Source: Planctomycetota bacterium (GTDB lineage: Bacteria > Planctomycetota > Phycisphaerae > Sedimentisphaerales > Anaerobacaceae). Taken from it: a stretch of DNA of 64,000 bases. The notes under the pieces are model-generated. The model was not told the origin of the DNA and ran no database searches. It saw nothing but the letters and a program-made list of their open reading frames with translations. A program made the translations under genes and the position numbers. This document shows positions 1-64,000 of this stretch, piece after piece. The stretch covers positions 1 through 64,000 of the forward strand of contig JAUWIG010000002.1 in NCBI GenBank assembly GCA_030605475.1, read 5' to 3'. Position 1 is the first letter of the stretch. The number at the start of each line of letters is the position of its first letter.

Positions 1-1
1 C

Positions 2-524
2 ACAATCTATCAGCTTATTCTTTTCTGCAAACCTGAACCGGATACAACTATAGCTTTTGGTGTGAACCTGGAAGCTCTTAACTATATGCGAGCAGAGCAA
101 GAAGATGATGTACCACAGATTTCTGGTTCAGAGATTACAGAGGATGAGCCGGAGCCCGAACCAGAGCCGGAACCAGAGCCAGAACCGCAGCCAAACACTT
201 TTGTGCCATTACCTGAACAAACCATTGTGCCATACGCTGAAAGAATGGAACAAGAGAAAGCTCAGAGCTTAAAGTTTTGCCCGAGTGGCAGAGGGCTTAT
301 GGCAGTAACGGAGTTGTTACCCGCCAAGGAAAGCAAAAGTCAAAATCTTTGATCCTGATTGGCAGAAATGGTCTTATGACCTTTGGAATGAATTATCAGA
401 CAGCGGAACCACTTATTGGAGTGCTTTTCTGGAGATACAAAAACCCCAAAATAACGAAAAAGGGTATGAAATTGCTGAAGCAGTACAGTGGTACGGTTGG
501 GACCAAATAAGGCTTAATTGGTAA
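2..524 (+). pseudogene. Left-edge gene fragment with an apparent frameshift
   Basis: One frame is open from the window edge to a stop at 350-352. It contains a Glu-Pro repeat, EPEPEPEPEPEPQP, which is typical of a linker or periplasm-spanning spacer. Another frame, open from about 309 to the stop at 522-524, reads like a genuine C-terminus rich in Trp and Asp (for example DPDWQKWSYDLWNELSDSG). The two frames overlap between about 309 and 350, so a single-base indel there would join them into one protein. I do not recognise the family and the N-terminus lies outside the window. It is either a recently broken gene, two overlapping genes, or a sequencing error. Confidence 0.45.
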
Positions 525-535
525 AGGAATTAAAG

Positions 536-1030
536 ATGAAGAAAAAGCTATATAGGTCAATTGTAAAAGTGTATATTGTCCTATCGGCGTTACTTTTAAT
601 AATATCAGCCTCGTGTATATCGCTTTCCAAAGTTATGGGTTTTCCACCTCCGAACGTTAAAATGGTGATGATAGACAAAATTCAAAAGATGGATGATGAT
701 TACGTTACGGAAATTCTTATAGGTGATTATGATGGATATGAAATGTTGACGGATCCCCCAAACGTGGAGTTTTGGGATAGTACAGATAACCCTGAGCGAA
801 TAGCATCAATTATGGCTGCTGTTAAATTAGTTCGTATTACAGAACCCTATGACTTTTATGGAATCCCGTCATTCTTGGGCTTCAAATGCAAAAATGGCAA
901 AATCTATACCATAGAGCTTTATCGTGATCGTGAAACGAAAGAGGTTTATGGTCTAGGCTATGAAGACCCAACCGGAAAGTTATATGAAGAATTGGCTAAT
1001 GCTTGCTTGATTGCTGGCGGTAAAGAGTAA
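536..1030 (+). CDS. Putative lipoprotein of unknown function
   Basis: This codes for 164 residues. I chose the ATG at 536 because an AAAGGA-like ribosome site lies about 8 bases upstream; a TTG at 518 is possible but has no site. The N-terminus has several lysines, then a hydrophobic stretch ending in ISASC, which resembles a lipobox, so the protein is probably exported and lipid-anchored. The rest is soluble and acidic, with no motif I recognise. It follows the broken edge gene by about 10 bases and precedes another small unknown protein. Confidence 0.7.
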   Translation: MKKKLYRSIVKVYIVLSALLLIISASCISLSKVMGFPPPNVKMVMIDKIQKMDDDYVTEILIGDYDGYEMLTDPPNVEFWDSTDNPERIASIMAAVKLVRITEPYDFYGIPSFLGFKCKNGKIYTIELYRDRETKEVYGLGYEDPTGKLYEELANACLIAGGKE

Positions 1031-1060
1031 CAAGGTCTTTTCGCCTTACCTCACTCTGAT

Positions 1061-1312
1061 ATGAGTTGGGCCTTGCGAATGTCAAGTTCGCAAACGCAGG
1101 CTCTTCAGGGTTGGTGGGGTGAATTTGAAAAGGGAGAAACTTCAAAGTTCAATCATTTTGCTTACCATGAGTGGACTAAACTTAAAGAAGGTGATAATCT
1201 TTATCAAGCATTGTTATATGCCATCAATGAGACAGATTGGATACCCGATGGCCCTCACGATAACTATAGGGTAAAGGGCCAGGGGGACATCACTGACCTT
1301 AAGATAGAGTAG
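1061..1312 (+). CDS. Small hypothetical protein
   Basis: This is an 83-residue reading frame rich in Trp, His and acidic residues, with realistic amino-acid composition (for example FNHFAYHEWTKLKEGDN). It has no signal peptide or membrane segment. No clear ribosome site precedes the ATG, and a later in-frame ATG at 1079 is also possible. I do not recognise the family. Its small size and position among accessory lipoproteins would fit a remnant or a small accessory protein. Confidence 0.45.
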   Translation: MSWALRMSSSQTQALQGWWGEFEKGETSKFNHFAYHEWTKLKEGDNLYQALLYAINETDWIPDGPHDNYRVKGQGDITDLKIE

Positions 1313-1380
1313 AAATGAGGTTTACATATGAAGCCTAAATTTTACCTACGTTTTTCTTGTATTTGGGGAGGTAGTTGAAA

Positions 1381-2430
1381 ATGGAACGACTTTCATTGCT
1401 TCTGAGTTTGATAACTATATGTTCGGCAGTAACAGTTGCCTGTGGGGATGATTTTAATTTGTCGCAAGTTCAATGGGCACCGATAATGTATGATGTTTTG
1501 GACGAGGATGATAATATAAAGCTGCTTGTATTTTTCTATGATGACCCTTCACGCTTAGACAAAGACAAAGGGGTTGAGAAATTCAAGGAAATTGGAAGAC
1601 TGGTCGATCCGGAGAAGATTAAAAGGGTGATGGAAACGATAGAGGAGGATTCGACCATTTGCGGATGTGAAAACCAATGCGGCCATATATATATGTGGCC
1701 AACGTGGATGGGTGTGGTGAACAAAAATAATCAGGGATTTTTAATAAATATTGGTTTGAACCATTCAAAAGAAAGAGTAGAATGGTGGGCACGTTACTCC
1801 AATCGGCTTTATGATGTCCTTGTTGAATACGAGATTATAGAACCCCCAAAGAAGCATATATTTGTAAATGACCCTAACCTGGTGCACTTCAAAGCCCCTC
1901 CGCAGCCTCATTTGCGAAGGAAACCGAGAGTTATAACAACTTTTCTGGAACGAGACTTAGATCAGATATATATAAAGGTAGACCCCAATGCAGAACCGAT
2001 ATACATTAAGGTTGCCCCAAACTCACCTGAAGTTTATATCGCGGTCGACCCCAATCGGTCGCTTATCTATATTAGGAAGCTTCTTCCCGCAATTAACGCG
2101 ATGAAAAAACAATCAGAAGAACTAGTGGCTCAAAACCGATGGTTGACCCGAAGTTTAGAGAGATGCCTCGAGAAACTCGAAGCAGAAAAGGGCTTGCAAC
2201 CAATAATAACCGACTCAAACGATTACATAAATAGACTATCTGGGCTCAATTGTGTACCCTATACAATACCGCAAATAAAGCCTTTACCGGAAACAACTGA
2301 AATAAGTCGGCTGGGGGCTTTGATGGACCTGCATTGTCTAGCAACGAGCGGGTCCCTAAATTTAACACGTGAGCATATTAGGAATTTTGAAAAGCGTATG
2401 AATCGCCTCAAGACTTATTTGGAGAAATAA
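1381..2430 (+). CDS. Lipoprotein with an internal IYIKVDPN-type repeat
   Basis: This codes for about 349 residues. The start is taken at ATG 1381 because GGGGAGG lies 9 bases upstream; the TTG at 1375 is too close to that site. A signal peptide ends in VTVAC, a good lipobox, so the mature protein should be lipid-anchored outside the cytoplasm. The N-terminal half has a cysteine cluster (CGCENQC) and many Trp. Around residues 197-240 an eight-residue unit recurs as IYIKVDPN, IYIKVAPN, VYIAVDPN and IYIRK, like strands of a small beta-solenoid or sheet. A coiled-coil-like segment with SEELVAQNRWLTRSLER follows. The family is unknown to me. Confidence 0.75.
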   Translation: MERLSLLLSLITICSAVTVACGDDFNLSQVQWAPIMYDVLDEDDNIKLLVFFYDDPSRLDKDKGVEKFKEIGRLVDPEKIKRVMETIEEDSTICGCENQCGHIYMWPTWMGVVNKNNQGFLINIGLNHSKERVEWWARYSNRLYDVLVEYEIIEPPKKHIFVNDPNLVHFKAPPQPHLRRKPRVITTFLERDLDQIYIKVDPNAEPIYIKVAPNSPEVYIAVDPNRSLIYIRKLLPAINAMKKQSEELVAQNRWLTRSLERCLEKLEAEKGLQPIITDSNDYINRLSGLNCVPYTIPQIKPLPETTEISRLGALMDLHCLATSGSLNLTREHIRNFEKRMNRLKTYLEK

Positions 2431-2456
2431 ATCAGTTAAAAAGGAAAATAGCGCAA

Positions 2457-2591
2457 ATGCAAATAATAACAGATAAGCATAAGTTTATAATACCTGTCCG
2501 GTGGACAAGTCGAAAGGTATATGGTCTTGAGTGGACATCTTATGAATTAAAACAGAAACTGAGAGAGTGGGGATTTCCTGACCCTAAATGA
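2457..2591 (+). CDS. Possible 44-residue small protein
   Basis: A short frame starts with MQIITDKHKF and ends with LREWGFPDPK. Its composition is protein-like, with charged and aromatic residues, and the segment RWTSRKVYGLEWTSYEL is not low complexity. It begins 26 bases after the preceding lipoprotein stops, with an AAAGGA about 12 bases upstream, which is rather far. It may be a translationally coupled small protein or a decayed C-terminal fragment. Confidence 0.35.
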   Translation: MQIITDKHKFIIPVRWTSRKVYGLEWTSYELKQKLREWGFPDPK

Positions 2592-2692
2592 GAAGTTCAG
2601 TCATTATAGTATTAACAGGTATGTTACGACAATTTGCGATTAAGTTCTGAATTTGGCGCGAAATTCGGGTTCAAGATTGAAAGGAGACCATT

Positions 2693-3493
2693 ATGGCAAG
2701 GACAATTCTAACCGTAGTGCTTATCGTTTTATTGAACGTCTTGATTGGCTGCAATAACGATGTTGACAAAAGCAGTGCCAGGCTCATGCTTGTTCGCGAG
2801 AAGACCTCGTTTGGTTCTATTCCGGTTGTCAGGGTTGCCGGGGCCGGGGAGGTCGATATTGTCGAGCAGATTGTGGCCAATCGGCAGGCGTATCGACAGG
2901 GTCTTGAATTGCTGGTGGAATACTACGCCGAAGAGGGAAACAATATGAAGCTGAGGTGGGCTAAAAAAGAGCTGGTGGCATTAGAGGCTATGGCGCAATA
3001 CAACTACATCGTTGAGGCCGGTCTGGCTGGGCCGGATTTGAAAGCGAGTACTTCAATTCAGCAGGCCGACGAGCTCTATGAGCAGGCCTTGCAGCTCGAA
3101 AAAAAGGCCAGAGAGCTGATCGTTATTGTCGATGAAAATCTGTTGCGGCGGGCTCTGGATAAATACAATCAGCTTATAAGAAATTATCCTTCCAGTGACA
3201 AGATTGATGATGCGGCATATAAAGCCGGTGGAACTTATAGGCATTTCAATGACTATACGATAGCCGTGTTGTACTACCAAAGGGCTTATCAGTGGGACCC
3301 TGATACGATTCATCCTGCTATGTTTAAGGCAGCTTATATTTTGGATAGACACCTGCACCGCAGAGCGGAAGCGCTGGAGCTTTATCGGCAGGCCGTCAAA
3401 AATGAAAGTTTGAGTTTTAATTATAAAGAGTTTGCAGAAACACGTATCGAAGAATTGACCAAAAGTGACGAAAGCCTGAAAGAGAGCAAGTAA
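2693..3493 (+). CDS. TPR-type lipoprotein
   Basis: This codes for 266 residues. A signal peptide of about 20 residues ends in VLIGC, a lipobox, so the protein is probably an outer-surface or periplasmic lipoprotein. From about residue 125 onward the sequence has helical repeat character: RALDKYNQLIRNYPSS, then YTIAVLYYQRAYQWDPD, then RRAEALELYRQAVKNE. These match the tetratricopeptide consensus of paired helices with Ala and Tyr at fixed positions. GGAGACC lies 9 bases upstream of the ATG. TPR lipoproteins usually act as scaffolds for envelope complexes; the partner here is unknown. A terminator-like hairpin follows. Confidence 0.82.
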   Translation: MARTILTVVLIVLLNVLIGCNNDVDKSSARLMLVREKTSFGSIPVVRVAGAGEVDIVEQIVANRQAYRQGLELLVEYYAEEGNNMKLRWAKKELVALEAMAQYNYIVEAGLAGPDLKASTSIQQADELYEQALQLEKKARELIVIVDENLLRRALDKYNQLIRNYPSSDKIDDAAYKAGGTYRHFNDYTIAVLYYQRAYQWDPDTIHPAMFKAAYILDRHLHRRAEALELYRQAVKNESLSFNYKEFAETRIEELTKSDESLKESK

Positions 3494-3538
3494 CATCTAT
3501 AAAAAAAATTGAGGTAAAAGTTTCTTGCGATAGAGTAT

Positions 3539-3570
3539 CGGGTCTGACTGGATGTCGGGCCCGTTTTTCT
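3539..3570 (+). terminator. Rho-independent terminator between the TPR lipoprotein and tilS
   Basis: A 10-bp stem, CGGGTCTGAC (3539-3548) pairing with GTCGGGCCCG (3554-3563) with two G-U pairs, encloses a 5-base loop. TTTTTCT follows directly. It should end transcription of the upstream lipoprotein gene. Confidence 0.75.
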
Positions 3571-3581
3571 ATGGATAAAAA

Positions 3582-5027
3582 ATGCTGACCGAATTTGAGA
3601 ACAAGGTGGCTGGTTTTATCAAAGACAACGAGCTTTTCGGCTCGGCGGCTAAAGTTTTGTTGGCTGTTTCAGGCGGAGCCGATTCGACTGCTCTTTTACA
3701 TACTATCTGTGCGCTGAAGACTGAGGGCGTTTTAAGTGCTGAACTGATTTGCGCTCATATAAATCATCAGTTGAGAGGTTCGCAAGCCGAGATGGATGAG
3801 GATTTTGTTATCGCAGAGGCAGCCAGACTAAACTTGAGCTTAATGACAAGACGGCTGGACGTGCGAGGGTTTGCACGTAAAAATAAGCTGTCAATTGAGA
3901 CAGCAGCTCGCAAATTGCGGATTGAAAGTTTGCTGGATATTGCAAAGGCCGGAAATTGTAATTGCGTAGCTACGGCACATCAAAAGAACGACAACGCCGA
4001 AACGGTTATACAAAGGCTGTGTCGCGGAACAGGGTTTCGCGGCCTTGCGGGCATCTGGCCGGTGCGAAGCTTTGCCGATGATATTAAGTTCGTAAGGCCG
4101 TTGCTGTGTGTCAGGCGGGATGAGATTATTGAGTACTTAAAAAAACGAAATTTAAGGTGGCGGTTAGACCACACGAATTATCATTGTACATACAGGCGAA
4201 ACTATATTCGTCATCGGCTGATTCCAGCATTACAGCGACAGTGCAGCGATTCAATCGTAGAGCGATTGTCTGAGCTGGCTCAATCAGCCCATAGGTTCCA
4301 CCGTTTGATTTGCAGCAGCGTAGACAAAGTATGGCCGGAATTGGCAGATTGTTCCGACGACGGGCTAAAGATGGATTTGAAAATGTTTCAGCCAGAGCCA
4401 CCGGCCGTGAAGGTTGAGTTGGTTCGGCGAAGTTTAGCTTCGCTCGGCAGTGGTGAGAGAAATTTAACACAGGAACACCTTAAAAGGATATTGCAATTAA
4501 CAGAACAAAATATCAGCGGCAGGAAAATCGAATTGCCGGATGGATTTGTAGTTGGCTCTGAATACGGGAAACTGATTTTTGCACGGCCGCAGGAAAGACG
4601 TCAGCTCTGGAAGCAAACCAAAAAAAGTGTTGAGTTGGAGGTTCCGGGACGGACCAGATTTGGCAACTGTTTGATAGAGGCAACTATTTTCGAGGCCGAT
4701 GAAAAGCAACTTAAAAAGTTTAAAGCAGAGAAAAACGAATTTATTGAGTGGCTTGATTTGGATAAGGTGAAACCGCCCTTAGTGGTTCGTTTGCGCGAGG
4801 ACGGTGACAGGTTTTGGCCTTTGGGGCTGGAGGGAGAAAAAAAAGTCGGCAAATTCCTGACCGCTGCGAAAGTGCCGCAGGAATTGCGCAAAAAGTTGCT
4901 GATTGTTGCCGATAGTGAAAAAATAATCTGGCTCTGGCCCATTAGAATGAGTGAGCAAGTCAAAATTATCAGCGAGACGCAAAAAATCCTTCAATTACAA
5001 ATAACTGATGCCAGCCCGGTACATTAA
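3582..5027 (+). CDS. tilS: tRNA(Ile)-lysidine synthase TilS
   Basis: TilS attaches lysine to C34 of tRNA-Ile(CAU), changing the anticodon so that it reads AUA. The N-terminal PP-loop ATPase motif SGGADS is at residues 30-35, followed by HINHQLRG at 59-66, both hallmarks of the family. The C-terminal domain is present, with REDGDRFWPLG then KKVGKFLTAAKVP around residues 400-430. The length of 481 residues suits a full-length enzyme with all domains. It acts in the cytoplasm and is essential in most bacteria. The gene starts 12 bases after the upstream terminator. Confidence 0.95.
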   Translation: MLTEFENKVAGFIKDNELFGSAAKVLLAVSGGADSTALLHTICALKTEGVLSAELICAHINHQLRGSQAEMDEDFVIAEAARLNLSLMTRRLDVRGFARKNKLSIETAARKLRIESLLDIAKAGNCNCVATAHQKNDNAETVIQRLCRGTGFRGLAGIWPVRSFADDIKFVRPLLCVRRDEIIEYLKKRNLRWRLDHTNYHCTYRRNYIRHRLIPALQRQCSDSIVERLSELAQSAHRFHRLICSSVDKVWPELADCSDDGLKMDLKMFQPEPPAVKVELVRRSLASLGSGERNLTQEHLKRILQLTEQNISGRKIELPDGFVVGSEYGKLIFARPQERRQLWKQTKKSVELEVPGRTRFGNCLIEATIFEADEKQLKKFKAEKNEFIEWLDLDKVKPPLVVRLREDGDRFWPLGLEGEKKVGKFLTAAKVPQELRKKLLIVADSEKIIWLWPIRMSEQVKIISETQKILQLQITDASPVH

Positions 5028-5049
5028 GCTAATTGTTCGCAATAAATTC

Positions 5050-5078
5050 TTGACAATGCCTGGGGTTGTAAATAAAGT
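5050..5078 (+). promoter_or_regulatory. Predicted sigma70 promoter for gap
   Basis: TTGACA at 5050-5055 is separated by 17 bases from TAAAGT at 5073-5078. The -35 box is perfect and the -10 weaker. It lies about 75 bases upstream of gap and overlaps no gene. Confidence 0.5.
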
Positions 5079-5153
5079 GGTTCTCCTGCGTATTGTGAAG
5101 CAGTGTAAAGAATCAAAAACCTTATTTGAGTACCAAAAAAAGGAGATTTACAA

Positions 5154-6167
5154 ATGGCGACAAAGGTTGCAATTAACGGGTTCGGCCGAATCGGCAGAGC
5201 TGTAACAAGGATTATTATGCAGAAAAAGAGCGATTTGGAATTAGTGGCAATCAACGACCTGACGGACGCCAAGAGTCTTGCGCACCTGTTCAAATATGAT
5301 ACGGTAATGGGTAGATGGAACGGTACGGTTGAGGCTGGGGATGGTGAGCTGGTTATTAACGGCAAAGCCATCAAGGTTTTGGCTGTCAGGAGCCCGGCTG
5401 AGCTGCCCTGGAAGGATATGGGCGTGAAGGTTGTTCTGGAATCTACGGGAGTTTTTCGCGTAGCTGAGTCGCCGAAGGGTGGTTACGCTGACCATCTTAA
5501 AGCCGGTGCCGGTAAGGTTGTTCTCAGCGTCCCCGCAAAAGACGACATCGAGGCAACAATTGTTCTGGGCGTTAACGATGAGAAGTTGACCAGGGATGTT
5601 AAATGCGTATCGAATGCAAGTTGTACGACCAACTGTCTTGCACCTTTGGCTAAGACACTAAACGATGCGTTTGGCATTGAGCAGGGAGTTATGACAACCA
5701 TTCATGCTTATACCAACGACCAGAGTGTTGCCGATATGATTCACAAAGACCTTCGTCGTGCGCGGGCGGCGGCGGCGAACATTATACCAACCACTACCGG
5801 TGCGGCAAAGGCCATCGGTAAAGTTGTCCCTGAGCTTGATGGCAAGCTCGATGGTTTTGCTATTCGGGTGCCCATTCCGGTCGGCAGTATTGTTGACCTG
5901 GTGGTCAATGTTAAAAAGGACGTTACCGTTGATAAGGTGAACGCAGCGGTGAAAGCGGCGGCGGAAGGGCCGATGAAAAACATCCTGGTTTATTGTGATG
6001 AGCCAATTGTCAGCAGTGATATCGTTAATGACCCTGCTTCGAGCATTTTCGATTCTCTGTGCACAATGGTCGTCGACAGGACTGTTAAGGTCATTAGCTG
6101 GTATGACAACGAGTGGGGTTATTCAAACCGCACTGTTGATATTATGGAAAGAATGGCGGCAATGTAA
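5154..6167 (+). CDS. gap: Type I glyceraldehyde-3-phosphate dehydrogenase
   Basis: This enzyme oxidises glyceraldehyde 3-phosphate to 1,3-bisphosphoglycerate with NAD in glycolysis. The Rossmann motif INGFGRIGR begins at residue 7. The catalytic cysteine is C157 in SNASCTTN, and the C-terminal WYDNEWGYSNR is intact. At 337 residues it has normal family length. The AAGGAG at 5141-5146 places the start at ATG 5154. It is followed by pgk, so two consecutive glycolytic steps are encoded together, as in many bacteria. Confidence 0.97.
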   Translation: MATKVAINGFGRIGRAVTRIIMQKKSDLELVAINDLTDAKSLAHLFKYDTVMGRWNGTVEAGDGELVINGKAIKVLAVRSPAELPWKDMGVKVVLESTGVFRVAESPKGGYADHLKAGAGKVVLSVPAKDDIEATIVLGVNDEKLTRDVKCVSNASCTTNCLAPLAKTLNDAFGIEQGVMTTIHAYTNDQSVADMIHKDLRRARAAAANIIPTTTGAAKAIGKVVPELDGKLDGFAIRVPIPVGSIVDLVVNVKKDVTVDKVNAAVKAAAEGPMKNILVYCDEPIVSSDIVNDPASSIFDSLCTMVVDRTVKVISWYDNEWGYSNRTVDIMERMAAM

Positions 6168-6225
6168 GGAGAAAGGTAAAGATTAAAAAGTGAAAGTTTA
6201 AAACTTTACTGGGGGTGAGTAAAAA

Positions 6226-7464
6226 ATGGCTAAAAAAACCGTTACCGATATTAATGTGCAGGGAAAGCGGGTTTTAATGCGGTGCGACTTCAATGTGCCG
6301 TTGGATGAGGATTGTAACATTACCAGCGATGACCGAATCGTCAAAGCCCTGCCAACTATAAAAAACATTCTCGAGAGGGGAGCTTCGCTGATTCTGATGA
6401 GCCATCTGGGCCGACCAGAGGGCCAGAGAAACGAAAAGATGTCTTTAGCGCCGGTAGCCGGGAGATTGTCGGAGCTGCTGGGTAATAAGATTGTTTTCAC
6501 TGACGATTGTATTGGGGACGAGACAAGGGCCAAAGCACAAGCACTTAAAAGCGGCGAGTGTATGCTGCTTGAGAACCTGCGCTTCCACAAGGAAGAGACC
6601 ATAAAGGACAAGGCAGCAAAGGAGGATGCACAACTGCGAGAGGCCAAGGACAATTTCGCAAAGCAGCTTGCCGATTTAGCGGATATCTATGTTGACGATG
6701 CTTTCGGCACCGCGCACAGGGACAATGCTTCGATGTACACCGTGCCGTCAGTGATGGAAGGTAAACAGCGGGTTATTGGCTTTTTGATTGAAAAGGAACT
6801 AAAGTTCCTTGGCCGGACAGTCAGTAATCCCGAAAAACCGTTTGTAGCGATACTGGGCGGAGCGAAGGTTTCCGACAAGATAGGTGTGATTGAGAATCTG
6901 CTTGACAAAGTTGACTGCATACTGATTGGCGGAGCAATGGCCTATACATTTTTCAAGGCACAGGGTCAGGCCGTAGGCAAGAGCCTGTGCGAAGATGATT
7001 TTCTTGATAAAGCTACCGAACTTCTTGAGCAGGCCAAAGACCTCGGCTGCGAGATAGTTTTGCCGGTCGATACAATGGTCGTAAGGGAATTCAAAGCCGG
7101 TACTGAAAAAAAGGTGGTCCATGGTGATATTGAAGCTGACTGGCAGGGCTTGGATATTGGGCCGGCCACCCAGAAGCTTTTTGCGGAAAAACTTGTCGGC
7201 GCACAGACAATCATCTGGAACGGACCGATGGGCGTTTTTGAACTGCCGCCTTTCGATGAAGGGACGAAGGCCGTTGCTTTGGCTGTCGCCGAGGCCACAA
7301 GAAAAGGTGCTCGAAGCGTTATCGGAGGCGGTGACAGCGCAAGTGCCATCCAAAAGCTTGGTCTTGAGGATAAAGTAAGCCATATTTCTACCGGCGGAGG
7401 GGCGTCACTCGAGTTTTTGGAAGGAAAAAAATTCAAGTGCCTGGAAATCCTCGATGAAAAATAG
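6226..7464 (+). CDS. pgk: Phosphoglycerate kinase
   Basis: This enzyme transfers phosphate from 1,3-bisphosphoglycerate to ADP. The signature RVLMRCDFNVPLD lies near residue 14, and the substrate-binding SHLGRPEG follows at about residue 65. The nucleotide-binding C-terminal domain carries VAILGGAKVSDKI and the final glycine-rich SVIGGGDSASA and ISTGGGASLEF. The length of 412 residues is slightly over the typical 390-400. It lies 58 bases after gap with a GGGGGTGAG ribosome site, and the two are probably co-transcribed. Confidence 0.97.
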   Translation: MAKKTVTDINVQGKRVLMRCDFNVPLDEDCNITSDDRIVKALPTIKNILERGASLILMSHLGRPEGQRNEKMSLAPVAGRLSELLGNKIVFTDDCIGDETRAKAQALKSGECMLLENLRFHKEETIKDKAAKEDAQLREAKDNFAKQLADLADIYVDDAFGTAHRDNASMYTVPSVMEGKQRVIGFLIEKELKFLGRTVSNPEKPFVAILGGAKVSDKIGVIENLLDKVDCILIGGAMAYTFFKAQGQAVGKSLCEDDFLDKATELLEQAKDLGCEIVLPVDTMVVREFKAGTEKKVVHGDIEADWQGLDIGPATQKLFAEKLVGAQTIIWNGPMGVFELPPFDEGTKAVALAVAEATRKGARSVIGGGDSASAIQKLGLEDKVSHISTGGGASLEFLEGKKFKCLEILDEK

Positions 7465-7545
7465 AGTTCGTAGTTTATAGTTCGTAGCATTTAGCCGTTA
7501 ATATTTAGTCAATAGTCAATAGTCAATAGTAAATAGTAAATCAAG
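7465..7545 (+). repeat. Repeat-built spacer between pgk and rpe
   Basis: The gap consists of GTTCGTAGTTTATAGTTCGT followed by three to four tandem copies of TCAATAG/TAAATAG. The array runs to 7 bases before the rpe ATG, leaving no recognisable Shine-Dalgarno sequence. Similar TAGT/ACTAA spacers separate ruvC-ruvA and ruvA-ruvB. Confidence 0.6.
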
Positions 7546-8211
7546 ATGCGATTACCCAAAGCGGGAACAATCGAGATTGCACCATCAATATTGAGTGCGG
7601 ATTTTGCCAGGCTGGCTGATGAGATAGCCGAGATTGAGTCAGCTGGGGTCAATATTGTGCATCTTGATGTTATGGATGGCCACTTCGTGCCGAATATTAC
7701 GATTGGGCCGCAGGTGATTGCCAAGCTCCGCAAGTACAGCAACTTGGTTTTCGACACTCATTTGATGATAAGTGAGCCAGCCAAATATGCTAAAGCGTTT
7801 GTTGAGGCAGGCGCCGACCATATAACATTTCACATTGAGGTCGCGGATGACCCGGAAAAACTCATTGACAGGCTGCATGAGCTTGGGGTTACTGCTGGGA
7901 TATGCCTGAATCCGGAGACGCCGGTGGAGCAGGTAGAGGCGGTTGCGCCGCTTTGTGATATGGTTCTGGTTATGACGGTTCGGCCGGGGTTCGGGGCTCA
8001 GGAGTTTATGCTCGAGGCAGCGAAAAAAATCGCTCAAATAAGAAAAATTGTCGGCCCTAACATACGCATTGAAGTCGATGGCGGGATAAACCCACAAACC
8101 ACACCAATTGTGGTTTCCTACGGTGCTGATACCCTTGTGGCGGGCAACGCAATATTTGCAAAATCCGACCGTATCGCCGCTATAAACGCCATTCGAGGGG
8201 CCTCAAAGTAA
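7546..8211 (+). CDS. rpe: Ribulose-phosphate 3-epimerase
   Basis: Rpe interconverts ribulose 5-phosphate and xylulose 5-phosphate in the pentose phosphate pathway. The TIM-barrel signature is complete: IAPSILSADFARL near residue 11, HLDVMDGHFVPN with metal-binding His/Asp at about 38, MTVRPGFGAQ in the middle and EVDGGINPQT near the end. At 221 residues it has normal length. The start has no ribosome site because repeat sequence fills the upstream spacer; ATG 7546 is the only reasonable start. Confidence 0.95.
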   Translation: MRLPKAGTIEIAPSILSADFARLADEIAEIESAGVNIVHLDVMDGHFVPNITIGPQVIAKLRKYSNLVFDTHLMISEPAKYAKAFVEAGADHITFHIEVADDPEKLIDRLHELGVTAGICLNPETPVEQVEAVAPLCDMVLVMTVRPGFGAQEFMLEAAKKIAQIRKIVGPNIRIEVDGGINPQTTPIVVSYGADTLVAGNAIFAKSDRIAAINAIRGASK

Positions 8212-8283
8212 TTTTTATAGCTAAACCAACGAATTTCTGATAGAATTCTTGAACCGTTGATTCTATGTTGAGCTGAACTGAAC

Positions 8284-8308
8284 ACCGCGTAAAATGCGGG
8301 GCTAAATA
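8284..8308 (+). repeat. REP-like hairpin with GCTAAATA tail (copy 1)
   Basis: A small stem CCGC/GCGG (8284-8298) is followed by GGCTAAATA and abuts the accD start codon. The same hairpin-plus-GCTAAATA arrangement occurs at 11186-11208 and, inverted, three times at 17241-17376. Confidence 0.55.
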
Positions 8309-9187
8309 ATGGTTGATATGGCCGAAGAAGTGAAATCAAAACCTGTCCTGAGCAAAGCCGAAGGATGGAACGGTTTTTCGTTGAAGCCGCGTAAGGATAT
8401 GCCCGAAGGGCTTTGGGTACGATGTCCGACCTGCGAGCATATGCTCTATAAAAGCACGGTTGAAGAGAATCTCAATGTCTGCCCGGAATGCAAACATCAT
8501 TTTCGCATCGAGGCGGCGACTCGGATTAAGTATCTGGTTGATGAGGGTTCTTTTCAGGAGGTATTAAGCGATTTAACGACCGAAGACCGGCTGGGGTTTA
8601 AGTTCAGGGACACCACTTATAAGCAGCGTCTAAAAGCCGAAGAGAAAAAGTGCGGCGTCAAGGAGGCCATGCGAATCGGAAAGGCCTTTATCAAGGGCAG
8701 AGGTGTTGTACTGGCGGTGATGGAGCCCAATTTCCTGATGGGCTCTATGGGTTTTGTCGTCGGAGAGAAATTTTGCGTCGCTGTTGACAAGGCAATGGAG
8801 GAAAAGCTGCCTTTAGTGGCGGTTTGCTGTTCCGGCGGAGCGAGAATGCACGAGGGCGTCGTGTCGCTGGGCCAGATGGCAAAGACCTCTGCGGTGTTGG
8901 CCAAGTTAGACGAAGCAAGGGGGCTTTTCATTTCAGTTTTGACAGACCCGACTACCGGCGGCGTGACAGCGAGCTTTGCGATGCTGGGCGATTGTTTAAT
9001 AGCTGAGCCAAGAGCGCTGATTGGTTTTGCCGGGCCTCGCACAATTGCCGAAACTATAAAGGTGGAGCTGCCGGAAGGATTTCAGACCGCTGAATTTATG
9101 CTTGAGCACGGCTTCGTGGATATGATTGTCCACCGCAAAGACCTCCGCAACGAAATCGCCCGCCTCATCGACTACTGCCAAAAGTAG
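8309..9187 (+). CDS. accD: Acetyl-CoA carboxylase carboxyltransferase beta subunit
   Basis: AccD with AccA moves the carboxyl group from biotin to acetyl-CoA, the first step of fatty-acid synthesis. The zinc ribbon is intact, with C39, C42, C58 and C61 (CPTC and CPEC). The crotonase-like core has GGARMHEG and DPTTGGVTASFAMLGD, and it ends with EFMLEHGFVDMIVHR. It is 292 residues, normal for the family. Residues 11-20 (KPVLSKAEGW) are encoded by a dispersed repeat copy and precede the conserved domain. ATG 8309 is assumed; ATG 8318 is also possible. accA is not adjacent. Confidence 0.94.
   Translation: MVDMAEEVKSKPVLSKAEGWNGFSLKPRKDMPEGLWVRCPTCEHMLYKSTVEENLNVCPECKHHFRIEAATRIKYLVDEGSFQEVLSDLTTEDRLGFKFRDTTYKQRLKAEEKKCGVKEAMRIGKAFIKGRGVVLAVMEPNFLMGSMGFVVGEKFCVAVDKAMEEKLPLVAVCCSGGARMHEGVVSLGQMAKTSAVLAKLDEARGLFISVLTDPTTGGVTASFAMLGDCLIAEPRALIGFAGPRTIAETIKVELPEGFQTAEFMLEHGFVDMIVHRKDLRNEIARLIDYCQK
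8342..8366 (+). repeat. Dispersed TCCTGAGCAAAGCCGAAGG repeat inside accD
   Basis: This copy matches intergenic copies at about 19209-19232 and 19533-19556 and related forms at 33403-33424, 51119-51143 and 57007-57031. Here it is translated as part of the AccD N-terminus without breaking the frame. Confidence 0.75.
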
Positions 9188-9502
9188 TCGCAGATTTCAC
9201 AGATGAACACTGATTAAAATTAGCCACGAAAAGGCACGAAAAGATTAGCCACTGATTTGTCATTCTGAACGAAGTGAAGAATCTCACTCAACGCTATACG
9301 CTAAACGCTAATAAAGGCCACAGAGAACACAGAGGATTTTGAGTTTATAGTCCCAAAAAATTGCTCTTCTTATTTTTTACGTCTTCTCAAAACCACCACA
9401 CCGAAGCCAAGCAGTAAAAATGTCGCTCGTTCGCACGATTCGGACCGCACACTAAACTGTACCTGTTGCATCCCTGCCAAGTAAGAGAAAGGAGGCAAAA
9501 TA
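9188..9502. other. Repeat-rich gap after accD
   Basis: Apart from a PEP-CTERM-like tail remnant at 9370-9471, this 315-base gap holds dispersed repeat fragments: CAGATTTCACAGATGAACAC near 9190, TCATTCTGAACGAAGTGAAG near 9260 and CGCTATACGCTAAACGCTAA near 9290. I see no further gene. Confidence 0.55.
9370..9471 (-). pseudogene. PEP-CTERM-like sorting tail remnant
   Basis: On the minus strand a 33-residue frame ends in ERATFLLLGFGVVVLRRRKK followed by a stop. A short hydrophobic helix followed by an Arg-rich end is the layout of PEP-CTERM sorting signals recognised by exosortase. The PEP itself has become CER, and no protein body precedes it. It is probably the last trace of an exported surface-protein gene; a very small membrane protein is the alternative. 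Confidence 0.5.
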
Positions 9503-10003
9503 TTGCCCTTTAAGCCGAAATCCCGTAGAATTGCGTCTATGGAAAAAGAGAAATTAAAAGGACATCTAAATCACTTTCTTGTTCACAATGCGGTTCTCTA
9601 TACCGATGAGGAAAACCTAAAATGGTGCTGGCTACGAGCAGTAGAATGGGGGCAGTGGCCTTTATTTACAGCTCAGGTGGTTGCTCCGATTCTCTTTTTA
9701 TTTTTCTCCTGGTGGCAAGTTGCGATAACGGTTGTGATCTTAAATTGGCTGTGGCTGTTGATATGCTACAAGTATGTAAATGTGACCTTAGCTGGGTTAG
9801 GGCCTTTCTTCATTATCCTCAAGTGGCCAGTCTCTATCGGGATAGCGGTCTATTTTTTAATACAAGTGAATTATCTCCTCGCTGCGGTTTCTGGTTTTTG
9901 GCCGGTAATTACTTTGTTTCTGATGTTTCTGTCACCACCAACTAAAACAGGAATAATACAAACGGCCCTAATGAACAGACTTGGTTATGAGAAAATGATA
10001 TAA
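9503..10003 (+). CDS. Multi-pass membrane protein of unknown function
   Basis: This codes for 166 residues starting at TTG 9503, chosen because AAAGGAGG ends 7 bases upstream. The first 55 residues are soluble with many charged residues. The remainder forms three to four hydrophobic segments, for example VAPILFLFFSWWQVAITVVI, LLICYKYVNVTLAGLGPFFI and LAAVSGFWPVITLFLMFLS. I do not recognise a family. It is followed 46 bases later by another membrane-anchored unknown, so the two may be one transcription unit. Confidence 0.7.
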   Translation: MPFKPKSRRIASMEKEKLKGHLNHFLVHNAVLYTDEENLKWCWLRAVEWGQWPLFTAQVVAPILFLFFSWWQVAITVVILNWLWLLICYKYVNVTLAGLGPFFIILKWPVSIGIAVYFLIQVNYLLAAVSGFWPVITLFLMFLSPPTKTGIIQTALMNRLGYEKMI

Positions 10004-10049
10004 GCGGGGGTTGGCTGTGCGGAATTGAGAGCTTATTTGCCCGCATAAA

Positions 10050-10979
10050 ATGGCGGAAAAAATGATGGATGATCAAAAGTACAAAGACTTCTTATCGGAA
10101 ATAGCTAATAAGGTAAATAAGCTGATTCTTAAGCTGGCAAATATGGACCGGTTTCGTAACCAGATGAGAATCTTTGGTGAGATGAGAGAGACTTGGAGTC
10201 AAACAAGAACGCAATATAAGAAAATTGCTGAAGCTGACCCCAGGTTACGAGCTAACCCCCTGTTGGCAGACGAAGAAATAAAGCCACCAAAACAAGATTG
10301 GATATGGGACAACCGCGGGGAGTTTTGGCGACCGAAAGAGTCCCCTCCCGACCCTATGGACTGGGTTTGGCCTCTGGGTTCATCTGCACCGACAAGGCCA
10401 CCGAACGATGAAGAAAAACTGATGTGCGATTACTTTCTACTTACTGTCGTTCACGATGGAGCATTAACAGATGCAATCGACAAGCGTATATACTTCAAGC
10501 GAACCGAGAATGGTATGTGGCGCGACCTTGATGGGGGTTCTATTACGGCAATACCGGATACAGCAAGGTTATTCTGGGAGGAGGACTTGAGCAAGTATAA
10601 ACGCGGCTTGGAGTACCACGAGAATGATAAGACAAAGTCTAAGATAGAGCGTGCTCTTGAGCACGTGCAGGCGGACCTTGCCAGAATAGAGCAAAATACT
10701 AAAGCTAAAGCGACTATTGCTGCGATCCTCATTAGTTTATTTACAATTTCCATATTTGTATTATTGGTTTGGCTCGTACCATTCACCCCATTTACTTGGC
10801 TCAAAAACCATCCTAATAGTTATAGTCTTCAAGGTGGCATTATCTGTCTGGTTCCTTGCATATTTGTAGGGCTCTTCAAACCACAATGGCGAAAATTGTG
10901 CTGGGGTGTTGCTTTGTTGCCATTATTGGTGCTTATACTGTCCTTACTTGGAGGTCCCGCTGATAGCAATGGAAATTAA
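10050..10979 (+). CDS. Large soluble domain with C-terminal membrane helices, unknown function
   Basis: This codes for 309 residues. The first 215 or so are soluble, with an Asp/Trp-rich middle (DWIWDNRGEFWRPKESPPDP and DPMDWVWPLGSS) and a predicted helix rich in Lys and Glu (KTKSKIERALEHVQADLARI). Three hydrophobic helices close the protein (IAAILISLFTISIFVLLVWL, IICLVPCIFVGLF, VALLPLLVLILSLLGG). The domain is unknown to me. With the preceding membrane protein it may form a small two-gene unit. No clear ribosome site precedes the ATG. Confidence 0.7.
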   Translation: MAEKMMDDQKYKDFLSEIANKVNKLILKLANMDRFRNQMRIFGEMRETWSQTRTQYKKIAEADPRLRANPLLADEEIKPPKQDWIWDNRGEFWRPKESPPDPMDWVWPLGSSAPTRPPNDEEKLMCDYFLLTVVHDGALTDAIDKRIYFKRTENGMWRDLDGGSITAIPDTARLFWEEDLSKYKRGLEYHENDKTKSKIERALEHVQADLARIEQNTKAKATIAAILISLFTISIFVLLVWLVPFTPFTWLKNHPNSYSLQGGIICLVPCIFVGLFKPQWRKLCWGVALLPLLVLILSLLGGPADSNGN

Positions 10980-11142
10980 GTACGTTATTGCCCACACAAA
11001 AGCAATGAGCACATAAGAATCCACTCTATGCTTCGCTCCTCAATAAATTGACAGGGTAAATATTTAGCTACCGCCACTTCGTGTTTGCGATTGCCACGGT
11101 CTGACGGCCTCGCAACAACAGGAATAATTGCAAAATCTTCTC

Positions 11143-11171
11143 TTTCACTTCTGAACAAATATCCGTATAAT
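11143..11171 (+). promoter_or_regulatory. Predicted sigma70 promoter upstream of hisC
   Basis: TTTCAC is followed after 17 bases by a perfect TATAAT at 11166-11171. It is the best promoter candidate for the hisC-to-ruvB run. Confidence 0.5.
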
Positions 11172-11185
11172 CTCAAAAAATAGCT

Positions 11186-11208
11186 CTGCGTGAAACGCAG
11201 GCTAAATA
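11186..11208 (+). repeat. REP-like hairpin with GCTAAATA tail (copy 2)
   Basis: CTGCG (11186-11190) pairs with CGCAG (11196-11200) across a TGAAA loop, and GCTAAATA follows. It lies in the predicted hisC leader RNA. Confidence 0.6.
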
Positions 11209-11286
11209 CGAGACTTTTATACGCAATACGCACAATAAATCCGCCGCTGGCGGAAACAATGAACTACGAACTATGAACTACGAACT

Positions 11287-12333
11287 ATGAAATATTTTCG
11301 CCAAAATATCGAAAAGGCCAAAGGTTATGAGCCCGGCTTTCAGCCATCTCAAACAGACATGGTAAAGCTGAACACCAATGAAAATCCCTATCCACCCTCC
11401 CCACAGGTATTGAAGGCCTTGGCGGAAATTGGGCCGGAGCAGCTTCGCCGATACCCCGACCCGAAGGCAGGCACATTTCGCCAGGCGGCGGCAGAGGTTA
11501 ATGGCGTCCAATCCGACTATATTATGTGCTGCAATGGTGGAGATGAGCTGCTGACCATCACTTTTCGTGCTTTCTGTGACGAAAATCGGCCCGTTGCATA
11601 TCCCGTCCCGACGTATTCACTTTATCCGGTACTGGCCAATCTGCAAGATTGCAGGGTGATTGAAGTTCCGTTCGATGGCGAATTCAATCTGCCGGCCAAA
11701 TTAGCTAACACCGACGCGGCTTTAACTATCGTTTGCAATCCGAATGCGCCAAGCGGCACCTTTGTAAGTGTTGGTGAGTTGGCCTCATTAGCGGATGAGC
11801 TCTCAGGAATGTTATTGATTGATGAGGCCTATGTGGATTTTGCAGAGGAGAATTGTGCGGCATTGGTTAAAAATTTCGACAATGTAATTATCCTTCGGTC
11901 GATGAGTAAAGGGTATTGCCTTGCGGGGATGCGTTTCGGATACGCAATTGCTCGGCCTGATTTAATAGCCGGCTTAATGAAAGTCAAGGATTCCTACAAT
12001 GTCGATGCAGTCGCTGTTGCCGCCGCTGCCGCGGCGATAAAAGACCGGAAATATTTCAAGGAAAACGTCGAAAAGGTAAAAAAAGACCGCAGAATACTGA
12101 CAGCGCAGCTGCGCGCTTTGAAATTCGAAGTGGTGGATAGTTTTGCTAATTTTGTTCTTGCTGAGAGCAAAAGTTGCAAAGCAGGCTGGATTTATGATAA
12201 ATTGGTGCAGCGCAATATTTATGTAAGATATTTTGATTTGCCGGGGTTAAATAATAAGTTGAGGATAACGGTTGGTACCAGCGAGCAAAACGATAAACTC
12301 ATTTTGGCTCTGAAAGAAATCTTATCAGAATAA
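11287..12333 (+). CDS. hisC: Histidinol-phosphate aminotransferase
   Basis: HisC is a PLP enzyme that transaminates imidazole-acetol phosphate in histidine synthesis. KLNTNENPYPPSP near the N-terminus is the family signature. The PLP-binding lysine is K208 in SMSKGYCLAGMRFGY, and VCNPNAPSG and LLIDEAYVDF give the cofactor pocket. The 348 residues are full length. It is followed 10 bases later by hisB. Its ATG is immediately preceded by a GAACTACGAACT repeat with no ribosome site. Confidence 0.95.
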   Translation: MKYFRQNIEKAKGYEPGFQPSQTDMVKLNTNENPYPPSPQVLKALAEIGPEQLRRYPDPKAGTFRQAAAEVNGVQSDYIMCCNGGDELLTITFRAFCDENRPVAYPVPTYSLYPVLANLQDCRVIEVPFDGEFNLPAKLANTDAALTIVCNPNAPSGTFVSVGELASLADELSGMLLIDEAYVDFAEENCAALVKNFDNVIILRSMSKGYCLAGMRFGYAIARPDLIAGLMKVKDSYNVDAVAVAAAAAAIKDRKYFKENVEKVKKDRRILTAQLRALKFEVVDSFANFVLAESKSCKAGWIYDKLVQRNIYVRYFDLPGLNNKLRITVGTSEQNDKLILALKEILSE

Positions 12334-12343
12334 GGATATTCTT

Positions 12344-12928
12344 ATGGAAAAGAGATTTGCTGAAATTCACAGACAAACAAAAGAGACCGACGTTGCCGTT
12401 GAGCTTAATCTGGACGGCGTCGGCAAATATGAAATCGATAGCGGCGTCGGTTTTCTGGACCATATGCTTACGCACCTGAGCAAGCACGGCAAAATCGATT
12501 TGCTGGTAAAAGCCAAAGGCGATTTGAAGACCGATGCTCACCATACGGCCGAAGATATAGGAATATGCCTGGGCGAATGTCTACTAAAAGCCCTTGGCGA
12601 TAAAAAAGGGATTGCCAGATACGGCCATAGTTCTGTGCCGATGGAGGAGACTATAGCCAATGTTTCTATAGATTTGTCCGGCAGACCAAACTGCGTATAT
12701 AAAGTTGATTATCGAACGGACAAAATCGGTGACTTTGATGTTGAATGTCTGGAAGAGATGCTGCGGAGCTTTTCAAATGCGGGCAAGTTTAATCTGCATA
12801 TAAACGTGCCGTACGGAACGAACAGCCATCACATAGCCGAGGCGATTTTCAAGGGTCTCGGTCAGGCACTTGCCGGAGCTGTCAGAATTGTGGGAACAGA
12901 CGTCCCCAGTACGAAGGGGATATTATGA
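12344..12928 (+). CDS. hisB: Imidazoleglycerol-phosphate dehydratase
   Basis: This is the single-function HisB that dehydrates imidazoleglycerol phosphate. The two metal-binding half-sites are present: DHMLTHLSKHG with HHTAEDIGICLGE, and SHHIAEAIFKGLGQAL. At 194 residues it is the monofunctional form without the phosphatase domain. It sits directly after hisC and overlaps ispF by 4 bases (ATGA), so translation is probably coupled. Confidence 0.95.
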   Translation: MEKRFAEIHRQTKETDVAVELNLDGVGKYEIDSGVGFLDHMLTHLSKHGKIDLLVKAKGDLKTDAHHTAEDIGICLGECLLKALGDKKGIARYGHSSVPMEETIANVSIDLSGRPNCVYKVDYRTDKIGDFDVECLEEMLRSFSNAGKFNLHINVPYGTNSHHIAEAIFKGLGQALAGAVRIVGTDVPSTKGIL

Positions 12929-13437
12929 TTGAGCGACCTAAACCTGAATATCGAAGTGGTATCGGTACCGATATCCACGAGTTGGTTGCCGGCAGAAAAC
13001 TTATGCTGTGTGGAGTTTATGTGCCGCACCCGAGAGGGTTGGTGGGGCACAGCGATGGTGATGCGGGCTTGCACGCTGTTATCGATGCTTTGTTAGGCGC
13101 AAGCGGGATGGGCGATATAGGAACATTATTTCCCGATACGGACCCGAAGTTCAAAGATGTGGACAGCAAAGAGCTTTTGGTTATCGTAAAGGAGCAGCTT
13201 GAGGAAAAAGACTGGGAAATAGCCAATGTTGACTTGATAATACACGCTGAGCAACCACCCTTAGAGCCGTTCAAAGGGCAGATGAAAAGGTGCATCGCCG
13301 GGCTTTTGGGGATTGATTTTACCGCGGTGAACGTCAAGGCGAAAACCAACGAAGGATTTGGTGATGTAGGAACCGGAGATGCAATAGCGGCAACAGCAAT
13401 AGTACTTTTGAAAAAGAAATTCAGAAGGACACTGTAA
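12925..13437 (+). CDS. ispF: 2-C-methyl-D-erythritol 2,4-cyclodiphosphate synthase
   Basis: IspF forms the cyclic diphosphate in the MEP isoprenoid pathway. The zinc ligands are visible in GTDIHEL near the N-terminus and in the conserved HSDGDAGLHAVIDALLGA. DTDPKFKDVDS and the C-terminal VNVKAKTNEGFG are also typical. It is 170 residues, slightly long because of an N-terminal MIERPKPEYR extension. It overlaps hisB by 4 bases. IspD of the same pathway is encoded far away at 48 kb. Confidence 0.95.
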   Translation: MIERPKPEYRSGIGTDIHELVAGRKLMLCGVYVPHPRGLVGHSDGDAGLHAVIDALLGASGMGDIGTLFPDTDPKFKDVDSKELLVIVKEQLEEKDWEIANVDLIIHAEQPPLEPFKGQMKRCIAGLLGIDFTAVNVKAKTNEGFGDVGTGDAIAATAIVLLKKKFRRTL

Positions 13438-13469
13438 AAATATCAAGAGTTTATTGAAGGTGTTTGTAG

Positions 13470-14948
13470 ATGGCATTGAAGCTTTATAACAGCCTGACAC
13501 GAAAAAAAGAGGATTTCAAGCCATTGAAAAAAGGCAGGGTTGGAATTTACGTCTGCGGGCCGACCGTATATGGACACGCGCATTTGGGCCATGCAAAAAG
13601 TTACGTAAGCTTTGATGTTCTGGTTCGGTATCTTCGCTATCTGGGGTACAGCGTTACCTATGTGCAGAATATAACTGATGTTGGTCATTTGACCGATGAT
13701 GCGGACGAAGGTGAAGACAAGGTTGGCGAGGCGGCAAAAAAAGAGAAGAAGCATCCGATGGCGTTGGCCGAATTCTATACTCGCAGCTACTTTGAGGATA
13801 TGGATAAATTGAGCTGTATTCGGCCTGATATCAGTCCGCGAGCCAGCGGACATATAATCGAGCAGATAGAATTGGTAAGGACACTTTTGGAAAAAGACTA
13901 TGCTTATGAGGTCAATGGCTCGGTGTATTTCGATGTCTCCAGGTTCAAGGACTACGGCAAACTTTCGGGACGAAATGTCAAAGATATGCTGGCTGGCGCA
14001 CGCGTAGAGGTTTCGCCGGACAAAAGAGAACCGATAGATTTTGCACTTTGGAAAAAGGCCGAACCAAACCATATTATGCAATGGCCCAGTCCCTGGGGTA
14101 TGGGTTTTCCTGGCTGGCATTTGGAATGCTCAGTGATGAGTATGAAATACCTCGGCAAAACGATTGACATCCACGGCGGGGGGTTGGAAAACCAGTTCCC
14201 ACATCACGAGTGCGAAATTGCCCAGTCGGAAGCGGCCAATGGCGTGCAGTTCGTTCGCTACTGGCTGCACAATAATATGGTTACTGTTGATGGACAGAAG
14301 ATGGGTAAGAGTTTGGATAATTTTATTACGCTAAAACAAGCTTTTTCGGGCGCGCACGAAAAATTGACAAAAAGCTATAACCCGCTGGCCGTGAGGCAGT
14401 TGGTTTTGAACAGCCATTACCGAAGCCCGCTGGATTTTTCAGATGCAGCGTTGTTTGCAGCCCAGAGCGGTTGCGAAAAAATAACCGAGACGGTCAAAGC
14501 GGTGCGAAAAAGAATGGACCGGGCGGCTAAAGGTGAAATTAATAGTAAAGTGGCGGAGGAGCTGAAGCAGTTGAGGGAAAAATTCGAAGCGGCAATGAAT
14601 GACGATTTGAATACCTCTATTGCACTGTCGGTTGTGTTTGAGCTGGTTCGCCTGGCGAACAACCTGCTTGAAGAAGGAGCTGCGACCGCAGGAACACTTA
14701 ACGCAGTCGACGTTCTGTTTGGCCGGTTGGGCGGCGATTGCCTCGGTATTGTAAAAGACAAATATCCGGTAACCGGCGGAAGTGATGATGAGATAATAGA
14801 CAAATTGGTCAATATCTTGATTGAGCAGCGGAATGAAGCTCGAAAAAATAAGAATTTCAAGTTGGCTGATACTACTCGTGCCGACCTTGACGAAATTGGC
14901 ATCGTGTTGGAAGATAAGCCCGACGGAACCCAGTGGAGAAGGAAATGA
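13470..14948 (+). CDS. cysS: Cysteinyl-tRNA synthetase
   Basis: CysS charges tRNA-Cys. The class I HIGH motif appears as HAHLGH in YVCGPTVYGHAHLGHAKSY, with C28 as a zinc ligand. The other ligands lie in GWHLECS and PHHECEIAQSEA, and KMSKS is KMGKS. The 492 residues give a full-length enzyme ending in a short helical domain. Its stop overlaps the ruvC start as ATGA. The ispF-cysS neighbourhood is common in bacteria. Confidence 0.96.
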   Translation: MALKLYNSLTRKKEDFKPLKKGRVGIYVCGPTVYGHAHLGHAKSYVSFDVLVRYLRYLGYSVTYVQNITDVGHLTDDADEGEDKVGEAAKKEKKHPMALAEFYTRSYFEDMDKLSCIRPDISPRASGHIIEQIELVRTLLEKDYAYEVNGSVYFDVSRFKDYGKLSGRNVKDMLAGARVEVSPDKREPIDFALWKKAEPNHIMQWPSPWGMGFPGWHLECSVMSMKYLGKTIDIHGGGLENQFPHHECEIAQSEAANGVQFVRYWLHNNMVTVDGQKMGKSLDNFITLKQAFSGAHEKLTKSYNPLAVRQLVLNSHYRSPLDFSDAALFAAQSGCEKITETVKAVRKRMDRAAKGEINSKVAEELKQLREKFEAAMNDDLNTSIALSVVFELVRLANNLLEEGAATAGTLNAVDVLFGRLGGDCLGIVKDKYPVTGGSDDEIIDKLVNILIEQRNEARKNKNFKLADTTRADLDEIGIVLEDKPDGTQWRRK

Positions 14949-15475
14949 GAATACTCGGCATCGACCCCGGTTTGCAGGTCTGCGGATACGCTTGTTTGGA
15001 GACAGGCGAAAACAAGGAGAAGTTAATCGAAGCAGGTGTTTTTCGTACCGACAGCGGCTTGGCAATAGAGACAAAGTTGAATCAAATTGCCGAGGATACC
15101 GAGTCGCTGCTTAAGAAATTTAAACCTGAAATTGTAGCGGTAGAAGAATTATACTCGCACTACACACATCCGAAAACGGCGATATTGATGGGACACGCAA
15201 GAGGCGTTATACTACAAAGCTGCGCAGAGGCGGCAATTAAGGTCAGAAGCTTTAGTGCGACGCGCATAAAAAAATCAATTACCGGAAACGGCAGGGCATC
15301 AAAAGGGCAGATACAAAGGACGATTCAAACGCTCTTATCTTTGCCCTGCGTGCCGGAACCGAGCGACGTGGCCGATGCCATAGCAACGGCATTGTGCTGC
15401 GCAAATTCGGTTGAACGGCAAGATGGCTGCATGCTGACAAAGAAGCCACCAGTGAAACTGGAAGCTAAATACTAA
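14945..15475 (+). CDS. ruvC: Holliday junction endonuclease RuvC
   Basis: RuvC resolves Holliday junctions with RuvAB. The acidic catalytic residues are in place: D7 in GIDPGL, E67 or E68 in AVEELY, and D141 and D144 in SDVADAIATAL. I placed the start at ATG 14945, which overlaps the cysS stop, because MRILGIDPGL is the canonical N-terminus; an upstream start would add four extra residues. It is 176 residues. The last codons (LEAKY) are contributed by the ACTAA-type spacer repeat. Confidence 0.95.
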   Translation: MRILGIDPGLQVCGYACLETGENKEKLIEAGVFRTDSGLAIETKLNQIAEDTESLLKKFKPEIVAVEELYSHYTHPKTAILMGHARGVILQSCAEAAIKVRSFSATRIKKSITGNGRASKGQIQRTIQTLLSLPCVPEPSDVADAIATALCCANSVERQDGCMLTKKPPVKLEAKY

Positions 15476-15499
15476 CGACTAAATACTAACCACTAAATT
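15462..15499 (+). repeat. ACTAA/AAATA spacer repeat between ruvC and ruvA
   Basis: Three tandem CTAAATACTAAC-like units fill the gap. They run from the last ruvC codons to 2 bases before the ruvA ATG, where a ribosome site would be expected. Confidence 0.6.
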
Positions 15500-16129
15500 A
15501 TGATAGCCAGGATTGAGGGAAAACTTGTCAAGCTTGATACCGATAGTGCTCTCGTGCAGGTCGGAGCGGTCGGGTATGAAGTAATGCTGCCCGGCTACTG
15601 CATAAGCGCTCTATCGGACAAAATCGGCTCGGATATTACCCTTTGTACTATGGAATATTATGAGGGTACGCCGGTGGGCGGTAATTTGGTACCGAGGATG
15701 ATTGGGTTTTTAAGTGTCGCAGAGAGGGACTTCTTCACCAAATTTATCAGCGTCAAAGGAATAGGTATAAAAAAGGGATTGCGGTCGCTGAGCATTCCGA
15801 TAGCTACCATAGCGGCGGCGATAGAGAACGGAGATGACAGGACATTAATATCACTTCCGGAAGTGGGAAAGAGAACGGCTCAGCAGATTATCGCTGAATT
15901 GAAGGGCAAGCTGCAGGATTTTGCGATTGGGGCCGAGTCAGCCAGGCCGGCAGAGGCCAGATTTAAACTGTTCCAGGCCGAAGCACTGGAAATTCTTATC
16001 GCCTGGGGTGAAAAAAGAAATGAGGCGATGGAGCTGATTGACCTGGCCTGTAAAAAACACCCCAGTATAAATTCAGCCGAGGCACTTGTGCCCTTGGTGT
16101 ACCGGCTAAAGCAAGGAATAGAAGTCTAA
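15500..16129 (+). CDS. ruvA: Holliday junction DNA-binding subunit RuvA
   Basis: RuvA tetramers hold the four-way junction and load the RuvB motor. The N-terminal OB-fold begins MIARIEGKLVKLD. The helix-hairpin-helix motifs KFISVKGIGIKKGLRSLS and LISLPEVGKRTAQQIIAELKG are clear, and the C-terminal three-helix RuvB-binding domain is present. It is 209 residues. It lies between ruvC and ruvB, with repeat spacers on both sides and no visible ribosome site. Confidence 0.95.
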   Translation: MIARIEGKLVKLDTDSALVQVGAVGYEVMLPGYCISALSDKIGSDITLCTMEYYEGTPVGGNLVPRMIGFLSVAERDFFTKFISVKGIGIKKGLRSLSIPIATIAAAIENGDDRTLISLPEVGKRTAQQIIAELKGKLQDFAIGAESARPAEARFKLFQAEALEILIAWGEKRNEAMELIDLACKKHPSINSAEALVPLVYRLKQGIEV

Positions 16130-16200
16130 ATAGTGAATAGGGATTGGTGAATAGTATTTAGTGACTAACGACTAAACACTAAACACTAACGACTAATATC
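16127..16200 (+). repeat. ACTAA/TAGT spacer repeat between ruvA and ruvB
   Basis: The gap is a string of AATAGTGAATAG, ACTAACGACTAA and ACACTAA units. It is repeat almost to the ruvB ATG and contains no ribosome-binding sequence. Confidence 0.65.
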
Positions 16201-17244
16201 ATGGCAATAGGCAGAGTCATAACCGGCCAATCTCTAAACGAGCAGGAGGAGAATTTTAACATCTCACTTCGGCCAAAGTTCCTGGACGAATGCGTAGGCC
16301 AGTCTAACGTCAAAGAGAAGCTTTCAATTGCCATAGCTGCTGCCAAACAAAGGGCTGAGCCGTTGGAGCATATCTTGTTTTACGGACCGCCCGGCCTTGG
16401 TAAGACAACACTGGCCAACGTTGTAGCAAATGAGATGGGCGCCAGGATTCGGTGCTCATCGGGGCCGGCTATGGTAAAGCGAGGTGACGTGATGGGCCTT
16501 TTGAGCAATATAAACACCGGCGATGTACTCTTTATCGATGAGGTCCATCGGCTGAGCACCCCCGTCGAGGAGTTTATCTATCCTGCGATGGAAGAGTTCA
16601 GGGTTGACTTCACCGTTGACAGCGGTCTGCACGCAAAGACGATAAATTTCCCGCTGAAGCGTTTTACCTTGATTGGCGCAACGACGCGGGCGGGCCTCTT
16701 AAGCGCTCCCCTTAGGGGCCGATTTGGGATGCTATATCATCTGGACTTTTACAGTGCGGAAGAATTGACAGCGATTTTAGAAAGGTCCGCGGGCCTGCTG
16801 CAGTTGCGCTGCGAGGACCAGACGTTGAAATTGATTGCGAGCCGTTCTCGCGGTGCGCCTCGAGTGGCCAATCGCCTGTTAAAGCGGGTGCGTGACTATG
16901 CCCAGGTAAAAGGCGAAGGGGCCCTTACCGCCAAAATTGTCGAAAGCGCGCTAAAAATGGAGCAGATTGACCCGCTGGGCTTGGATGAGTTGGACAGGGC
17001 CTTCCTGCGTGCATTGGTCAACGTCTATGACGGCGGCCCAGCCGGTATCGATGCTATTGCAGCCACCCTCGGCGAAGAGAGGGATACTCTCGAAGACGTG
17101 GTTGAGCCGTATCTTTTACAAATCGGCTTTCTGCGCCGAACCAAACGCGGCCGCGAAATCACCGCAAAGGCCTGCAAACATCTAAACCTCAAATACCACA
17201 AAAAAGAAAACGCCGCCGACCAGCCAGAACTCTTCGAAGGTTAG
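16201..17244 (+). CDS. ruvB: Holliday junction branch-migration ATPase RuvB
   Basis: RuvB is the hexameric AAA+ motor that drives branch migration. Walker A is GPPGLGKTT at residues 62-70 and Walker B is FIDEVHRL near 103. The sensor region reads TLIGATTRAGLL, with the arginine-finger segment APLRGRFG after it. The C-terminal winged helix includes IEPYLLQIGF-like VEPYLLQIGFLRRTKRGR. It is 347 residues, typical. It ends the plus-strand run; three hairpins follow its stop. Confidence 0.97.
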   Translation: MAIGRVITGQSLNEQEENFNISLRPKFLDECVGQSNVKEKLSIAIAAAKQRAEPLEHILFYGPPGLGKTTLANVVANEMGARIRCSSGPAMVKRGDVMGLLSNINTGDVLFIDEVHRLSTPVEEFIYPAMEEFRVDFTVDSGLHAKTINFPLKRFTLIGATTRAGLLSAPLRGRFGMLYHLDFYSAEELTAILERSAGLLQLRCEDQTLKLIASRSRGAPRVANRLLKRVRDYAQVKGEGALTAKIVESALKMEQIDPLGLDELDRAFLRALVNVYDGGPAGIDAIAATLGEERDTLEDVVEPYLLQIGFLRRTKRGREITAKACKHLNLKYHKKENAADQPELFEG

Positions 17245-17264
17245 CCCCGTTGCTTGCGACGGGG
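17241..17264 (-). repeat. REP-like hairpin (copy 3, inverted)
   Basis: TTAGCCCCGTTGC and GCGACGGGG form a 9-bp stem with one mismatch and a TT loop. It overlaps the ruvB stop codon. On the minus strand it reads hairpin then GGGGCTAA. Confidence 0.55.
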
Positions 17265-17281
17265 GAATTCTTACCACTTAA

Positions 17282-17322
17282 AATTTAGCCCCGCAAGTTA
17301 TTGCGGGGTTATTTATTTGTTT
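17282..17322 (+). terminator. Terminator-like REP hairpin after ruvB (copy 4)
   Basis: CCCCGCAA (17289-17296) pairs perfectly with TTGCGGGG (17301-17308) across GTTA. TTATTTATTTGTTT follows, so it can act as a Rho-independent terminator for the hisC-ruvB run. On the minus strand it is another hairpin plus GGGGCTAAAT copy. Confidence 0.7.
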
Positions 17323-17346
17323 AGCGGCCGTCGGCACGATGGCCGA

Positions 17347-17380
17347 ATATTTAGCCCCCAGCCCGCGTGCTGGGGGTTTG
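17347..17380 (-). repeat. REP-like hairpin (copy 5, inverted)
   Basis: CCCCCAGC (17355-17362) pairs with GCTGGGGG (17369-17376). TATTTAGC flanks it on the left, so the minus strand reads hairpin then GGGGGCTAAATA. Confidence 0.6.
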
Positions 17381-17424
17381 TCATTCCTGCCCCGTGAGAT
17401 GTGTCGTGCACTATCTCATCGGGG

Positions 17425-17457
17425 TCATTGCGAGGCCAAAGGCCGAAGCAATCTCAA
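17425..17457 (+). repeat. TCATTGCGAGGCC...GAAGCAATCTC dispersed repeat
   Basis: This belongs to the same family as the segment inside murD at about 49880-49902 (TCATTGCGAG and GAAGCAATCTC on its coding strand). It is the intergenic form. Confidence 0.6.
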
Positions 17458-17464
17458 GTTCTTT

Positions 17465-17493
17465 TTGCTTTCCGACAAAAACATTGCTATAAT
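17465..17493 (+). promoter_or_regulatory. Predicted sigma70 promoter for the secreted protein at 17568
   Basis: TTGCTT, a 17-base spacer and a perfect TATAAT (17488-17493) lie 75 bases upstream of the next gene. Confidence 0.6.
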
Positions 17494-17567
17494 GAATATG
17501 ATTTCTTTGAGGAACAACCTAGGAAGATATTTTCCACGAAAACATTCTATCAACCAAGGGAGATTGA

Positions 17568-18971
17568 ATGTTCAAAATTTTGGGGAACAGATGGGTGTTT
17601 GTCAAACTGATATCAATAGTTTTTCTTTCTATAATATTTCTCATCGGCGAAACCCACGCAGAAGAAGACGGAAACGCTTTCGTAGACTACGTCTCCCTCT
17701 ATAACCAAAAAAACCAGCCAATGAACTATAAGGCAGATGATAACGCTGCAACGCATTATCAAAAAGCGATAAAGGTTTTCCTTAAAGCTCCACAAGAGAT
17801 AAGATATAAGTATTTGCACATCTGGCCCGGCGATCTTTCAAAGCAAAATGTACAAACAATAAGACAATGGGTTAAGAGCAATAGTTTAGCTTTGGAATAC
17901 TTTACGAAAGCAAGTAAAAAACAATATTTCTGGACAGAAAAGAAATCTTTTGATGGTTCTGTACTGGGCATTTTACTGCCCGATCTGGCTGAGATAAGGG
18001 ATTTGACGCGATTGACCTGTTGCAGAGCCAGACTCGAAGCCATGGATGGCAGTATCATTAAGGCGGCAAAAGACATTGAGACTGTCTATCGAGTGGGCAA
18101 TCACTTCAATAGGCCCCAGCAACCAGTCGAGCAGATGCTCGGAATGAGTGTCAAAGCCCAAGCAATAGAAACTGTTCTTATGACCATACAGAATGCTCAG
18201 ATTGATAAAAAAGAGCGAGAATGTCTTTATCACTCTTTGAAGAAATATATTGATGATGAAGAATTTATACCTGATCTCTTGGCAATGAAGTTGATATGTT
18301 TAGACTGCCTGCAAAGGATGTATATCTTCAATCAAGACGGCCAGAGAGTGATGGACGAACAATCATCGCGCAAACAGCTTATTTTACTTCGGCTTCGTTG
18401 TCAGGGACTAATGATGCTTGGCTATGTTTCGGTAGAGCAGCGCCACAAGTCCGAATTGGTACAGATGGATTATGAAAAAGCCAAGGAGCTGCTTACCAAA
18501 GGACTTGAGCAGTTGGAAAGAGTGATGGTTTTGGAGGCATGGCAATTGAATGAAACTATGAATCAGGAACAGGGAATATTGCAGAGCATTCAGGAATCAC
18601 ACCCTTTGCTCAATATTCTGGCCATAGAGGCGATAAACCTCAAGTTCTCTGCTCATGAACGACTGCGAGCACAAGTCCGTGCTTTGGATATGATCATGAG
18701 TGTTTTGACATTTAAAGAAAATAAGGGCAGATTACCCCTCAATCTTAGTGAGCTTCAAGAAGCTGGATTATTAGAGAAAGTACCGATCGACCCGTTTAGC
18801 GGCAAGCCTATTGAATACAAAAAGCTGGATGACAACTTCACTGTTTACAGCTATGGGTTGGATTTTGATGATGACGGTGGGGAAAGAAAGGTTCAGTTCA
18901 GCGAACAAAATGGTGATCTTGTCGCGTGGCCGGTGAAAAAATACGAAGAGACAGTACTCAAACAAAAATAG
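17568..18971 (+). CDS. Secreted planctomycete-type protein of unknown function
   Basis: This codes for 467 residues. A signal peptide (ISIVFLSIIFLIGETHA) is predicted to be cut before EEDGNAF. Most of the protein is helical and lacks known motifs. The C-terminal 80 residues carry RLPLNLSELQEAGLLEKVP, then DPFSGKPIEYKK and YSYGLDFDDDGG. I recognise this pattern from many planctomycete secreted proteins and from the tails of type II secretion pseudopilin-like proteins. It has its own promoter and a GGGAG site 11 bases upstream. Function unknown. Confidence 0.78.
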   Translation: MFKILGNRWVFVKLISIVFLSIIFLIGETHAEEDGNAFVDYVSLYNQKNQPMNYKADDNAATHYQKAIKVFLKAPQEIRYKYLHIWPGDLSKQNVQTIRQWVKSNSLALEYFTKASKKQYFWTEKKSFDGSVLGILLPDLAEIRDLTRLTCCRARLEAMDGSIIKAAKDIETVYRVGNHFNRPQQPVEQMLGMSVKAQAIETVLMTIQNAQIDKKERECLYHSLKKYIDDEEFIPDLLAMKLICLDCLQRMYIFNQDGQRVMDEQSSRKQLILLRLRCQGLMMLGYVSVEQRHKSELVQMDYEKAKELLTKGLEQLERVMVLEAWQLNETMNQEQGILQSIQESHPLLNILAIEAINLKFSAHERLRAQVRALDMIMSVLTFKENKGRLPLNLSELQEAGLLEKVPIDPFSGKPIEYKKLDDNFTVYSYGLDFDDDGGERKVQFSEQNGDLVAWPVKKYEETVLKQK

Positions 18972-19258
18972 CGTTCATAATTGCAGGAATGATTTACAAA
19001 ACCATTCTTTTCAAAAAAGAACACTCTTCCTTGATGGTAACTACAAAAAAAAAGATGAATACTTCTCCTCAGTCTCCGGCACCCCACTCACCATTCACCC
19101 CGATTCATGAACCGCGCGCCTTTGCCCCCGCGGCAAAAAATCTTTCTGCCTGCCATCGAAAGTTGTGGTCGGGGGTGTTAATCTGGGTAACTTGTGGCTA
19201 TAAAATCCCTGTCAACCTGTCCTGAGCAAAGCCGAATGAATTCGTGGCTAATTTTTTC

Positions 19259-19287
19259 TTGATTTTTGTTTGAAAATATGTTAAAAT
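19259..19287 (+). promoter_or_regulatory. Sigma70-like promoter with no gene downstream
   Basis: TTGATT (19259-19264), 17 bases, then TAAAAT (19282-19287). It precedes a train of hairpins rather than an ORF. Confidence 0.45.
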
Positions 19288-19293
19288 ACTTTT

Positions 19294-19509
19294 TTGTTCG
19301 CAAGTAAGCAAACGCTCAACCGCCCCGTAGGGCACAGATAAATAGACATTTCAGATTGCATGTCTGTAAGTGGCTAAGCCACAAGGCCTTCAGGGCCAGC
19401 AGGTCCAGATTCGTGAATGGTAATTAACTCAAACTGACCGAGTTAATATATAAAATCTGTTTAACTGTTTATTATGTAAGAGCTTAAACTAATCGCCGAC
19501 GTAGTCGGC
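19294..19509 (+). ncRNA. Candidate structured RNA (hairpin train)
   Basis: Four short hairpins follow a predicted promoter within 80 bases: GCCC/GGGC (19322-19333), AGACAT/ATGTCT (19344-19365), GTGGC/GCCAC (19370-19382) and GGCC/GGCC (19385-19397). A GCCGAC/GTCGGC hairpin lies at 19495-19509. No coding frame explains the segment, and I match it to no known RNA family. The 3' end is uncertain. Confidence 0.35.
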
Positions 19510-19579
19510 CACAACCAACGAGATACGAGATAAGTTTACCCTGAGCAAAGTCGAAGGGAAATACGAGATACGAGTTTTT

Positions 19580-19761
19580 ATGCAAAACAAACCCAATTTG
19601 CCGGCTCCTCAAATAAACGTAAGCTCTGTCTTAACAAAGCATTACGAAAATGTACGACCTTGCAGACTCCGGGAAAACAAACCCAATCAAACCCAACCTG
19701 TAGTGAGCTTGCCCGCCTTGAGCTTGTCGAAGGGGTCGAACCTATTTCAAACCCGGCGCCT
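19580..19761 (+). repeat. MQNKPN-type dispersed repeat, copy 1
   Basis: This opens with ATGCAAAACAAACCCAAT and has AAAACAAACCCAATCAAACC about 93 bases later. Translated, it begins MQNKPN and contains ENKPNQTQPVVSLPA. A second copy at 33795-33976 aligns over 60 codons without a gap. I treat it as a repeat, not a gene, because it sits among other repeats with no ribosome site. Confidence 0.65.
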
Positions 19762-19792
19762 ATGCTGCTCTGCACACGGGCTGATACCCTTC

Positions 19793-19840
19793 GACTCCGC
19801 TGCGCGGAGTTTATCCTGAGCGGAGCGAAGGACTCAGGAT
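19793..19840 (+). repeat. Palindromic CTTCGACTCCGCTGCGCGGAG repeat
   Basis: CTCCG/CGGAG and CCTGAGCGGAGCGAAGGAC elements form the longest local copy of the CCTGAGC...GAAGG family. It touches the recO stop codon. Confidence 0.6.
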
Positions 19841-20601
19841 GACGGGATAGTGCCGAGAATGTGCTTTGCCATTTTGGGCCGGCGGCCTAAAGTATCGGTG
19901 AAGTGGTGGATTAAAATCTTTTCAATTTCACTAAGCACTTCTTCATTTGCGTCGGCAATCAATTTCAAATTACTCAAGGCATTCGCAGCGTTTCTGGTTA
20001 ATCTAATCTTGTCCGGGAAGCTTGCCTCGCAATCTCTGCAAATCAGGCCGTTAGCGGAACTGCTAAAATAAACTTCGTATCGCGTATCGCGTATCGCGTA
20101 TCGCGTTTTGCAGTTTACGCAGGCATTTAGAATCGGCATCAGGCCGACTTCTTTAAGCAGAGCCAATTGAAATAATATCAGCAAGACAAGCGAATCTCGT
20201 GAAGCGTGAAGCGTATCTCGTATCTCGTTGATGTTCTGTAAAAACCGCAGGAAACTGTCAAAAAGTTCAGGATGTGGGTCGTAATCATCCGTCAAGCTGT
20301 TTACCAGTTCGGTGGCAAAGAAACAGCAGTTTAACGCAAAAAGGTTACTGGCCAGAGAGCCGCGCCACGGCTGCTGTTCGAATTCGGTCAGGGTGGCAAG
20401 TTTTTCCCTGTTTGAATCGGAAAAAACAATTTTACCGTGCGAAAATACTTCGACCGGGCCATCGAATTTTGATTTGGGACGTTTCGAGCCTTTGGCGATT
20501 GCGCTGATTTTGCCGGTCCGCCTGGTGAAAAATGTTACGATTTGGGATGTTTCGGAGTAATCGACGGCGCGTATGCAAATAGCAACATCCTTAACTAACA
20601 T
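19834..20601 (-). CDS. recO: DNA repair protein RecO
   Basis: RecO works with RecR and RecF to load RecA at gaps. The N-terminal OB-fold starts DVAICIRAVDYSETSQIVTF, followed by KGSKRPKSKFDGPVEVF. A four-cysteine zinc site is split as CVNC and CRDC. At 255 residues it has normal length. Two stretches are odd: RYAIRDTRYEVYF between the cysteine pairs and EIRDTLHASRDS before the last helices. Both are encoded by dispersed repeat arrays in frame. It is the last gene of the minus-strand block. Confidence 0.9.
   Translation of the reverse strand: MLVKDVAICIRAVDYSETSQIVTFFTRRTGKISAIAKGSKRPKSKFDGPVEVFSHGKIVFSDSNREKLATLTEFEQQPWRGSLASNLFALNCCFFATELVNSLTDDYDPHPELFDSFLRFLQNINEIRDTLHASRDSLVLLILFQLALLKEVGLMPILNACVNCKTRYAIRDTRYEVYFSSSANGLICRDCEASFPDKIRLTRNAANALSNLKLIADANEEVLSEIEKILIHHFTDTLGRRPKMAKHILGTIPSS
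20076..20106 (-). repeat. CGTATCG tandem repeat inside recO zinc-binding loop
   Basis: Four CGTATCG units encode YAIRDTRYE between the CXXC pairs. Similar arrays occur in murD (49837-49921) and in gaps near 19545, 33130 and 33695. Confidence 0.75.
20193..20229 (-). repeat. TCTCGTGAAGCGTGAAGCGTATCTCG repeat inside recO
   Basis: This is the second in-frame repeat in recO, coding EIRDTLHASRDS. A near-identical string is intergenic at about 33125-33160. Confidence 0.7.
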
Positions 20602-20684
20602 TGATTATTTCTTAACTTTAGCTTGCTTGTCTTTTTTACCCCTCGCTCGCGCTCGGGGCTCTGTTTTCTGTCATCCGTTCTCTG

Positions 20685-21974
20685 TTATCTGTCTTCCGCC
20701 TTTTGAATTCTGATGCGTTTTATTCTTCTGGCCTCAGCTGAGCTAATAGTAAATTTCAGGTTTTCGTAATCGAAGCTCTCGCCGGTTTTGGGAACACAGC
20801 CTAAGTGCGAGAAGACAAAGCCGCCTATAGTGTCGTAATCTTCGTCTTCGGGCAGATTCAATTCGAACTGGTCGTTCAGGTCATCGATGTATGTTCTGGC
20901 GTCGGCCTCAATAGTATTTTGGTCAATTTTCTTTATGGGCTCGGGCTCCGGTTTTTCGTATTCATCGGTTATTTCACCGACGAGCTCTTCGAGGATATCC
21001 TCTAAGGTAACAATGCCGGCTGTTCCACCGTATTCGTCAAGCACTACGGCTATATGCAACTTTTGATTTTGAAACTCGCGGAGTAGTACCCTGAGAGATT
21101 TTGTTTCAGGGACGAAATAGGCCTCTCTCATCTTATCACGTAGTTTGAAATCTGCTCCGGTTTTGTCGATTTCGGTCAGCAGGTCCTTAGCGTAAATAAG
21201 GCCGATTATATTGTCTATATTTTCTTCGTAAACCGGCACTCTGGAATGGCCTGCACCGGTTATGATATCCAAAACCGTTTGCCGGTCACAGTTGACCTCA
21301 ACTGCTACAATATCCGTGCGAGGGGTCATAATTTCATCAGCGGCGGTGTCGCTTAACTCTAATACGCTTTCAATCATCTCCTGCTCTTCTTCGTCGACAA
21401 CACCTTCCATTCTTTGTTGCTCAAGGTCGGTTAAGAATTCTTCCTGTTTTTCTTCCTTGTCTTCTTCTGGTGTTGTTTCGGCCACGCCGGCCAGGCGCCG
21501 GACAAAGCCATCATATAATTGAAGGACATAAAGGATTGGCCAGGCCAAACCTGCGAAGAGCATTAGCAGTTTGTATGTTCGGCTCAGAATTTTTTCGCCT
21601 GCGTATTTGGCCCAGGCGTGAGGTACTGCCAGGCTGAATATTGAGAATATTACTGCTGCAATAACAAATGTAGCCAGATAATCGCTAATTGTCGGGCTGC
21701 CCTGGCGCAGCGTTGTGAAAATGGCCAGCAATAACAGCAATATGCAGCAATTGGCGATGAGCCGGTATAAGGAGCAGGCTAAAACCAGTTTTTCGCCGTT
21801 TCTTATGAGATTGTCGGCGAGCTTTTCCGGGGCATCCTCTTTGTTTGCTGCCTTAAACGCATCCAGCAATTTGGCGCGTGAAAACACTCGCAAAGCAATA
21901 GTATTGACGGAAAAAAACAGTGTACCGCCGGCGAGAAGACAAATCAGGCACACAATCCAACAAACGTAACTCAC
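20685..21974 (-). CDS. HlyC/CorC-family membrane protein with CBS pair
   Basis: This codes for 429 residues. The N-terminal half is a DUF21/CNNM-type membrane domain of three to four helices. It is followed by a Glu-rich linker, MIESVLELSDTAADEIMTPR, and two CBS domains (TDIVAVEVNCDRQTVLDII and AYFVPETKSLRVLL). The C-terminal CorC_HlyC transporter-associated domain includes DARTYIDDLNDQFELNLP and DTIGGFVFSHLG. Such proteins are linked to magnesium or cobalt export and resistance. The order phoH-HD-ybeY-corC is a widely conserved cluster, which supports the assignment. Confidence 0.9.
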   Translation of the reverse strand: MSYVCWIVCLICLLAGGTLFFSVNTIALRVFSRAKLLDAFKAANKEDAPEKLADNLIRNGEKLVLACSLYRLIANCCILLLLLAIFTTLRQGSPTISDYLATFVIAAVIFSIFSLAVPHAWAKYAGEKILSRTYKLLMLFAGLAWPILYVLQLYDGFVRRLAGVAETTPEEDKEEKQEEFLTDLEQQRMEGVVDEEEQEMIESVLELSDTAADEIMTPRTDIVAVEVNCDRQTVLDIITGAGHSRVPVYEENIDNIIGLIYAKDLLTEIDKTGADFKLRDKMREAYFVPETKSLRVLLREFQNQKLHIAVVLDEYGGTAGIVTLEDILEELVGEITDEYEKPEPEPIKKIDQNTIEADARTYIDDLNDQFELNLPEDEDYDTIGGFVFSHLGCVPKTGESFDYENLKFTISSAEARRIKRIRIQKAEDR

Positions 21975-22033
21975 TTAATATCCTTTCAATTAGTTATCAG
22001 TCCATGTCTGCGGTATCAATCGGTAACCGCGAA

Positions 22034-22546
22034 CTATGAGAGGCTTCCATTTTGCGATTCTTTTCGCAAAATGGGACCCCCATTATATACCAAACCGTAA
22101 CCGAGTTGTTGTAAAATTTCGTCTTCGGTATCATGCATTTTTTTTGCCTGGTCCGGTGCCGAATCATCGAATCCGAGGTTGTGCAGCAGGCCGTGGGTTA
22201 TGTAAAGTGCCAATTCAGCTTCGCTTGAATGCCCTCGCAGGCCCGCTTCCTTGATGGCCGTTTCTGCGTTGACAACCAGCTCGAGAGATTTTGAAGAGTT
22301 TGTATCAGGGTCCGACAAGTCGAAGCTCAAACAATCAGTAGGACAGTTGTGATTCAAAAACTGTTTGTTTACTTTACGGATTTCAGTGTCGTTGACTATT
22401 GCAATACTGACCGTTGCTTTTGAGAGCTTGAAACGAGTGCAGATGGCTTTGACCAATTTTTTAAGCTTAGGCAGGTCAACGTCTATATCTTTGAAATTTT
22501 TGGCGATTTGAACGACTATGTCCTGGTCTTGTTTTTCAGCGCTCAT
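22034..22546 (-). CDS. ybeY: Endoribonuclease YbeY
   Basis: YbeY is a metal-dependent RNase needed for 16S rRNA maturation and ribosome quality control. The start is set at MSAEKQ (22546), which overlaps the HD gene stop by 11 bases; the 61 codons further upstream are HD-gene sequence in another frame. The metal site reads HGLLHNLGFDD, where family members have HGxLHLxGYDH, so the third ligand His is Asp. The last 15 or so residues (GPILRKESQNGSLS) are encoded by a hairpin repeat and extend past the usual end. Confidence 0.88.
   Translation of the reverse strand: MSAEKQDQDIVVQIAKNFKDIDVDLPKLKKLVKAICTRFKLSKATVSIAIVNDTEIRKVNKQFLNHNCPTDCLSFDLSDPDTNSSKSLELVVNAETAIKEAGLRGHSSEAELALYITHGLLHNLGFDDSAPDQAKKMHDTEDEILQQLGYGLVYNGGPILRKESQNGSLS
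22047..22074. repeat. CCATTTTGCGA hairpin repeat at the ybeY 3' end
   Basis: CCATTTTGCGA (22047-22057) and TCGCAAAATGG (22064-22074) form an 11-bp perfect stem with a 6-base loop. It is translated as part of YbeY. Related copies lie at about 22605-22690, 28198-28242 and, degraded, 37790-37835. Confidence 0.7.
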
Positions 22547-24152
22547 AATTGTTTTTTTGCTTGATTTGCTCACGTCGAGATTGTGTCTCTTCCAGGGTTC
22601 CCGTTTTGTGTTCTTTTTGCAAAGTGGGATTCCCCGGTTTGTCGGGCGGTCTTGGAGGGTCCCCATTTTGCGACTTGTTGTGGGGTGGGGTCCCTGGGTA
22701 TGCGATTCGGCCGTGATAATGTGCCGCAAGAGTTTTTGATATGCTCGTCTCTATCTGACTTAATTCCCGCAGAGAAAGGTCGCATTCATCAAACTGGCCG
22801 TCCTGCAGGCGTTTCATAGTCATATTGTGTACGACCGCTTCTAACCTCGTTGGGGTTACTTCGGTCAGCGACCTAACGGTGCCTTCTACAGCGTCAGCCA
22901 GCATCACAATGGCAGCTTCTTTTATTCGCGGCTTTGGACCGGCGTATCTAAATTCAGCTTCAGAAGGCGGAGACTGTTTTTCATCATGTTTCTTTTTGGC
23001 CTCGTTGTAAAAATATTCGACCAGTGTTGTACCGTGGTGCGTTTCGATAAATTGCCGCAGCACAGCAGGCAAGGCATATTCCTTGGCCATTTCTATCCCG
23101 TCTTTTACGTGGCCTACGATAATCAATTGACTCATCGCTGGTGAGAGTTCTTTATGCCGGCTGGTAGGGCCCATCTCGTTTTCGACGAAATAGGTGGGCT
23201 TATTGATTTTTCCAATATCGTGGTAATAAGCACCGACCCTGCATAAGAGGCCGTTGCGTCCGATTGCCTCGGCGGCGGCTTCAGCGATAGAGCCAACTAA
23301 CAAACTGTGGCTGAATGTCCCGGGCGCTTCCATAGCAAGTCTTTTTAACAAGGGCTGATTCGCATCGCTGTAGTCCAGGAGCGTCATACTTGTCGCTATG
23401 CGGAAGACTCTTTCGATAAGCGGCAGCAAGCTTTGAATGAGCAGGCCAACCGATAGAGTGATTCCCGCGTGGTAGCCTGCATTGCTAAAGATATCGGCAA
23501 GCCGGTGGTCTTGGGCCCGAAACTCCAACGCCAGCGTTGTTATGAACACTATTACCGCTGCAAAGGTACTGACCTCAAGCAGTTTCATTCTTGTGCGGAT
23601 TTCTCTCAACGAGAAACAGCAGGTAATAACGCCAGCAGCCATTATCAAAAACAGGTTGATATTCGCTATGTGGTCTGCGGCGAAACAGGCAAACAGACAA
23701 TAGAATATACTCATACCTATTGCGAAACGCTGGTCATAGGCGATTGTCAAAATGATGGCTACTGTTACGGCGCTTCCGGTGGCCCAAAAGGTATGATTGG
23801 TCAATAACGTGCCAAGTTTGGTTGTGGCTAATAATAAGATAAATAGGCCGACCAGTGCCAAAGCTCTGGCGTGGTTTTTTATTATTCGCTTTTGGTAACG
23901 ATGGATATAGAAGCCGACAGCCGAAGAAATCAGCACCACTATGACGATTGTCGGTATCAGACCGAGATAGCGCGCCTGCTGGATTAGCTCGAAGGAAAGA
24001 ACAGGGATGCAAAGAGCGACGAAGAGCAGCAATAGCAGTACCGAACTTATAACGTCGGTGTTGACGAGCCGGCTTATTTGCGAAAAGCGCTCGGTAGTTA
24101 TGTTCTTACGCACCCGGCTGCGCCGAGGACTTGTTTTTTTCAAAAACCACAT
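22536..24152 (-). CDS. PgpH-type membrane HD phosphohydrolase
   Basis: This codes for 538 residues. The N-terminus begins with cytoplasmic basic residues, then seven or so hydrophobic helices. A cytoplasmic HD domain follows: GTFSHSLLVGSIAEAAAEAI, YYHDIGKI, FIETHHGTTLVEYFYNEA and EAAIVMLADAVEGTVRSL. PgpH proteins hydrolyse cyclic di-AMP. Unlike PgpH it lacks the large extracellular 7TMR-HDED domain before the helices, so it is a short form. About 45 C-terminal residues after HYHGRIAYPG are repeat-encoded. It lies between phoH and ybeY, as its homologues do. Confidence 0.88.
   Translation of the reverse strand: MWFLKKTSPRRSRVRKNITTERFSQISRLVNTDVISSVLLLLLFVALCIPVLSFELIQQARYLGLIPTIVIVVLISSAVGFYIHRYQKRIIKNHARALALVGLFILLLATTKLGTLLTNHTFWATGSAVTVAIILTIAYDQRFAIGMSIFYCLFACFAADHIANINLFLIMAAGVITCCFSLREIRTRMKLLEVSTFAAVIVFITTLALEFRAQDHRLADIFSNAGYHAGITLSVGLLIQSLLPLIERVFRIATSMTLLDYSDANQPLLKRLAMEAPGTFSHSLLVGSIAEAAAEAIGRNGLLCRVGAYYHDIGKINKPTYFVENEMGPTSRHKELSPAMSQLIIVGHVKDGIEMAKEYALPAVLRQFIETHHGTTLVEYFYNEAKKKHDEKQSPPSEAEFRYAGPKPRIKEAAIVMLADAVEGTVRSLTEVTPTRLEAVVHNMTMKRLQDGQFDECDLSLRELSQIETSISKTLAAHYHGRIAYPGTPPHNKSQNGDPPRPPDKPGNPTLQKEHKTGTLEETQSRREQIKQKNNYER
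22605..22690. repeat. CCCATTTTGCGAC/GCAAAGTGGGA repeat in the HD gene 3' end
   Basis: GTTCCCGTTTTGTGTTC, TTGCAAAGTGGGATTCCCC and GGGTCCCCATTTTGCGAC succeed one another. Translated, they give the proline-rich C-terminal tail of the HD protein. Confidence 0.6.
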
Positions 24153-24249
24153 TTATTTACCTTATGGTCTTGCATTTTTCGCTTTACCCCGTTAGAAATC
24201 CTTGCTAAACGCAGGGTAAGTACCACCGGCGTTTTATTTCTGACGGGGT

Positions 24250-25185
24250 TTATGTTTTACGCTTCCCATAAGCCTGTACGATATTTTGAACCAATCGATG
24301 TCGTACAATGTCCCTCTGGGTTAATTCTATAGAAGCTATACCTTTGATTCGTCGCAGCGTTTCCATTGCTTCGACCATTCCGCTTTTTTGGCCGACATCT
24401 AAGTCGATTTGCGTTACGTCACCTGTTATTATCATCTTGGAACCGCGACCCAATCTGGTTAAAATCATTAACATCTGCAATGATGATGTGTTTTGGGCCT
24501 CGTCACAGATGATTGCTGCTTCGTTTAATGTTCGACCGCGCATAAAGGCAAGCGGAATAATCTCGATAATATCCAGTTCCATAAATTTTTTCATCTGGGC
24601 AAAATCCATCATATCTTCAAGAGCGTCAAAAAGGGGGCGAAGATATGGGTTTACCTTTGCCTGTATATCGCCCGGTAAAAAACCAAGTTTTTCACCTGCC
24701 TCCACAGCCGGACGGGCAAGGACGATTCTTCTGATTTGCTTTTTCTTCAGCATTGAGACCGCAACTGCAACGGCCAGGTATGTTTTGCCTGTTCCGGCTG
24801 GTCCTATGCAAAACGTAAGGTCGTTAGCCAGCATTATTTCGATGTACTTTAGCTGTCCCTTGGTGGACGGCTCGATGACCTTCTTGTGGGAATAGACGGT
24901 AATAGCCTTGCCGGTCTCGCTGGTTAGGGACGAATCTTTTTGAGCGATAAAGGCTTTTACATCATTGGCGGTGAGCGAGCCATATTTGATTAGGCGTTTT
25001 TGCATTCTATCGATAACTTCGGCAACGGTGTTTACATCTTTTTCTTTGCCGGTGATTATTAGATTAGACTGTCGAGCGGTGATTTGGACACCAAGGGATT
25101 GACGCAAAAGGCGCAGGTGGCTGTCGGCAGGGCCAAACAACTCAACCTGCTTGGGTGCTGGGTCTAATTGTATGGTAACTTCCAA
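24250..25185 (-). CDS. phoH: PhoH-family ATPase
   Basis: This codes for 311 residues. Walker A is CIGPAGTGKTYLAVAVA, Walker B is AAIICDEAQN, and KMIITGDVTQIDLD follows, which together define PhoH. An N-terminal KH-like segment (QITARQSNLIITGKEKDV) is typical of the PhoH1 form. These proteins are putative RNA-related ATPases often paired with ybeY, as here. It heads the phoH-HD-ybeY-corC cluster and lies 12 bases downstream of cdsA. Confidence 0.94.
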   Translation of the reverse strand: MEVTIQLDPAPKQVELFGPADSHLRLLRQSLGVQITARQSNLIITGKEKDVNTVAEVIDRMQKRLIKYGSLTANDVKAFIAQKDSSLTSETGKAITVYSHKKVIEPSTKGQLKYIEIMLANDLTFCIGPAGTGKTYLAVAVAVSMLKKKQIRRIVLARPAVEAGEKLGFLPGDIQAKVNPYLRPLFDALEDMMDFAQMKKFMELDIIEIIPLAFMRGRTLNEAAIICDEAQNTSSLQMLMILTRLGRGSKMIITGDVTQIDLDVGQKSGMVEAMETLRRIKGIASIELTQRDIVRHRLVQNIVQAYGKRKT

Positions 25186-25197
25186 AGTTTTCCTCTG

Positions 25198-26055
25198 TCA
25201 GGAACTGTACATAAGGAACAAATACGCAAAAGGCGCCGCTACCAGAGGTGAATCAATGATATCCAATATTCCGCCGAAGCCGGGCACATTGTTTGCTGAA
25301 TCTTTTTGTTCGGCGTCTCGCTTCATCATAGACTCGGACAAATCACCAAACTGGCCTATAAACGCAAAGCAAAAGCCAAAGATTGCGGCCAACCACCAAA
25401 CCATTATACCAAAACCGGTGGCAAAGAGAATAGCAACTATCATTGCGACTGCGACGGCACCGGCCATACCTTCCCACGTCTTGCCGGGACTGATTTTAGG
25501 AGAAAACTTGTGCTTGCCAAAAAGCTTGCCGAATGCATAAGCTCCTATATCAGAAGATTTTACAACAAAAACAAACATAAGCAGCAGCCAAGGCCCAAAG
25601 TCGATACGGATGGCTACACAGAAACTGCTTAAAAGCCCCAGATAAATAATAGAAAAATAATTTGCTCCACAATTAGCTATCACCGCTGACGTCCCGTAGT
25701 GGATATATTGGTATAAAAGCAGTCCCAACAGCACAAAAGCTGAGAGAAAAACCAGGTAAATTTGCGGCGGAACTTCTATAAGTTGTCGCCAGTACCAACT
25801 CGTGGCGAACAAAGTCGAGGCAATGATTGAAACAGGGGTGAAAATCTTCAGGTTTTTCGCCGCTGCAAGCTTGGACAATTCGAGCTGAGCCGGGACTATC
25901 AGAAGTGCAATAAGGATACAAAGAACTGTCCCCTGCACCGGCTTGTCATCGATTGCCGAAGCGGTTATGGAGCCATCCATCCAGCCGCCGAAAATGACAA
26001 TAGCGGCAAAGAATACCGCCATCAACGTGCCGAAAAGCAATCTGTGTTTTAGCAT
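25198..26055 (-). CDS. cdsA: Phosphatidate cytidylyltransferase
   Basis: CdsA makes CDP-diacylglycerol from phosphatidate and CTP at the cytoplasmic membrane. The family signature is present as SDIGAYAFGKLFGKH then KISPGKTWEG. About seven hydrophobic helices cover the 285 residues. It sits directly after uppS in transcription order, which is the usual uppS-cdsA arrangement and couples undecaprenyl and phospholipid synthesis. Confidence 0.94.
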   Translation of the reverse strand: MLKHRLLFGTLMAVFFAAIVIFGGWMDGSITASAIDDKPVQGTVLCILIALLIVPAQLELSKLAAAKNLKIFTPVSIIASTLFATSWYWRQLIEVPPQIYLVFLSAFVLLGLLLYQYIHYGTSAVIANCGANYFSIIYLGLLSSFCVAIRIDFGPWLLLMFVFVVKSSDIGAYAFGKLFGKHKFSPKISPGKTWEGMAGAVAVAMIVAILFATGFGIMVWWLAAIFGFCFAFIGQFGDLSESMMKRDAEQKDSANNVPGFGGILDIIDSPLVAAPFAYLFLMYSS

Positions 26056-26116
26056 AATTTTTAGCGGTTAGTTATTTGCAACTCGATTGTTAATCGTTTT
26101 AGGTACGAAAAACCAT

Positions 26117-26905
26117 TCACTCCTCTCTAATCGTGCCGAAACGCCGGTTCCGTTGTGCGTAAGCCAGTATTGCTTTTTCCAAATCTGCTTTTTTGAAATC
26201 CGGCCAAAGGGCCTCTGCGACGTAAAATTCGCTGTATGAAATTTGCCAGAGCAGAAAGTTGCTGACCCTCATTTCGTTTGCGGTGCGTATCAAAAGGTCC
26301 GGCTCGGCAAGGCCGGCGGTGCACAGGTGCCGGCTTATGCACTCTTCGTTGATGTCTTCGATGTTGAGTTGTCCGTTTTTGTATTCTTGTGCAATTTTTT
26401 TAGTTGCATCTATTATCTCAGTTCTGCCGCCGTAGTTTAGCGCCAGCGCAAGTATCATTCCGGGATTGTCGGCGGTTATTCTCATAGTTTCTGCAAGCCC
26501 TGTTTTTACTGCTGTAGGCAGTTGGGCCACTTGGCCGAGATGAATCAGCTTTACGTTATTTTTCATTAGCGTAGGACGAATCTCGACGAGATATCGAGCA
26601 TAGAGACGCATTAGAGAATCGACTTCAGATTTGGGTCTCTTCCAGTTTTCTATACTAAAGGAATATAAAGTCAGAGATTCGATGCCGAAGTCAACGCAGC
26701 ATTGTGCTATTTTTTCGACTGTTTTTCCGCCTTGGTGGTGTCCCACCGCTCGGGGCACACCTTTTTTTTGTGCCCATCGCCCGTTGCCGTCCATAATTAT
26801 GGCGATGTGCCGGGGCATCTGTTCGAGCGTCAGCCCAAGGCGCTTGGCAGTTTTTTTTTGTTTTTCTTCGAAACTCTTTTCCAATTTCTGCAGGTCGAAA
26901 ATCAT
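26117..26905 (-). CDS. uppS: Undecaprenyl diphosphate synthase
   Basis: UppS is the cis-prenyltransferase that builds the C55 carrier lipid for cell-wall synthesis. The catalytic segment IAIIMDGNGRWAQKKG starts near residue 34. TLYSFSIENWKRP and the C-terminal RTANEMRVSNFLLWQ and ALWPDF are all conserved. It is 262 residues, with a short N-terminal helical extension. Its start overlaps the purA stop by 2-3 bases (ATGA). Confidence 0.95.
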   Translation of the reverse strand: MIFDLQKLEKSFEEKQKKTAKRLGLTLEQMPRHIAIIMDGNGRWAQKKGVPRAVGHHQGGKTVEKIAQCCVDFGIESLTLYSFSIENWKRPKSEVDSLMRLYARYLVEIRPTLMKNNVKLIHLGQVAQLPTAVKTGLAETMRITADNPGMILALALNYGGRTEIIDATKKIAQEYKNGQLNIEDINEECISRHLCTAGLAEPDLLIRTANEMRVSNFLLWQISYSEFYVAEALWPDFKKADLEKAILAYAQRNRRFGTIREE

Positions 26906-28176
26906 CTAAATATCGTTTGACTTCGTTTTGGTCCTACACCAATGATTGTGATTGGTTTGCCGATTTTCTCTTCGATAAGCATAATATAGTTCCGCGCGTT
27001 CAAGGGCAAATCGTGAAAATTATTTACTTCGGTTATGTCCTCTTCCCAGCCTGGGACAGTTTCGTAAATGCACTCGGCCCGTGAAAGTTTGGTCGTATTT
27101 GCGGGGAAGAAAGTTGTTTTCTTACCGTTAATTTTGTATGCCCTGCAAATTTTTATTTCCTTTAGGCCGGTTAGTGTGTCGAGGTGCATCAATGCTATAC
27201 AATCAATTGAGCCGATGGTTACGGCATAGGATACGGCTACGGCGTCGAACCACCCACATCGACGGGGTCGGCCGGTAGTGGTACCATATTCGTTTCCTTT
27301 GTCGCGAATGTATTGACCGATTTCATTATCCTGCTCGGTAGGGAAAGGACCGGAACCGACCCTTGTTGTGTAGGCCTTGCCCACGCCGAAGAATTTATCA
27401 ACCATTTTGGCCGGTACACCGCTGCCGGCAGGCATACCGAGTGAGCTTGCGTTCGAGCTGGTTACAAATGGAAAAGTGCCGTGGTCCAAGTCCAGCAGTG
27501 AGCCCTGGGCGCCTTCAAAAAGAATAGATTTACCGTCGGCTATTGATTTGTGCAGGAATTCGGTTGTATCAGTTGTGAATGGCAGGAGCTTGTCGGCGTA
27601 GGATTTACACTTCTCGAAGATGTCGTCGGCGTTTATCGGCTCGGCGTTATAAAGAGCTGCAAAGATTTTGTTTTTGTATTCCACGATGGTTTGCAGTTGA
27701 GCTTTGAGCCTTTCGAGGTTTCTTAAATCGGCCATACGCAGGGCATAGCTTCTGCCGACCTTGTCTGCGTAACAGGGGCCCACGCCCCGAATGGTTGTGC
27801 CGAGTTTGTTTTTGCCGAGTGATTCTTCGCGTAATCGGTCTTCTTTTTTGTGATAATCCAGGACCACGTGGGCGTTTTCACTTATAAAAAGCCTTTTTGT
27901 TAACGTGATATTTTTTTGGGCCAGGCGCTCAATTTCTTTCATAAGGGTGTCCGGGTCAACCACTACGCCGTTTCCGATTACGCAGATGGTGCCTGGCCGA
28001 ACTACGCCGCTGGGCAAAAGGTGTAAAGCAAAGGTGTCCTCGCCTATGACAACAGTGTGGCCGGCATTGGCGCCGCCGCTGTATCTGACGACGATATCGC
28101 TGTGCTCGGCGAGGACGTCGACGACCTTGCCCTTGCCTTCATCGCCCCACTGTAATCCGATAATGCAGGAATTCAT
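26902..28176 (-). CDS. purA: Adenylosuccinate synthetase
   Basis: PurA joins IMP and aspartate with GTP in AMP synthesis. The start is MNSCIIGLQWGDEGKGK (28176), since GLQWGDEGKGK is the family's conserved N-terminus. The 29 codons upstream come from a hairpin repeat, although the frame stays open. GGANAGHTVV, DLDHGTFPFVTSSN and YTTRVGSGPFPTE are intact. It is 424 residues. It heads the long minus-strand block and may be translationally coupled to uppS. Confidence 0.95.
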   Translation of the reverse strand: MNSCIIGLQWGDEGKGKVVDVLAEHSDIVVRYSGGANAGHTVVIGEDTFALHLLPSGVVRPGTICVIGNGVVVDPDTLMKEIERLAQKNITLTKRLFISENAHVVLDYHKKEDRLREESLGKNKLGTTIRGVGPCYADKVGRSYALRMADLRNLERLKAQLQTIVEYKNKIFAALYNAEPINADDIFEKCKSYADKLLPFTTDTTEFLHKSIADGKSILFEGAQGSLLDLDHGTFPFVTSSNASSLGMPAGSGVPAKMVDKFFGVGKAYTTRVGSGPFPTEQDNEIGQYIRDKGNEYGTTTGRPRRCGWFDAVAVSYAVTIGSIDCIALMHLDTLTGLKEIKICRAYKINGKKTTFFPANTTKLSRAECIYETVPGWEEDITEVNNFHDLPLNARNYIMLIEEKIGKPITIIGVGPKRSQTIFR

Positions 28177-28197
28177 TTGTTTCCGTCCCTCAGGGCC

Positions 28198-28242
28198 CCC
28201 ATTTTGCGACGTACTGCAGAGTGGGAGCCGTCGCAAAATGGG
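28198..28242. repeat. Long CCCATTTTGCGACG hairpin upstream of purA
   Basis: CCCATTTTGCGACG (28198-28211) and CGTCGCAAAATGGG (28229-28242) match over 14 bases with a 17-base loop. With flanks the arms agree at 18 of 20 positions. In the purA transcript it would form a strong leader hairpin 22 bases before the start codon. Confidence 0.75.
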
Positions 28243-28338
28243 AACCCTTAAAAATGTTGCCAAAGATAAACCGCAACAGCCTACGGGCGTAACCCATTGC
28301 GGCCAACTGATTAAATTTTAGATATTATTTCGATAATT

Positions 28339-28800
28339 TCAACTGATTTTTGCCACCAGATGGTCCAAAATGGCAGCTAAATTGTCGTATGTTTTATAAC
28401 TTAGTTTGCGGTTGACTTCATTGCCGTCTTTATCTTTGTGTGTGATGATAAAGTAGCCCTTGGAGCCAAAGTATGTCTTATCTATTTTTTGTATGGAATC
28501 ATAAGGGATTCTTTTTTTGTCTCCCAATATAAGTTCGTTTTCGTCGGCGATGACCTTCTTATTCCTTATTCTGAACAGATATGCGCCTAAAAGCACTGCG
28601 GCACCGATAAAAGTTGGTGGTGACTTTTGATTAAAGGACAAGGTGCTGTCCGCCGTGCCATCGGCATCGGTGTGTTTTTCCCTGAACTCCTCACTAAAAT
28701 AGCCGTCATACCCAAACCAGATTGCAAGAACAATGCAAACAATAATATAGATTTTGAAGTTGGTCTTTTTGAATTTGCTGAATGGCGCTTCAATAGCCAT
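28339..28800 (-). CDS. Small membrane protein with a PH-like C-terminal domain
   Basis: This codes for 153 residues. Two hydrophobic helices (IYIIVCIVLAIWFGYDGYF and FIGAAVLLGAYLF) flank a charged segment containing EEFREKHTDADG. The C-terminal 75 residues (VIADENELILGDKKRIPYDS, then YFIITHKDKDGNE) look like a bacterial PH-type beta domain. A TCCTGGAA-type site near the ATG is weak. A 54-codon gene on the same strand lies just upstream. Function unknown. Confidence 0.7.
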   Translation of the reverse strand: MAIEAPFSKFKKTNFKIYIIVCIVLAIWFGYDGYFSEEFREKHTDADGTADSTLSFNQKSPPTFIGAAVLLGAYLFRIRNKKVIADENELILGDKKRIPYDSIQKIDKTYFGSKGYFIITHKDKDGNEVNRKLSYKTYDNLAAILDHLVAKIS

Positions 28801-28853
28801 TTTAATATTTCTCCTGGAACCTACGTTAATCGTTATAGTCAGCCGAACGTTTA

Positions 28854-29018
28854 TTATACATTTAAATATTCTGTTTCCCAGATTTTTTCAGTTAAACTTT
28901 CCAGTTCTTCGTCATACTTTTTTAGCACCTCGAAATATTCATCAGAGACCACACTTTTATAGACGTAGTCGTCGATTTTCTTTGCCAGCAGTTTTCTAAG
29001 GCGCTTATGATTTACCAT
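28854..29018 (-). CDS. 54-residue small protein
   Basis: The frame MVNHKRLRKLLAKKIDDYVY continues as KSVVSDEYFEVLKKYDEE and ends in TEYLNV. Its charged, helical, non-repetitive sequence argues that it is a real protein. It ends 53 bases before the start of the PH-like membrane protein, so the two may be co-transcribed. No strong ribosome site was seen. Confidence 0.5.
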   Translation of the reverse strand: MVNHKRLRKLLAKKIDDYVYKSVVSDEYFEVLKKYDEELESLTEKIWETEYLNV

Positions 29019-29279
29019 ATTTGATTAGTGCTGAGGATATGACTTCCGGCTTCATTTTGACTCCCCTTTCCCGCCAAAATCATTAACAAGAAGATTTACC
29101 CAAAAGACACTTTGGTCGAATATTAATTACGTAATTATTGCGTAAATTCAAGCTTATCTCAAGAGGTAAATCAACACAAAACGGACGAAAATATAACAAT
29201 AAAAGGCAAAAGCTTAAGTTCGGCCCGCAAACCTTGGTCAGGACTTTTAAGATTGCAATATCGACCAGACAAACCGCAA

Positions 29280-31778
29280 TTACCCCAAACCCGGCTCAGG
29301 AAGCTTTAACTCTGTAACTATTGCCCCAATAGTTGACAAACCTGCGAAAACAAATACCCGCCACACACAACCTATCGCAATCTCACCGACCGCAATCGGT
29401 TTGCCATAAGCCAGCATCGCAGAAACCGCCGGGTAAAGCATACCGACCGCAGCGCCGCAAACAGCTGCTGCGGCAATCCGCTTCCACAATACCGCCCCAC
29501 CGCATCCAAAAGTCACCGCAGCGCCACAAAGCGGCGGTACGAGCACCGAAAACCACCAAATCTCCTTCAGGCTCGGCAGCACTTGCACACTGCTAATGTA
29601 AGCAAAATCCACAATCCCGAATATCCCCGCTGCTGCAATGGCATACAAACCCACGTGCCAATATCGCGGCTCCATTGCCATCCGCATTTGGCCGCGCTTG
29701 CACATCCGACGTCGTATCGTCAGCGGCCAATTGTAGAACAGACAAAACACCCAATGCTCCAGAAGTGCCCCTCTTTCGCCAAACACCGGGATAATATGCA
29801 CCACTTCGGTCGCCCAGTGACCGGCCATAAACCTCGCCAGCGAAGGATAGTGATACGTCATCTGAATCGGAAACGCCAGATAACCTATATACTTGAAAAA
29901 CCCCAGAAATACCGCAATGTTATAGTCCTTGAAATTCCGTTCACGGGTTACCAGATACAGCACATAAAGCCCGCGAACCAGCGAGCCGGGCGAAATCGGC
30001 GTTACCTGAAAAAAGCCAATAATCCCAAGACCAATCTTAAATGCATGTGGTTGTCCCCAATGCGTAAGCCAGTAAATCGTCGCTACAGTAATCGAAACAA
30101 TCTGCGTTACCGGCAGCGTACAGATATGCACCGCTAAGCTCTTTAGATATTTTTGTATAAAAGGCTCGTTAACCTGGGAAAGGATAACCTCTGCGTCCTC
30201 ATCGCTGAGGATGTGCTTTTTCCGCCCATCTGTGACCATCTCCCGAAGCCATTGTTCACGCAATTCTGCATTAAAATATAGCTTAAACGGACGCACGAAT
30301 ATATATACCAGCTTTTCTTTTCTAAACTCCCTATCCGTCAAAAACCTGTGTAATCCGGGAAAAATCAAAACCAAAAAGGGCAAATGACATAAAAACCGCC
30401 GGGGTTGCTCAGCCAGCTTTATAGCCTGTTCTGGTCCGACTCTGCCCGTCCTGTGCCAGACAATAACTTTCTCAGCAATCCTCGCCCGCACTGCCCGCAA
30501 CAGGTACCCCCAGCTTGTCAACATCGCTCCGTAGTGCCTACGCCAATCAAGCTGGCCCCAAATCCTGCGGAAAAACCTGCCCAGTAGGGGTATCAGACCA
30601 ACAACAAAAAACAGCAGTGTCAAAATTTTGCTGCCTCGCAGTTTCTGCTCACACCGCTCATCAACCAGATTTCGCACCTTCCAGCCGGTTACCGCACTAT
30701 CCAGCATCGTCGACCACAGCCGCCTGCTGTAAAGCAGCCGAATATGATTATGCGTAATATCCGGAATTGAATCACAATACACCCGCTCAGCGGCTTTCAA
30801 CTCATCCAGCATCTGAAGCATATCCGCAAACTCACCGCCATTCGCCTGCACAAAGGCCTCCAGCTTGTCTATATCGCCCCGGTCAAACTGCACCAGAGAG
30901 ACGTGCCTTAGTCCTTTCCAAATAAGTTTAAAATCTCCCGGACACATCGGCAAAAACGGCAAAAGGGCAAGCCCCGCTCTGAAATCAACCGCTACCAACC
31001 CCTCTGACGCCTTGTCCTCTGTATCTCTGCGTTTCAGGCAGTTCGGCTGACTCTTACACGTCGACCACTCATACTGCCTGGCAAATTCATAACCTCCCAT
31101 ATCATCCAGAAGCTTAACGAATTCACGCATAAATACACGCTTGGCCCGGTATTCTGGAGAACCAAGGTTCCCAGCGTCGACCTTTTTACCCCTTCTCCAG
31201 CGTTTCAACAAATTCAGGTGGTCATCAACTTCCAGCTGCCACGTACGCCCATCGACCCACTCACTCAGCTCGCCGCAACTGCCCAGCTTGCCGTCCACAA
31301 ACGTCGCGTGAATATCTACGACCGTACCCTCATCGCCGAATCGAATCTTTGCCCCTCGCCGGATAAATTTCTGCCAGAACGCACCAGCCCTGGCTGCAGT
31401 TGGATTAACCTGAAGTTGAAATGGCCCCTGGAAACCAGCCCAATACAAGGCATTGCGAAACAGCCGGGAAAAAAGCAAAGGTGGAGTAAGAATCTTCATC
31501 GCGTAAACGCCGCCGCTCTCAAGAGTTCCTATCGGCCCGGCCTCAGCCTCAATTTCCACCACTTTCACCTTGTACACCTGCCCGGCAAACCCGCCGCCCA
31601 CAAACTTCTCAACAATCAGATGCACCCGCCCCTTATTTGCTTGAGCAACCCCCGTAACATCGTAAACTAATTCGCTGCCTGCGTCATAACGTTCGATTCG
31701 CTCCGGCCGATGTAGCCGGGCGAGGCGGAACTTCTCCTCAAGCGCCTTACAGACTTCAACACTATATTCTGCTGCCAT
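29280..31778 (-). CDS. Kinase-like domain fused to a large multi-pass membrane region
   Basis: This codes for 832 residues from ATG 31778, 15 bases after pgpA. The N-terminal 270 residues resemble a protein-kinase or LPS-kinase-like fold. A glycine loop VGGGFAGQVYKVKV is at 60-73, a candidate ATP lysine K95 is in YAMKIL, a hinge-like ELSEWVDGRTW is at 170-180, CKSQPNCLKR is at 241-250 and a DFG-like VDFRAG is at 264-269. A clear catalytic HRD Asp is not seen. The remaining 560 residues contain at least eight hydrophobic helices between basic loops. The function is unknown; the pgpA neighbour hints at lipid or envelope work. Confidence 0.75.
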   Translation of the reverse strand: MAAEYSVEVCKALEEKFRLARLHRPERIERYDAGSELVYDVTGVAQANKGRVHLIVEKFVGGGFAGQVYKVKVVEIEAEAGPIGTLESGGVYAMKILTPPLLFSRLFRNALYWAGFQGPFQLQVNPTAARAGAFWQKFIRRGAKIRFGDEGTVVDIHATFVDGKLGSCGELSEWVDGRTWQLEVDDHLNLLKRWRRGKKVDAGNLGSPEYRAKRVFMREFVKLLDDMGGYEFARQYEWSTCKSQPNCLKRRDTEDKASEGLVAVDFRAGLALLPFLPMCPGDFKLIWKGLRHVSLVQFDRGDIDKLEAFVQANGGEFADMLQMLDELKAAERVYCDSIPDITHNHIRLLYSRRLWSTMLDSAVTGWKVRNLVDERCEQKLRGSKILTLLFFVVGLIPLLGRFFRRIWGQLDWRRHYGAMLTSWGYLLRAVRARIAEKVIVWHRTGRVGPEQAIKLAEQPRRFLCHLPFLVLIFPGLHRFLTDREFRKEKLVYIFVRPFKLYFNAELREQWLREMVTDGRKKHILSDEDAEVILSQVNEPFIQKYLKSLAVHICTLPVTQIVSITVATIYWLTHWGQPHAFKIGLGIIGFFQVTPISPGSLVRGLYVLYLVTRERNFKDYNIAVFLGFFKYIGYLAFPIQMTYHYPSLARFMAGHWATEVVHIIPVFGERGALLEHWVFCLFYNWPLTIRRRMCKRGQMRMAMEPRYWHVGLYAIAAAGIFGIVDFAYISSVQVLPSLKEIWWFSVLVPPLCGAAVTFGCGGAVLWKRIAAAAVCGAAVGMLYPAVSAMLAYGKPIAVGEIAIGCVWRVFVFAGLSTIGAIVTELKLPEPGLG

Positions 31779-31792
31779 CTTTGCTTCCCAAC

Positions 31793-32296
31793 TTAACCCG
31801 TAAACCCGGCAATCCACAACCTGAAGCAGACCAGTAAAACAATCGCCGCATAGACGCCCGATGATAAATCGTCGGCGAGAACACCCCAACCTTCGGGTAG
31901 CTTTTCGAGCTTTCGGCCTGGCCAGGGCTTAACGATGTCAAATAATCTGAACAGTAGAAAGCCGAGCACAGCAGTAGTCAAAATTTGGCTGGTCGAGACT
32001 GTACCTGCGGCCAGAAGCGGAATGGCTAAAAACGTAACCGCCTGGCCCGCAAGTTCATCGGCGACAACTTCTCTGGGGTCAGTTTTACCGGTTGCCGCGA
32101 TTACAACGGGGGTGAATTTTATACAAACAACCGCTCCTGCCAAAACCAAAACTGCCATTACGATTGATATTAACACAGCTGGTACGCCAAAGTAATACAG
32201 CAGGGCAAAGACAACCGCCGGAGGCAGTGAGCCCCAGGTCCCCGGAGCAATAGGCAGCCAGCCGAGGCCGAAACATGAGGTAAGTAATCTTTTCAT
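31793..32296 (-). CDS. pgpA: Phosphatidylglycerophosphatase A
   Basis: PgpA removes phosphate from phosphatidylglycerophosphate to make phosphatidylglycerol. Family motifs are complete: FGLGWLPIAPGTWGSLP at the N-terminus, DPREVVADELAGQ with the metal-binding acidic residues in the middle, and KPWPGRKLEKLPEGWGVLAD near the end. The 167 residues contain four hydrophobic helices. It is probably transcribed together with the kinase-like membrane protein that begins 15 bases downstream. Confidence 0.94.
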   Translation of the reverse strand: MKRLLTSCFGLGWLPIAPGTWGSLPPAVVFALLYYFGVPAVLISIVMAVLVLAGAVVCIKFTPVVIAATGKTDPREVVADELAGQAVTFLAIPLLAAGTVSTSQILTTAVLGFLLFRLFDIVKPWPGRKLEKLPEGWGVLADDLSSGVYAAIVLLVCFRLWIAGFTG

Positions 32297-32609
32297 AGTC
32301 GCCGAAGGTTAACTGACCGCGCCGGTTAAGTCAAAGAATATTAACGGATTTCTCGATGCTCGATACTGGATGCTCCGAGCTTGTCATTCCTGCGCAAGCA
32401 GGAATCCACACACGAGATGAGCTTCACGAGATGCGAGGCACGAATTATGTTTTTTTCTTGAAAATCCCGCGGAAGTAGTGTAAATTTCTCATCAACGAAC
32501 AACGAAGTGAGACATCTTGGATTTGTGGTTATTAGTAATGGCTTTGAGACATTGAGTATAAAACGGTGCGTGTACTGAATAATCTTTCATAGCGGACTGA
32601 GTAGCGTGA
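32297..32609. other. Repeat-containing gap
   Basis: This holds TGTCATTCCTGCGCAAGCAGGA near 32380 (TTCCTGC/GCAGGAA palindrome), then ACGAGATGAGCTTCACGAGATG repeat sequence. It contains GAACAACGAAGTGAGACATC near 32500. I see no gene. Confidence 0.5.
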
Positions 32610-33044
32610 ATGATGAAGATAAAGTGGGAGATCATAGTATCGGTAATAATCGCTGTAGCGGGCGGTGTTATGTCCCATCAATTCGCCGCTTGGCGCGACA
32701 GAGCCAATAAACGACGCGAGTATAGAGTTGGGTACGTGATTGAGGTGTTTCGTTCTCTATGCGAAGTCAGCCGTCGTCCTCAGTCTGATATTCTCGAGTC
32801 ATGTGACGAGATTGATCGAATAGTTTATGATATCCAGTTTCTCGGAAACGACGAACAGATTGATGCTGCCAAGAAGTTGGTTGAGGATCTGGCCGAGAAG
32901 CGCAGCGCCGACCTTAGTCCTCTTGTGAAAGCCTTGCGTAAGGAACTACGCAAAGAGCTTGGACGGTCGGACTATGAGGGTAGCATAAAGCGGCTCAAAG
33001 CCTCTAAGAAAACTGGCCAGAAGAGTGCTGAAGAGAGCCCATGA
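32610..33044 (+). CDS. Small membrane-anchored hypothetical protein
   Basis: This codes for 144 residues. An N-terminal helix (IIVSVIIAVAGGVMSHQFA) anchors the protein, and the rest is cytoplasmic, helical and very charged (RDRANKRREYRVGYVIEVFR, ALRKELRKELGRSDYEGS). It ends in a Lys-rich tail. No family is recognised. It stands alone between two repeat-rich gaps, a likely accessory gene. Confidence 0.6.
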   Translation: MMKIKWEIIVSVIIAVAGGVMSHQFAAWRDRANKRREYRVGYVIEVFRSLCEVSRRPQSDILESCDEIDRIVYDIQFLGNDEQIDAAKKLVEDLAEKRSADLSPLVKALRKELRKELGRSDYEGSIKRLKASKKTGQKSAEESP

Positions 33045-33217
33045 AATAATTAGCTACGTTTACTATTTTAGGCTTCGTTCATAACCAGCAGTACGTGCGA
33101 AGAAGAAAAAGGAGCCCAAAGCTGAAAATAAACTCGTATCTCGTATTTCGTGAAGCGCATCTCGTCAAGGCGCACGAAGCTGTAAATAAACAGACGGGTA
33201 AATTAAACGTGTCCGCT

Positions 33218-33256
33218 TGTGCCCTAGGTGCCTGTCCCTTAGAGGGCACATTTTTT
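33218..33256 (+). terminator. TGTGCCCT/AGGGCACA hairpin with T-run
   Basis: An 8-bp perfect stem with a 17-base loop is followed by TTTTTTC. It could terminate the gene ending at 33044. A related hairpin, CCCGCACT/AGTGCGGG, lies at 33335-33359 and is also followed by GGCACAT. Confidence 0.5.
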
Positions 33257-33536
33257 CTTGGCAGGAATTCACTTCGCAATTCAATATTCCTTGTTTGATA
33301 TCCGATATTCAGAGGAATTACGCTGTCCGTCTGTCCCGCACTTACAGGGTTAGTGCGGGGGCACATATTTCGTTCAACTAAACCCTAAACCCCATAAGTT
33401 TATCCTGAGCTTGCCGAAGGGCTATCCCCTATTTCTGCTCGACTTTTAGTCACTCCACTTTGCCTTTTTACTTTTAACTTTTTACTTTCTTCCCGCTTCT
33501 GTGGCTCATTTTCCTCATTATTTTATTGGATTTTCG

Positions 33537-33565
33537 TTGAAAAAATGGGCAAAATCTGGTATAAT
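33537..33565 (+). promoter_or_regulatory. Strong sigma70-like promoter with no ORF
   Basis: TTGAAA (33537-33542), exactly 17 bases, then perfect TATAAT (33560-33565). The next convincing start codon is nearly 500 bases away. Confidence 0.55.
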
Positions 33566-33571
33566 ACAACC

Positions 33572-33645
33572 AGGATTGGGGCAATGACGCCCGCCAGCAG
33601 CGGCAAGCACGCGGAGAACCGCATGTTTTCGTATCAGCAGATACA
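33572..33645 (+). ncRNA. Candidate structured small RNA
   Basis: Directly after the promoter, four hairpins follow head to tail: GGGC/GCCC (33579-33592), GCC/GGC (33593-33604), GCGG-AGAA-CCGC (33611-33622) and GTATC-AGCA-GATAC (33631-33644). The dense helices, strong promoter and lack of a frame suggest an RNA gene or leader. I match it to no known family. Confidence 0.4.
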
Positions 33646-33794
33646 CGCCAAAAATCATCATTTGTAAAAGGTGTTTCATGATAAATAACCAATACGCTAT
33701 ACGCTGTACGCTGCACGCTATACGAGACGCTGTACGCTTCACGAACTTGCCCCTCTACATTTGTCAAGAGTCCTCTACAAATCCACCTCTTTTT

Positions 33795-33976
33795 ATGCAA
33801 AACAAACCCAATTTCTCAAGACCCAAAATGAACGCAACCTTCTTTCTAACAAAGGATTATAAAAATAAAACCGCCTTCGACCCTGAGCAAAACAAACCCA
33901 ATCAAACCCAACCTGTAGTGAGCTTGCCTGCGGTGAGCAAGGTCGAACCGTCGAACCTATTTCAAAAGCAAAAAAA
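33795..33976 (+). repeat. MQNKPN-type dispersed repeat, copy 2
   Basis: This is collinear with the copy at 19580: ATGCAAAACAAACCCAATTT at the start and CAAACCCAATCAAACCCAAC in the middle. The translation begins MQNKPNF, contains LTKDYKN and continues QNKPNQTQPVVSLPA. Confidence 0.65.
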
Positions 33977-34059
33977 TGCTGCTGCGCTTGACGGGCCAAC
34001 CAAAAGACGGATAATATCTGCATCGGTAAGTCAATCAGCAAAACAAGCGGTTGTTTAGT

Positions 34060-34932
34060 ATGAGCAAAGCGTTTAAGCACAATGTTATTGTAGTTGTTTA
34101 TGATTTTGACGGCACGCTGACCCCGCAGCCGATGCAGGAATATACCGTTTTGCCGGAAATCGGCATCAAGGACGGAAAGAAGTTTTGGAAGCAGGTCAAC
34201 GAAGAGTCAACGCGAACAAATGGTGAAGCGATTGTGGCTTACATGCGCCTGATGCTTGAAAAGTCCAAATCCAAGCGCTTTCCAGTTAACGCTCAAAAAT
34301 TAAAAGAGTTGGCTAAAAAAATCAATTATTTCCCAGGCGTCCGAACTTATTTCGAAAGAGTAAATAATTATGTTAAAAAGCGATTTGACCGGGATATAGA
34401 ACTCAGGCATTATGTAATTTCATCAGGCCTAAAGGAGATAATATCAGGAACAAGCATAGCTAAATATTTTTATAAGGTATTTGCTTCAGAATATTATTAC
34501 GATGAATACGGGGCTGCCACTTTCCCGAATGTAATAGTGAACGACACCTTAAAAACCCAGTTCATTTTCAGAATTAACAAAGGCAAAGAAAACCTGAGTG
34601 AAAACATCAATTTACATATGCCTATGCATTTGAGACCTATACCCTTTCAAAACATTATATATATCGGCGATGGGTTGACCGATGTTCCATGTATGACGGT
34701 AATCAGAAAAAATGGCGGGTATGCCATTGCTGTTTATAGATCTAATAACTCACAGGGCAAGAAAATCTGCAAGGAGTTATTGAAGGCTGAGAGGGTTGAT
34801 TTTATCGCTAAAGCGGATTATAAAAGTGGAACCGAGCTTGACCGCTTGATAAAATTATTGTTAGGCAATATTGTTGAAGGGATTCGATATGGAAGAGAAT
34901 CCTTTAATCAATCGAAAAAATATCGTTCATAA
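34060..34932 (+). CDS. HAD-family phosphatase
   Basis: This codes for 290 residues from ATG 34060. Motif I is VVYDFDGTLTPQP, with nucleophile Asp at residue 17 and the general acid two residues later. HYVISSGLKEIISG resembles motif II, and IIYIGDGLTDVPCM is motif IV. This is the haloacid dehalogenase superfamily, IB-type phosphatases with a helical cap. The substrate cannot be told. A 50-codon gene with a good ribosome site follows after 15 bases. Confidence 0.85.
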   Translation: MSKAFKHNVIVVVYDFDGTLTPQPMQEYTVLPEIGIKDGKKFWKQVNEESTRTNGEAIVAYMRLMLEKSKSKRFPVNAQKLKELAKKINYFPGVRTYFERVNNYVKKRFDRDIELRHYVISSGLKEIISGTSIAKYFYKVFASEYYYDEYGAATFPNVIVNDTLKTQFIFRINKGKENLSENINLHMPMHLRPIPFQNIIYIGDGLTDVPCMTVIRKNGGYAIAVYRSNNSQGKKICKELLKAERVDFIAKADYKSGTELDRLIKLLLGNIVEGIRYGRESFNQSKKYRS

Positions 34933-34947
34933 GGAGAATAATCACCG

Positions 34948-35100
34948 ATGAGGTCTCGAACTCCTACACAGCTTCATGCAAGTTTATATATGGAAGAATA
35001 CTTTACGGCTAAAAAAGAAAAAGGCAGTTCTAAAGCTGGTAGAGATGCAAAAACCGGAAAGTGTATAACTGCCAAGGAAGCTAACAGAAGGAAAAAGTAG
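34948..35100 (+). CDS. 50-residue basic protein
   Basis: The frame begins MRSRTPTQLHASLYMEEYF and ends AKEANRRKK, with AGRDAKTGKCITAKEA in its second half. The RDAKTGK segment is a pattern I associate with several families of very short bacterial proteins. AAGGAG lies at 34931-34936, 11 bases before the ATG. It probably shares a transcript with the HAD phosphatase. Function unknown. Confidence 0.55.
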   Translation: MRSRTPTQLHASLYMEEYFTAKKEKGSSKAGRDAKTGKCITAKEANRRKK

Positions 35101-35110
35101 AATTCCTATA

Positions 35111-35641
35111 TTATAAAGCGGGCAGATTGTGTTCTTTACTTATTTGTTTTAATAGCTCAAAAAGCTCGGCCAAACTTTGACTGATAATCTCAGTGTCGCT
35201 GCACACACTCATAAAATTTGTGTCTCCCTCCCATCGTGGAACAAGATGGATGTGGAAATGCTCGGGTAATCCCGCTCCGGAACATCGGCCGAAATTCATC
35301 CCAACATTAAAGCCGTGCGGTTTCATCGACAGGGACAACGCCTTTTGTGAGTCCCTGATAAGCTTGGTCAATTCCAGTAGCTCCTCATCGCTTGCTGCGT
35401 CGAGGTCGCCGATGTGTCGGGCCGGCGCTATTAGTAAATGGCCGTTGTTATAGGGGAAGCGATTTAGCATTACGATGCTTCTCTCTGACCGCCATAACAC
35501 CAGATTTTTGTCATCGTCCTGTGGGTTTTCCAGATTATGGCAGATAAAACAATCGCTGCTCTCGTCCAGGCCCTGAACGTACTTAATTCGCCACGGTGCC
35601 CATAGATTTTTGCGTTCCAATCTGCAATTACCTCCGCTCAT
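35111..35641 (-). CDS. HIT-family hydrolase
   Basis: This codes for 176 residues. The histidine triad is EHFHIHLVPRW near residue 130. The N-terminal LWAPWRIKYVQG and CFIC segment (two of the zinc-ligand cysteines) and MLNRFPYNNGHLLIAPARH are typical of the Ap4A phosphorylase-like HIT branch. Such enzymes cleave dinucleoside polyphosphates or nucleotidyl conjugates. It lies 12 bases before a lipoprotein gene's stop and may be co-transcribed with it. Confidence 0.92.
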   Translation of the reverse strand: MSGGNCRLERKNLWAPWRIKYVQGLDESSDCFICHNLENPQDDDKNLVLWRSERSIVMLNRFPYNNGHLLIAPARHIGDLDAASDEELLELTKLIRDSQKALSLSMKPHGFNVGMNFGRCSGAGLPEHFHIHLVPRWEGDTNFMSVCSDTEIISQSLAELFELLKQISKEHNLPAL

Positions 35642-35652
35642 AAGCGCACAAG

Positions 35653-36654
35653 TTACTTGTTCTCTTGTTCGAGAAGCTGCATTGTCAAATTTTGTTTGAT
35701 AGTTATTCGGGGCTTTTCGCCCATAGGCAATCGTAAAGAGGCCTCCATTTGCACTTGGTACTGCTGATTGTATCTTTCTGTTCGGCCTGCATCGATATTG
35801 AACAGTTCTTCGCCCTCGCCTTGCAAATCCAGGACCTTATAGCCTCTGAGGAAGCCGAACATACCGCTCATTCGGAACCTGCCGGAATAAGGTATTGGCC
35901 AGCCGCGAGGAGCTGATTCGGCAAGTGAATAGGAGCTGCGTATCACGGCGAGTCGCTCTTCTTCACTCCGGCGGATTTCATCGAGCGTGTAAGTAACCTC
36001 TCTTGCTTTTCGCGACACCATTGGGGTGGGTACGGAAAGTTTGGACTTCCAGCTTTGGCCAACCAATACCCTCTTAGCGGTTTTTTCTATGCTGGAAATC
36101 GAATCCCACAGGAACCATTGAGTAGCGACAAAATCGCATATCATATCAGGTTCTTTAATTCTCCCTCTCTTGCGGTCTGGTCGGAAGGCTTTTTTGCCGA
36201 TTTCTCGAATTAACTGGTTTAGTTGCGAATAGTCTTCTATTTTGCCTGTAGGACTAACTGTCAGCGTGAAAGTTCTGCCTGAAAAACTTTCTACGGCGTC
36301 TTTCGCTGTGGCTCGCCGGCCCCTGCGTGAGCTTCGCTTGGCTTTTACTGATTCGCAGGTCGCCTTGATGGTTGTAAGGCCGTGGGAGTCTATTTCAATG
36401 GGCGTGTAGGCAACGACCATCTCCACTGACTCGGTCGATTTATCAACCTTCCTTCTGCCCGGCTTGGAGCTGCTTTTTGTCGGGCTCCAATCAACGTTAA
36501 TATCTCTGCTGGTGACAAACTTGTATCGCAGCGTTTGCCCCTTTTGGAAGTTTACACTAAGCAGTTCTTTTTCCCCCGCAGCGCATCCTGCAAGGACGCT
36601 CAGTCCCAGGACTGTAATAATAGTCAGTGCACTTTTCAATTTCACACCTTTCAT
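35653..36654 (-). CDS. Lipoprotein, DUF6263-like (paralogue A)
   Basis: This codes for 333 residues. The signal peptide ends SVLAGC, a lipobox. The body is beta-rich with the pattern FQKGQTLRYKFVTSRDINVD near the start, TFTLTVSPTGKIEDYSQ in the middle and GRTERYNQQYQVQMEASL at the end. This pattern resembles secreted proteins of the DUF6263 type. A basic RSSRRGRRATAK loop is unusual. The gene at 36755 has the same architecture, so the two are probably tandem duplicates. Confidence 0.75.
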   Translation of the reverse strand: MKGVKLKSALTIITVLGLSVLAGCAAGEKELLSVNFQKGQTLRYKFVTSRDINVDWSPTKSSSKPGRRKVDKSTESVEMVVAYTPIEIDSHGLTTIKATCESVKAKRSSRRGRRATAKDAVESFSGRTFTLTVSPTGKIEDYSQLNQLIREIGKKAFRPDRKRGRIKEPDMICDFVATQWFLWDSISSIEKTAKRVLVGQSWKSKLSVPTPMVSRKAREVTYTLDEIRRSEEERLAVIRSSYSLAESAPRGWPIPYSGRFRMSGMFGFLRGYKVLDLQGEGEELFNIDAGRTERYNQQYQVQMEASLRLPMGEKPRITIKQNLTMQLLEQENK

Positions 36655-36754
36655 ATTAGTTCGTAGTTATGAGCGAGACCACAAACGCCCTTTATTGCGT
36701 TAAGCAATCCGGTTCGTAGCTCGTGGTCTATGGACTATGAACCGGGGCGGGGTT

Positions 36755-37738
36755 TTAATCGATTTTTTCGAGGCGGTAGAAATGAGTGGCGCTCATCTTC
36801 AATGCAGCAGGTTCGCTACCTCTTTTTTGTTTGGCCTCTGGGTCGACGATAATCCATTCTGACTGCAGTTCCTCGACATATTTTTCAACTTTGCCGGCAG
36901 TCAAATCCAGCTTAAGCTCACCCGTATATATTTCGGTATTATCGAACATTTTTGAAAAGTCGCTTGTTGCCTGTTCTTCATCCAACGGCTCTGTCGTCTT
37001 TAAGCTTGGGATGCCGTCCATTTCGATGACGGCAATCTGGTGATTGTCCCTGTCTTTGATTTTTTTTAGTGTATGGATTTTTTCATACGATTTTAACCCC
37101 ATTATGCCGAAAGAAAAGTCCGTCGTGCTGCTCCAATTGTCACCTGTCTGTAATTGGTTCTCGCTGGTAATGGGCAAAGCCATAATTTCGTGACGCGCTT
37201 TAATTGCCTCTGGTTTGAGCAGCGTTAAAGCTGTTTTGTGACTTGGAGAACTACCGATGACCGCGGCTTGCGCCCGGCTTGTGTCAATGACTTCTATAAC
37301 GTCACCTGCGGGGCTGATTTCGATGGTATAACTTTGCCCGATTAACTTTGCCAATGGATTGTTTTGGTCTTTTTCTCTGGTGCTGTCGAAGTCCAGAACA
37401 AGATTGTCTTTAACTATGTTTGAACACTTCAGCCCTTCGATGGTAATCTTTGTGATAGCATTGCCTTCGTCGTCGATGCTTTGTATCTGCTGGGTGAAGA
37501 TTATTTCGACTCTATTGAGGTTATGGCCGCCCTTAAAGCCAGGTATTGGCTGAGGTCCCTCCAATTTAACGCTTTTTTCCTTTTGTGTTGTTACCTTGTA
37601 AGTTGTTGAATCCTGCGGAGTGAACCTCAACGCCAGGGTAACGGGTTCTGCTGCTTCTGGAGCACAACCTGTTGCCAGAAGAAGCGAACAAACCGTTGCA
37701 CTCGCTAACCAACTGAAAATTTTATCTTGTCTCATCAT
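36755..37738 (-). CDS. Lipoprotein, DUF6263-like (paralogue B)
   Basis: This codes for 327 residues. The signal peptide ends LLLATGC. LRFTPQDSTTYKVTTQKEKS, SYTIEISPAGDVIEVID and TGELKLDLTAGKVEKYVEEL match corresponding positions of the neighbouring paralogue. An acidic, beta-rich lipoprotein is predicted. A 100-base gap with GTAGTTATGAG-type repeats separates the pair. Function unknown; expression upstream of ilvD seems independent. Confidence 0.75.
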   Translation of the reverse strand: MMRQDKIFSWLASATVCSLLLATGCAPEAAEPVTLALRFTPQDSTTYKVTTQKEKSVKLEGPQPIPGFKGGHNLNRVEIIFTQQIQSIDDEGNAITKITIEGLKCSNIVKDNLVLDFDSTREKDQNNPLAKLIGQSYTIEISPAGDVIEVIDTSRAQAAVIGSSPSHKTALTLLKPEAIKARHEIMALPITSENQLQTGDNWSSTTDFSFGIMGLKSYEKIHTLKKIKDRDNHQIAVIEMDGIPSLKTTEPLDEEQATSDFSKMFDNTEIYTGELKLDLTAGKVEKYVEELQSEWIIVDPEAKQKRGSEPAALKMSATHFYRLEKID

Positions 37739-37977
37739 TTAGTCTCCCTGAGAAGTTCTGATTTTGTGGCGAGCTGGCACGCCATTCTGCGAGGGCCCAG
37801 AACACGGTAAAAAGCGTTTGGGAACCCTCAAAATGCCAACCCACTCGAATTGCAATTATACATTTTGTTTTGCCGCAGACAACCAATTTTTCTTTATTTG
37901 TCTTTAATTAGCGGTTAGAATCGGGGTTCAGGGCTTTCAGGTTACTTTGTGTACGGTTTTTGGAGAAAGGAAAACAA

Positions 37978-39645
37978 ATGAAAAGTGACACGGTTAAAAA
38001 AGGTTTTCAGCGGGCGCCGCACAGGAGTTTACTTCATGCCTGCGGATTAAGTGACGATGATATAAACAAGCCGTTTATTGGCGTTGCCAACAGCTACTGC
38101 GACATAGTGCCGGGCCACGTCCACCTCAATAAGGTCAGCCAGGTTGTCAAGCAGGCCGTTCGCAACGCAGGCGGCACTGCTTTTGAATTTAATACCATAG
38201 CAGTTTGCGACGGAATTGCTATGGGCCATACCGGTATGAAATATTCTCTGCCCTCGCGCGAAATCATCGCCGATTCGGTCGAGACTATGGCACGGGCCCA
38301 CTGTTTCGATGCTCTTGTCTGTATTCCCAACTGCGACAAAATCATACCGGGTATGCTGATGGCGGCGGTCAGGTTGAATATCCCAACAATCTTTGTATCC
38401 GGTGGGCCTATGGCCGCCGGAAAAACAGGCGACGGAAAAACAGTTGACCTTATCAGCGTATTTGAAGGTGTCGCCGAATTCAACGCCGGCAAAATCGACG
38501 AGCAAGCCCTGAAAGAGCTCGAACGCACTGGCTGTCCAGGCCAGGGAAGCTGCTCGGGAATGTTCACCGCAAACTCAATGAACTGCCTTTGTGAAGCCAT
38601 CGGAATAGCCCTGCCCGGAAACGGCACGGTCCTGGCCGTCAATCCAAAACGCCAAAAGCTTTACAAAGCAGCGGGCGAACAGATTGTGTACTTGATTGAA
38701 AAGGATATTAAACCATTGGATATAATCAATGAGGAATCAATTGATAATGCTTTCGTGCTTGATATGGCGATGGGCGGCTCGACAAACACTGTACTGCATA
38801 CGCTGGCAGTCGCCAACGAAGCCGGTATCAAGTACGACCTTGAGCGCATAAACAAGATTTCGGCCAAATGTCCCAATATCTGCAAGGTATCGCCTTTGAG
38901 CAAATTTCATATAGAGGATGTTGACGCCGCCGGCGGCATAAGCGCAATACTAAAAGAAATCAGCAAGGCCCCATATCTTCTTAATACCGATTGTCTAACG
39001 GTAACCGGTAAAACCTTAGGAGAAAATATAGCAGATGCTGAGATTAAAAAGGCAGATGTCATACACACACTCGACAATGCTTACTCAATAACCGGCGGTT
39101 TGGCCATTCTCCGGGGAAACCTCGCCCCCAGCGGCTGCGTAGTCAAAATAGCCGGAGTCGCTGCAGAAATGCTAACTCATACCGGCCCTGCGGTTATTTT
39201 TGAGAGCCAGGAAGAGGCCTGTAATGGCATCTTAGCTGGCAAGGTAAAAAGTGGTGATGTCGTGGTAATTCGTTATAAAGGGCCCAAGGGCGGGCCTGGT
39301 ATGCAGGAAATGTTAAGCCCCACAAGCTACATTATGGGCGCAGGCCTCGGCGAATCTGTCGCGCTGATTACAGATGGCAGATTTAGCGGCGGAACAAGAG
39401 GGGCCTGCATCGGCCATATCAGTCCTGAAGCTGCGGTGGGCGGGCCTATTGGATTATTAAAAGATGGCGACATAATAGAAATTGACATCCCGAAAAGCAG
39501 AATAAATGTAAAGCTTTCCGAGGCGGAATTGGCCGAACGCAAAAAGAGTTGGACACCGCCTGCGCCGCAGATAATGAAAGGCTATCTGGCAAAATATGCC
39601 TCAATGGCTACAAGCGCCGACACCGGTGCAGTCCTGAAATGGTAG
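37978..39645 (+). CDS. ilvD: Dihydroxy-acid dehydratase
   Basis: IlvD dehydrates dihydroxy acids in valine and isoleucine synthesis and carries an iron-sulfur cluster. The start at ATG 37978 follows GGAGAAAGG. The cluster-binding cysteines appear in [11 protein letters not shown] and in [19 protein letters not shown]. The C-terminal swivelling-domain segment [20 protein letters not shown] is present. It is 555 residues, a normal length. No other ilv genes are next to it. Confidence 0.96.
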
Positions 39646-39678
39646 AATTTAACTTCAGCAAAAATAGGATGTTACGAG

Positions 39679-40446
39679 ATGTGGAATGAGGACCAAAAAG
39701 AAGCCTTGTTAAACGTGTGTAAAAACCACTGTTATCAAAACGCCGAGAATGTTATTGTTCCTGAACCATATTTGCCCTACGTACCAGAAAACTGGAACGG
39801 AATATTAGTTCTTGCCGAATCGCAGTCATCGGCTTATCCTCAGTACTGGGAGCGGTTGAAGAAAGAGTCAACATTAGAACGTATGCAACGACTAGGAAAA
39901 TATCCAGAAGGGGTAGACATTGGGCCGTGGGACGACGGAACCATTAAGTTGGCACTCCAAGCAATTTTTGAAGGAGCTAACCTTAACTTAAAACTTGAAG
40001 ACGTTGCTGTAAGTAACGCGGTGCCGTGGACACGAAAAAGCGACGATAACCGCAAAAATTTAAGACCAGATGAGCAGATGAAGGCCAAAGCAGCAGAGTT
40101 TTGGAAAGAAATTTTTCTTGTATGGCAACCTGATGTGAAAGTATTGGTTGTACTGGGGAATGTTGCTGAAGGAGTGATGAAACAAGCAAGAATATTAGGA
40201 AAATACAGGGTGCTTAAACGTCGGCTGCCCTCAACAAATGCAATAAATCGGATAATAAATACCTTTGATTGCGGGGATTTGCAGATTCGATTTCCAGAAG
40301 TCCAGAAGGCCAAAGAGACAATTAAAGAGGCTATGGGCATTCACTTTAAACCATGGCAAATTTTCTTCGCTTGTCACGCCGTGAGCCTCGGAGTTCCCAA
40401 GTTCAAAGAGTGGGTTCGGCGGCAAGAACTCGAAGCTAACCACTAA
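39679..40446 (+). CDS. Possible uracil-DNA-glycosylase-fold protein
   Basis: This codes for 255 residues. WNGILVLAESQS, then DVAVSNAVPWTRKSDDN and VKVLVVLGNVAEGVM follow the order of core strands in the uracil-DNA glycosylase superfamily, where a P-loop-like strand, an N-rich catalytic strand and a VLALG strand recur. The usual GxxPG and HPS motifs are not obvious; ACHAVSLGVP may take the second position. The assignment is weak. The gene follows ilvD after 33 bases and is clearly coding. It may repair DNA or modify a nucleic acid. Confidence 0.6.
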   Translation: MWNEDQKEALLNVCKNHCYQNAENVIVPEPYLPYVPENWNGILVLAESQSSAYPQYWERLKKESTLERMQRLGKYPEGVDIGPWDDGTIKLALQAIFEGANLNLKLEDVAVSNAVPWTRKSDDNRKNLRPDEQMKAKAAEFWKEIFLVWQPDVKVLVVLGNVAEGVMKQARILGKYRVLKRRLPSTNAINRIINTFDCGDLQIRFPEVQKAKETIKEAMGIHFKPWQIFFACHAVSLGVPKFKEWVRRQELEANH

Positions 40447-40582
40447 TGGCAATGGCTGAATGGCAGAAGCCAAAATCAGTGTTCTCTGTTACCTCTGTGG
40501 CGAAAAAATAGCGATTGATATGCTGAGCAGATTCCCATATAATTCAAGCAACAAGACAAGATAAAATACACGGGAATACCTT

Positions 40583-40897
40583 ATGGAAATAGAACATATA
40601 GTCAGAAAGTTCGTGGAAGAGGCCAAAAAGTTATACGGCAGCCGTCTAAAAAACATCGTTCTTTACGGCTCCTGGGCAAGAGGTACAGCCACGGAGGACT
40701 CTGACATAGACCTTGCAGTTGTTCTTGCTGGTGATGTAGCTCCTGGGGCGGAAATAGACCGTATGATTGATATTATTACTGATATAAATCTCAACAACAA
40801 TGTGTTAATATCGGTTTATCCGGTTTCCGAGAAAAACTACAATACTATCAATAGCCCACTTCTGCTGAATTTGCGAAGGGAAGGAATACCAGCATGA
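40583..40897 (+). CDS. MNT-type nucleotidyltransferase, antitoxin-like
   Basis: This codes for 104 residues. The minimal nucleotidyltransferase motif GSWARGTATEDSDIDL (GSX10DXD) is intact. It is followed by a helix and LISVYPVSEKNY. In MNT-HEPN modules the MNT protein inactivates its HEPN partner by adding AMP residues. It overlaps the HEPN gene by ATGA, as expected for a toxin-antitoxin pair. Confidence 0.9.
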   Translation: MEIEHIVRKFVEEAKKLYGSRLKNIVLYGSWARGTATEDSDIDLAVVLAGDVAPGAEIDRMIDIITDINLNNNVLISVYPVSEKNYNTINSPLLLNLRREGIPA

Positions 40898-41274
40898 CAG
40901 AAACAGAAGCTCTTATCAAGAAAGCACAAAGATACCTTAAAAGTGCAGAAATGCTGCTTAAAGAAAAGGACTTCGACTCCTCTGTCTCAAGAACTTATTA
41001 TGCAATGTTCTATTGCGCTGAAGCAGTACTTCTCACTAAGAATCTTTCATTTTCATCTCACAAAGGAGTCATATCAGCCTTTGGGGAACACTTTATAAAA
41101 ACAGGTATATTTCCGAAGGAATTAGGAAGGGAGCTTAATCGAGCATTTGAAAAAAGACAAATAGGCGATTACGAGTACACCTCTTTGATATCCAACGAAG
41201 AAGCGAAGGAAATTCTCAACAGCGGAAGGCAATTCATCAATACCGTTGAAAATTGGTTAATCAAACAAGTATAA
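40894..41274 (+). CDS. HEPN-domain protein, toxin-like partner
   Basis: This codes for 126 residues, all helical. SVSRTYYAMFYCAEAVLLTK and EKRQIGDYEY are typical of HEPN proteins encoded next to MNT genes. The RX4-6H ribonuclease motif found in active HEPN toxins is not evident, so it may act by binding rather than cutting RNA. It is directly coupled with the MNT gene. Confidence 0.88.
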   Translation: MTETEALIKKAQRYLKSAEMLLKEKDFDSSVSRTYYAMFYCAEAVLLTKNLSFSSHKGVISAFGEHFIKTGIFPKELGRELNRAFEKRQIGDYEYTSLISNEEAKEILNSGRQFINTVENWLIKQV

Positions 41275-41288
41275 ATCAGTGTAAGTCC

Positions 41289-41765
41289 GTGTCTCACAAA
41301 AACAAATTCACATGGTATGTTAGCGGTCTGCATTTCCAGTGCCAGCGGTGTGGCCGATGCTGCTCTGGGCCAAGCGAAGGTTACATTTGGGTGACTAAGC
41401 CCGAGATTAAACTCATCGCGGATTTTCTGAAAATATCACCCGAGCAATTGCGGCAAAAGTACCTGAAGCGTGTTGGACTGCGGACAACAATTATTGAACA
41501 GCCCGGCACGAAAGATTGTGTATTTTTGCGAGAGGCTGACGGCCAAAAAAGATGTATGATTTATCCTGTTCGGCCGAGCCAGTGCAGAATCTGGCCGTTT
41601 TGGCCTAACAACTTAAAAAACCCAAATGCCTGGAATAAGACAGCTCAAAAATGCAGCGGTATCAATCGTGGCAGGTTCTACAGCTTCGAGGAAATAGAAA
41701 AAATCAAGAAAGCAAAAAAATGGTGGCAGAATGCAGAGCGAACGCTCAGCTCCTCAAAAGAGTAG
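41289..41765 (+). CDS. YkgJ-type cysteine-cluster protein
   Basis: This codes for 158 residues from GTG 41289, chosen because it starts 24 codons before the first cysteine; a TTG at 41253 would overlap the HEPN gene. The CXXCXXCC motif is FQCQRCGRCC, followed by KRCMIYPVRPSQCRIWPF, as in the YkgJ/UPF0153 family of metal or iron-sulfur cluster binding proteins. Its role is unknown. A second member overlaps its 3' end. Confidence 0.82.
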   Translation: MSHKNKFTWYVSGLHFQCQRCGRCCSGPSEGYIWVTKPEIKLIADFLKISPEQLRQKYLKRVGLRTTIIEQPGTKDCVFLREADGQKRCMIYPVRPSQCRIWPFWPNNLKNPNAWNKTAQKCSGINRGRFYSFEEIEKIKKAKKWWQNAERTLSSSKE

Positions 41766-42181
41766 CTGAAATTTACAACTGGCTGGACTTGCAGATAAGT
41801 AATAACAGTAGCCTGGCTGGTCAGTGCAAAATCTGCGGCGAGTGTTGCGATTTCGACAGTCCTGCCCCTGCCTCCGAGCAGGGGTTCGACCACCGCCTGT
41901 TTGTTACCACCCCGGAACTGATGTATTTAGCTGCGAATCTGGGCGCCGAAAACATAAAGCCGATGCCGACCGGCCGATGTCCCTACAATGTCGGCGGCAA
42001 ATGTACAGTTTACGAATATCGTTTTGCCGGCTGTAGAATCTTTTATTGCAAGGCAGACGCAGATTTTCAAAGCAGATTGAGCGAGTTGGTTTTGGCGAAG
42101 CTTAAATCAATCTGCACGGAATTCCAAATCCCATACCGTTATACCGACCTGGCTGCTGCGTTGAATGGTTTTGTCGGCTAA
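41720..42181 (+). CDS. Second YkgJ-type cysteine-cluster protein
   Basis: This codes for 153 residues from ATG 41720, 46 bases inside the preceding gene. The cluster is GQCKICGECCDF, followed by GRCPYNVGGKCTVYEYRFAGCRIFYC. It lies tail to tail with ftsQ on the opposite strand, overlapping by 4 bases. The close pairing of two family members suggests they act together or arose by duplication. Confidence 0.8.
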   Translation: MVAECRANAQLLKRVAEIYNWLDLQISNNSSLAGQCKICGECCDFDSPAPASEQGFDHRLFVTTPELMYLAANLGAENIKPMPTGRCPYNVGGKCTVYEYRFAGCRIFYCKADADFQSRLSELVLAKLKSICTEFQIPYRYTDLAAALNGFVG

Positions 42182-43116
42182 TATTTGTCAATCGGCAAAG
42201 AAACACGCTCCTGTGAGTATTGCAGGTTGATGCGTTTTGCGCTATTTAGCAGTGAATCGTGTTCTTTGTAATAGGCGTATAGGTTGGTAAGTTTTTCTTC
42301 GTCCGTTGCTTCCAGATATCGCTGCCAGGTGCCGATTTCAGCTCCCCAGATAATTTCGGTATTATCTGTTGCGTACATAACAATGTGTGGTTTGCGGTCA
42401 TTTCGCCGGCCGTTGAAATTGCTCATATTGATGCTGTCGATGTCATAAAGCAGTGGTTTATCTGGTGTAACGAGCTTATCCATTAGGTCGAGCCGGGCCA
42501 ATATAGCTACAGCCGCAGCCAGGTCGTCGCATTCCCACACTTCGCCTGGCGGTGGTATTTTCGTTTTTGCCGACAGACCATTTACCCTTACTATCGGCAG
42601 ATTCGGCATCGCCACGTAATCGAGCACGACCAGCTTGGTGTCCACGTAAAAACTTTGTCTCCCTTTTTTGACCAGGGCCAGAGGCTTTCGCCATCGCCCC
42701 TCGATGCGGATGCTATCGTGAGTAGTTTCCACTTCTACTTCGTCCAGCCACGCAACCAGTGTCTCAATATTTTGTTGCACCGATAGGGCGGCATCTTCAT
42801 CGAGTTTTAGGTCTTCGCCATAAGCCTTGGCCGCAGCGTAAATTTTCTCTTTGAGTGGTTCGTTAACCCAGGCGGGGGCATCTACCAATTCAAGAATGGC
42901 TGTTTTTTCAGAGACAGGGACGGTCTTTCTTACGTATTTGTCCAGGAATACAAAGCCGATTCCTACGGCAGCAAGAACGCAGACCACCGCTAATACTTTC
43001 AAAATACCCGTCAAGCTCGGTCTGTGAGTTAGCCTTTGTTTTTTCCTCTCCTTTGACGTGCCGAGCTTAAATGATATTCTTTTCGTCTTGCTTTTTGTTT
43101 TTCTTCTTTTGGCCAC
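42178..43116 (-). CDS. ftsQ: FtsQ/DivIB-like cell-division protein
   Basis: This codes for 312 residues. The N-terminus is very basic (MAKRRKTKSKTKRISF), then one transmembrane helix (LKVLAVVCVLAAVGIGFVFL). The periplasmic part has a POTRA-like region with VEVETTHDSIRIEGRWRKPL and SFYVDTKLVVLD, matching the FtsQ order of POTRA then beta domain. Sequence identity to known FtsQ seems low, so position matters: it follows murC, murB and ddl as in dcw clusters. No ftsA or ftsZ follows; the next genes are convergent. Confidence 0.75.
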   Translation of the reverse strand: MAKRRKTKSKTKRISFKLGTSKERKKQRLTHRPSLTGILKVLAVVCVLAAVGIGFVFLDKYVRKTVPVSEKTAILELVDAPAWVNEPLKEKIYAAAKAYGEDLKLDEDAALSVQQNIETLVAWLDEVEVETTHDSIRIEGRWRKPLALVKKGRQSFYVDTKLVVLDYVAMPNLPIVRVNGLSAKTKIPPPGEVWECDDLAAAVAILARLDLMDKLVTPDKPLLYDIDSINMSNFNGRRNDRKPHIVMYATDNTEIIWGAEIGTWQRYLEATDEEKLTNLYAYYKEHDSLLNSAKRINLQYSQERVSLPIDKY

Positions 43117-43136
43117 TGATAGTTAGTGAATAGTAT

Positions 43137-44129
43137 TTAGTTTTTAGCTGGCGAGAGGTTCTTTTGTTTTTTATTTTCCAATGCCGCCTCGATAACTTTT
43201 ACGCACAAATCGCTCATTGAAAGTCCTGCTTTTGCTGCTGCTTTGGGCACAAGTGAATGGGTTGTCAGGCCTGGGATGGTATTGGCCTCCAGGGCATAGG
43301 CGATACCTTCATCACCAAGGATAAAATCAATCCTTGCAAAGTGCCTAAGCCCGAGCGCGTCGAAACAATCGAGCGCCGTCGCCTTGATGTTTGCCGCCAG
43401 TGCCGGGTCTCTGATTGTATCGAAAAGAAACTCTGTTTGCTCATCGATGTATTTCGCGCGATAATCATAAAAGCCGGTTTTACTTTTAATCTCAATAATC
43501 GGAAGTGCCCGGCTTTCCAGTATGCCGACGGTTATTTCCCTTCCACGGATGAATTCTTCAATCATACAATCGCCGAACTTGCTTGAACACTCCAGGGCAG
43601 CCGCTAATACTGATTTTGGCTCATCAACAATAGTGACGCCGATAGTGCTCCCCTGCCTGACCGGCTTGACCACGAATTTTTCACTTAGCTGCTGGAGTTG
43701 TTTTTCAAGTTCTCTTAGCTCTGTCTTAGCATCAAACTTAATTGCTCTCGGAGTTGTAATGCCAGCTTTAGTAAAGCACTTTTTACTGGCTGATTTATCA
43801 AACGCCAATCTACTTGCTGCCGGCCCACTGCCGGTGTAAACAAGTGATTTGTCTTCGAGTATTTGCTGGAGTTGGCCGTCTTCACCAAATCTGCCATGCA
43901 GGGCAATGAAGAAAATGTCGATGCTTCTTTCATCTAATATATTCAAATTATCCGGCCCAATATCGGCAGCTACTACATCCAGGCCGGCTTCTTTCAACGC
44001 CTCTGCGACACAATTGCCGCTTTGGATGCTGATGTCACGCTCTTCTCCGATGCCACCCATAAGAACGGCTACTTTCAGAGGGTTTTTGAATAGCGGCGAT
44101 TGAGAGCTTGTTGAAGATTCGACGGTCAT
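43137..44129 (-). CDS. ddl: D-alanine-D-alanine ligase
   Basis: Ddl joins two D-alanines for peptidoglycan. It is an ATP-grasp enzyme: VLMGGIGEERDISIQSG near the N-terminus, YTGSGPAASRLAFDKSASK, VVKPVRQGSTIGVT and EALGL...FARIDFILGDEG-like segments, and LEANTIPGLTTHSL at the end. The start at ATG 44129 has GGAATTGAA before it; TTG 44147 lies within murB. It is 330 residues and 2 bases downstream of murB. Confidence 0.94.
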   Translation of the reverse strand: MTVESSTSSQSPLFKNPLKVAVLMGGIGEERDISIQSGNCVAEALKEAGLDVVAADIGPDNLNILDERSIDIFFIALHGRFGEDGQLQQILEDKSLVYTGSGPAASRLAFDKSASKKCFTKAGITTPRAIKFDAKTELRELEKQLQQLSEKFVVKPVRQGSTIGVTIVDEPKSVLAAALECSSKFGDCMIEEFIRGREITVGILESRALPIIEIKSKTGFYDYRAKYIDEQTEFLFDTIRDPALAANIKATALDCFDALGLRHFARIDFILGDEGIAYALEANTIPGLTTHSLVPKAAAKAGLSMSDLCVKVIEAALENKKQKNLSPAKN

Positions 44130-44130
44130 T

Positions 44131-45012
44131 TCAATTCCAGATTTCAATTTCGAGTTCCAGCTCGATGCCGAAATTTTCTTTGACTCTCTGCTTTATGGCG
44201 TTTATGAGTCTCATGACGTCGCGGCTTTTGCAGCCTTTTTCTGCAATGATGAAGTTTGCGTGTTTTTCGCTAACGGTGGCTCCGCCAATTTGCAAACCCT
44301 TAAGTCCCGTCCTGTCTATCAGGGCACCGGCGGAGACGCCCCTTGGATTCTTGAATATGCAGCCGGAATTCTTCGTATTTAATGACTGACTATTCTTTTT
44401 ATAAATCCAGATTTCCTTTACCGTTCGCACAATTTGCTCAGGGTCAGCGGCGGCCAGTTTTAACTTGGCGTTTAAAATGAATTTGGCGGCGATATTTGTT
44501 CGGCGGTAGTCGAACATCAGTTCCGGCTTGCTTTTTTCAAAGGCATTACCTGTAGCGTCCATCAGCGTGACGGCTTCCACTGCGGCGCCGATATCGCCAA
44601 AGCGGCCGCCTGCATTCATTTTTACCGCTCCACCAATTGAGCCGGGTATGCCGGTCAGAGCTTCGATACCTGAAAGACCCTTTTGCACACAGGTTAAAAC
44701 CAATTTACTCAATTCTGCACCTGCCCACGCGGTGAGCTGTTCGCCGTCGAATTGTATCTGTGTGAACTGTTCTCCTTCAAGTTTTATCACCGCTGCACGC
44801 AGACCGGCGTCGTTGATTAGCAGATTGGAGCCGAACCCCATCGCATAAATTGGAATGTTGTTTTCATTGCACCGCTGGGCTGCTTCTTTGAGTTGCTCGA
44901 CGGTTTTCGGCCCGAGAAAATAATCAGCCGGTCCACCCAGACCGTACCAGGTGCGCTGAGCCAGCGGATAGTTGGTTTCAACGATTTCTTCTAAGCCACT
45001 GAATATATTCAT
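44131..45012 (-). CDS. murB: UDP-N-acetylenolpyruvoylglucosamine reductase
   Basis: MurB reduces the enolpyruvyl ether to UDP-MurNAc with NADPH and bound FAD. TWYGLGGPADYFLGPKT starts the FAD domain, and IPGSIGGAVKMNAG and DYRRTN (active-site region) follow. The last segment KNPRGVSAGALIDRTGLKG and EKHANFIIAEKGC is type-specific. It is 293 residues from MNIFSGLEE. It overlaps murC by 35 bases, so the two are coupled. Confidence 0.95.
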   Translation of the reverse strand: MNIFSGLEEIVETNYPLAQRTWYGLGGPADYFLGPKTVEQLKEAAQRCNENNIPIYAMGFGSNLLINDAGLRAAVIKLEGEQFTQIQFDGEQLTAWAGAELSKLVLTCVQKGLSGIEALTGIPGSIGGAVKMNAGGRFGDIGAAVEAVTLMDATGNAFEKSKPELMFDYRRTNIAAKFILNAKLKLAAADPEQIVRTVKEIWIYKKNSQSLNTKNSGCIFKNPRGVSAGALIDRTGLKGLQIGGATVSEKHANFIIAEKGCKSRDVMRLINAIKQRVKENFGIELELEIEIWN

Positions 45013-46444
45013 CTGCCACCTTCCAGATATCGCCCGCACCCATAGTAACTACCAGGTCACCGGCGGTTACATTCGTCTTTAGATAATCGCAAATCGCTCC
45101 AAAGTTATTGATAAACACCGCCTCTGTCCCATTACTCCGGATTCGTTCAACCAGTATCGCCGAGTTAATCTCTTCTTTTGCCGACTCGCTGTCTCGAACG
45201 AAATAAATCTCCGGGACGATAGTTACATCGGCAAGCTTAAAGCTTTCTGCGAAATCGTCAAGTAAAAATCTTGTTCTGCTGTATTGATGCGGCTGAAAAA
45301 CGCACCAAATTCGTCTCGGTTGATATCTTTGCCGTATCGCCGACAGACTTGCCTTGATTTCGGTCGGGTGATGGGCGTAGTCGTCGAGGATTGTTATTTT
45401 GCCGATTTTCTCTTTCAACATCAACCGGCGGTCAATGCCGGTAAAACTGGGCAGTAACTGGAGTATCTGCTGGCAGGGCAATCCGGCGCCGGCAGCCATA
45501 GCCACGACCGCCAGAGCATTTAAGATGTTGTGTCTGCCCGGCAGGCTGATTCGCGCCTCTCCCAACAATTTGCCATTGTGATAGACGTCAAAGGCATACA
45601 GTCCGTCATTTAGCTTAATGTCTTGAGCGCAGAAACTGCAATTTTTGTCAAGTCCGAAGGTCTCACATCGCAAATCAGCTCCCAGGTGTCCAATGACTTT
45701 TGCCACATTTGAATCCGCGCCGTTGGCAATTAGTACCCCATCCGGTTTTACGCCGCGCGCAAACTCACCGAACGCATCGACTATTTCATTCTCATCCTTG
45801 TAGTAATCCAGATGGTCCTGCTCGATATTTAGTATACAGCCGATTTTGGGTTTGAGGTTCAGAAAGCTTCGGTCGTATTCGCAGGCCTCAGCAACGAAAT
45901 ATTTACCGTCCCCTGTGCCGCAAGAGCCGCCCAATTGAGTAATGTCGGCTCCGATGATAAAGTTTGGGTCGGCCCCGGCTTGTTTGAGCAAATAGACCAG
46001 CCATCCTGCGGTTGTACTCTTTCCGTGAGTGCCGGCTACGGCTATACCGTCATAGCAATTGCACAATGTCCCTAACATCTCAGCGTACTTGTAAATCTTC
46101 AACCCCCTTTTGCGTGCCAGTTTCAATTCCGGGTTGTCTTCTTTTATAGCTGCTGAGATAACAACAGCATAGGTTTTTGTGCTGAGATTGTTTTCATTGT
46201 GGCCGACTTTTATATCTGCTCCCAATTGGCATAGCCGATTTACAACGCCGCTGTCAGTTTGGTCTGAGCCGCTAACAATCGCTTTATTTTTCATCAAAAG
46301 TTTTGCCAGCCCGCTCATCCCGACGCCACCCGCGCCGATAAAGTGAAATTTCTTGCCAACTACGCTAATGGTGCCGTTTTCTACGTTTACCGCAGAGCTC
46401 GCTGAGTCCGCAGTTCTTTTGATGCTGATTTCGCTGTTTTTAAT
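44978..46444 (-). CDS. murC: UDP-N-acetylmuramate-L-alanine ligase, non-ATG start
   Basis: MurC adds L-alanine to UDP-MurNAc. The ATP motif GTHGKSTTAG and RLMLKEKIGKITILDDYAHH are complete. The family's N-terminal FHFIGAGGVGMSGLAKLL must be included, but the first ATG is the Met inside this motif (46318). Upstream in frame there is no ATG, GTG or TTG before a stop. ATT at 46444, 7 bases after AAGGA, is the best start candidate. That would give 488 residues. Dispersed-repeat sequence (CACAGATTAACACAGAT) abuts this point. Confidence 0.88.
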   Translation of the reverse strand: MKNSEISIKRTADSASSAVNVENGTISVVGKKFHFIGAGGVGMSGLAKLLMKNKAIVSGSDQTDSGVVNRLCQLGADIKVGHNENNLSTKTYAVVISAAIKEDNPELKLARKRGLKIYKYAEMLGTLCNCYDGIAVAGTHGKSTTAGWLVYLLKQAGADPNFIIGADITQLGGSCGTGDGKYFVAEACEYDRSFLNLKPKIGCILNIEQDHLDYYKDENEIVDAFGEFARGVKPDGVLIANGADSNVAKVIGHLGADLRCETFGLDKNCSFCAQDIKLNDGLYAFDVYHNGKLLGEARISLPGRHNILNALAVVAMAAGAGLPCQQILQLLPSFTGIDRRLMLKEKIGKITILDDYAHHPTEIKASLSAIRQRYQPRRIWCVFQPHQYSRTRFLLDDFAESFKLADVTIVPEIYFVRDSESAKEEINSAILVERIRSNGTEAVFINNFGAICDYLKTNVTAGDLVVTMGAGDIWKVADEYIQWLRRNR

Positions 46445-46611
46445 TTTTAATTCCTTATCTGTGTTAATCTGTGTCTAATTTACGGCGAGTCACGAGTCAC
46501 GAAATTTTAGCACAGAAACCAGCCCAAAAAAAGAAAAAAGGCCAAACCAATCGTGTGGCAATCCGTAGCTGGATTATATTCTGGGTCTGGTTAAGCCCAA
46601 ACGACCTTTTA

Positions 46612-46917
46612 CTACTCATGATTTATCTTGTGGAGCAAACCATTTTCCATGTGCAGCCAAATACATTCATTAGCGAGGCGCGGCGGTAGTTCTGGATAAT
46701 ATCCATGCCACCATTCTGTGAATTGTTGCTTGTCTGTTGGGATTATAGTACCATGTATATTATTAACCCGTTCGACAAATTCCGCGTGGAACGAATCCAG
46801 TTTGAAAGTATCAAAGACCTCAATTTTCTCTTCTTTCCAAAGCCACAACTGCCGGTCGCAGAGCATGTAAGGCCTTTTTGTGGCCAATTCTTCTCTTTTA
46901 CAATAATCAATAATCAT
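46612..46917 (-). CDS. Hypothetical Trp-rich protein
   Basis: This codes for 101 residues, with realistic sequence such as DRQLWLWKEEKIEVFDTFKL and QQFTEWWHGYYPELPPRL. It is likely cytoplasmic with no membrane segment. It lies between murC and a lipoprotein on the same strand, 10 bases from the latter's stop. No homology is recognised, and the position in the mur block may be incidental. Confidence 0.55.
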   Translation of the reverse strand: MIIDYCKREELATKRPYMLCDRQLWLWKEEKIEVFDTFKLDSFHAEFVERVNNIHGTIIPTDKQQFTEWWHGYYPELPPRLANECIWLHMENGLLHKINHE

Positions 46918-46927
46918 TAATCAGTAA

Positions 46928-47617
46928 TCAGTTGGAAACGCCCAACAGCCGAACATTGTCAAATCGGCCGGTGTCATCGAACGAACCCACGCCGACCCTG
47001 CCCCACTTGAAGCGCTTATCAACGGCCGTCATAATCGGCTCATTCATATCATCGAAGAAAACCTCAATCGTGCCTTTCTCCACGTTGCGTACTAATCGTA
47101 CAGTGTGCCACTTGTCGTCCCACTTTGTCCCTGCGGTTCGAGTTTTCGCAATCGATACGCGAGGCTCACCGTCGACAATAAAAATCGAGTTCGCGTGAGC
47201 ATCGGCCTTGTTGGCAATGTGCACATAATAGAAATGTGACGGCCCCTGGTGACCAAAAAACAGACACAAATCGCGATGGCCGTAATCTCTTGTCGTCGAG
47301 AGCATATTCACCTCCAGCACGAAACTGGCCACATTCACATCCTTAATCAGGTTGATGTTGAAAGGAGAGCGGACCTTCGGCTTGTAATTGCTCTTTCCAA
47401 ACAGACTAAGCACCTTACCGCCGAGTCCGTCTTCGATTCGCCACGCGCCGCCGTCGGTTGCCTCCCACGCATCAAGCTTGCCGTCTTCGAAGTCTGCTTG
47501 GAAGACGAGCGGCATCTTGCCGGTATCTTCTGACTTTACAGGAGCGGCGCACCCCGCCGACACAGCCAGCAAAACCATCAAAACAACAGCTACTGTCTGG
47601 CGAACCATTGCTCTCAT
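46928..47617 (-). CDS. Lipoprotein with a lectin-like (LamG/DUF1080-type) domain
   Basis: This codes for 229 residues from ATG 47617. A signal peptide ends AVSAGC, a lipobox. The mature part begins LVFQADFEDGKLDAWEATDG and continues with the jellyroll pattern RSPFNINLI, then VASFVLEVNMLSTTRDYG, then KWHTVRLVRNVEKGTIEVFF and GRVGVGSFDDTGRFDNVRL. This order is that of 3-keto-disaccharide hydrolase-like and laminin-G folds, common in planctomycetes for sugar binding or cleavage. The substrate is unknown. It follows ispD on the same strand. Confidence 0.8.
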   Translation of the reverse strand: MRAMVRQTVAVVLMVLLAVSAGCAAPVKSEDTGKMPLVFQADFEDGKLDAWEATDGGAWRIEDGLGGKVLSLFGKSNYKPKVRSPFNINLIKDVNVASFVLEVNMLSTTRDYGHRDLCLFFGHQGPSHFYYVHIANKADAHANSIFIVDGEPRVSIAKTRTAGTKWDDKWHTVRLVRNVEKGTIEVFFDDMNEPIMTAVDKRFKWGRVGVGSFDDTGRFDNVRLLGVSN

Positions 47618-47667
47618 CGCATCTTTCCTTTCCTCACAAATATAACCTTCATTTTCTTTTCCAAGGT

Positions 47668-48432
47668 TCACCACTGGGCCTCAATATATGGGCCTGCGGG
47701 ACCTTCCGGTTTAGGTTTGGGCCGGGTTTTCAGGATGGCTTCGGCAATCGCAATATCACTTTTGCGGGTAATTTTGATGTTCGAAGAGTTCGTCTCTACG
47801 ATTGACACTTTATGCCCCAGAGATTCGACTAATTGGGCGTCATCGCTGATTTTGCTTTCCCGTAAGGGATGGCTAAGTCCATTGTCCAGATTTTTCAGAT
47901 TTTCGTATGCTTTTTTGAGCAGCGACGCCTCGAAGACCTGCGGAGTTTGGGCCTCGTAGAGACCCACCCTTTCGACGGTTTTAATTATCGTATTATCTTT
48001 CACGTCCTTTATAGTTGCCGTAACAGGGCAGGCCAATATCGCCGCACCTGTTTGAGCAGCGGCGGTGAAACAATCATCAATCCACTTAACTCTCACGCAG
48101 CATCGCACAGCATCGTGAACGGCAATAAGGTCAATATTATCTTTGATAAGTTCGAGTGCCTTACTTACAGTGTCGAAGCGTTCCTCACCGCCAAAGCAGA
48201 TTTTTACATTGAAAAACGCCAAATTGGGGCCCCACTTCACATTCACCAGTTCCTCATCTTCGGGTGCAATGGCTAACAATATCTGTTTCACGTCGTCACG
48301 GTTGGAGAAAAGCTCGACGCTTCGTAGAAAGACCGCTCTGCCGGCTACATCGACGAACGGCTTTTTTCTTTTCCCGTCGAATCGCCTGCTCGCCCCCGCA
48401 GCACAAATAATCACTGCAACATTCTTAGACAT
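47668..48432 (-). CDS. ispD: 2-C-methyl-D-erythritol 4-phosphate cytidylyltransferase
   Basis: IspD joins MEP to CTP in isoprenoid synthesis. The nucleotide-binding N-terminus AVIICAAGASRRFDGKRKKP is conserved. IAVHDAVRCCV and TPQVFEASLLKKAYE with SDDAQLVESLGHKV follow in family order. It is 254 residues, about 20 longer than usual because of a proline-rich C-terminal tail (RPKPKPEGPAGPYIEAQW). It lies downstream of cobO. Confidence 0.93.
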   Translation of the reverse strand: MSKNVAVIICAAGASRRFDGKRKKPFVDVAGRAVFLRSVELFSNRDDVKQILLAIAPEDEELVNVKWGPNLAFFNVKICFGGEERFDTVSKALELIKDNIDLIAVHDAVRCCVRVKWIDDCFTAAAQTGAAILACPVTATIKDVKDNTIIKTVERVGLYEAQTPQVFEASLLKKAYENLKNLDNGLSHPLRESKISDDAQLVESLGHKVSIVETNSSNIKITRKSDIAIAEAILKTRPKPKPEGPAGPYIEAQW

Positions 48433-48459
48433 AGCAAAACAACTCCTATATGCTGTACG

Positions 48460-49002
48460 CTAATATTCAATTCCACGTCTTGCGAGCAGACCTTTATCAA
48501 AGGGGTGCTTAATCTTTTTCATCTCTGTTACCAAATCCGCCAGTGTTATCAATTCTTCAGTGGCACCTCGGCCGGTTAGAATAACTTCGACAGCGGGGTC
48601 TCTTCTATCAATAACGTTTTTGATATCCTCCAATTTGGCCAGCCCTTTTGAAAGGCAAAATACAATCTCATCAAGTATTAGGCAATCGTAGAATCTTTTC
48701 TCACCGGTTTCGGCGATTTTTTCAAGGACCTCACTGATTGCAGCCTGAGTCTGAGCAACAGTTTTTTCGTCGTCGAAGGATTTAGACATATCCCACGGTA
48801 TATCGAGTGCTTCGACCCTGATTCTGACGGCACCCAATTGCAGGGCAAACCTCTCGCCGATATCAAGAGACGGGGGTTTGAGGAATTGATAAATCAGAAC
48901 TTTGTTTCCCTGGCCGGCGGCACGCAGGGCCAGGCCGAACGCAGCGGTGGTTTTGCCCTTGCCATCCCCCGTATAAATCTGGACGAGCCCTTTTTCCAGC
49001 AT
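48460..49002 (-). CDS. cobO: Cob(I)yrinic acid a,c-diamide adenosyltransferase
   Basis: This CobA/CobO-family enzyme adenosylates corrinoids using ATP. The P-loop is YTGDGKGKTTAAFGLALRA at the N-terminus. DCLILDEIVFCLSKGL is Walker B-like, and EVILTGRGATEELITLADLV is the characteristic C-terminal segment. It is 180 residues. No other cobalamin genes are nearby, so it may serve corrinoid salvage. Confidence 0.93.
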   Translation of the reverse strand: MLEKGLVQIYTGDGKGKTTAAFGLALRAAGQGNKVLIYQFLKPPSLDIGERFALQLGAVRIRVEALDIPWDMSKSFDDEKTVAQTQAAISEVLEKIAETGEKRFYDCLILDEIVFCLSKGLAKLEDIKNVIDRRDPAVEVILTGRGATEELITLADLVTEMKKIKHPFDKGLLARRGIEY

Positions 49003-49078
49003 ACCAGTATATTAAAAGAATGAAGGGCAAATTGAAAATTAAAAATTGAAAAGCTGTGGGGGCAACCGTACAGCTTAT

Positions 49079-49468
49079 CTATACCGTTACGGCCTTAGGC
49101 CTTTGCTGTGCATCAGATTTGCTGTCGGCTTGTTCGCCGGGTTTGAAAGGCAGAGGTTCGGCGAACTGAATTGCAACACGGCGCAAAAAGCTGTTTACAT
49201 TATCGACTCGGCAGACGCTGCCGATACGAGTGAAATTTGCTATATCGAAAGAATCCTCCGGGCCGAAACAAGGGACGCTAAAGCGGGCGGTTACCCGTTG
49301 GCCTGGATACGGACAGCTCTCGTCGGCGTGGCAGGTAAATGCCGCGCCCCCGCTGCAAACGTCAACCATTTGGCCTTGGGAAAGTGTTTCGTTGAAGTCC
49401 TCGGCGAACCAGACGGGCCAGTGGTAACGCAGTCTTTGCTCCCTCCTTCGTTCGTTAGTTTCGTCCAT
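49079..49468 (-). CDS. PilZ-domain protein
   Basis: This codes for 129 residues. RRREQRLRYHWPVWF supplies the arginine switch region of the PilZ motif, and VDVCSGGAAFTC occupies the DxSxxG position (as DVCSGG). The domain binds cyclic di-GMP in most cases. The stretch of beta strands ends with RRVAIQFAEPLP. It has no partner domain and stands alone, so it is a free c-di-GMP receptor of unknown output. Confidence 0.8.
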   Translation of the reverse strand: MDETNERRREQRLRYHWPVWFAEDFNETLSQGQMVDVCSGGAAFTCHADESCPYPGQRVTARFSVPCFGPEDSFDIANFTRIGSVCRVDNVNSFLRRVAIQFAEPLPFKPGEQADSKSDAQQRPKAVTV

Positions 49469-49666
49469 TACAAATGCCCCGGAAATCCTTTACTCTCACT
49501 GCTTGCAAATCGACAGATTTAACAGGCTGCTTTACGAGGGATTGTGGGCCAAATCGCCGCTAATAGCGTTAGTGAGGCTGATTGGTGTGTTTTGGTTTTA
49601 GAATGACCAGGTGGCTCGATTAACTTTTTTGCGGTTTCCCGGCTTTTTGCAGGTATGTTCCTATAA

Positions 49667-51136
49667 CTAACCGTTAATTTCCTGCACAAGTCTGATAAAC
49701 TCTCGGCCGCGGTGCTGGAAATTGTCAAACATATCGTAGCTTGCACAGCCAGGGCTTAACAAAACGACATCGCCACCGACCGCCAGCCGAGCAACCAAAT
49801 CGACGGCCTCGGATAATGAACTAACAATCTTAACTTCCGTATTGCGTATCGCGTATTGCGTATTGCGTGGTTTGAGATTGCTTCGCTTCGCTCGCAATGA
49901 CATATTAGTATTGCGTATCGACAAGGCGATTTTTTTAGCGGTTGCACCTATCAAAATGGCTGCTTTGGCGTTCTGGGCTATTTTCTCACCGAGTTCGTCG
50001 AACGGCAGATTCTTATCGTACCCGCCGGCTATTATAATCACCGGCTGCTCGAAGGCCTCAAGCGCTGCAATCGCGCTTTGTGGCGTAGTAGCGTTCGAAT
50101 CGTTGTACCACCGGACGCCGTTTATCTCTGCGACTCGTTCGAGCCGGTGAGGCAATGGCTTAAATTCCGGCAGGCAGTTTTTGATTGTCTCATCATCAAC
50201 ACCAAAATACCTGGCAATAGCAACAGCGGCAGCCAAGTTTGAAAGATTAGCCCGGCCGGGCAAAGAAAATTGCCTGCGAATTTCTTCACTTACATCATTT
50301 GTTGAAAATTTGATGCAAATCCTGCCGGCATCCCCCCTGTATTTTTCAAACCATTCGCAGCCGACTTGGTCTTCGGCGTTGAAGATAGAGACGGCCGGCG
50401 AATCTTTGTCCAGTTCCTGAAACTTGAAGATATTTTCCTTGGCGGCGCAGTAGTTGGCGAATGTGCCGTAGCGGTCAAGATGGTTTGGCGAAAGATTTGT
50501 CAACAGTGCCACTTTCGGCGCTTTTTTGATTTGTGCCAACTGCTCGATTTGAAAGCTCGAAAGCTCCAGCATAATTAAATCATCGGGGCCGATTTGGTCT
50601 ATCGCAACCAGCAGTGGCTCGTTGCCGATATTACCACTGAGCCAGACCTTCTCGTATTGCGTCCCGCTTTCGCCGGCTCGGCTTCTGAGCAGATGGGCCG
50701 CCAGTGCCGCTGTTGTGCTTTTGCCGTTGGCCCCCGTTATCCCGGTTATCGGCGCGGGGCACAGTTCAAAAAAGATATTTATCTGTGATGTGATGAATCT
50801 ATTTGACCGGCGGGCGAGTTTGAGAAACTCACTGTCGCCTGGCACCGCGGGATTGGCTATGATAATGTCAGCTTGTTCAAAATCAGCAGCGTTGTGTGAG
50901 CCGAGGTGATATTCTATATCAGAGAATTCTTTGAGTTGCTTAACAGAATCGCTTAGTTGCTCAGCTGAGGCCAAATCCGTTATGGTAACCTTCCCACCGG
51001 CGTTGCAGGCGAATTTAGCGACATCAGCTCCGCCGCCGAACCGACCCAGACCCATAACCAGGACTTTCTTACCAGAGAAAAACCCCCTATTCGAAATTCG
51101 ATATTCCTTGCTCGACACTTGTCCTGAGCCCGCCAA
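49667..51136 (-). CDS. murD: UDP-N-acetylmuramoylalanine-D-glutamate ligase
   Basis: MurD adds D-glutamate to UDP-MurNAc-L-Ala. KKVLVMGLGRFGGG begins the UDP-binding domain, GITGANGKSTTAALAAHLL is the ATP loop, and YNDSNATTPQSAIAAL and GDVVLLSPGCASYDMF follow. The 489 residues exceed the family's usual 440-460. Residues such as IRNTNMSLRAKRSNLK and PRNTQYAIRNTEV are encoded by dispersed repeats at 49837-49921. The start region (TTG 51136 or GTG 51118) is repeat-encoded as well. Confidence 0.92.
   Translation of the reverse strand: MAGSGQVSSKEYRISNRGFFSGKKVLVMGLGRFGGGADVAKFACNAGGKVTITDLASAEQLSDSVKQLKEFSDIEYHLGSHNAADFEQADIIIANPAVPGDSEFLKLARRSNRFITSQINIFFELCPAPITGITGANGKSTTAALAAHLLRSRAGESGTQYEKVWLSGNIGNEPLLVAIDQIGPDDLIMLELSSFQIEQLAQIKKAPKVALLTNLSPNHLDRYGTFANYCAAKENIFKFQELDKDSPAVSIFNAEDQVGCEWFEKYRGDAGRICIKFSTNDVSEEIRRQFSLPGRANLSNLAAAVAIARYFGVDDETIKNCLPEFKPLPHRLERVAEINGVRWYNDSNATTPQSAIAALEAFEQPVIIIAGGYDKNLPFDELGEKIAQNAKAAILIGATAKKIALSIRNTNMSLRAKRSNLKPRNTQYAIRNTEVKIVSSLSEAVDLVARLAVGGDVVLLSPGCASYDMFDNFQHRGREFIRLVQEING
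49837..49921 (-). repeat. Composite dispersed repeat inside murD
   Basis: CGTATTGCGTATCG units flank a TTGAGATTGCTTCGCTTCGC/TCGCAATGA unit. The middle unit is the same family as the intergenic 17425-17457 copy. About 28 codons are added to murD in frame between the adenylate domain strand and GDVVLLSPGCAS. Confidence 0.8.
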
Positions 51137-51143
51137 AGGATTC
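51119..51143 (-). repeat. TGTCCTGAGCCCGCCAAAGGA repeat at the murD start
   Basis: This is a copy of the TCCTGAGC...AAGG family. The TTG and GTG codons it contains are the only plausible murD starts. Confidence 0.65.
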
Positions 51144-51161
51144 GATATTCGTTTTTCGTCT

Positions 51162-52112
51162 CTATATCAATGTCTGCATCGCATTTGCCAAATCCACCTT
51201 GGCATCGATAACCGCCTGTTCAATACATCTTTTCCAGTCGTCGCCGAATTGCTCTTTGTATTTCGGCTTTTCATAAGCGTAGATTATCGAGCGTGATGCG
51301 TTGATTAGTGCTCCTGTGCTGTCGGGTTTGCAGAATCGCACACAGTCGGCGGCCGAAGCGCCCTGTGAGCCGTATCCAGGCACGAGAAACCATACTTTAT
51401 CATACTTTTGGCGCAGCGCCGTTGTAATCTCAGGGCTGGTTCCACCCACCACCATCCCGACATTGCTGTAGCCGCTGTTGCCGATTTGCTCAGGTTTGTT
51501 TGCAATTTGGCCGATGATTTCAGCCAGTTTTTCGTACATTGTTTGGCCTTGCGAATCGGCAAAATCCTGAATGGCTGCGGCGCCGGCATTGCTCGAACGC
51601 ACCCACACAAATACGCCTTTGCCCTGCTTGTTAGCCATATCTGCAAAGGGTTCTATCCCCTCGACGCCTGCGAAGCCATTAATGGTAATGGCGTCGGGAG
51701 CGAGCGTATCCTCAAGGCCGGCCAGCTCCGGATTCTCCAGGTGAGCGGCGGCGTAAAGCTCTGCAGTGTGACCTATATCGCCGCGTTTGACGTCGCCAAT
51801 CATCTCCAGCCCCAAGTCATCAGCTTCGGAAATCAGCGAATAGTAAGTCTCAACGCCCTCCCAGAGATACTTTTCAAAAAACGCAATATTCACCTTCACG
51901 GCCGGCACCATTGGAGCGACGATTCGCATTGTTTGTGTGCAAAAATCGAAAATCGCATCCACCGCAGCAGCCGCGTCAAACTCGTCGTTCATATCTCGAT
52001 GGCTCTTTATCACGGCCGGAAGCCGGCTGTAAACAGGGTCTAACCCGACAACCAAAGATGTTCTCTTACTCCTTACGGCGTCGCACAGACGGTCAGCGAA
52101 ATGACTTGCCAT
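51162..52112 (-). CDS. pyrF: Orotidine 5'-phosphate decarboxylase, PyrF2 type
   Basis: PyrF decarboxylates OMP to UMP. The 316 residues match the longer type 2 enzyme. VVGLDPVYSRLP starts the barrel, and VKVNIAFFEKY and MIGDVKRGDIGHTAELYA contain the catalytic Lys/Asp cluster. ITINGFAGVEGIEPF and VWFLVPGYGSQGASA, with the C-terminal INASRSIIYAYEKP, complete the phosphate site. It lies on the same strand as murD, upstream of it. Confidence 0.95.
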   Translation of the reverse strand: MASHFADRLCDAVRSKRTSLVVGLDPVYSRLPAVIKSHRDMNDEFDAAAAVDAIFDFCTQTMRIVAPMVPAVKVNIAFFEKYLWEGVETYYSLISEADDLGLEMIGDVKRGDIGHTAELYAAAHLENPELAGLEDTLAPDAITINGFAGVEGIEPFADMANKQGKGVFVWVRSSNAGAAAIQDFADSQGQTMYEKLAEIIGQIANKPEQIGNSGYSNVGMVVGGTSPEITTALRQKYDKVWFLVPGYGSQGASAADCVRFCKPDSTGALINASRSIIYAYEKPKYKEQFGDDWKRCIEQAVIDAKVDLANAMQTLI

Positions 52113-52236
52113 TAGTTAAATCCTTAACTAAAGAACCTGCAAAACCAGTTGGAAAACTCTTTTTAACAAACGCTTAAATCACTATAATCTCATAAACGGT
52201 TTCGAGCAAGATAGAAATTGAGTATAAGGTGCAGAT

Positions 52237-52923
52237 TTGAAAAATCGCAAAAAAGCAAGGTTCAAAAAAATCTACTGGTCTTTGATTGGTTTGGCAGTAG
52301 CGTCCGTTTTATTTATTTTACTGTTATTATACAAACCCGCCCGTTTTAGCCCGCCCTATATTACCCCCGCCGGCAACAAGCAGGGGCTGGTAAGCCCATA
52401 TCTGACGCACAGATTACTGCCCCAGCTTTACAACGGCGCACAGCTTGGCGAGCCATTTGATTTGGTCGTTACGCAAGAGGGGATAAACGATATCATCGCT
52501 CGGTCTAAGTGGCCGAAGGAGTCCGGCGGCACGAAATTTTTAATGCCTGTGGTGTTTTTTGTGCCCGACAGCATAGTGCTGATGGGAGCTGTGGTTGTAG
52601 CCGGCGCCGAGCTTGTCGTTACTGTTGTGGCCGAGCCTCACCTTGACCAGCAGGGCCTCTTAAACCTGCGGGTGGCGAAAGTGAAGGTTGGTGCTATGAA
52701 TATCACGCTTCTTGCCAGATTGATAGCCAGAAGAATGTATTTAGAGCAACTTGCCACGACAGATATTAGCGCAGAGGATATTAGGGCGCAGATAGCAGCG
52801 TCATTACTGGATAATGAGCCCTTTGAGCCCATTTTCAGGATTGAGGATAAAAAAGTACGGGCCGGGAAAATAACTATTACACAGGGGAAGCTGACGATTC
52901 GCCTGATTCCGGTTTTTGACTGA
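52237..52923 (+). CDS. Membrane-anchored hypothetical protein
   Basis: This codes for 228 residues from TTG 52237, with AAGGTG 8 bases before it. A basic N-terminus and one helix (SLIGLAVASVLFILLLLY) anchor it, followed by an extracytoplasmic domain. EPFDLVVTQEGINDIIARSK and GKITITQGKLTIRLIPV suggest the strand-rich LPS/YpmS-like fold of DUF2140, but this is only a resemblance. It is followed by a DUF456 membrane protein. Function unknown. Confidence 0.65.
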   Translation: MKNRKKARFKKIYWSLIGLAVASVLFILLLLYKPARFSPPYITPAGNKQGLVSPYLTHRLLPQLYNGAQLGEPFDLVVTQEGINDIIARSKWPKESGGTKFLMPVVFFVPDSIVLMGAVVVAGAELVVTVVAEPHLDQQGLLNLRVAKVKVGAMNITLLARLIARRMYLEQLATTDISAEDIRAQIAASLLDNEPFEPIFRIEDKKVRAGKITITQGKLTIRLIPVFD

Positions 52924-53099
52924 GGTTTTTATCTCCAGCAGCTGTTTGGCCATATTTTAATTTCGCTGTTCACAAGGCCTTTCGTGGGGGAAATTGCCGG
53001 AATCGTGAAACGCTCTCAAAAGCATTTAGACCCGAATCTTACCACTGCTCATCTACGAATTTCCTTTTCTCTCTTTTGTTCTTATTTTACAATTAACCA

Positions 53100-53615
53100 A
53101 TGCTTTATATTTGGTCAATTGTATTGATTCTGCTAAACGCAGTTTGGTTAGCACTGGTTCCTTTTGCGCTGCCGGGCAATTGGCTTATTGTCATAACGAC
53201 ATCTCTGTTCGCCTGGTGGCGTGCCGAGGATGGGGTTTTCTCCGCCTATACCTTGCTTGCCATAGCAATTCTCGCCCTTATCGGCGAGCTGTTTGAATTC
53301 TTCAGTGGTATGGGCGGTGCGAAAAAAGCCGGTGCTGGCTGGCGAGGTTCAATTGGAGCTCTCGTCGGCGCTATCACAGGTGCCGTACTCGCAACTTTCC
53401 TCATCCCTGCTCCATTTCTCGGCACATTACTCGGGGCCTGTGTTGGTGCTGGGTTGGGGGCCTGGGCGTTTGAATCGTTTGCCGGCCGACCGGTACGGGC
53501 ATCTTTAACTTCTGGCTTTGGAGCCGGCTTGGGCCAGTTCCTCGGTAGCACCGCCAAAATTATGATTGGGATTCTGATTTGGTTTATCGTCGCAATCGCC
53601 GCCTTCTGGCCGTAA
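53100..53615 (+). CDS. DUF456 membrane protein
   Basis: This codes for 171 residues with four or more hydrophobic helices. ALPGNWLIVITTSLFAWW and LALIGELFEFFSGMGGAKKAGAG are the DUF456 signature. A glycine-zipper region (LVGAITGAVLATFLIPAP and LGACVGAGLGAWAFE) follows, and ASLTSGFGAGLGQFLGSTAK is near the end. No enzymatic function is known for the family. No ribosome site is obvious before the ATG. Confidence 0.85.
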   Translation: MLYIWSIVLILLNAVWLALVPFALPGNWLIVITTSLFAWWRAEDGVFSAYTLLAIAILALIGELFEFFSGMGGAKKAGAGWRGSIGALVGAITGAVLATFLIPAPFLGTLLGACVGAGLGAWAFESFAGRPVRASLTSGFGAGLGQFLGSTAKIMIGILIWFIVAIAAFWP

Positions 53616-53987
53616 AATTCCCCCACAAGCGAAAAATCCCTTTAACCCCCCATCTCTGCTCTGCCCGGCGTCTTTGTGCATTTAGACAAATTTTGCCGGA
53701 GCCAGTTGGTTTGAGCAGACAAAAGTCAGCAAGCGTGAGGGAAAGGTCGAAAGGCGGAAGGGTAGAATTTAGAATTGAATGGCCAAAAAAGCGTTGGGCT
53801 GGTGTCCACAAGTCGTATGATTCGAGAATCAAGCTGGCGCAAATTAGGGAAAAGATGCCGAGATTTTGGTTTGACGCTGTGGGGGGGCAAGTCTATAATA
53901 CCGACGCTAAATTAGAAGAGTGTTGCCGCCTGACAAAATTGACTCTATTGCTGCAAAGGAGTCTGACGCTGAAACTCGGAGACAAGG
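53616..53987. other. Gap with the polyamine-operon promoter
   Basis: Apart from the promoter at 53871-53899 I see no gene in these 372 bases. The plus-strand frame crossing it has no ribosome site and unnatural composition. Confidence 0.5.
53871..53899 (+). promoter_or_regulatory. Sigma70 promoter of the polyamine operon
   Basis: TTGACG (53871-53876), 17 bases including a G7 run, then perfect TATAAT (53894-53899), 89 bases before the first gene. Confidence 0.65.
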
Positions 53988-55019
53988 ATGGCCAAGTATC
54001 TTGACAAGCCCATTGAGCACGTGGATATCTCAAGAGGCAAAGAACTGTATAACCTCACAAGTTCATTCTCTTCTGCGTCATTTCAGGCGCGAAATCTTTC
54101 TTGCTGTCTCGATGTATACCGCCGGATGCTGGCGGACGACGAGGCTGTCATCTTCCTCGGCCTATCGGCAGCACTGGTAGCCGGTGGTATGCGCAAAATC
54201 ATAGTGCATTTGATAAGAAATCACCTCGTTGATGTCGTGGTCAGCACAGGTGCGAACCTTTACCACGATTTCTTTGAGGCCCTGGGTTACCGCCACTACA
54301 TCGGGCATCCTTTGGCAAACGATTCACATCTTCATCAGGCTAAGGTTGACCGGATTTATGACACATATGTAAGCGATGCCGAACTCGGTCAGACAGAGGC
54401 AAGGATAGCCGAAATCGCATCGCATCTGGAACAGAGGGTTTATTCAAGCAGGGAGTTCATCGAGCTGTTGGCTGACGAGATTGACGACCCCGCGTCTATT
54501 CTCTGTACGGCGCGGCGGGAGGGCGTCCCGATATTCTGCCCTGCCTTGTGTGATTCCGGAATTGGAATTGCGTTGACCCACCATTATGTACGGTCGAGTG
54601 GTGGCCCAAGGCTAATCATAGACCAGATTCGCGACAATTTTGAAATACTCCAGGTCAAACGAGACGCAGCCAGGACAGGCGTGCTCTATCTGGGGGGAGG
54701 AGTACCTAAGAACTACGTTCAGCAGTTGACCCCGATGCTTGACGCCTTTGATGTGGAAGGCGAAGGACACAGATATTTTATCCAGTTGACCACCGACGAC
54801 CCAAAATACGGCGGTCTCAGCGGATGCACCGCTGACGAGGCACGGTCGTGGGGAAAGGTGGCAGGTAATGGACTGGCTGCTACTGCATACGTCGATGCAA
54901 CCATCGGCTTGCCCTTGCTTGCCGGAGCGGTACTAAGCGACGGCTCTGACAAGCCGGCAAGAGCAAAACGGATTTTTTGTTGGAAAAGAGATAAGTTGGA
55001 GGAACTGAAAATTGAGTAA
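53988..55019 (+). CDS. Deoxyhypusine/homospermidine-synthase-like enzyme
   Basis: This codes for 343 residues. DVVVSTGANLYHDFFEALG is the family's NAD-binding region, GIGIALTHHY and RDNFEILQ lie in the core, and the catalytic-type lysine is K241 in YLGGGVPKNY. DEARSWGKVAGNGLAATAYVDATIGLPLL closes the barrel. In bacteria this family usually makes homospermidine or related polyamines rather than modifying eIF5A. It starts after GGAGACAAGG and overlaps the speD gene. Confidence 0.9.
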   Translation: MAKYLDKPIEHVDISRGKELYNLTSSFSSASFQARNLSCCLDVYRRMLADDEAVIFLGLSAALVAGGMRKIIVHLIRNHLVDVVVSTGANLYHDFFEALGYRHYIGHPLANDSHLHQAKVDRIYDTYVSDAELGQTEARIAEIASHLEQRVYSSREFIELLADEIDDPASILCTARREGVPIFCPALCDSGIGIALTHHYVRSSGGPRLIIDQIRDNFEILQVKRDAARTGVLYLGGGVPKNYVQQLTPMLDAFDVEGEGHRYFIQLTTDDPKYGGLSGCTADEARSWGKVAGNGLAATAYVDATIGLPLLAGAVLSDGSDKPARAKRIFCWKRDKLEELKIE

Positions 55020-55365
55020 GGGAATGCACATTATTCTTGACTGCTGCGGCGTTCCTGCTGACATTTGCCACGATGATAGGCGTCTGCTCGAAATAGTTGT
55101 GCGCGCCGCCAAGTCGAACGATGCCACCGTCATAAACACATCGCGCTACCGCTTCGGTCACAACTCTCCTGCCGGATGCGCTGTCTTTGTCATGCTGGAC
55201 GAAAGTCATATATCGGTGCACACGTATGCAGAGGAAGGGAAGATGGCTATCGATGTCTTCACCTGCGGTAACACCAACGCCGAAGCTATCGCGGATGACT
55301 TGAAAACCCAGCTTAAACTGACTGGTTGCACCGAAAAAAAACTGGAAAGGTTTCAAGCAGGATAA
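55012..55365 (+). CDS. speD: S-adenosylmethionine decarboxylase proenzyme
   Basis: SpeD gives decarboxylated SAM, the aminopropyl donor. Self-cleavage is expected at E64-S65 in LDESHISVHTYAEEG, where Ser becomes the pyruvoyl group. DVFTCGNTNAEAI is the following signature. It is 117 residues, the short bacterial form. The start is TTG 55012 with GGAGG 9 bases before it; ATG 55024 is an alternative. It overlaps the upstream gene by 8 bases. Confidence 0.93.
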   Translation: MSKGMHIILDCCGVPADICHDDRRLLEIVVRAAKSNDATVINTSRYRFGHNSPAGCAVFVMLDESHISVHTYAEEGKMAIDVFTCGNTNAEAIADDLKTQLKLTGCTEKKLERFQAG

Positions 55366-55369
55366 CAAT

Positions 55370-56275
55370 ATGAATTCTGTTAACACCCGCGCCGGTGCAA
55401 AGAAACATCCGTATAACTTCGGTGCCATCCCGAAGGCTTACTCAGGCCCGGATGCTGCCGTTTGCCTCATTCCTTTCCCGTATGATTCCACAAGCAGCCC
55501 CACGGCGGCTGCGAGAAGAGGGCCGGAAGCGATTTTGCGCGCCTCACGCAACCTCGAGCTGTTCGACTCGGAGCTCGGCGTGGAAACCTATAAGGTCGGC
55601 CTTCAGACCTTGGATGAAGTGCAGCCGAATGCTAACTCCACCTTTGAGAACTCACAGGTCGTCGAGGCGGTCGTCGCAAAGGCCCTTCAAGCAGGCAAGT
55701 TGCCGGTGGTTATTGGAGGCGACCACTCACTAACGCTTGGGGCGGTACGTGCCGCACTCAACAAGTATCCGGATATAGGTGTTGTAATACTGGATGCACA
55801 CCCGGACCTCTTTGATAAGCATGAGGGCACAGAGTATGGCCACGCAAGCATCGCGAGGAGAATCTATGAGCTTGGCATACCGTTGTCTGTCATTGGGCTG
55901 CGCTCGGCATCGCGCGAGGAGTCTGATTTCATAGATAGTTCAGAAATTAGCCTCGTTAAGGCACGTGAAATCTTGGAGTCGAAGCAGGCTATTGAACGCC
56001 CTCTGTCGGTGCTGCCTGAGCGCATCTACCTGTCTATCGACCTTGACGTAATGGACCCTGCCGAGATGCCGGCAGTTGCCAATCCCGAACCGGGTGGACT
56101 CCGGTGGTATGATATTGTCGATTGTCTTGAAAGACTGCTCTGCAAAAAGAAAGTTATCGGGTTTGACGTTGTCGAGCTTTGCCCTATCCCGGGCAATCCC
56201 GCCCCAGATTTCATAGCCGCCAAGCTCATCTATCGGCTGATTGGCCTTATCTTTAAGAACAGCAACTCTTACTGA
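55370..56275 (+). CDS. speB: Agmatinase/ureohydrolase
   Basis: SpeB-type enzymes hydrolyse agmatine to putrescine and urea. The binuclear manganese site is complete: GGDHSLTLG, ILDAHPDLFD and SIDLDVMDPAEM, with GFDVVELCPIPGNP near the end. It is 301 residues. It starts 4 bases after speD. Arginase or guanidinobutyrase activity cannot be ruled out, but the polyamine context favours agmatine. The third gene of the operon closes it without speE. Confidence 0.9.
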   Translation: MNSVNTRAGAKKHPYNFGAIPKAYSGPDAAVCLIPFPYDSTSSPTAAARRGPEAILRASRNLELFDSELGVETYKVGLQTLDEVQPNANSTFENSQVVEAVVAKALQAGKLPVVIGGDHSLTLGAVRAALNKYPDIGVVILDAHPDLFDKHEGTEYGHASIARRIYELGIPLSVIGLRSASREESDFIDSSEISLVKAREILESKQAIERPLSVLPERIYLSIDLDVMDPAEMPAVANPEPGGLRWYDIVDCLERLLCKKKVIGFDVVELCPIPGNPAPDFIAAKLIYRLIGLIFKNSNSY

Positions 56276-56483
56276 GGCGGCAACTGACCTTCTTCAGCTC
56301 AAACCTAAACTGAGATTCATCAAAGCCGTTATACTCACACAAATTCAACCCATTCGTGTGTTGTCCAATAATCGAGAAGCGATTCGCTGTTCCACCTACG
56401 GGGTTGATGCCTAATGGGTCTTGTGTGAGCCATCGGCCGGTGTAGTAGTCGTAGTATCTATTTCTATTATATTGGATTTGCAA
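56253..56483 (-). pseudogene. RHS repeat-associated core fragment
   Basis: On the minus strand QYNRNRYYDYYTGRWLTQDPLG followed by INPVGG and GLNLCEYNGFDESQF is the hallmark of the RHS/YD-repeat core. It is 76 residues or slightly more and lacks the YD repeats and the toxin tip. It overlaps the speB 3' end by 23 bases on the other strand. It is the remnant of a large surface or toxin protein. Confidence 0.7.
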
Positions 56484-56540
56484 AGAGCCGGAATCCAGTA
56501 TATTTAATCAAACTTTCCTATTTCTCATTTCTCCTTCTTG

Positions 56541-56705
56541 CTAGTTAAGTTGATAATTGAGTTCTGCTCTTACAATCAGAAAAAATAAAAGAGTAATAAC
56601 CCCCAACACTAAGGATACAATTATCCCTTCTACTGCAAGTCGTTTCCCCTTCAGCAAATCGCTGCTACTCTTTATCCAGGCTAACGCCCCAACGCCTAAT
56701 GCTAG
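56541..56705 (-). pseudogene. C-terminal fragment of a DUF4190-like membrane protein
   Basis: On the minus strand LALGVGALAWIKSSSDLLKG then LAVEGIIVSLVLGVITLLLF resembles the paired glycine-rich helices of DUF4190 proteins. It ends VRAELNYQLN and a stop. The frame is cut off at its N-terminal side exactly where the AAAACTAG array begins, with a stop 5 codons into the array. Probably the array insertion or expansion destroyed the gene. Confidence 0.6.
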
Positions 56706-56986
56706 AAAACTAGAAAACTAGAGAAAACTAGGAGAAAACTAGGAAAACTAGGGACAGGAAAACTAGGGGAAAACTAGGGACAGTCACCTATTTTCTTAAC
56801 TTATCGGCAAAACTAGGGACGGCAAGAGAAAACTAGGAGAAAACTAGAGAAAACTAGGGACAGCCACCTATTTTCTTAACTTATCCACTCTACCCAAAGG
56901 AAAACTAGGGAAAACTAGGGAAAACTAGAAAACTAGAAAACTAGGGACAGTCACCTATTTTCTTAACTTATCCACTCTACCCAAAA
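56703..56986 (+). repeat. Nested AAAACTAG / CACCTATTTTCTTAACTTATC array
   Basis: Sixteen copies of AAAACTAG spaced 7-14 bases apart in clusters are interrupted three times by CACCTATTTTCTTAACTTATC (56785-56805, 56865-56885, 56952-56972). The last two copies share CCACTCTACCCAAA. Preceding linkers are GGGACAG or GGGACGG. Spacers are neither equal nor unique, so this is not CRISPR. Confidence 0.9.
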
Positions 56987-57423
56987 CGCGAGCACACCCT
57001 TGCGAGCGTCCTGAGCATAGTCGAAGGATCCCAATCCGTCAATTTAGAATTCGGCCCGTCAGCTTCCTCCGCCAAGATACTAAATACTATTCACTATATA
57101 CTAACGACTATCTCTTCTCTCCGTCCTCCTCTGCTTCGCCAAAGCGTGGCTTCGCGGCGGCGAGCGCGTTCTCCGCGACAAGAAAATAACGAGCATCTCC
57201 GCAGTCCGAAGGACTCTACGAGGACACCTGACAGTGGAGCATCTTATTACTCACCACTCACCCATTCACATCCTAACCCTTTCACCATCCAACTGTCCCC
57301 TCCCACAACCCACAACGAGTTTACCCTGAGCGAAAGAATTTACCCTGAACCAAAGCGAAGGGAAGGGAGGGATCTCAAACTTTTCTTGTCAACCCCAAAA
57401 ATCCCGAAAAACTATTCCATCAC

Positions 57424-57570
57424 TTGACTTCAAAACGCACTTGTTCATTTTTGTGCAAAAAAGCGCACTTTTTCGCATTTTTTTGCACTTTCTTGCATTT
57501 TCTTGCAATTTTTCTCACTTTTTTCAGCCCAACTTGCGCATTTGATTGAAATTTTCCATACGAAGTGAAG
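57424..57570 (-). repeat. tRNA-3' A-tract element, copy 1
   Basis: On the minus strand TTTCAATCAAATGCGC is followed by about eight units of the type GTGCAAGAAA or TGCGAAAAA, with a 10-base period, and then GCGCTTTTTTGC. It lies 3' of tRNA-Val in that gene's orientation. The same order occurs at 58619-58765. Confidence 0.75.
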
Positions 57571-57693
57571 GCCGCAAGGGTCACACAAAGGCTTACTGAT
57601 AACGCTGGTAGTGGGGACAAGTTAAACAAGACTGACGCCAAAGTGACGCCTAAGGCGGTTTCAGGCCGGATTGGGGTGTCAAGTAATGACTGA
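57550..57693 (+). pseudogene. Possible integrase-like C-terminal tail
   Basis: An open frame reads YEVKAARVTQRLTDNAGSG, then DKLNKTDAKVTPKAVSG and RIGVSSND stop. Its position beside a tRNA gene and its composition recall C-terminal tails of tyrosine recombinases. There is no catalytic domain, so this is a weak suggestion. Confidence 0.2.
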
Positions 57694-57731
57694 GCGAATG
57701 GCAAATGCTTTAGACGCAGCAGGTTACAGGA

Positions 57732-57806
57732 CTGGGCGATACAGGACTTGAACCTGTGACCTCCTGCGTGTAAAGCAGGCGCTCTTGCCATCTGAGCTAA
57801 TCGCCC
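57732..57806 (-). tRNA. tRNA-Val (anticodon TAC)
   Basis: The minus strand gives a full cloverleaf: acceptor GGGCGAT pairing with ATCGCCC, D-arm with GCTC/GAGC, anticodon stem CCTGC/GCAGG around TTTACAC, and T-arm ACAGG-TTCAAGT-CCTGT. The anticodon is TAC, reading GUA. The discriminator is A; CCA is not encoded. Confidence 0.95.
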
Positions 57807-57927
57807 TCGATTCGATTGTAAAAATACAGGTTTTTGACCCTTGCGTCAATACTTTTGATATTTTATATTAGCAAGTCGGGCTTTTGCTCACCCGGCCAAA
57901 ACGGCAGCAGAAATTTGAGGTGTTCTT

Positions 57928-58440
57928 ATGACAATACTTGAACCCATTCGCAGGCGATATTCCTGCCGGGCGTATCAGGACAGGCCCGTCGAGCAGGAGA
58001 AACTTGACCAAATCTTTGAGGCGGCTCGTCTGGCACCCTCGGCCAAAAATATGCAGGATTGGCGTTTTGTGGCTGTAACGGATAAAGAAAAAAAGCGTCA
58101 GCTTGCCAAAGCTGCCAATAACCAAATGTTTCTGGAAAAAGCTGGGGTAATTATAGCTGCCTGCAGTAATAGCGACGATGTAATGCGGTGCGGGCAGGCT
58201 ATTGGGCCTATCGACGTCGCTATCGCACTCGAACATATCTCTTTGCAGGCAACGCAGTTACAATTGGCGACGTGCTGGATTGGGTCGTTCTATCCGGAAA
58301 AAGTCAGACCAATACTGGGTATTCCAGACGATATAGCTATAATAGAACTGATGGCACTGGGGTATCCAGCTGACAAGCCGAAAGAAGCAAAGCGCGAGCC
58401 GTTAAAAAATATCCTGTGCTATGAAAAGTGGCAGTTTTAG
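57928..58440 (+). CDS. Nitroreductase-family protein
   Basis: This codes for 170 residues. RRRYSCRAYQDRPVEQEKL and ARLAPSAKNMQDWRFVAV at the N-terminus bind FMN, and IALEHISLQATQLQLATCWIGSF with MALGYPADKP near the C-terminus are also typical. Members reduce nitro compounds, quinones or other electrophiles, or act in dehalogenation. It stands alone between two tRNA genes, 121 bases after the divergent tRNA-Val. The substrate cannot be predicted. Confidence 0.9.
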   Translation: MTILEPIRRRYSCRAYQDRPVEQEKLDQIFEAARLAPSAKNMQDWRFVAVTDKEKKRQLAKAANNQMFLEKAGVIIAACSNSDDVMRCGQAIGPIDVAIALEHISLQATQLQLATCWIGSFYPEKVRPILGIPDDIAIIELMALGYPADKPKEAKREPLKNILCYEKWQF

Positions 58441-58527
58441 ACTGTTGTAAGTTTTTGGTCTGGCTTGAGTTAAATACGTTTTGGATTCTGGAAGCTATTC
58501 TATAAAATGGTGTTCAAAGGTGGTTTT

Positions 58528-58598
58528 GGGGACGTAGTGTAACGGGAGCACGCCGCGGTCGCATCGCGGAAATGAGGGTTCGATTCCCTTCGTCTCCA
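58528..58598 (+). tRNA. tRNA with anticodon CGC, probably tRNA-Ala
   Basis: The cloverleaf is acceptor GGGGACG/CGTCTCC with a G3-U70 pair (the alanine identity element), D-arm GTGT/GCAC, anticodon stem CCGCG/CGCGG around GTCGCAT, T-arm GAGGG-TTCGATT-CCCTT and discriminator A. The anticodon is CGC, reading GCG. G at position 32 and a Gln/Glu-like D-arm are unusual, so it may be an extra, atypical tRNA. Confidence 0.8.
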
Positions 58599-58618
58599 TT
58601 GCATTTCATTGGGGGAAG

Positions 58619-58765
58619 TTTCAATCAAATGCGCCAAAAAGTGCAAAAAATTGCAAAAAAGTGATTAAAAATTGCAAGAAAATGCAAGAAAGTGCAAAAA
58701 AGTGCAAGAAAGTGCTAAAAAGTGCTAAAAAGTGCGAAAAAATGAGCTTTTTTGCGCGCTTTTAG
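58619..58765 (+). repeat. tRNA-3' A-tract element, copy 2
   Basis: TTTCAATCAAATGCGCC is followed by 11-12 units of about 10 bases (GTGCAAAAAA, GTGCAAGAAA, GTGCTAAAAA) and then GAGCTTTTTTGCGCGC. It lies 21 bases 3' of the tRNA-Ala. Phased A-tracts of this period predict curved DNA. Confidence 0.75.
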
Positions 58766-59162
58766 TTCATAGTTCGTAGTTCATTGTTCATAGTTTTTCA
58801 AGCGCGGAGATAAGAGAGAAGTCAGGAGACAGAAGTCAGGAGTCAGAAGACGAAAGACGGATGCTCGATGCAGGTTGCTCGTGGTGAGTAGTGAGTGGGT
58901 GAAAAGGGGATGGGAAAGGTCGGGAATTTATTCGTATTGCGTTAGCGGAGGCCGGGAGGCAGGATTTCTGGATTGACGGATTAGAAAATTTTGGGTAGTG
59001 TGTGGTTTGAAAGTGGTGCCTCGCCAGCATGCTTTTGGGTGAGAATCCTGGGTGTAGGTTAGTGCGAGAGAGTTGGGGGTAAGTGGTGGTTCGGGGGGCA
59101 GATTCAAGACAACAGACTAAAGGGGCTGCTTGGAAGAAGCAGTGTGGGGTTGAGGCTTTTGC
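58766..59162. other. Gap without gene
   Basis: This contains TAGTTCATAGTTCGTAGTTCA repeat sequence near 58765 and GTCAGGAGACAGAAGTCAGG near 58820. The rest is G-rich low-complexity sequence. No gene was seen. Confidence 0.5.
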
Positions 59163-60077
59163 TCACTTTCTTTTTTTTATCTTGGGTTTGTTTATTTGTT
59201 TTTTAAATTTTGGCGATTCAATAATCTCACTGAGAAAGCTTGTAGACCAGACTCTAGAGAGACCTGTGTTTTCTTCAAAAATAATTCGAGGACGCTTAGT
59301 TTGGACACTTATTGCCACTTCTCGGTAGGGAATGTACCCGCCGACAATCCCAACGAATTTCCATTCGAGTGGGTCGTTCCCCATAATAATGGCATTCTTT
59401 GTTTCATCAAACCTTGCAAAAGATTGCCTCAGAAACACAGGGCTGCCGCTGTTACCAGGAAAGGCCGAAGCATCTATGTAAAATGTTTTATCATCATTAA
59501 TCAAGCTGACAGTTCCCGTTCTTATAACGGAGGACACTTTGTTTTGAGAGGTGATACCAGGCTGATAAGACAGGAAGAAGATGTCATAAAGCTCGAACAA
59601 TCTATCTATGTCCAAGAATAGGTTATCAGGAATTACCTTGACATCATCACTTTTCGGGTCCAATCCAAAAGGAATTATGGCAACATCGACCTCATTGTTA
59701 TCATGAAATATCCAGTCTACATCGAATTGGGTTTTTAATTCTTTTATGGTGCGAGATTTAATGACGTTGTTTTTTGCATTGAAAAAAACGTGCAAGTCAT
59801 TGTCAGCCAATTTACCAGTAAATTTGTTATCTCGCATTTCCATTATGAGGTGCTTTGCGGTAACCAAATGATAGTTTTTTTCAACATCAACTAGGAAGCC
59901 CGTACCACAATATTGCGGGTGACCTTCTTCATCAATAGTGCCTAGAAAAACTACAGATTTTTTTATTTGATTAAGTAACCTATTCTTTTTTGGAGTATCG
60001 TTGGAAGCCATAACAATATTGAATAATAAAAAAATGCTTAAGGCAACCGAAAATTTCCTAATAGTCTTGACATTCAT
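59163..60077 (-). CDS. Exported trypsin-like serine protease
   Basis: This codes for 304 residues. A signal peptide of about 24 residues ends NIVMA. The catalytic triad is H76 in HLVTAKHLI, D131 in NEVDVAIIPF and S210 in FPGNSGSPVF, the order of the chymotrypsin fold. GTGFLVDVEKNYH is the usual strand before the His. There is no PDZ domain, and the tail is Lys-rich. It lies 144 bases downstream of the restriction enzyme on the same strand. Substrates are unknown. Confidence 0.88.
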   Translation of the reverse strand: MNVKTIRKFSVALSIFLLFNIVMASNDTPKKNRLLNQIKKSVVFLGTIDEEGHPQYCGTGFLVDVEKNYHLVTAKHLIMEMRDNKFTGKLADNDLHVFFNAKNNVIKSRTIKELKTQFDVDWIFHDNNEVDVAIIPFGLDPKSDDVKVIPDNLFLDIDRLFELYDIFFLSYQPGITSQNKVSSVIRTGTVSLINDDKTFYIDASAFPGNSGSPVFLRQSFARFDETKNAIIMGNDPLEWKFVGIVGGYIPYREVAISVQTKRPRIIFEENTGLSRVWSTSFLSEIIESPKFKKQINKPKIKKRK

Positions 60078-60220
60078 TCTTGACCGCCTTTTTCACTTGT
60101 CACAAGGAATTACTGTAGCAATTACGCGCCTTGATAAATTATACCCAAATTGGGTAGAGAAGCAAGGGGGGCTGTTGGAAAAGTTGATTGAGTCTGGGGA
60201 AATAGGTGGTTGGGTCTTCG

Positions 60221-63200
60221 TTACTTGCACTTTTCACACAGGTTGTCGTAGTACTTTAGAATTCGGTCAAAGGCACTGGATGGGCCGAACATTGTTTCAC
60301 TTTCCTGTCGAGCGCCGGTAAAGGTGGAAAGAATATATTCAACATCGTCTCGCTGGATTCCGTATAAGAGGAAATAAGCCGCATCGAGTTGGGCCTGAAG
60401 GTCGAGGCGTTCTGCCGGATTCCATTTATGCACCGATGGGTCAAAGTTTGCGGCTTCGGCCAACGGTCGCATGTCGTTGCTTGTGCAGGTAAGCTTTAGG
60501 ACGCGGTCGGAAATCCACCTTTCCAAAGTCTGCCGACTATCCCAAGGACAACGGTCAGAGTAAAAGGCCGGGGGGAACATTGGGAATTGTTCGATCAGGA
60601 AAAAATTTAGATTGATGTGAGCAATTTTCTGCCTTGCTATATAGTCGAGAACAAAAGCGTTTAGATTAGCCAGTAAACAGGATTGAAGCGTTGGTGCGAA
60701 AGCCTTTTTAAACAGAATGAGTGGAGCCGAGTTTATTATACCCACTTTTGGAATGAAACATGCTAAGACGGTTCTAGAGTCTGTTGCGCGAGTTATATTT
60801 CTGAAAGCAATTAACGCTTGGATATTTGGGAGGTCAAGTTTTTTGGATATTTCGGACTGATCCGCCCACCAACGGGGTTCAACGCAAAATTCGGGGTTCT
60901 GATGTTCGACAAGGGTGGTTTCTGTTGTTTGACCCTGAATCATCCAATTTTCTGGTTTTATGTAAACGCTGGCAAACCGATGGTCATAAGGCCGAAACAT
61001 CTTTGCTTCGTAAAGGGGCAAGAGGGTTTTCTTGTCTTTTTTCCAGCGAGGGCCATCACGTTTGAATTTTGCGGCTTTGAGCTGGTCAGCGACTTGGAAA
61101 AGCTCAGCATCGTTGGTTTGGTCGAACATTCGGAAGAATTTTATACCCCAGGGATTGCCGCCTTCTTCGCGGTTCCTGTCAACCAACACCGGGATGCGGC
61201 GGTAAATAGTTTTGGTCAGTTCGGCATCTCGGCTAGAGCGGAAAATTGGACAGGTCCGCGTGTTGGGGTTGAGGAGTTTGAAGTCATCGGTTGAAAGTAA
61301 GATGTGGCGATTTTTGTCTTTTAATTCTTCCATCCTGTGGGCAAAAAAGACGAAGTCGATTGAATCCGACTTGACTTGTGAGCCTCCGAAGAGCAAGACA
61401 CAAAACTTGTAGGAGTGATGAACATCAGGGAAAATTGGGGCCATATTCTCAAAATCATACAGCCCGATAAGTGACTTTGAGTCTGTCAATTTGCTGAAGA
61501 AGTTTCTAGTGGTGTATTCAGTGGCGATACCGGAGGGCACAAGCAGGCCAACTCTGCCTTTGGTGGCAACGATGCTATGAGCAAGTTCGGCAAAGACGGC
61601 ATAGGTATTGATGTCGCCCTTGCCAGTTAGTGGGAACTGACCGGAATGACGAACATGGTCTAAGGCATTTTCGGCTTTAGTTTTGGCATTGATATAACGT
61701 TGATAAAGTTCAGGGTCAGTTCTTTCGAGTTTGGCAATAAGTTTTCGCCGTGTTGCTGCATTAGTAGCTGAGGCAATTTCTGGCGCAACAGCATCAAAGA
61801 ATTCTCGTTCCTGCAGTTTCATTCTTTCCCAGGGTGGGTTACCGATGACACAATCAAAGCCACCATTTTCGCGGGAAAAGATTTCGTTAAAAGCAGTTTG
61901 CCAGTTCATTGCACGCGGGTCTACCTCTGCGTTGGTTACGAGGCTATTGCCACAGATGATATTTTTCGACAGGTCAGCAAGAGTTTTGCCTTTTTGGGCG
62001 GAGCGCAGCCATAGGGCAAGTTGCGTTATTTCAACTGCTTCGGGTGATAAGTCTACGCCGAAAAGGTTATCGTGGAGAATGAAGTCTGGAATTTGTTCTC
62101 TGAGTTGTTCGGCTTGTTTGTCGTTGTGGAAGGCAAGCGTATCGACAGCGTCAAGATACTTTTCTTCGAGGACATTATAAGCGCGGATGAGAAACGCTCC
62201 GCTGCCGCAGGCGGGGTCGATAATTTTGATTTGGCGAAGTGCTTCGATGCAATCGGAACAGTATTTGATGATTTTAGGGTCGTGGTCGGAGGCCGGAATA
62301 TTTTCGGGGTCGATATCGTATTGTTTGGCAACATCCCTGATTTTTTCCTTGGCTATTTTGGCAACGGTTTTATTTGTGATGAAGTCGGTGAATTCTCTGG
62401 GCGTATAGTAGATACCACCGCGTTTGCGCTCGGCTGATTTGGCCATCTTTGGCCTAACTTGATCCTCGATTGCTGTTTCAAATAAACCGCCGAGACGAAT
62501 TCTCTCGATGTCGTTAATAGACTTTTCAAACAGGTGGCCCAAAACGTCGACATTGACCTCATAACGAAAGTCGTAGTCGCCAATACTTTTGAAGAAGTTG
62601 GTCCACTCATCGTCGAGATTTAGTTCGTCAACTTCTTTGTCCATGCGGAATAGGCCACCATCGAAGGGTGAGATGTCGCGCTGTTCGTTGCCTTCGTCGA
62701 TGCTTCGAAAAAGGTCAAGAAAGTTTTGCCATCGAGGGTTTGTGACTCGGTGAAAAGGAGGAATATTCTCCCAAGCCTTTTTTAATGATTTGTCAGGCAG
62801 TAAACCACGATCTTCACAAAAAGCGATAAAAATAATGCGGTCAAGTAGTTTCTGCGCGATTTTAATAGCGTTATTCAAGGGTTTGTTTTGCGCTTCGCCA
62901 GATAGATACTGAATTAGTCTGAGACGATTGTTGTCATAATCTTTGTATAATTCATCTCCAACTTGGCGCTGACGGTTGTTAGTGTCATCGAGGAGGCGGT
63001 CTGCGCGGGGGCGTTGGCCTATGGTAATCGGAAGAAAGCCTTGGCGTTCAAAGAGATAATAAAACTGTTGAAATATACGCTTTTTTTTCAGGTCCTGTAG
63101 AGTGAAAAGCTCATAGACTCTTGGGGTGTGATTTCGGTGGTAAAGGCGGAAACTGACAAAGTTACAGACGATGCCCCAAGGACATTCTGGAATCGCATCA

Positions 63201-63670
63201 AGGTAATCCCAACATTGCTGTACAGGGGTGCGGCCATTAAACCGGTCTCGGTCAACATTTACTGTGGGACCTTTGAGTTCAATTACGGTGCGAGGGGGAT
63301 GCTTACGGCCTTCTTCGAACAAGCCAATAGCGGCATCGGCTTCCCCGCCATCAACGAAGAACTTGGCTTCAAGTTCCCAGCGCTCTTCATTTTCGCGAAA
63401 GAGTTTGTATCCAAGCGCTTCACCAAAAACCTCTGTCAGGAATTCTCCTTCAAGGGTAGTTTCTTTTTTCTTTTCGAGCTTTCCGCTGGATTCTAGGTCG
63501 GCCCACTTGCAAATGATTTCGTATGCTCGGTCTTGGGCCTTGCCTTTGAGGAGATTGGTGCGTGACCCTTGTTCCAGGTATTTGGGTAAGAACAGTGGGC
63601 GATGGCGACGGTTTTCGCCGTACCGAGCGGTATCGAGTTTAGGAAACAAGCTTCCTTCTTTCGCAGTCAT
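60221..63670 (-). CDS. Single-chain restriction-methylation enzyme (type IIG/Eco57I-like)
   Basis: This codes for 1149 residues from ATG 63670 (AAAGG upstream; TTG 63691 is less likely). An N-terminal PD-(D/E)XK nuclease pattern is seen at D112 in EADAAIG and E131-L-K133 in TVIELKG. The methyltransferase has KRGGIYYTPREFTDFI, motif I DPACGSGAFLI at 485-495, FGVDLSPEAVEITQLALWL, and motif IV NPPW at 611-614, which suits adenine methylation. A target-recognition region fills the C-terminal 400 residues. No separate specificity or endonuclease gene lies beside it. Confidence 0.9.
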   Translation of the reverse strand: MTAKEGSLFPKLDTARYGENRRHRPLFLPKYLEQGSRTNLLKGKAQDRAYEIICKWADLESSGKLEKKKETTLEGEFLTEVFGEALGYKLFRENEERWELEAKFFVDGGEADAAIGLFEEGRKHPPRTVIELKGPTVNVDRDRFNGRTPVQQCWDYLDAIPECPWGIVCNFVSFRLYHRNHTPRVYELFTLQDLKKKRIFQQFYYLFERQGFLPITIGQRPRADRLLDDTNNRQRQVGDELYKDYDNNRLRLIQYLSGEAQNKPLNNAIKIAQKLLDRIIFIAFCEDRGLLPDKSLKKAWENIPPFHRVTNPRWQNFLDLFRSIDEGNEQRDISPFDGGLFRMDKEVDELNLDDEWTNFFKSIGDYDFRYEVNVDVLGHLFEKSINDIERIRLGGLFETAIEDQVRPKMAKSAERKRGGIYYTPREFTDFITNKTVAKIAKEKIRDVAKQYDIDPENIPASDHDPKIIKYCSDCIEALRQIKIIDPACGSGAFLIRAYNVLEEKYLDAVDTLAFHNDKQAEQLREQIPDFILHDNLFGVDLSPEAVEITQLALWLRSAQKGKTLADLSKNIICGNSLVTNAEVDPRAMNWQTAFNEIFSRENGGFDCVIGNPPWERMKLQEREFFDAVAPEIASATNAATRRKLIAKLERTDPELYQRYINAKTKAENALDHVRHSGQFPLTGKGDINTYAVFAELAHSIVATKGRVGLLVPSGIATEYTTRNFFSKLTDSKSLIGLYDFENMAPIFPDVHHSYKFCVLLFGGSQVKSDSIDFVFFAHRMEELKDKNRHILLSTDDFKLLNPNTRTCPIFRSSRDAELTKTIYRRIPVLVDRNREEGGNPWGIKFFRMFDQTNDAELFQVADQLKAAKFKRDGPRWKKDKKTLLPLYEAKMFRPYDHRFASVYIKPENWMIQGQTTETTLVEHQNPEFCVEPRWWADQSEISKKLDLPNIQALIAFRNITRATDSRTVLACFIPKVGIINSAPLILFKKAFAPTLQSCLLANLNAFVLDYIARQKIAHINLNFFLIEQFPMFPPAFYSDRCPWDSRQTLERWISDRVLKLTCTSNDMRPLAEAANFDPSVHKWNPAERLDLQAQLDAAYFLLYGIQRDDVEYILSTFTGARQESETMFGPSSAFDRILKYYDNLCEKCK

Positions 63671-64000
63671 TGTTTGCCTTTCACTAACCAAAAGCTTAAC
63701 ACTCGGCAGTTTAGACGAGATACTTCTATTTTATATGAAAGTTGGTAGGAAGCAATTAAAAAAGAGGTTCCTTGGGTGCGGTCCCTGCTTCGCTGAAGCT
63801 ACGCAGGGCGGTGCGCTTCCCCCTTCGCTAAGGCTACGGAGCGACAAGCCGCTCGGGGTGACCCGGCTTCGCGTTAGCTACGCCGTGGCAAGCCCTTTCG
63901 TATTGCGTATTGCGGGGAAACGTCGTCGTCCACCTTTGCCATTCTGCTTCGCTTAAAGCTTCGCAGAATCCGGCTGCGGCGGATAAATGCCGGCCCCTAA
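63671..64000. repeat. Palindrome-rich gap at the right edge
   Basis: Several CTTCGCTNAAGCTACG-like motifs occur: CTGCTTCGCTGAAGCTACGC near 63786, CCTTCGCTAAGGCTACGGAG near 63821, GGCTTCGCGTTAGCTACGCC near 63864 and CTGCTTCGCTTAAAGCTTCG near 63944. CGTATTGCGTATTGCGG near 63899 is another repeat family. No gene was found. Confidence 0.6.

Follow-up and report, generated by a model that had tools for sequence, protein, structure and literature searches.

The 64,000-nucleotide stretch of DNA analyzed here (the window) carries two copies of a repeat whose core, though it differs in sequence from genus to genus, has a strong predicted bend in each genus where it occurs. We consider it somewhat probable that these repeats form a family of MITE-like, non-autonomous mobile elements with a conserved intrinsic bend that helps to pair their ends.

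The two copies lie on opposite strands and share an exact TTTCAATCAAATGCGC box (Table 1). As originally noted, they are homologous: both present TTTCAATCAAATGCGC, a 10-bp array and a GCTTTTTTGC hairpin module in the same order and in inverted orientation, they differ in size by whole 10-bp units, and they have the same unit order with the same single 11-bp step. The array of copy 2 scored 126 in Tandem Repeats Finder, with a period of 10 and 10.5 copies. Leftward of its right module, copy 1 continues into other intergenic repeats, and AGTTCAT heptamers follow the right module of copy 2. From tRNA gene to L box, the distance is 19 bp for tRNA-Ala and 181 bp for tRNA-Val.

Table 1. Features of the two window copies and their tRNA neighbors
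Feature	Position	Strand	Remarks
L end box (M box), copy 1: TTTCAATCAAATGCGC	57536-57551	-	AAGTTGGGC next on minus strand
Bent core, copy 1: 10-bp phased A-tract array	57464-57525	-	Unit about GTGCAAGAAA, minus strand
Right module, copy 1: inverted repeat GTGCGCTTTTTTGCAC	about 57453-57468	-	R box lost
L end box (M box), copy 2: TTTCAATCAAATGCGC	58619-58634	+	
Bent core, copy 2: 10-bp phased A-tract array, one conserved 11-bp step	58636-58744	+	
Right module, copy 2: terminator-like inverted repeat around GCTTTTTTGC	58732-58757	+	R box lost
tRNA-Val (TAC)	57733-57806	-	Neighbor of copy 1, coincidental
tRNA-Ala (CGC)	58527-58599	+	Neighbor of copy 2, coincidental

Other repeats occur close by. 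At 56702-56947, GGGACAGTCACCTATTTTCTTAACTTATCC modules adjoin another array of 10-bp period, (GGAAAACTAG)n, which contains A4 runs; it belongs to a different family, lies 500 bp from copy 1 and has a predicted bend of 90 degrees, a value attained by 6 of 200 shuffles. At about 56300-56480 on the minus strand, we read by eye the remnant of an RHS/YD-repeat C-terminus beside an arginase-family gene.

Gene content and repeats suggest that the source genome is that of a planctomycete. A BLAST search of this genome (2.40 Mb, 58 contigs) with copy 2 returned 33 matches at E ≤ 0.001, and at least 28 BLAST-defined copies are clear; a 22-base two-unit pattern matched the genome 143 times, versus 0 for the reversed control, which is well outside what chance would give. 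The elements are non-coding, intergenic and dispersed, are about 130-160 bp long, and have as their end box TTTCAATCAAATGCGCAAG (the M box, TCAATCAAATGCGCA). Their polarity is fixed: an L box ending in ...AAGTTGGGG is followed by the A-rich strand and then by the R box, CCCCCCTGCGC.... The head of these copies is TTTCAATCAAATGCGCAAGTTGGGGTG, with a minority carrying another head (GGGTTTGGGTAAAATAGGCAAGAG...). Spacings within them were 10 bp in 196 cases and 11 bp in 33, with 8 others. As the unit order is constant and the single 11-bp step is always GTGAGTAAAAATTGC, the copies of this genome descend from one element, without independent expansion.

In two copies of this genome (L044 and L045), the right end still carries a box in inverted orientation, ...CCCCCCTGCGCAAATGATCGAT, while the R box is absent from 26 of the 28, both window copies included; in these remaining copies, the hairpin module leads into other intergenic repeats. 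The right end of L044 matches that of an element from another genus (L048 of genome G022), so the form with both boxes is the ancestral full-length form. Copies without an R box, those in the window among them, are probably no longer complete.

The right side of the elements in this genome faces mosaics of other repeats. Defence-type genes were seen on the right side of four elements, at 60221-63691 in the window and at C27 (L145), C45 (L148) and C57 (L150), comprising two type IIG restriction enzymes, an OLD-like ATPase and a two-gene candidate system; the 20 genes on the left side included no clear defence gene and one match to a ZorB/OmpA-type domain. This right-side tendency, noticed after the fact, is weak. 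The M box itself is sometimes interrupted: palindromic inserts (ACCATTAGAGACTCTTCTCTAACGG... and ...CCGAAGCCTTGGCGAAGGCGG...) lie within it at L025 and L028 of this genome and at L111-L113 of G014, as though other insertions were directed at the box. At three further loci of the window's genome (L001, L005 and L026), one upstream module (GGGAATGAAACGACATC...) is connected at the M box to different downstream modules, which suggests recombination there.

The M box is not confined to this genome. Relative to a reversed-pattern control, the pattern TCAATCAAANGCGCAGG was enriched in many other members of this bacterial family as well as in the window's genome, with ratios of 63:1 in G013, 47:2 in G001, 32:0 in G014, 22:1 in G021, 17:0 in G022 and 15:2 in the genome of the window. 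Full elements, bounded on each side by an M box, were read in G014, G021, G022 and G013 (L192), in addition to the two described above. Across five genera of the family, the elements have boxes at one or both ends around different core sequences: the units are GTGCAAGAAA-like in the window's genome and TTGTAAGTTT in G014, and G021 has GC-rich blocks with T runs. Core alignments gave z-scores of 0.8-3.3 between genera versus 4-13 within genera. Because copies within one genome are not independent, we count the comparative support as five genera. In G014 and G021, homology continues for 35-60 bp outside the M box, which makes the outer ends of the element uncertain.

M boxes also occur in other arrangements. 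What we call type II elements, common to four genera (L009, L013, L016 and L017 in the window's genome, and G001, G021 and G022), have a conserved, unbent AT-rich core without an array, flanked by M boxes that are in direct orientation and about 110-120 bp apart. In G001, two composites of about 650 bp (L099 and L100) have inverted M-box pairs at both ends and contain small MQNKPNF-type repeat ORFs. The idea that bent (type I) and type II elements are two ends of one composite was discarded: such composites were seen in G001 as inverted M-box pairs (L099, L100) and are absent from the window's genome. Genomes G050 and G013 (L065, L056 and L051) carry another element with a 10-bp A-tract array, with the ends CCCGAATTGTTTAGTCTTG ... 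TTTTTCTATGGTTCAACAATGTCCTGAATG and a predicted bend of 126-141 degrees. The array pattern had no match in viral contigs. Its one match in genome contigs, in a Bacteroidetes single-cell genome, was attributed to chance, being AT-rich and having no boxes in the stretch read.

To predict curvature, we used a dinucleotide wedge model, and a simple A-tract junction model as a second check. Over 111-135 bp, box-bearing elements in genera that had been picked by sequence rather than by bend were predicted to bend by 110-172 degrees; per 120 bp, this comes to about 100-170 degrees, while shuffles bent by 42±22 degrees and 0-1 of 200 attained the value of the box-bearing elements. Every one of the 28 BLAST-defined copies of the window's genome had a predicted bend of 95 degrees or more, with a median of 144, compared to 1 of 98 control pieces taken 450-700 bp away in the same loci. 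Neither of these comparisons is circular. The window copies filled the top three of 1065 120-bp windows ranked for phased A-tract bending, with the core of copy 2 the strongest; the original prediction that the 10-base A-tract period makes for bent DNA was in this respect borne out. The A-tract junction model concurred for the copies of this genome, for G022 and for most copies of G021, and was significant in only some copies of G014.

Counting all distinct M boxes, the interior side had a bend of at least 95 degrees at 20 of 35 in the window's genome, 13 of 28 in G014, 13 of 23 in G021, 4 of 16 in G022 and 9 of 16 in G013, whereas the exterior side had one at 0, 1, 0, 1 and 4 boxes, respectively. 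Boxes without an interior bend were mostly single or of type II (direct boxes about 112 bp apart, no array), and the type II elements tested had predicted bends of 7-14 degrees; in G001, the M boxes were all unbent. In the bent elements of all five genera, the A/T-run spectrum had its peak at 10.25-11 bp, and the peak was absent in unbent, array-less M-box elements; this analysis needs no bending model, but it groups elements by predicted bend and is therefore partly circular.

The conserved features are two inverted boxes and, between them, a predicted bend of about half a circle. They are most simply read as a mobile, non-autonomous element that needs its ends brought together and has the required bend in its own DNA. 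A recombinase or transposase would bind the M boxes and spread the elements in trans. The in-phase array would bend the DNA into roughly a half circle and hold the two inverted M boxes close, which would help the protein to pair the element ends. In other elements, it is IHF or HU that gives this help. The boxes, the phasing and the predicted bend were read from the sequence or computed; the mobility, the end pairing and the acting protein are what we infer here. The elements resemble MITEs in being short, non-coding, multicopy and intergenic, and the inverted M boxes of G014, G021, G022, G013 and, in the window's genome, L044 and L045 correspond to terminal inverted repeats. Inspection by eye of the full-length copies L044, L045, L048 and L192, where the outer boundary is uncertain, revealed no target-site duplication. 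Among the loci read, none had a transposase gene with M boxes at its flanks; the dedicated search was for the Y1 family. An origin from IS200-like (Y1) or RAYT-REP elements was rejected, as M boxes at the flanks of Y1 genes were not above shuffle level, and the window's genome has only one Y1 transposase gene. We hold more tentatively a broader proposition, that in this family, whether mobile or chromosome-organizing, DNA shape itself is the conserved functional part, the two end boxes being kept and the bent core being replaced in each genus by sequence that is unrelated yet equally phased.

The main rival, which we regard as possible but not likely, is an architectural or regulatory bent-DNA site: a chromosomal protein would occupy the M boxes, and the bend would organize the nucleoid or tune nearby promoters. 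Such a role would fit a bend that outlasts changes of core sequence, and the window's genome yielded a single gene of the HU/IHF type. A-tract bends carried by elements can activate promoters, and the in-phase A-tracts of IS5 upstream of glpFK provide a precedent for promoter tuning (PMC2753651). The surroundings of the elements, however, point away from it. Bent elements of different genera had no orthologous flanking genes in common, as expected for elements that moved, and in five genomes the genes facing their boxes did so by the 3' end in 27 cases and by the 5' end in 18 (p = 0.23). Thus there is neither a conserved gene neighborhood between genera nor an orientation preference, copies sit beside gene 5' and 3' ends alike, and the right box has been lost from many of them.

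It is improbable that the repeat is a neutral minisatellite, in which A-rich 10-mers expanded by slippage within an old repeat and left the bend as a by-product. While the size differences of whole 10-bp units would suit this explanation, the 10.25-11 bp period is found in five genera despite their differing cores, phase-breaking indels are few despite the A5-A7 runs (8 of 237 spacings fall outside 10 or 11 bp), and the 11-bp step is conserved.

We consider it very unlikely that the copies are transcription terminators or end regions 3' of tRNA and other genes. Both window tRNAs read toward a copy, and the right module at 58732-58757 is a terminator-like hairpin; yet 18 of the 45 neighboring genes face the element by their 5' end, the T run of copy 1 is on the wrong strand for tRNA-Val, and a hairpin leaves the array unexplained. 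The suggestion that the copies mark a tRNA-linked transcription end region therefore found no support in gene orientation. In the six loci compared with Rfam, no family matched the elements, and in the window region only the tRNAs reached the gathering score.

Only 2 of 41 tRNA genes, both in the window, adjoin a copy; a search at the other tRNA genes revealed no copies there and frequent copies elsewhere, contrary to the tRNA association originally proposed. ARAGORN found no tRNA gene in the 1.5-kb flanks of the other copies fetched. With copies restricted to intergenic DNA, assumed to make up 15% of the genome, about one would be expected beside a tRNA gene; were placement uniform across the genome, two would be mildly surprising (P = 0.011). 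The two cases form one 1.3-kb locus and hence are not independent. Nor did the attL/attR-like repeats that had been suggested appear: the 3' ends of tRNA-Val and tRNA-Ala had no second copy in the window, and the tRNA-Ala end, with up to 2 mismatches allowed, had no further copy anywhere in the genome. An attL/attR pair is therefore absent. The proposal that the copies are the end of a tRNA-targeting integrative element, to which the two inverted copies flanking one tRNA/nitroreductase/tRNA block and one G001 M-box pair just 3' of a tRNA-Arg gene might lend themselves, is accordingly hardly credible, with 2 of 41 tRNAs and 2 of about 30 copies involved and no duplicated tRNA end. We took the G001 pair to be a chance occurrence, and the tRNA neighborhood of the window copies is a coincidence.

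Small repeats are usually recognized by sequence similarity. Here, the core outruns alignment between genera, while phasing and predicted bend persist between recognizable boxes. If real, the family would offer a case in nature where selection on DNA shape can be tested apart from sequence, and repeat searches that use sequence only would split or miss families of this kind.

We found no description of the family in the open-access literature. The Correia/NEMIS elements (CREE) of Neisseria are about 105-157 bp long and intergenic, with inverted terminal boxes and over 100 copies, and their 155-bp form has an internal IHF bending site (PMC2229807, PMC2649163). The present elements resemble them in size, inverted terminal boxes, intergenic position and an internal bending site, but differ in the boxes, in a bend that is intrinsic to a phased array rather than due to an IHF site, and in that no target-site duplication was seen. 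The 24-26 bp terminal repeat of Correia elements is absent from the present family; the end box here is TCAATCAAATGCGCA, from which the Neisseria repeat differs. REP elements and BIMEs with their RAYT transposases are likewise dispersed intergenic mosaics with palindromic parts, but palindromes flanking a RAYT gene were not encountered here, in a genome with a single Y1 gene.

In the BrickBuilt MITE of Porphyromonas gingivalis, a tandem array lies between a leader and a tail, always in intergenic regions and in about 19 copies (PMC4596501). The two share an array between end modules, small inverted-repeat ends and an intergenic location. The BrickBuilt unit is 23 nt long and conserved within one species, and its abstract describes no helical phasing or bend (PMC4596501); the unit here, in contrast, is about 10 bp, varies between genera and keeps phase. 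Finally, the 3' end of IS5 has up to 10 in-phase A-tracts and a large permanent bend (PMC2753651), a likeness in that an in-phase A-tract bend is carried by a mobile element (putatively so in our case), but IS5 is an autonomous insertion sequence with a transposase, whereas the present family consists of stand-alone non-coding repeats. Correia/NEMIS, BrickBuilt and the IS5 bend thus each share part of the design.
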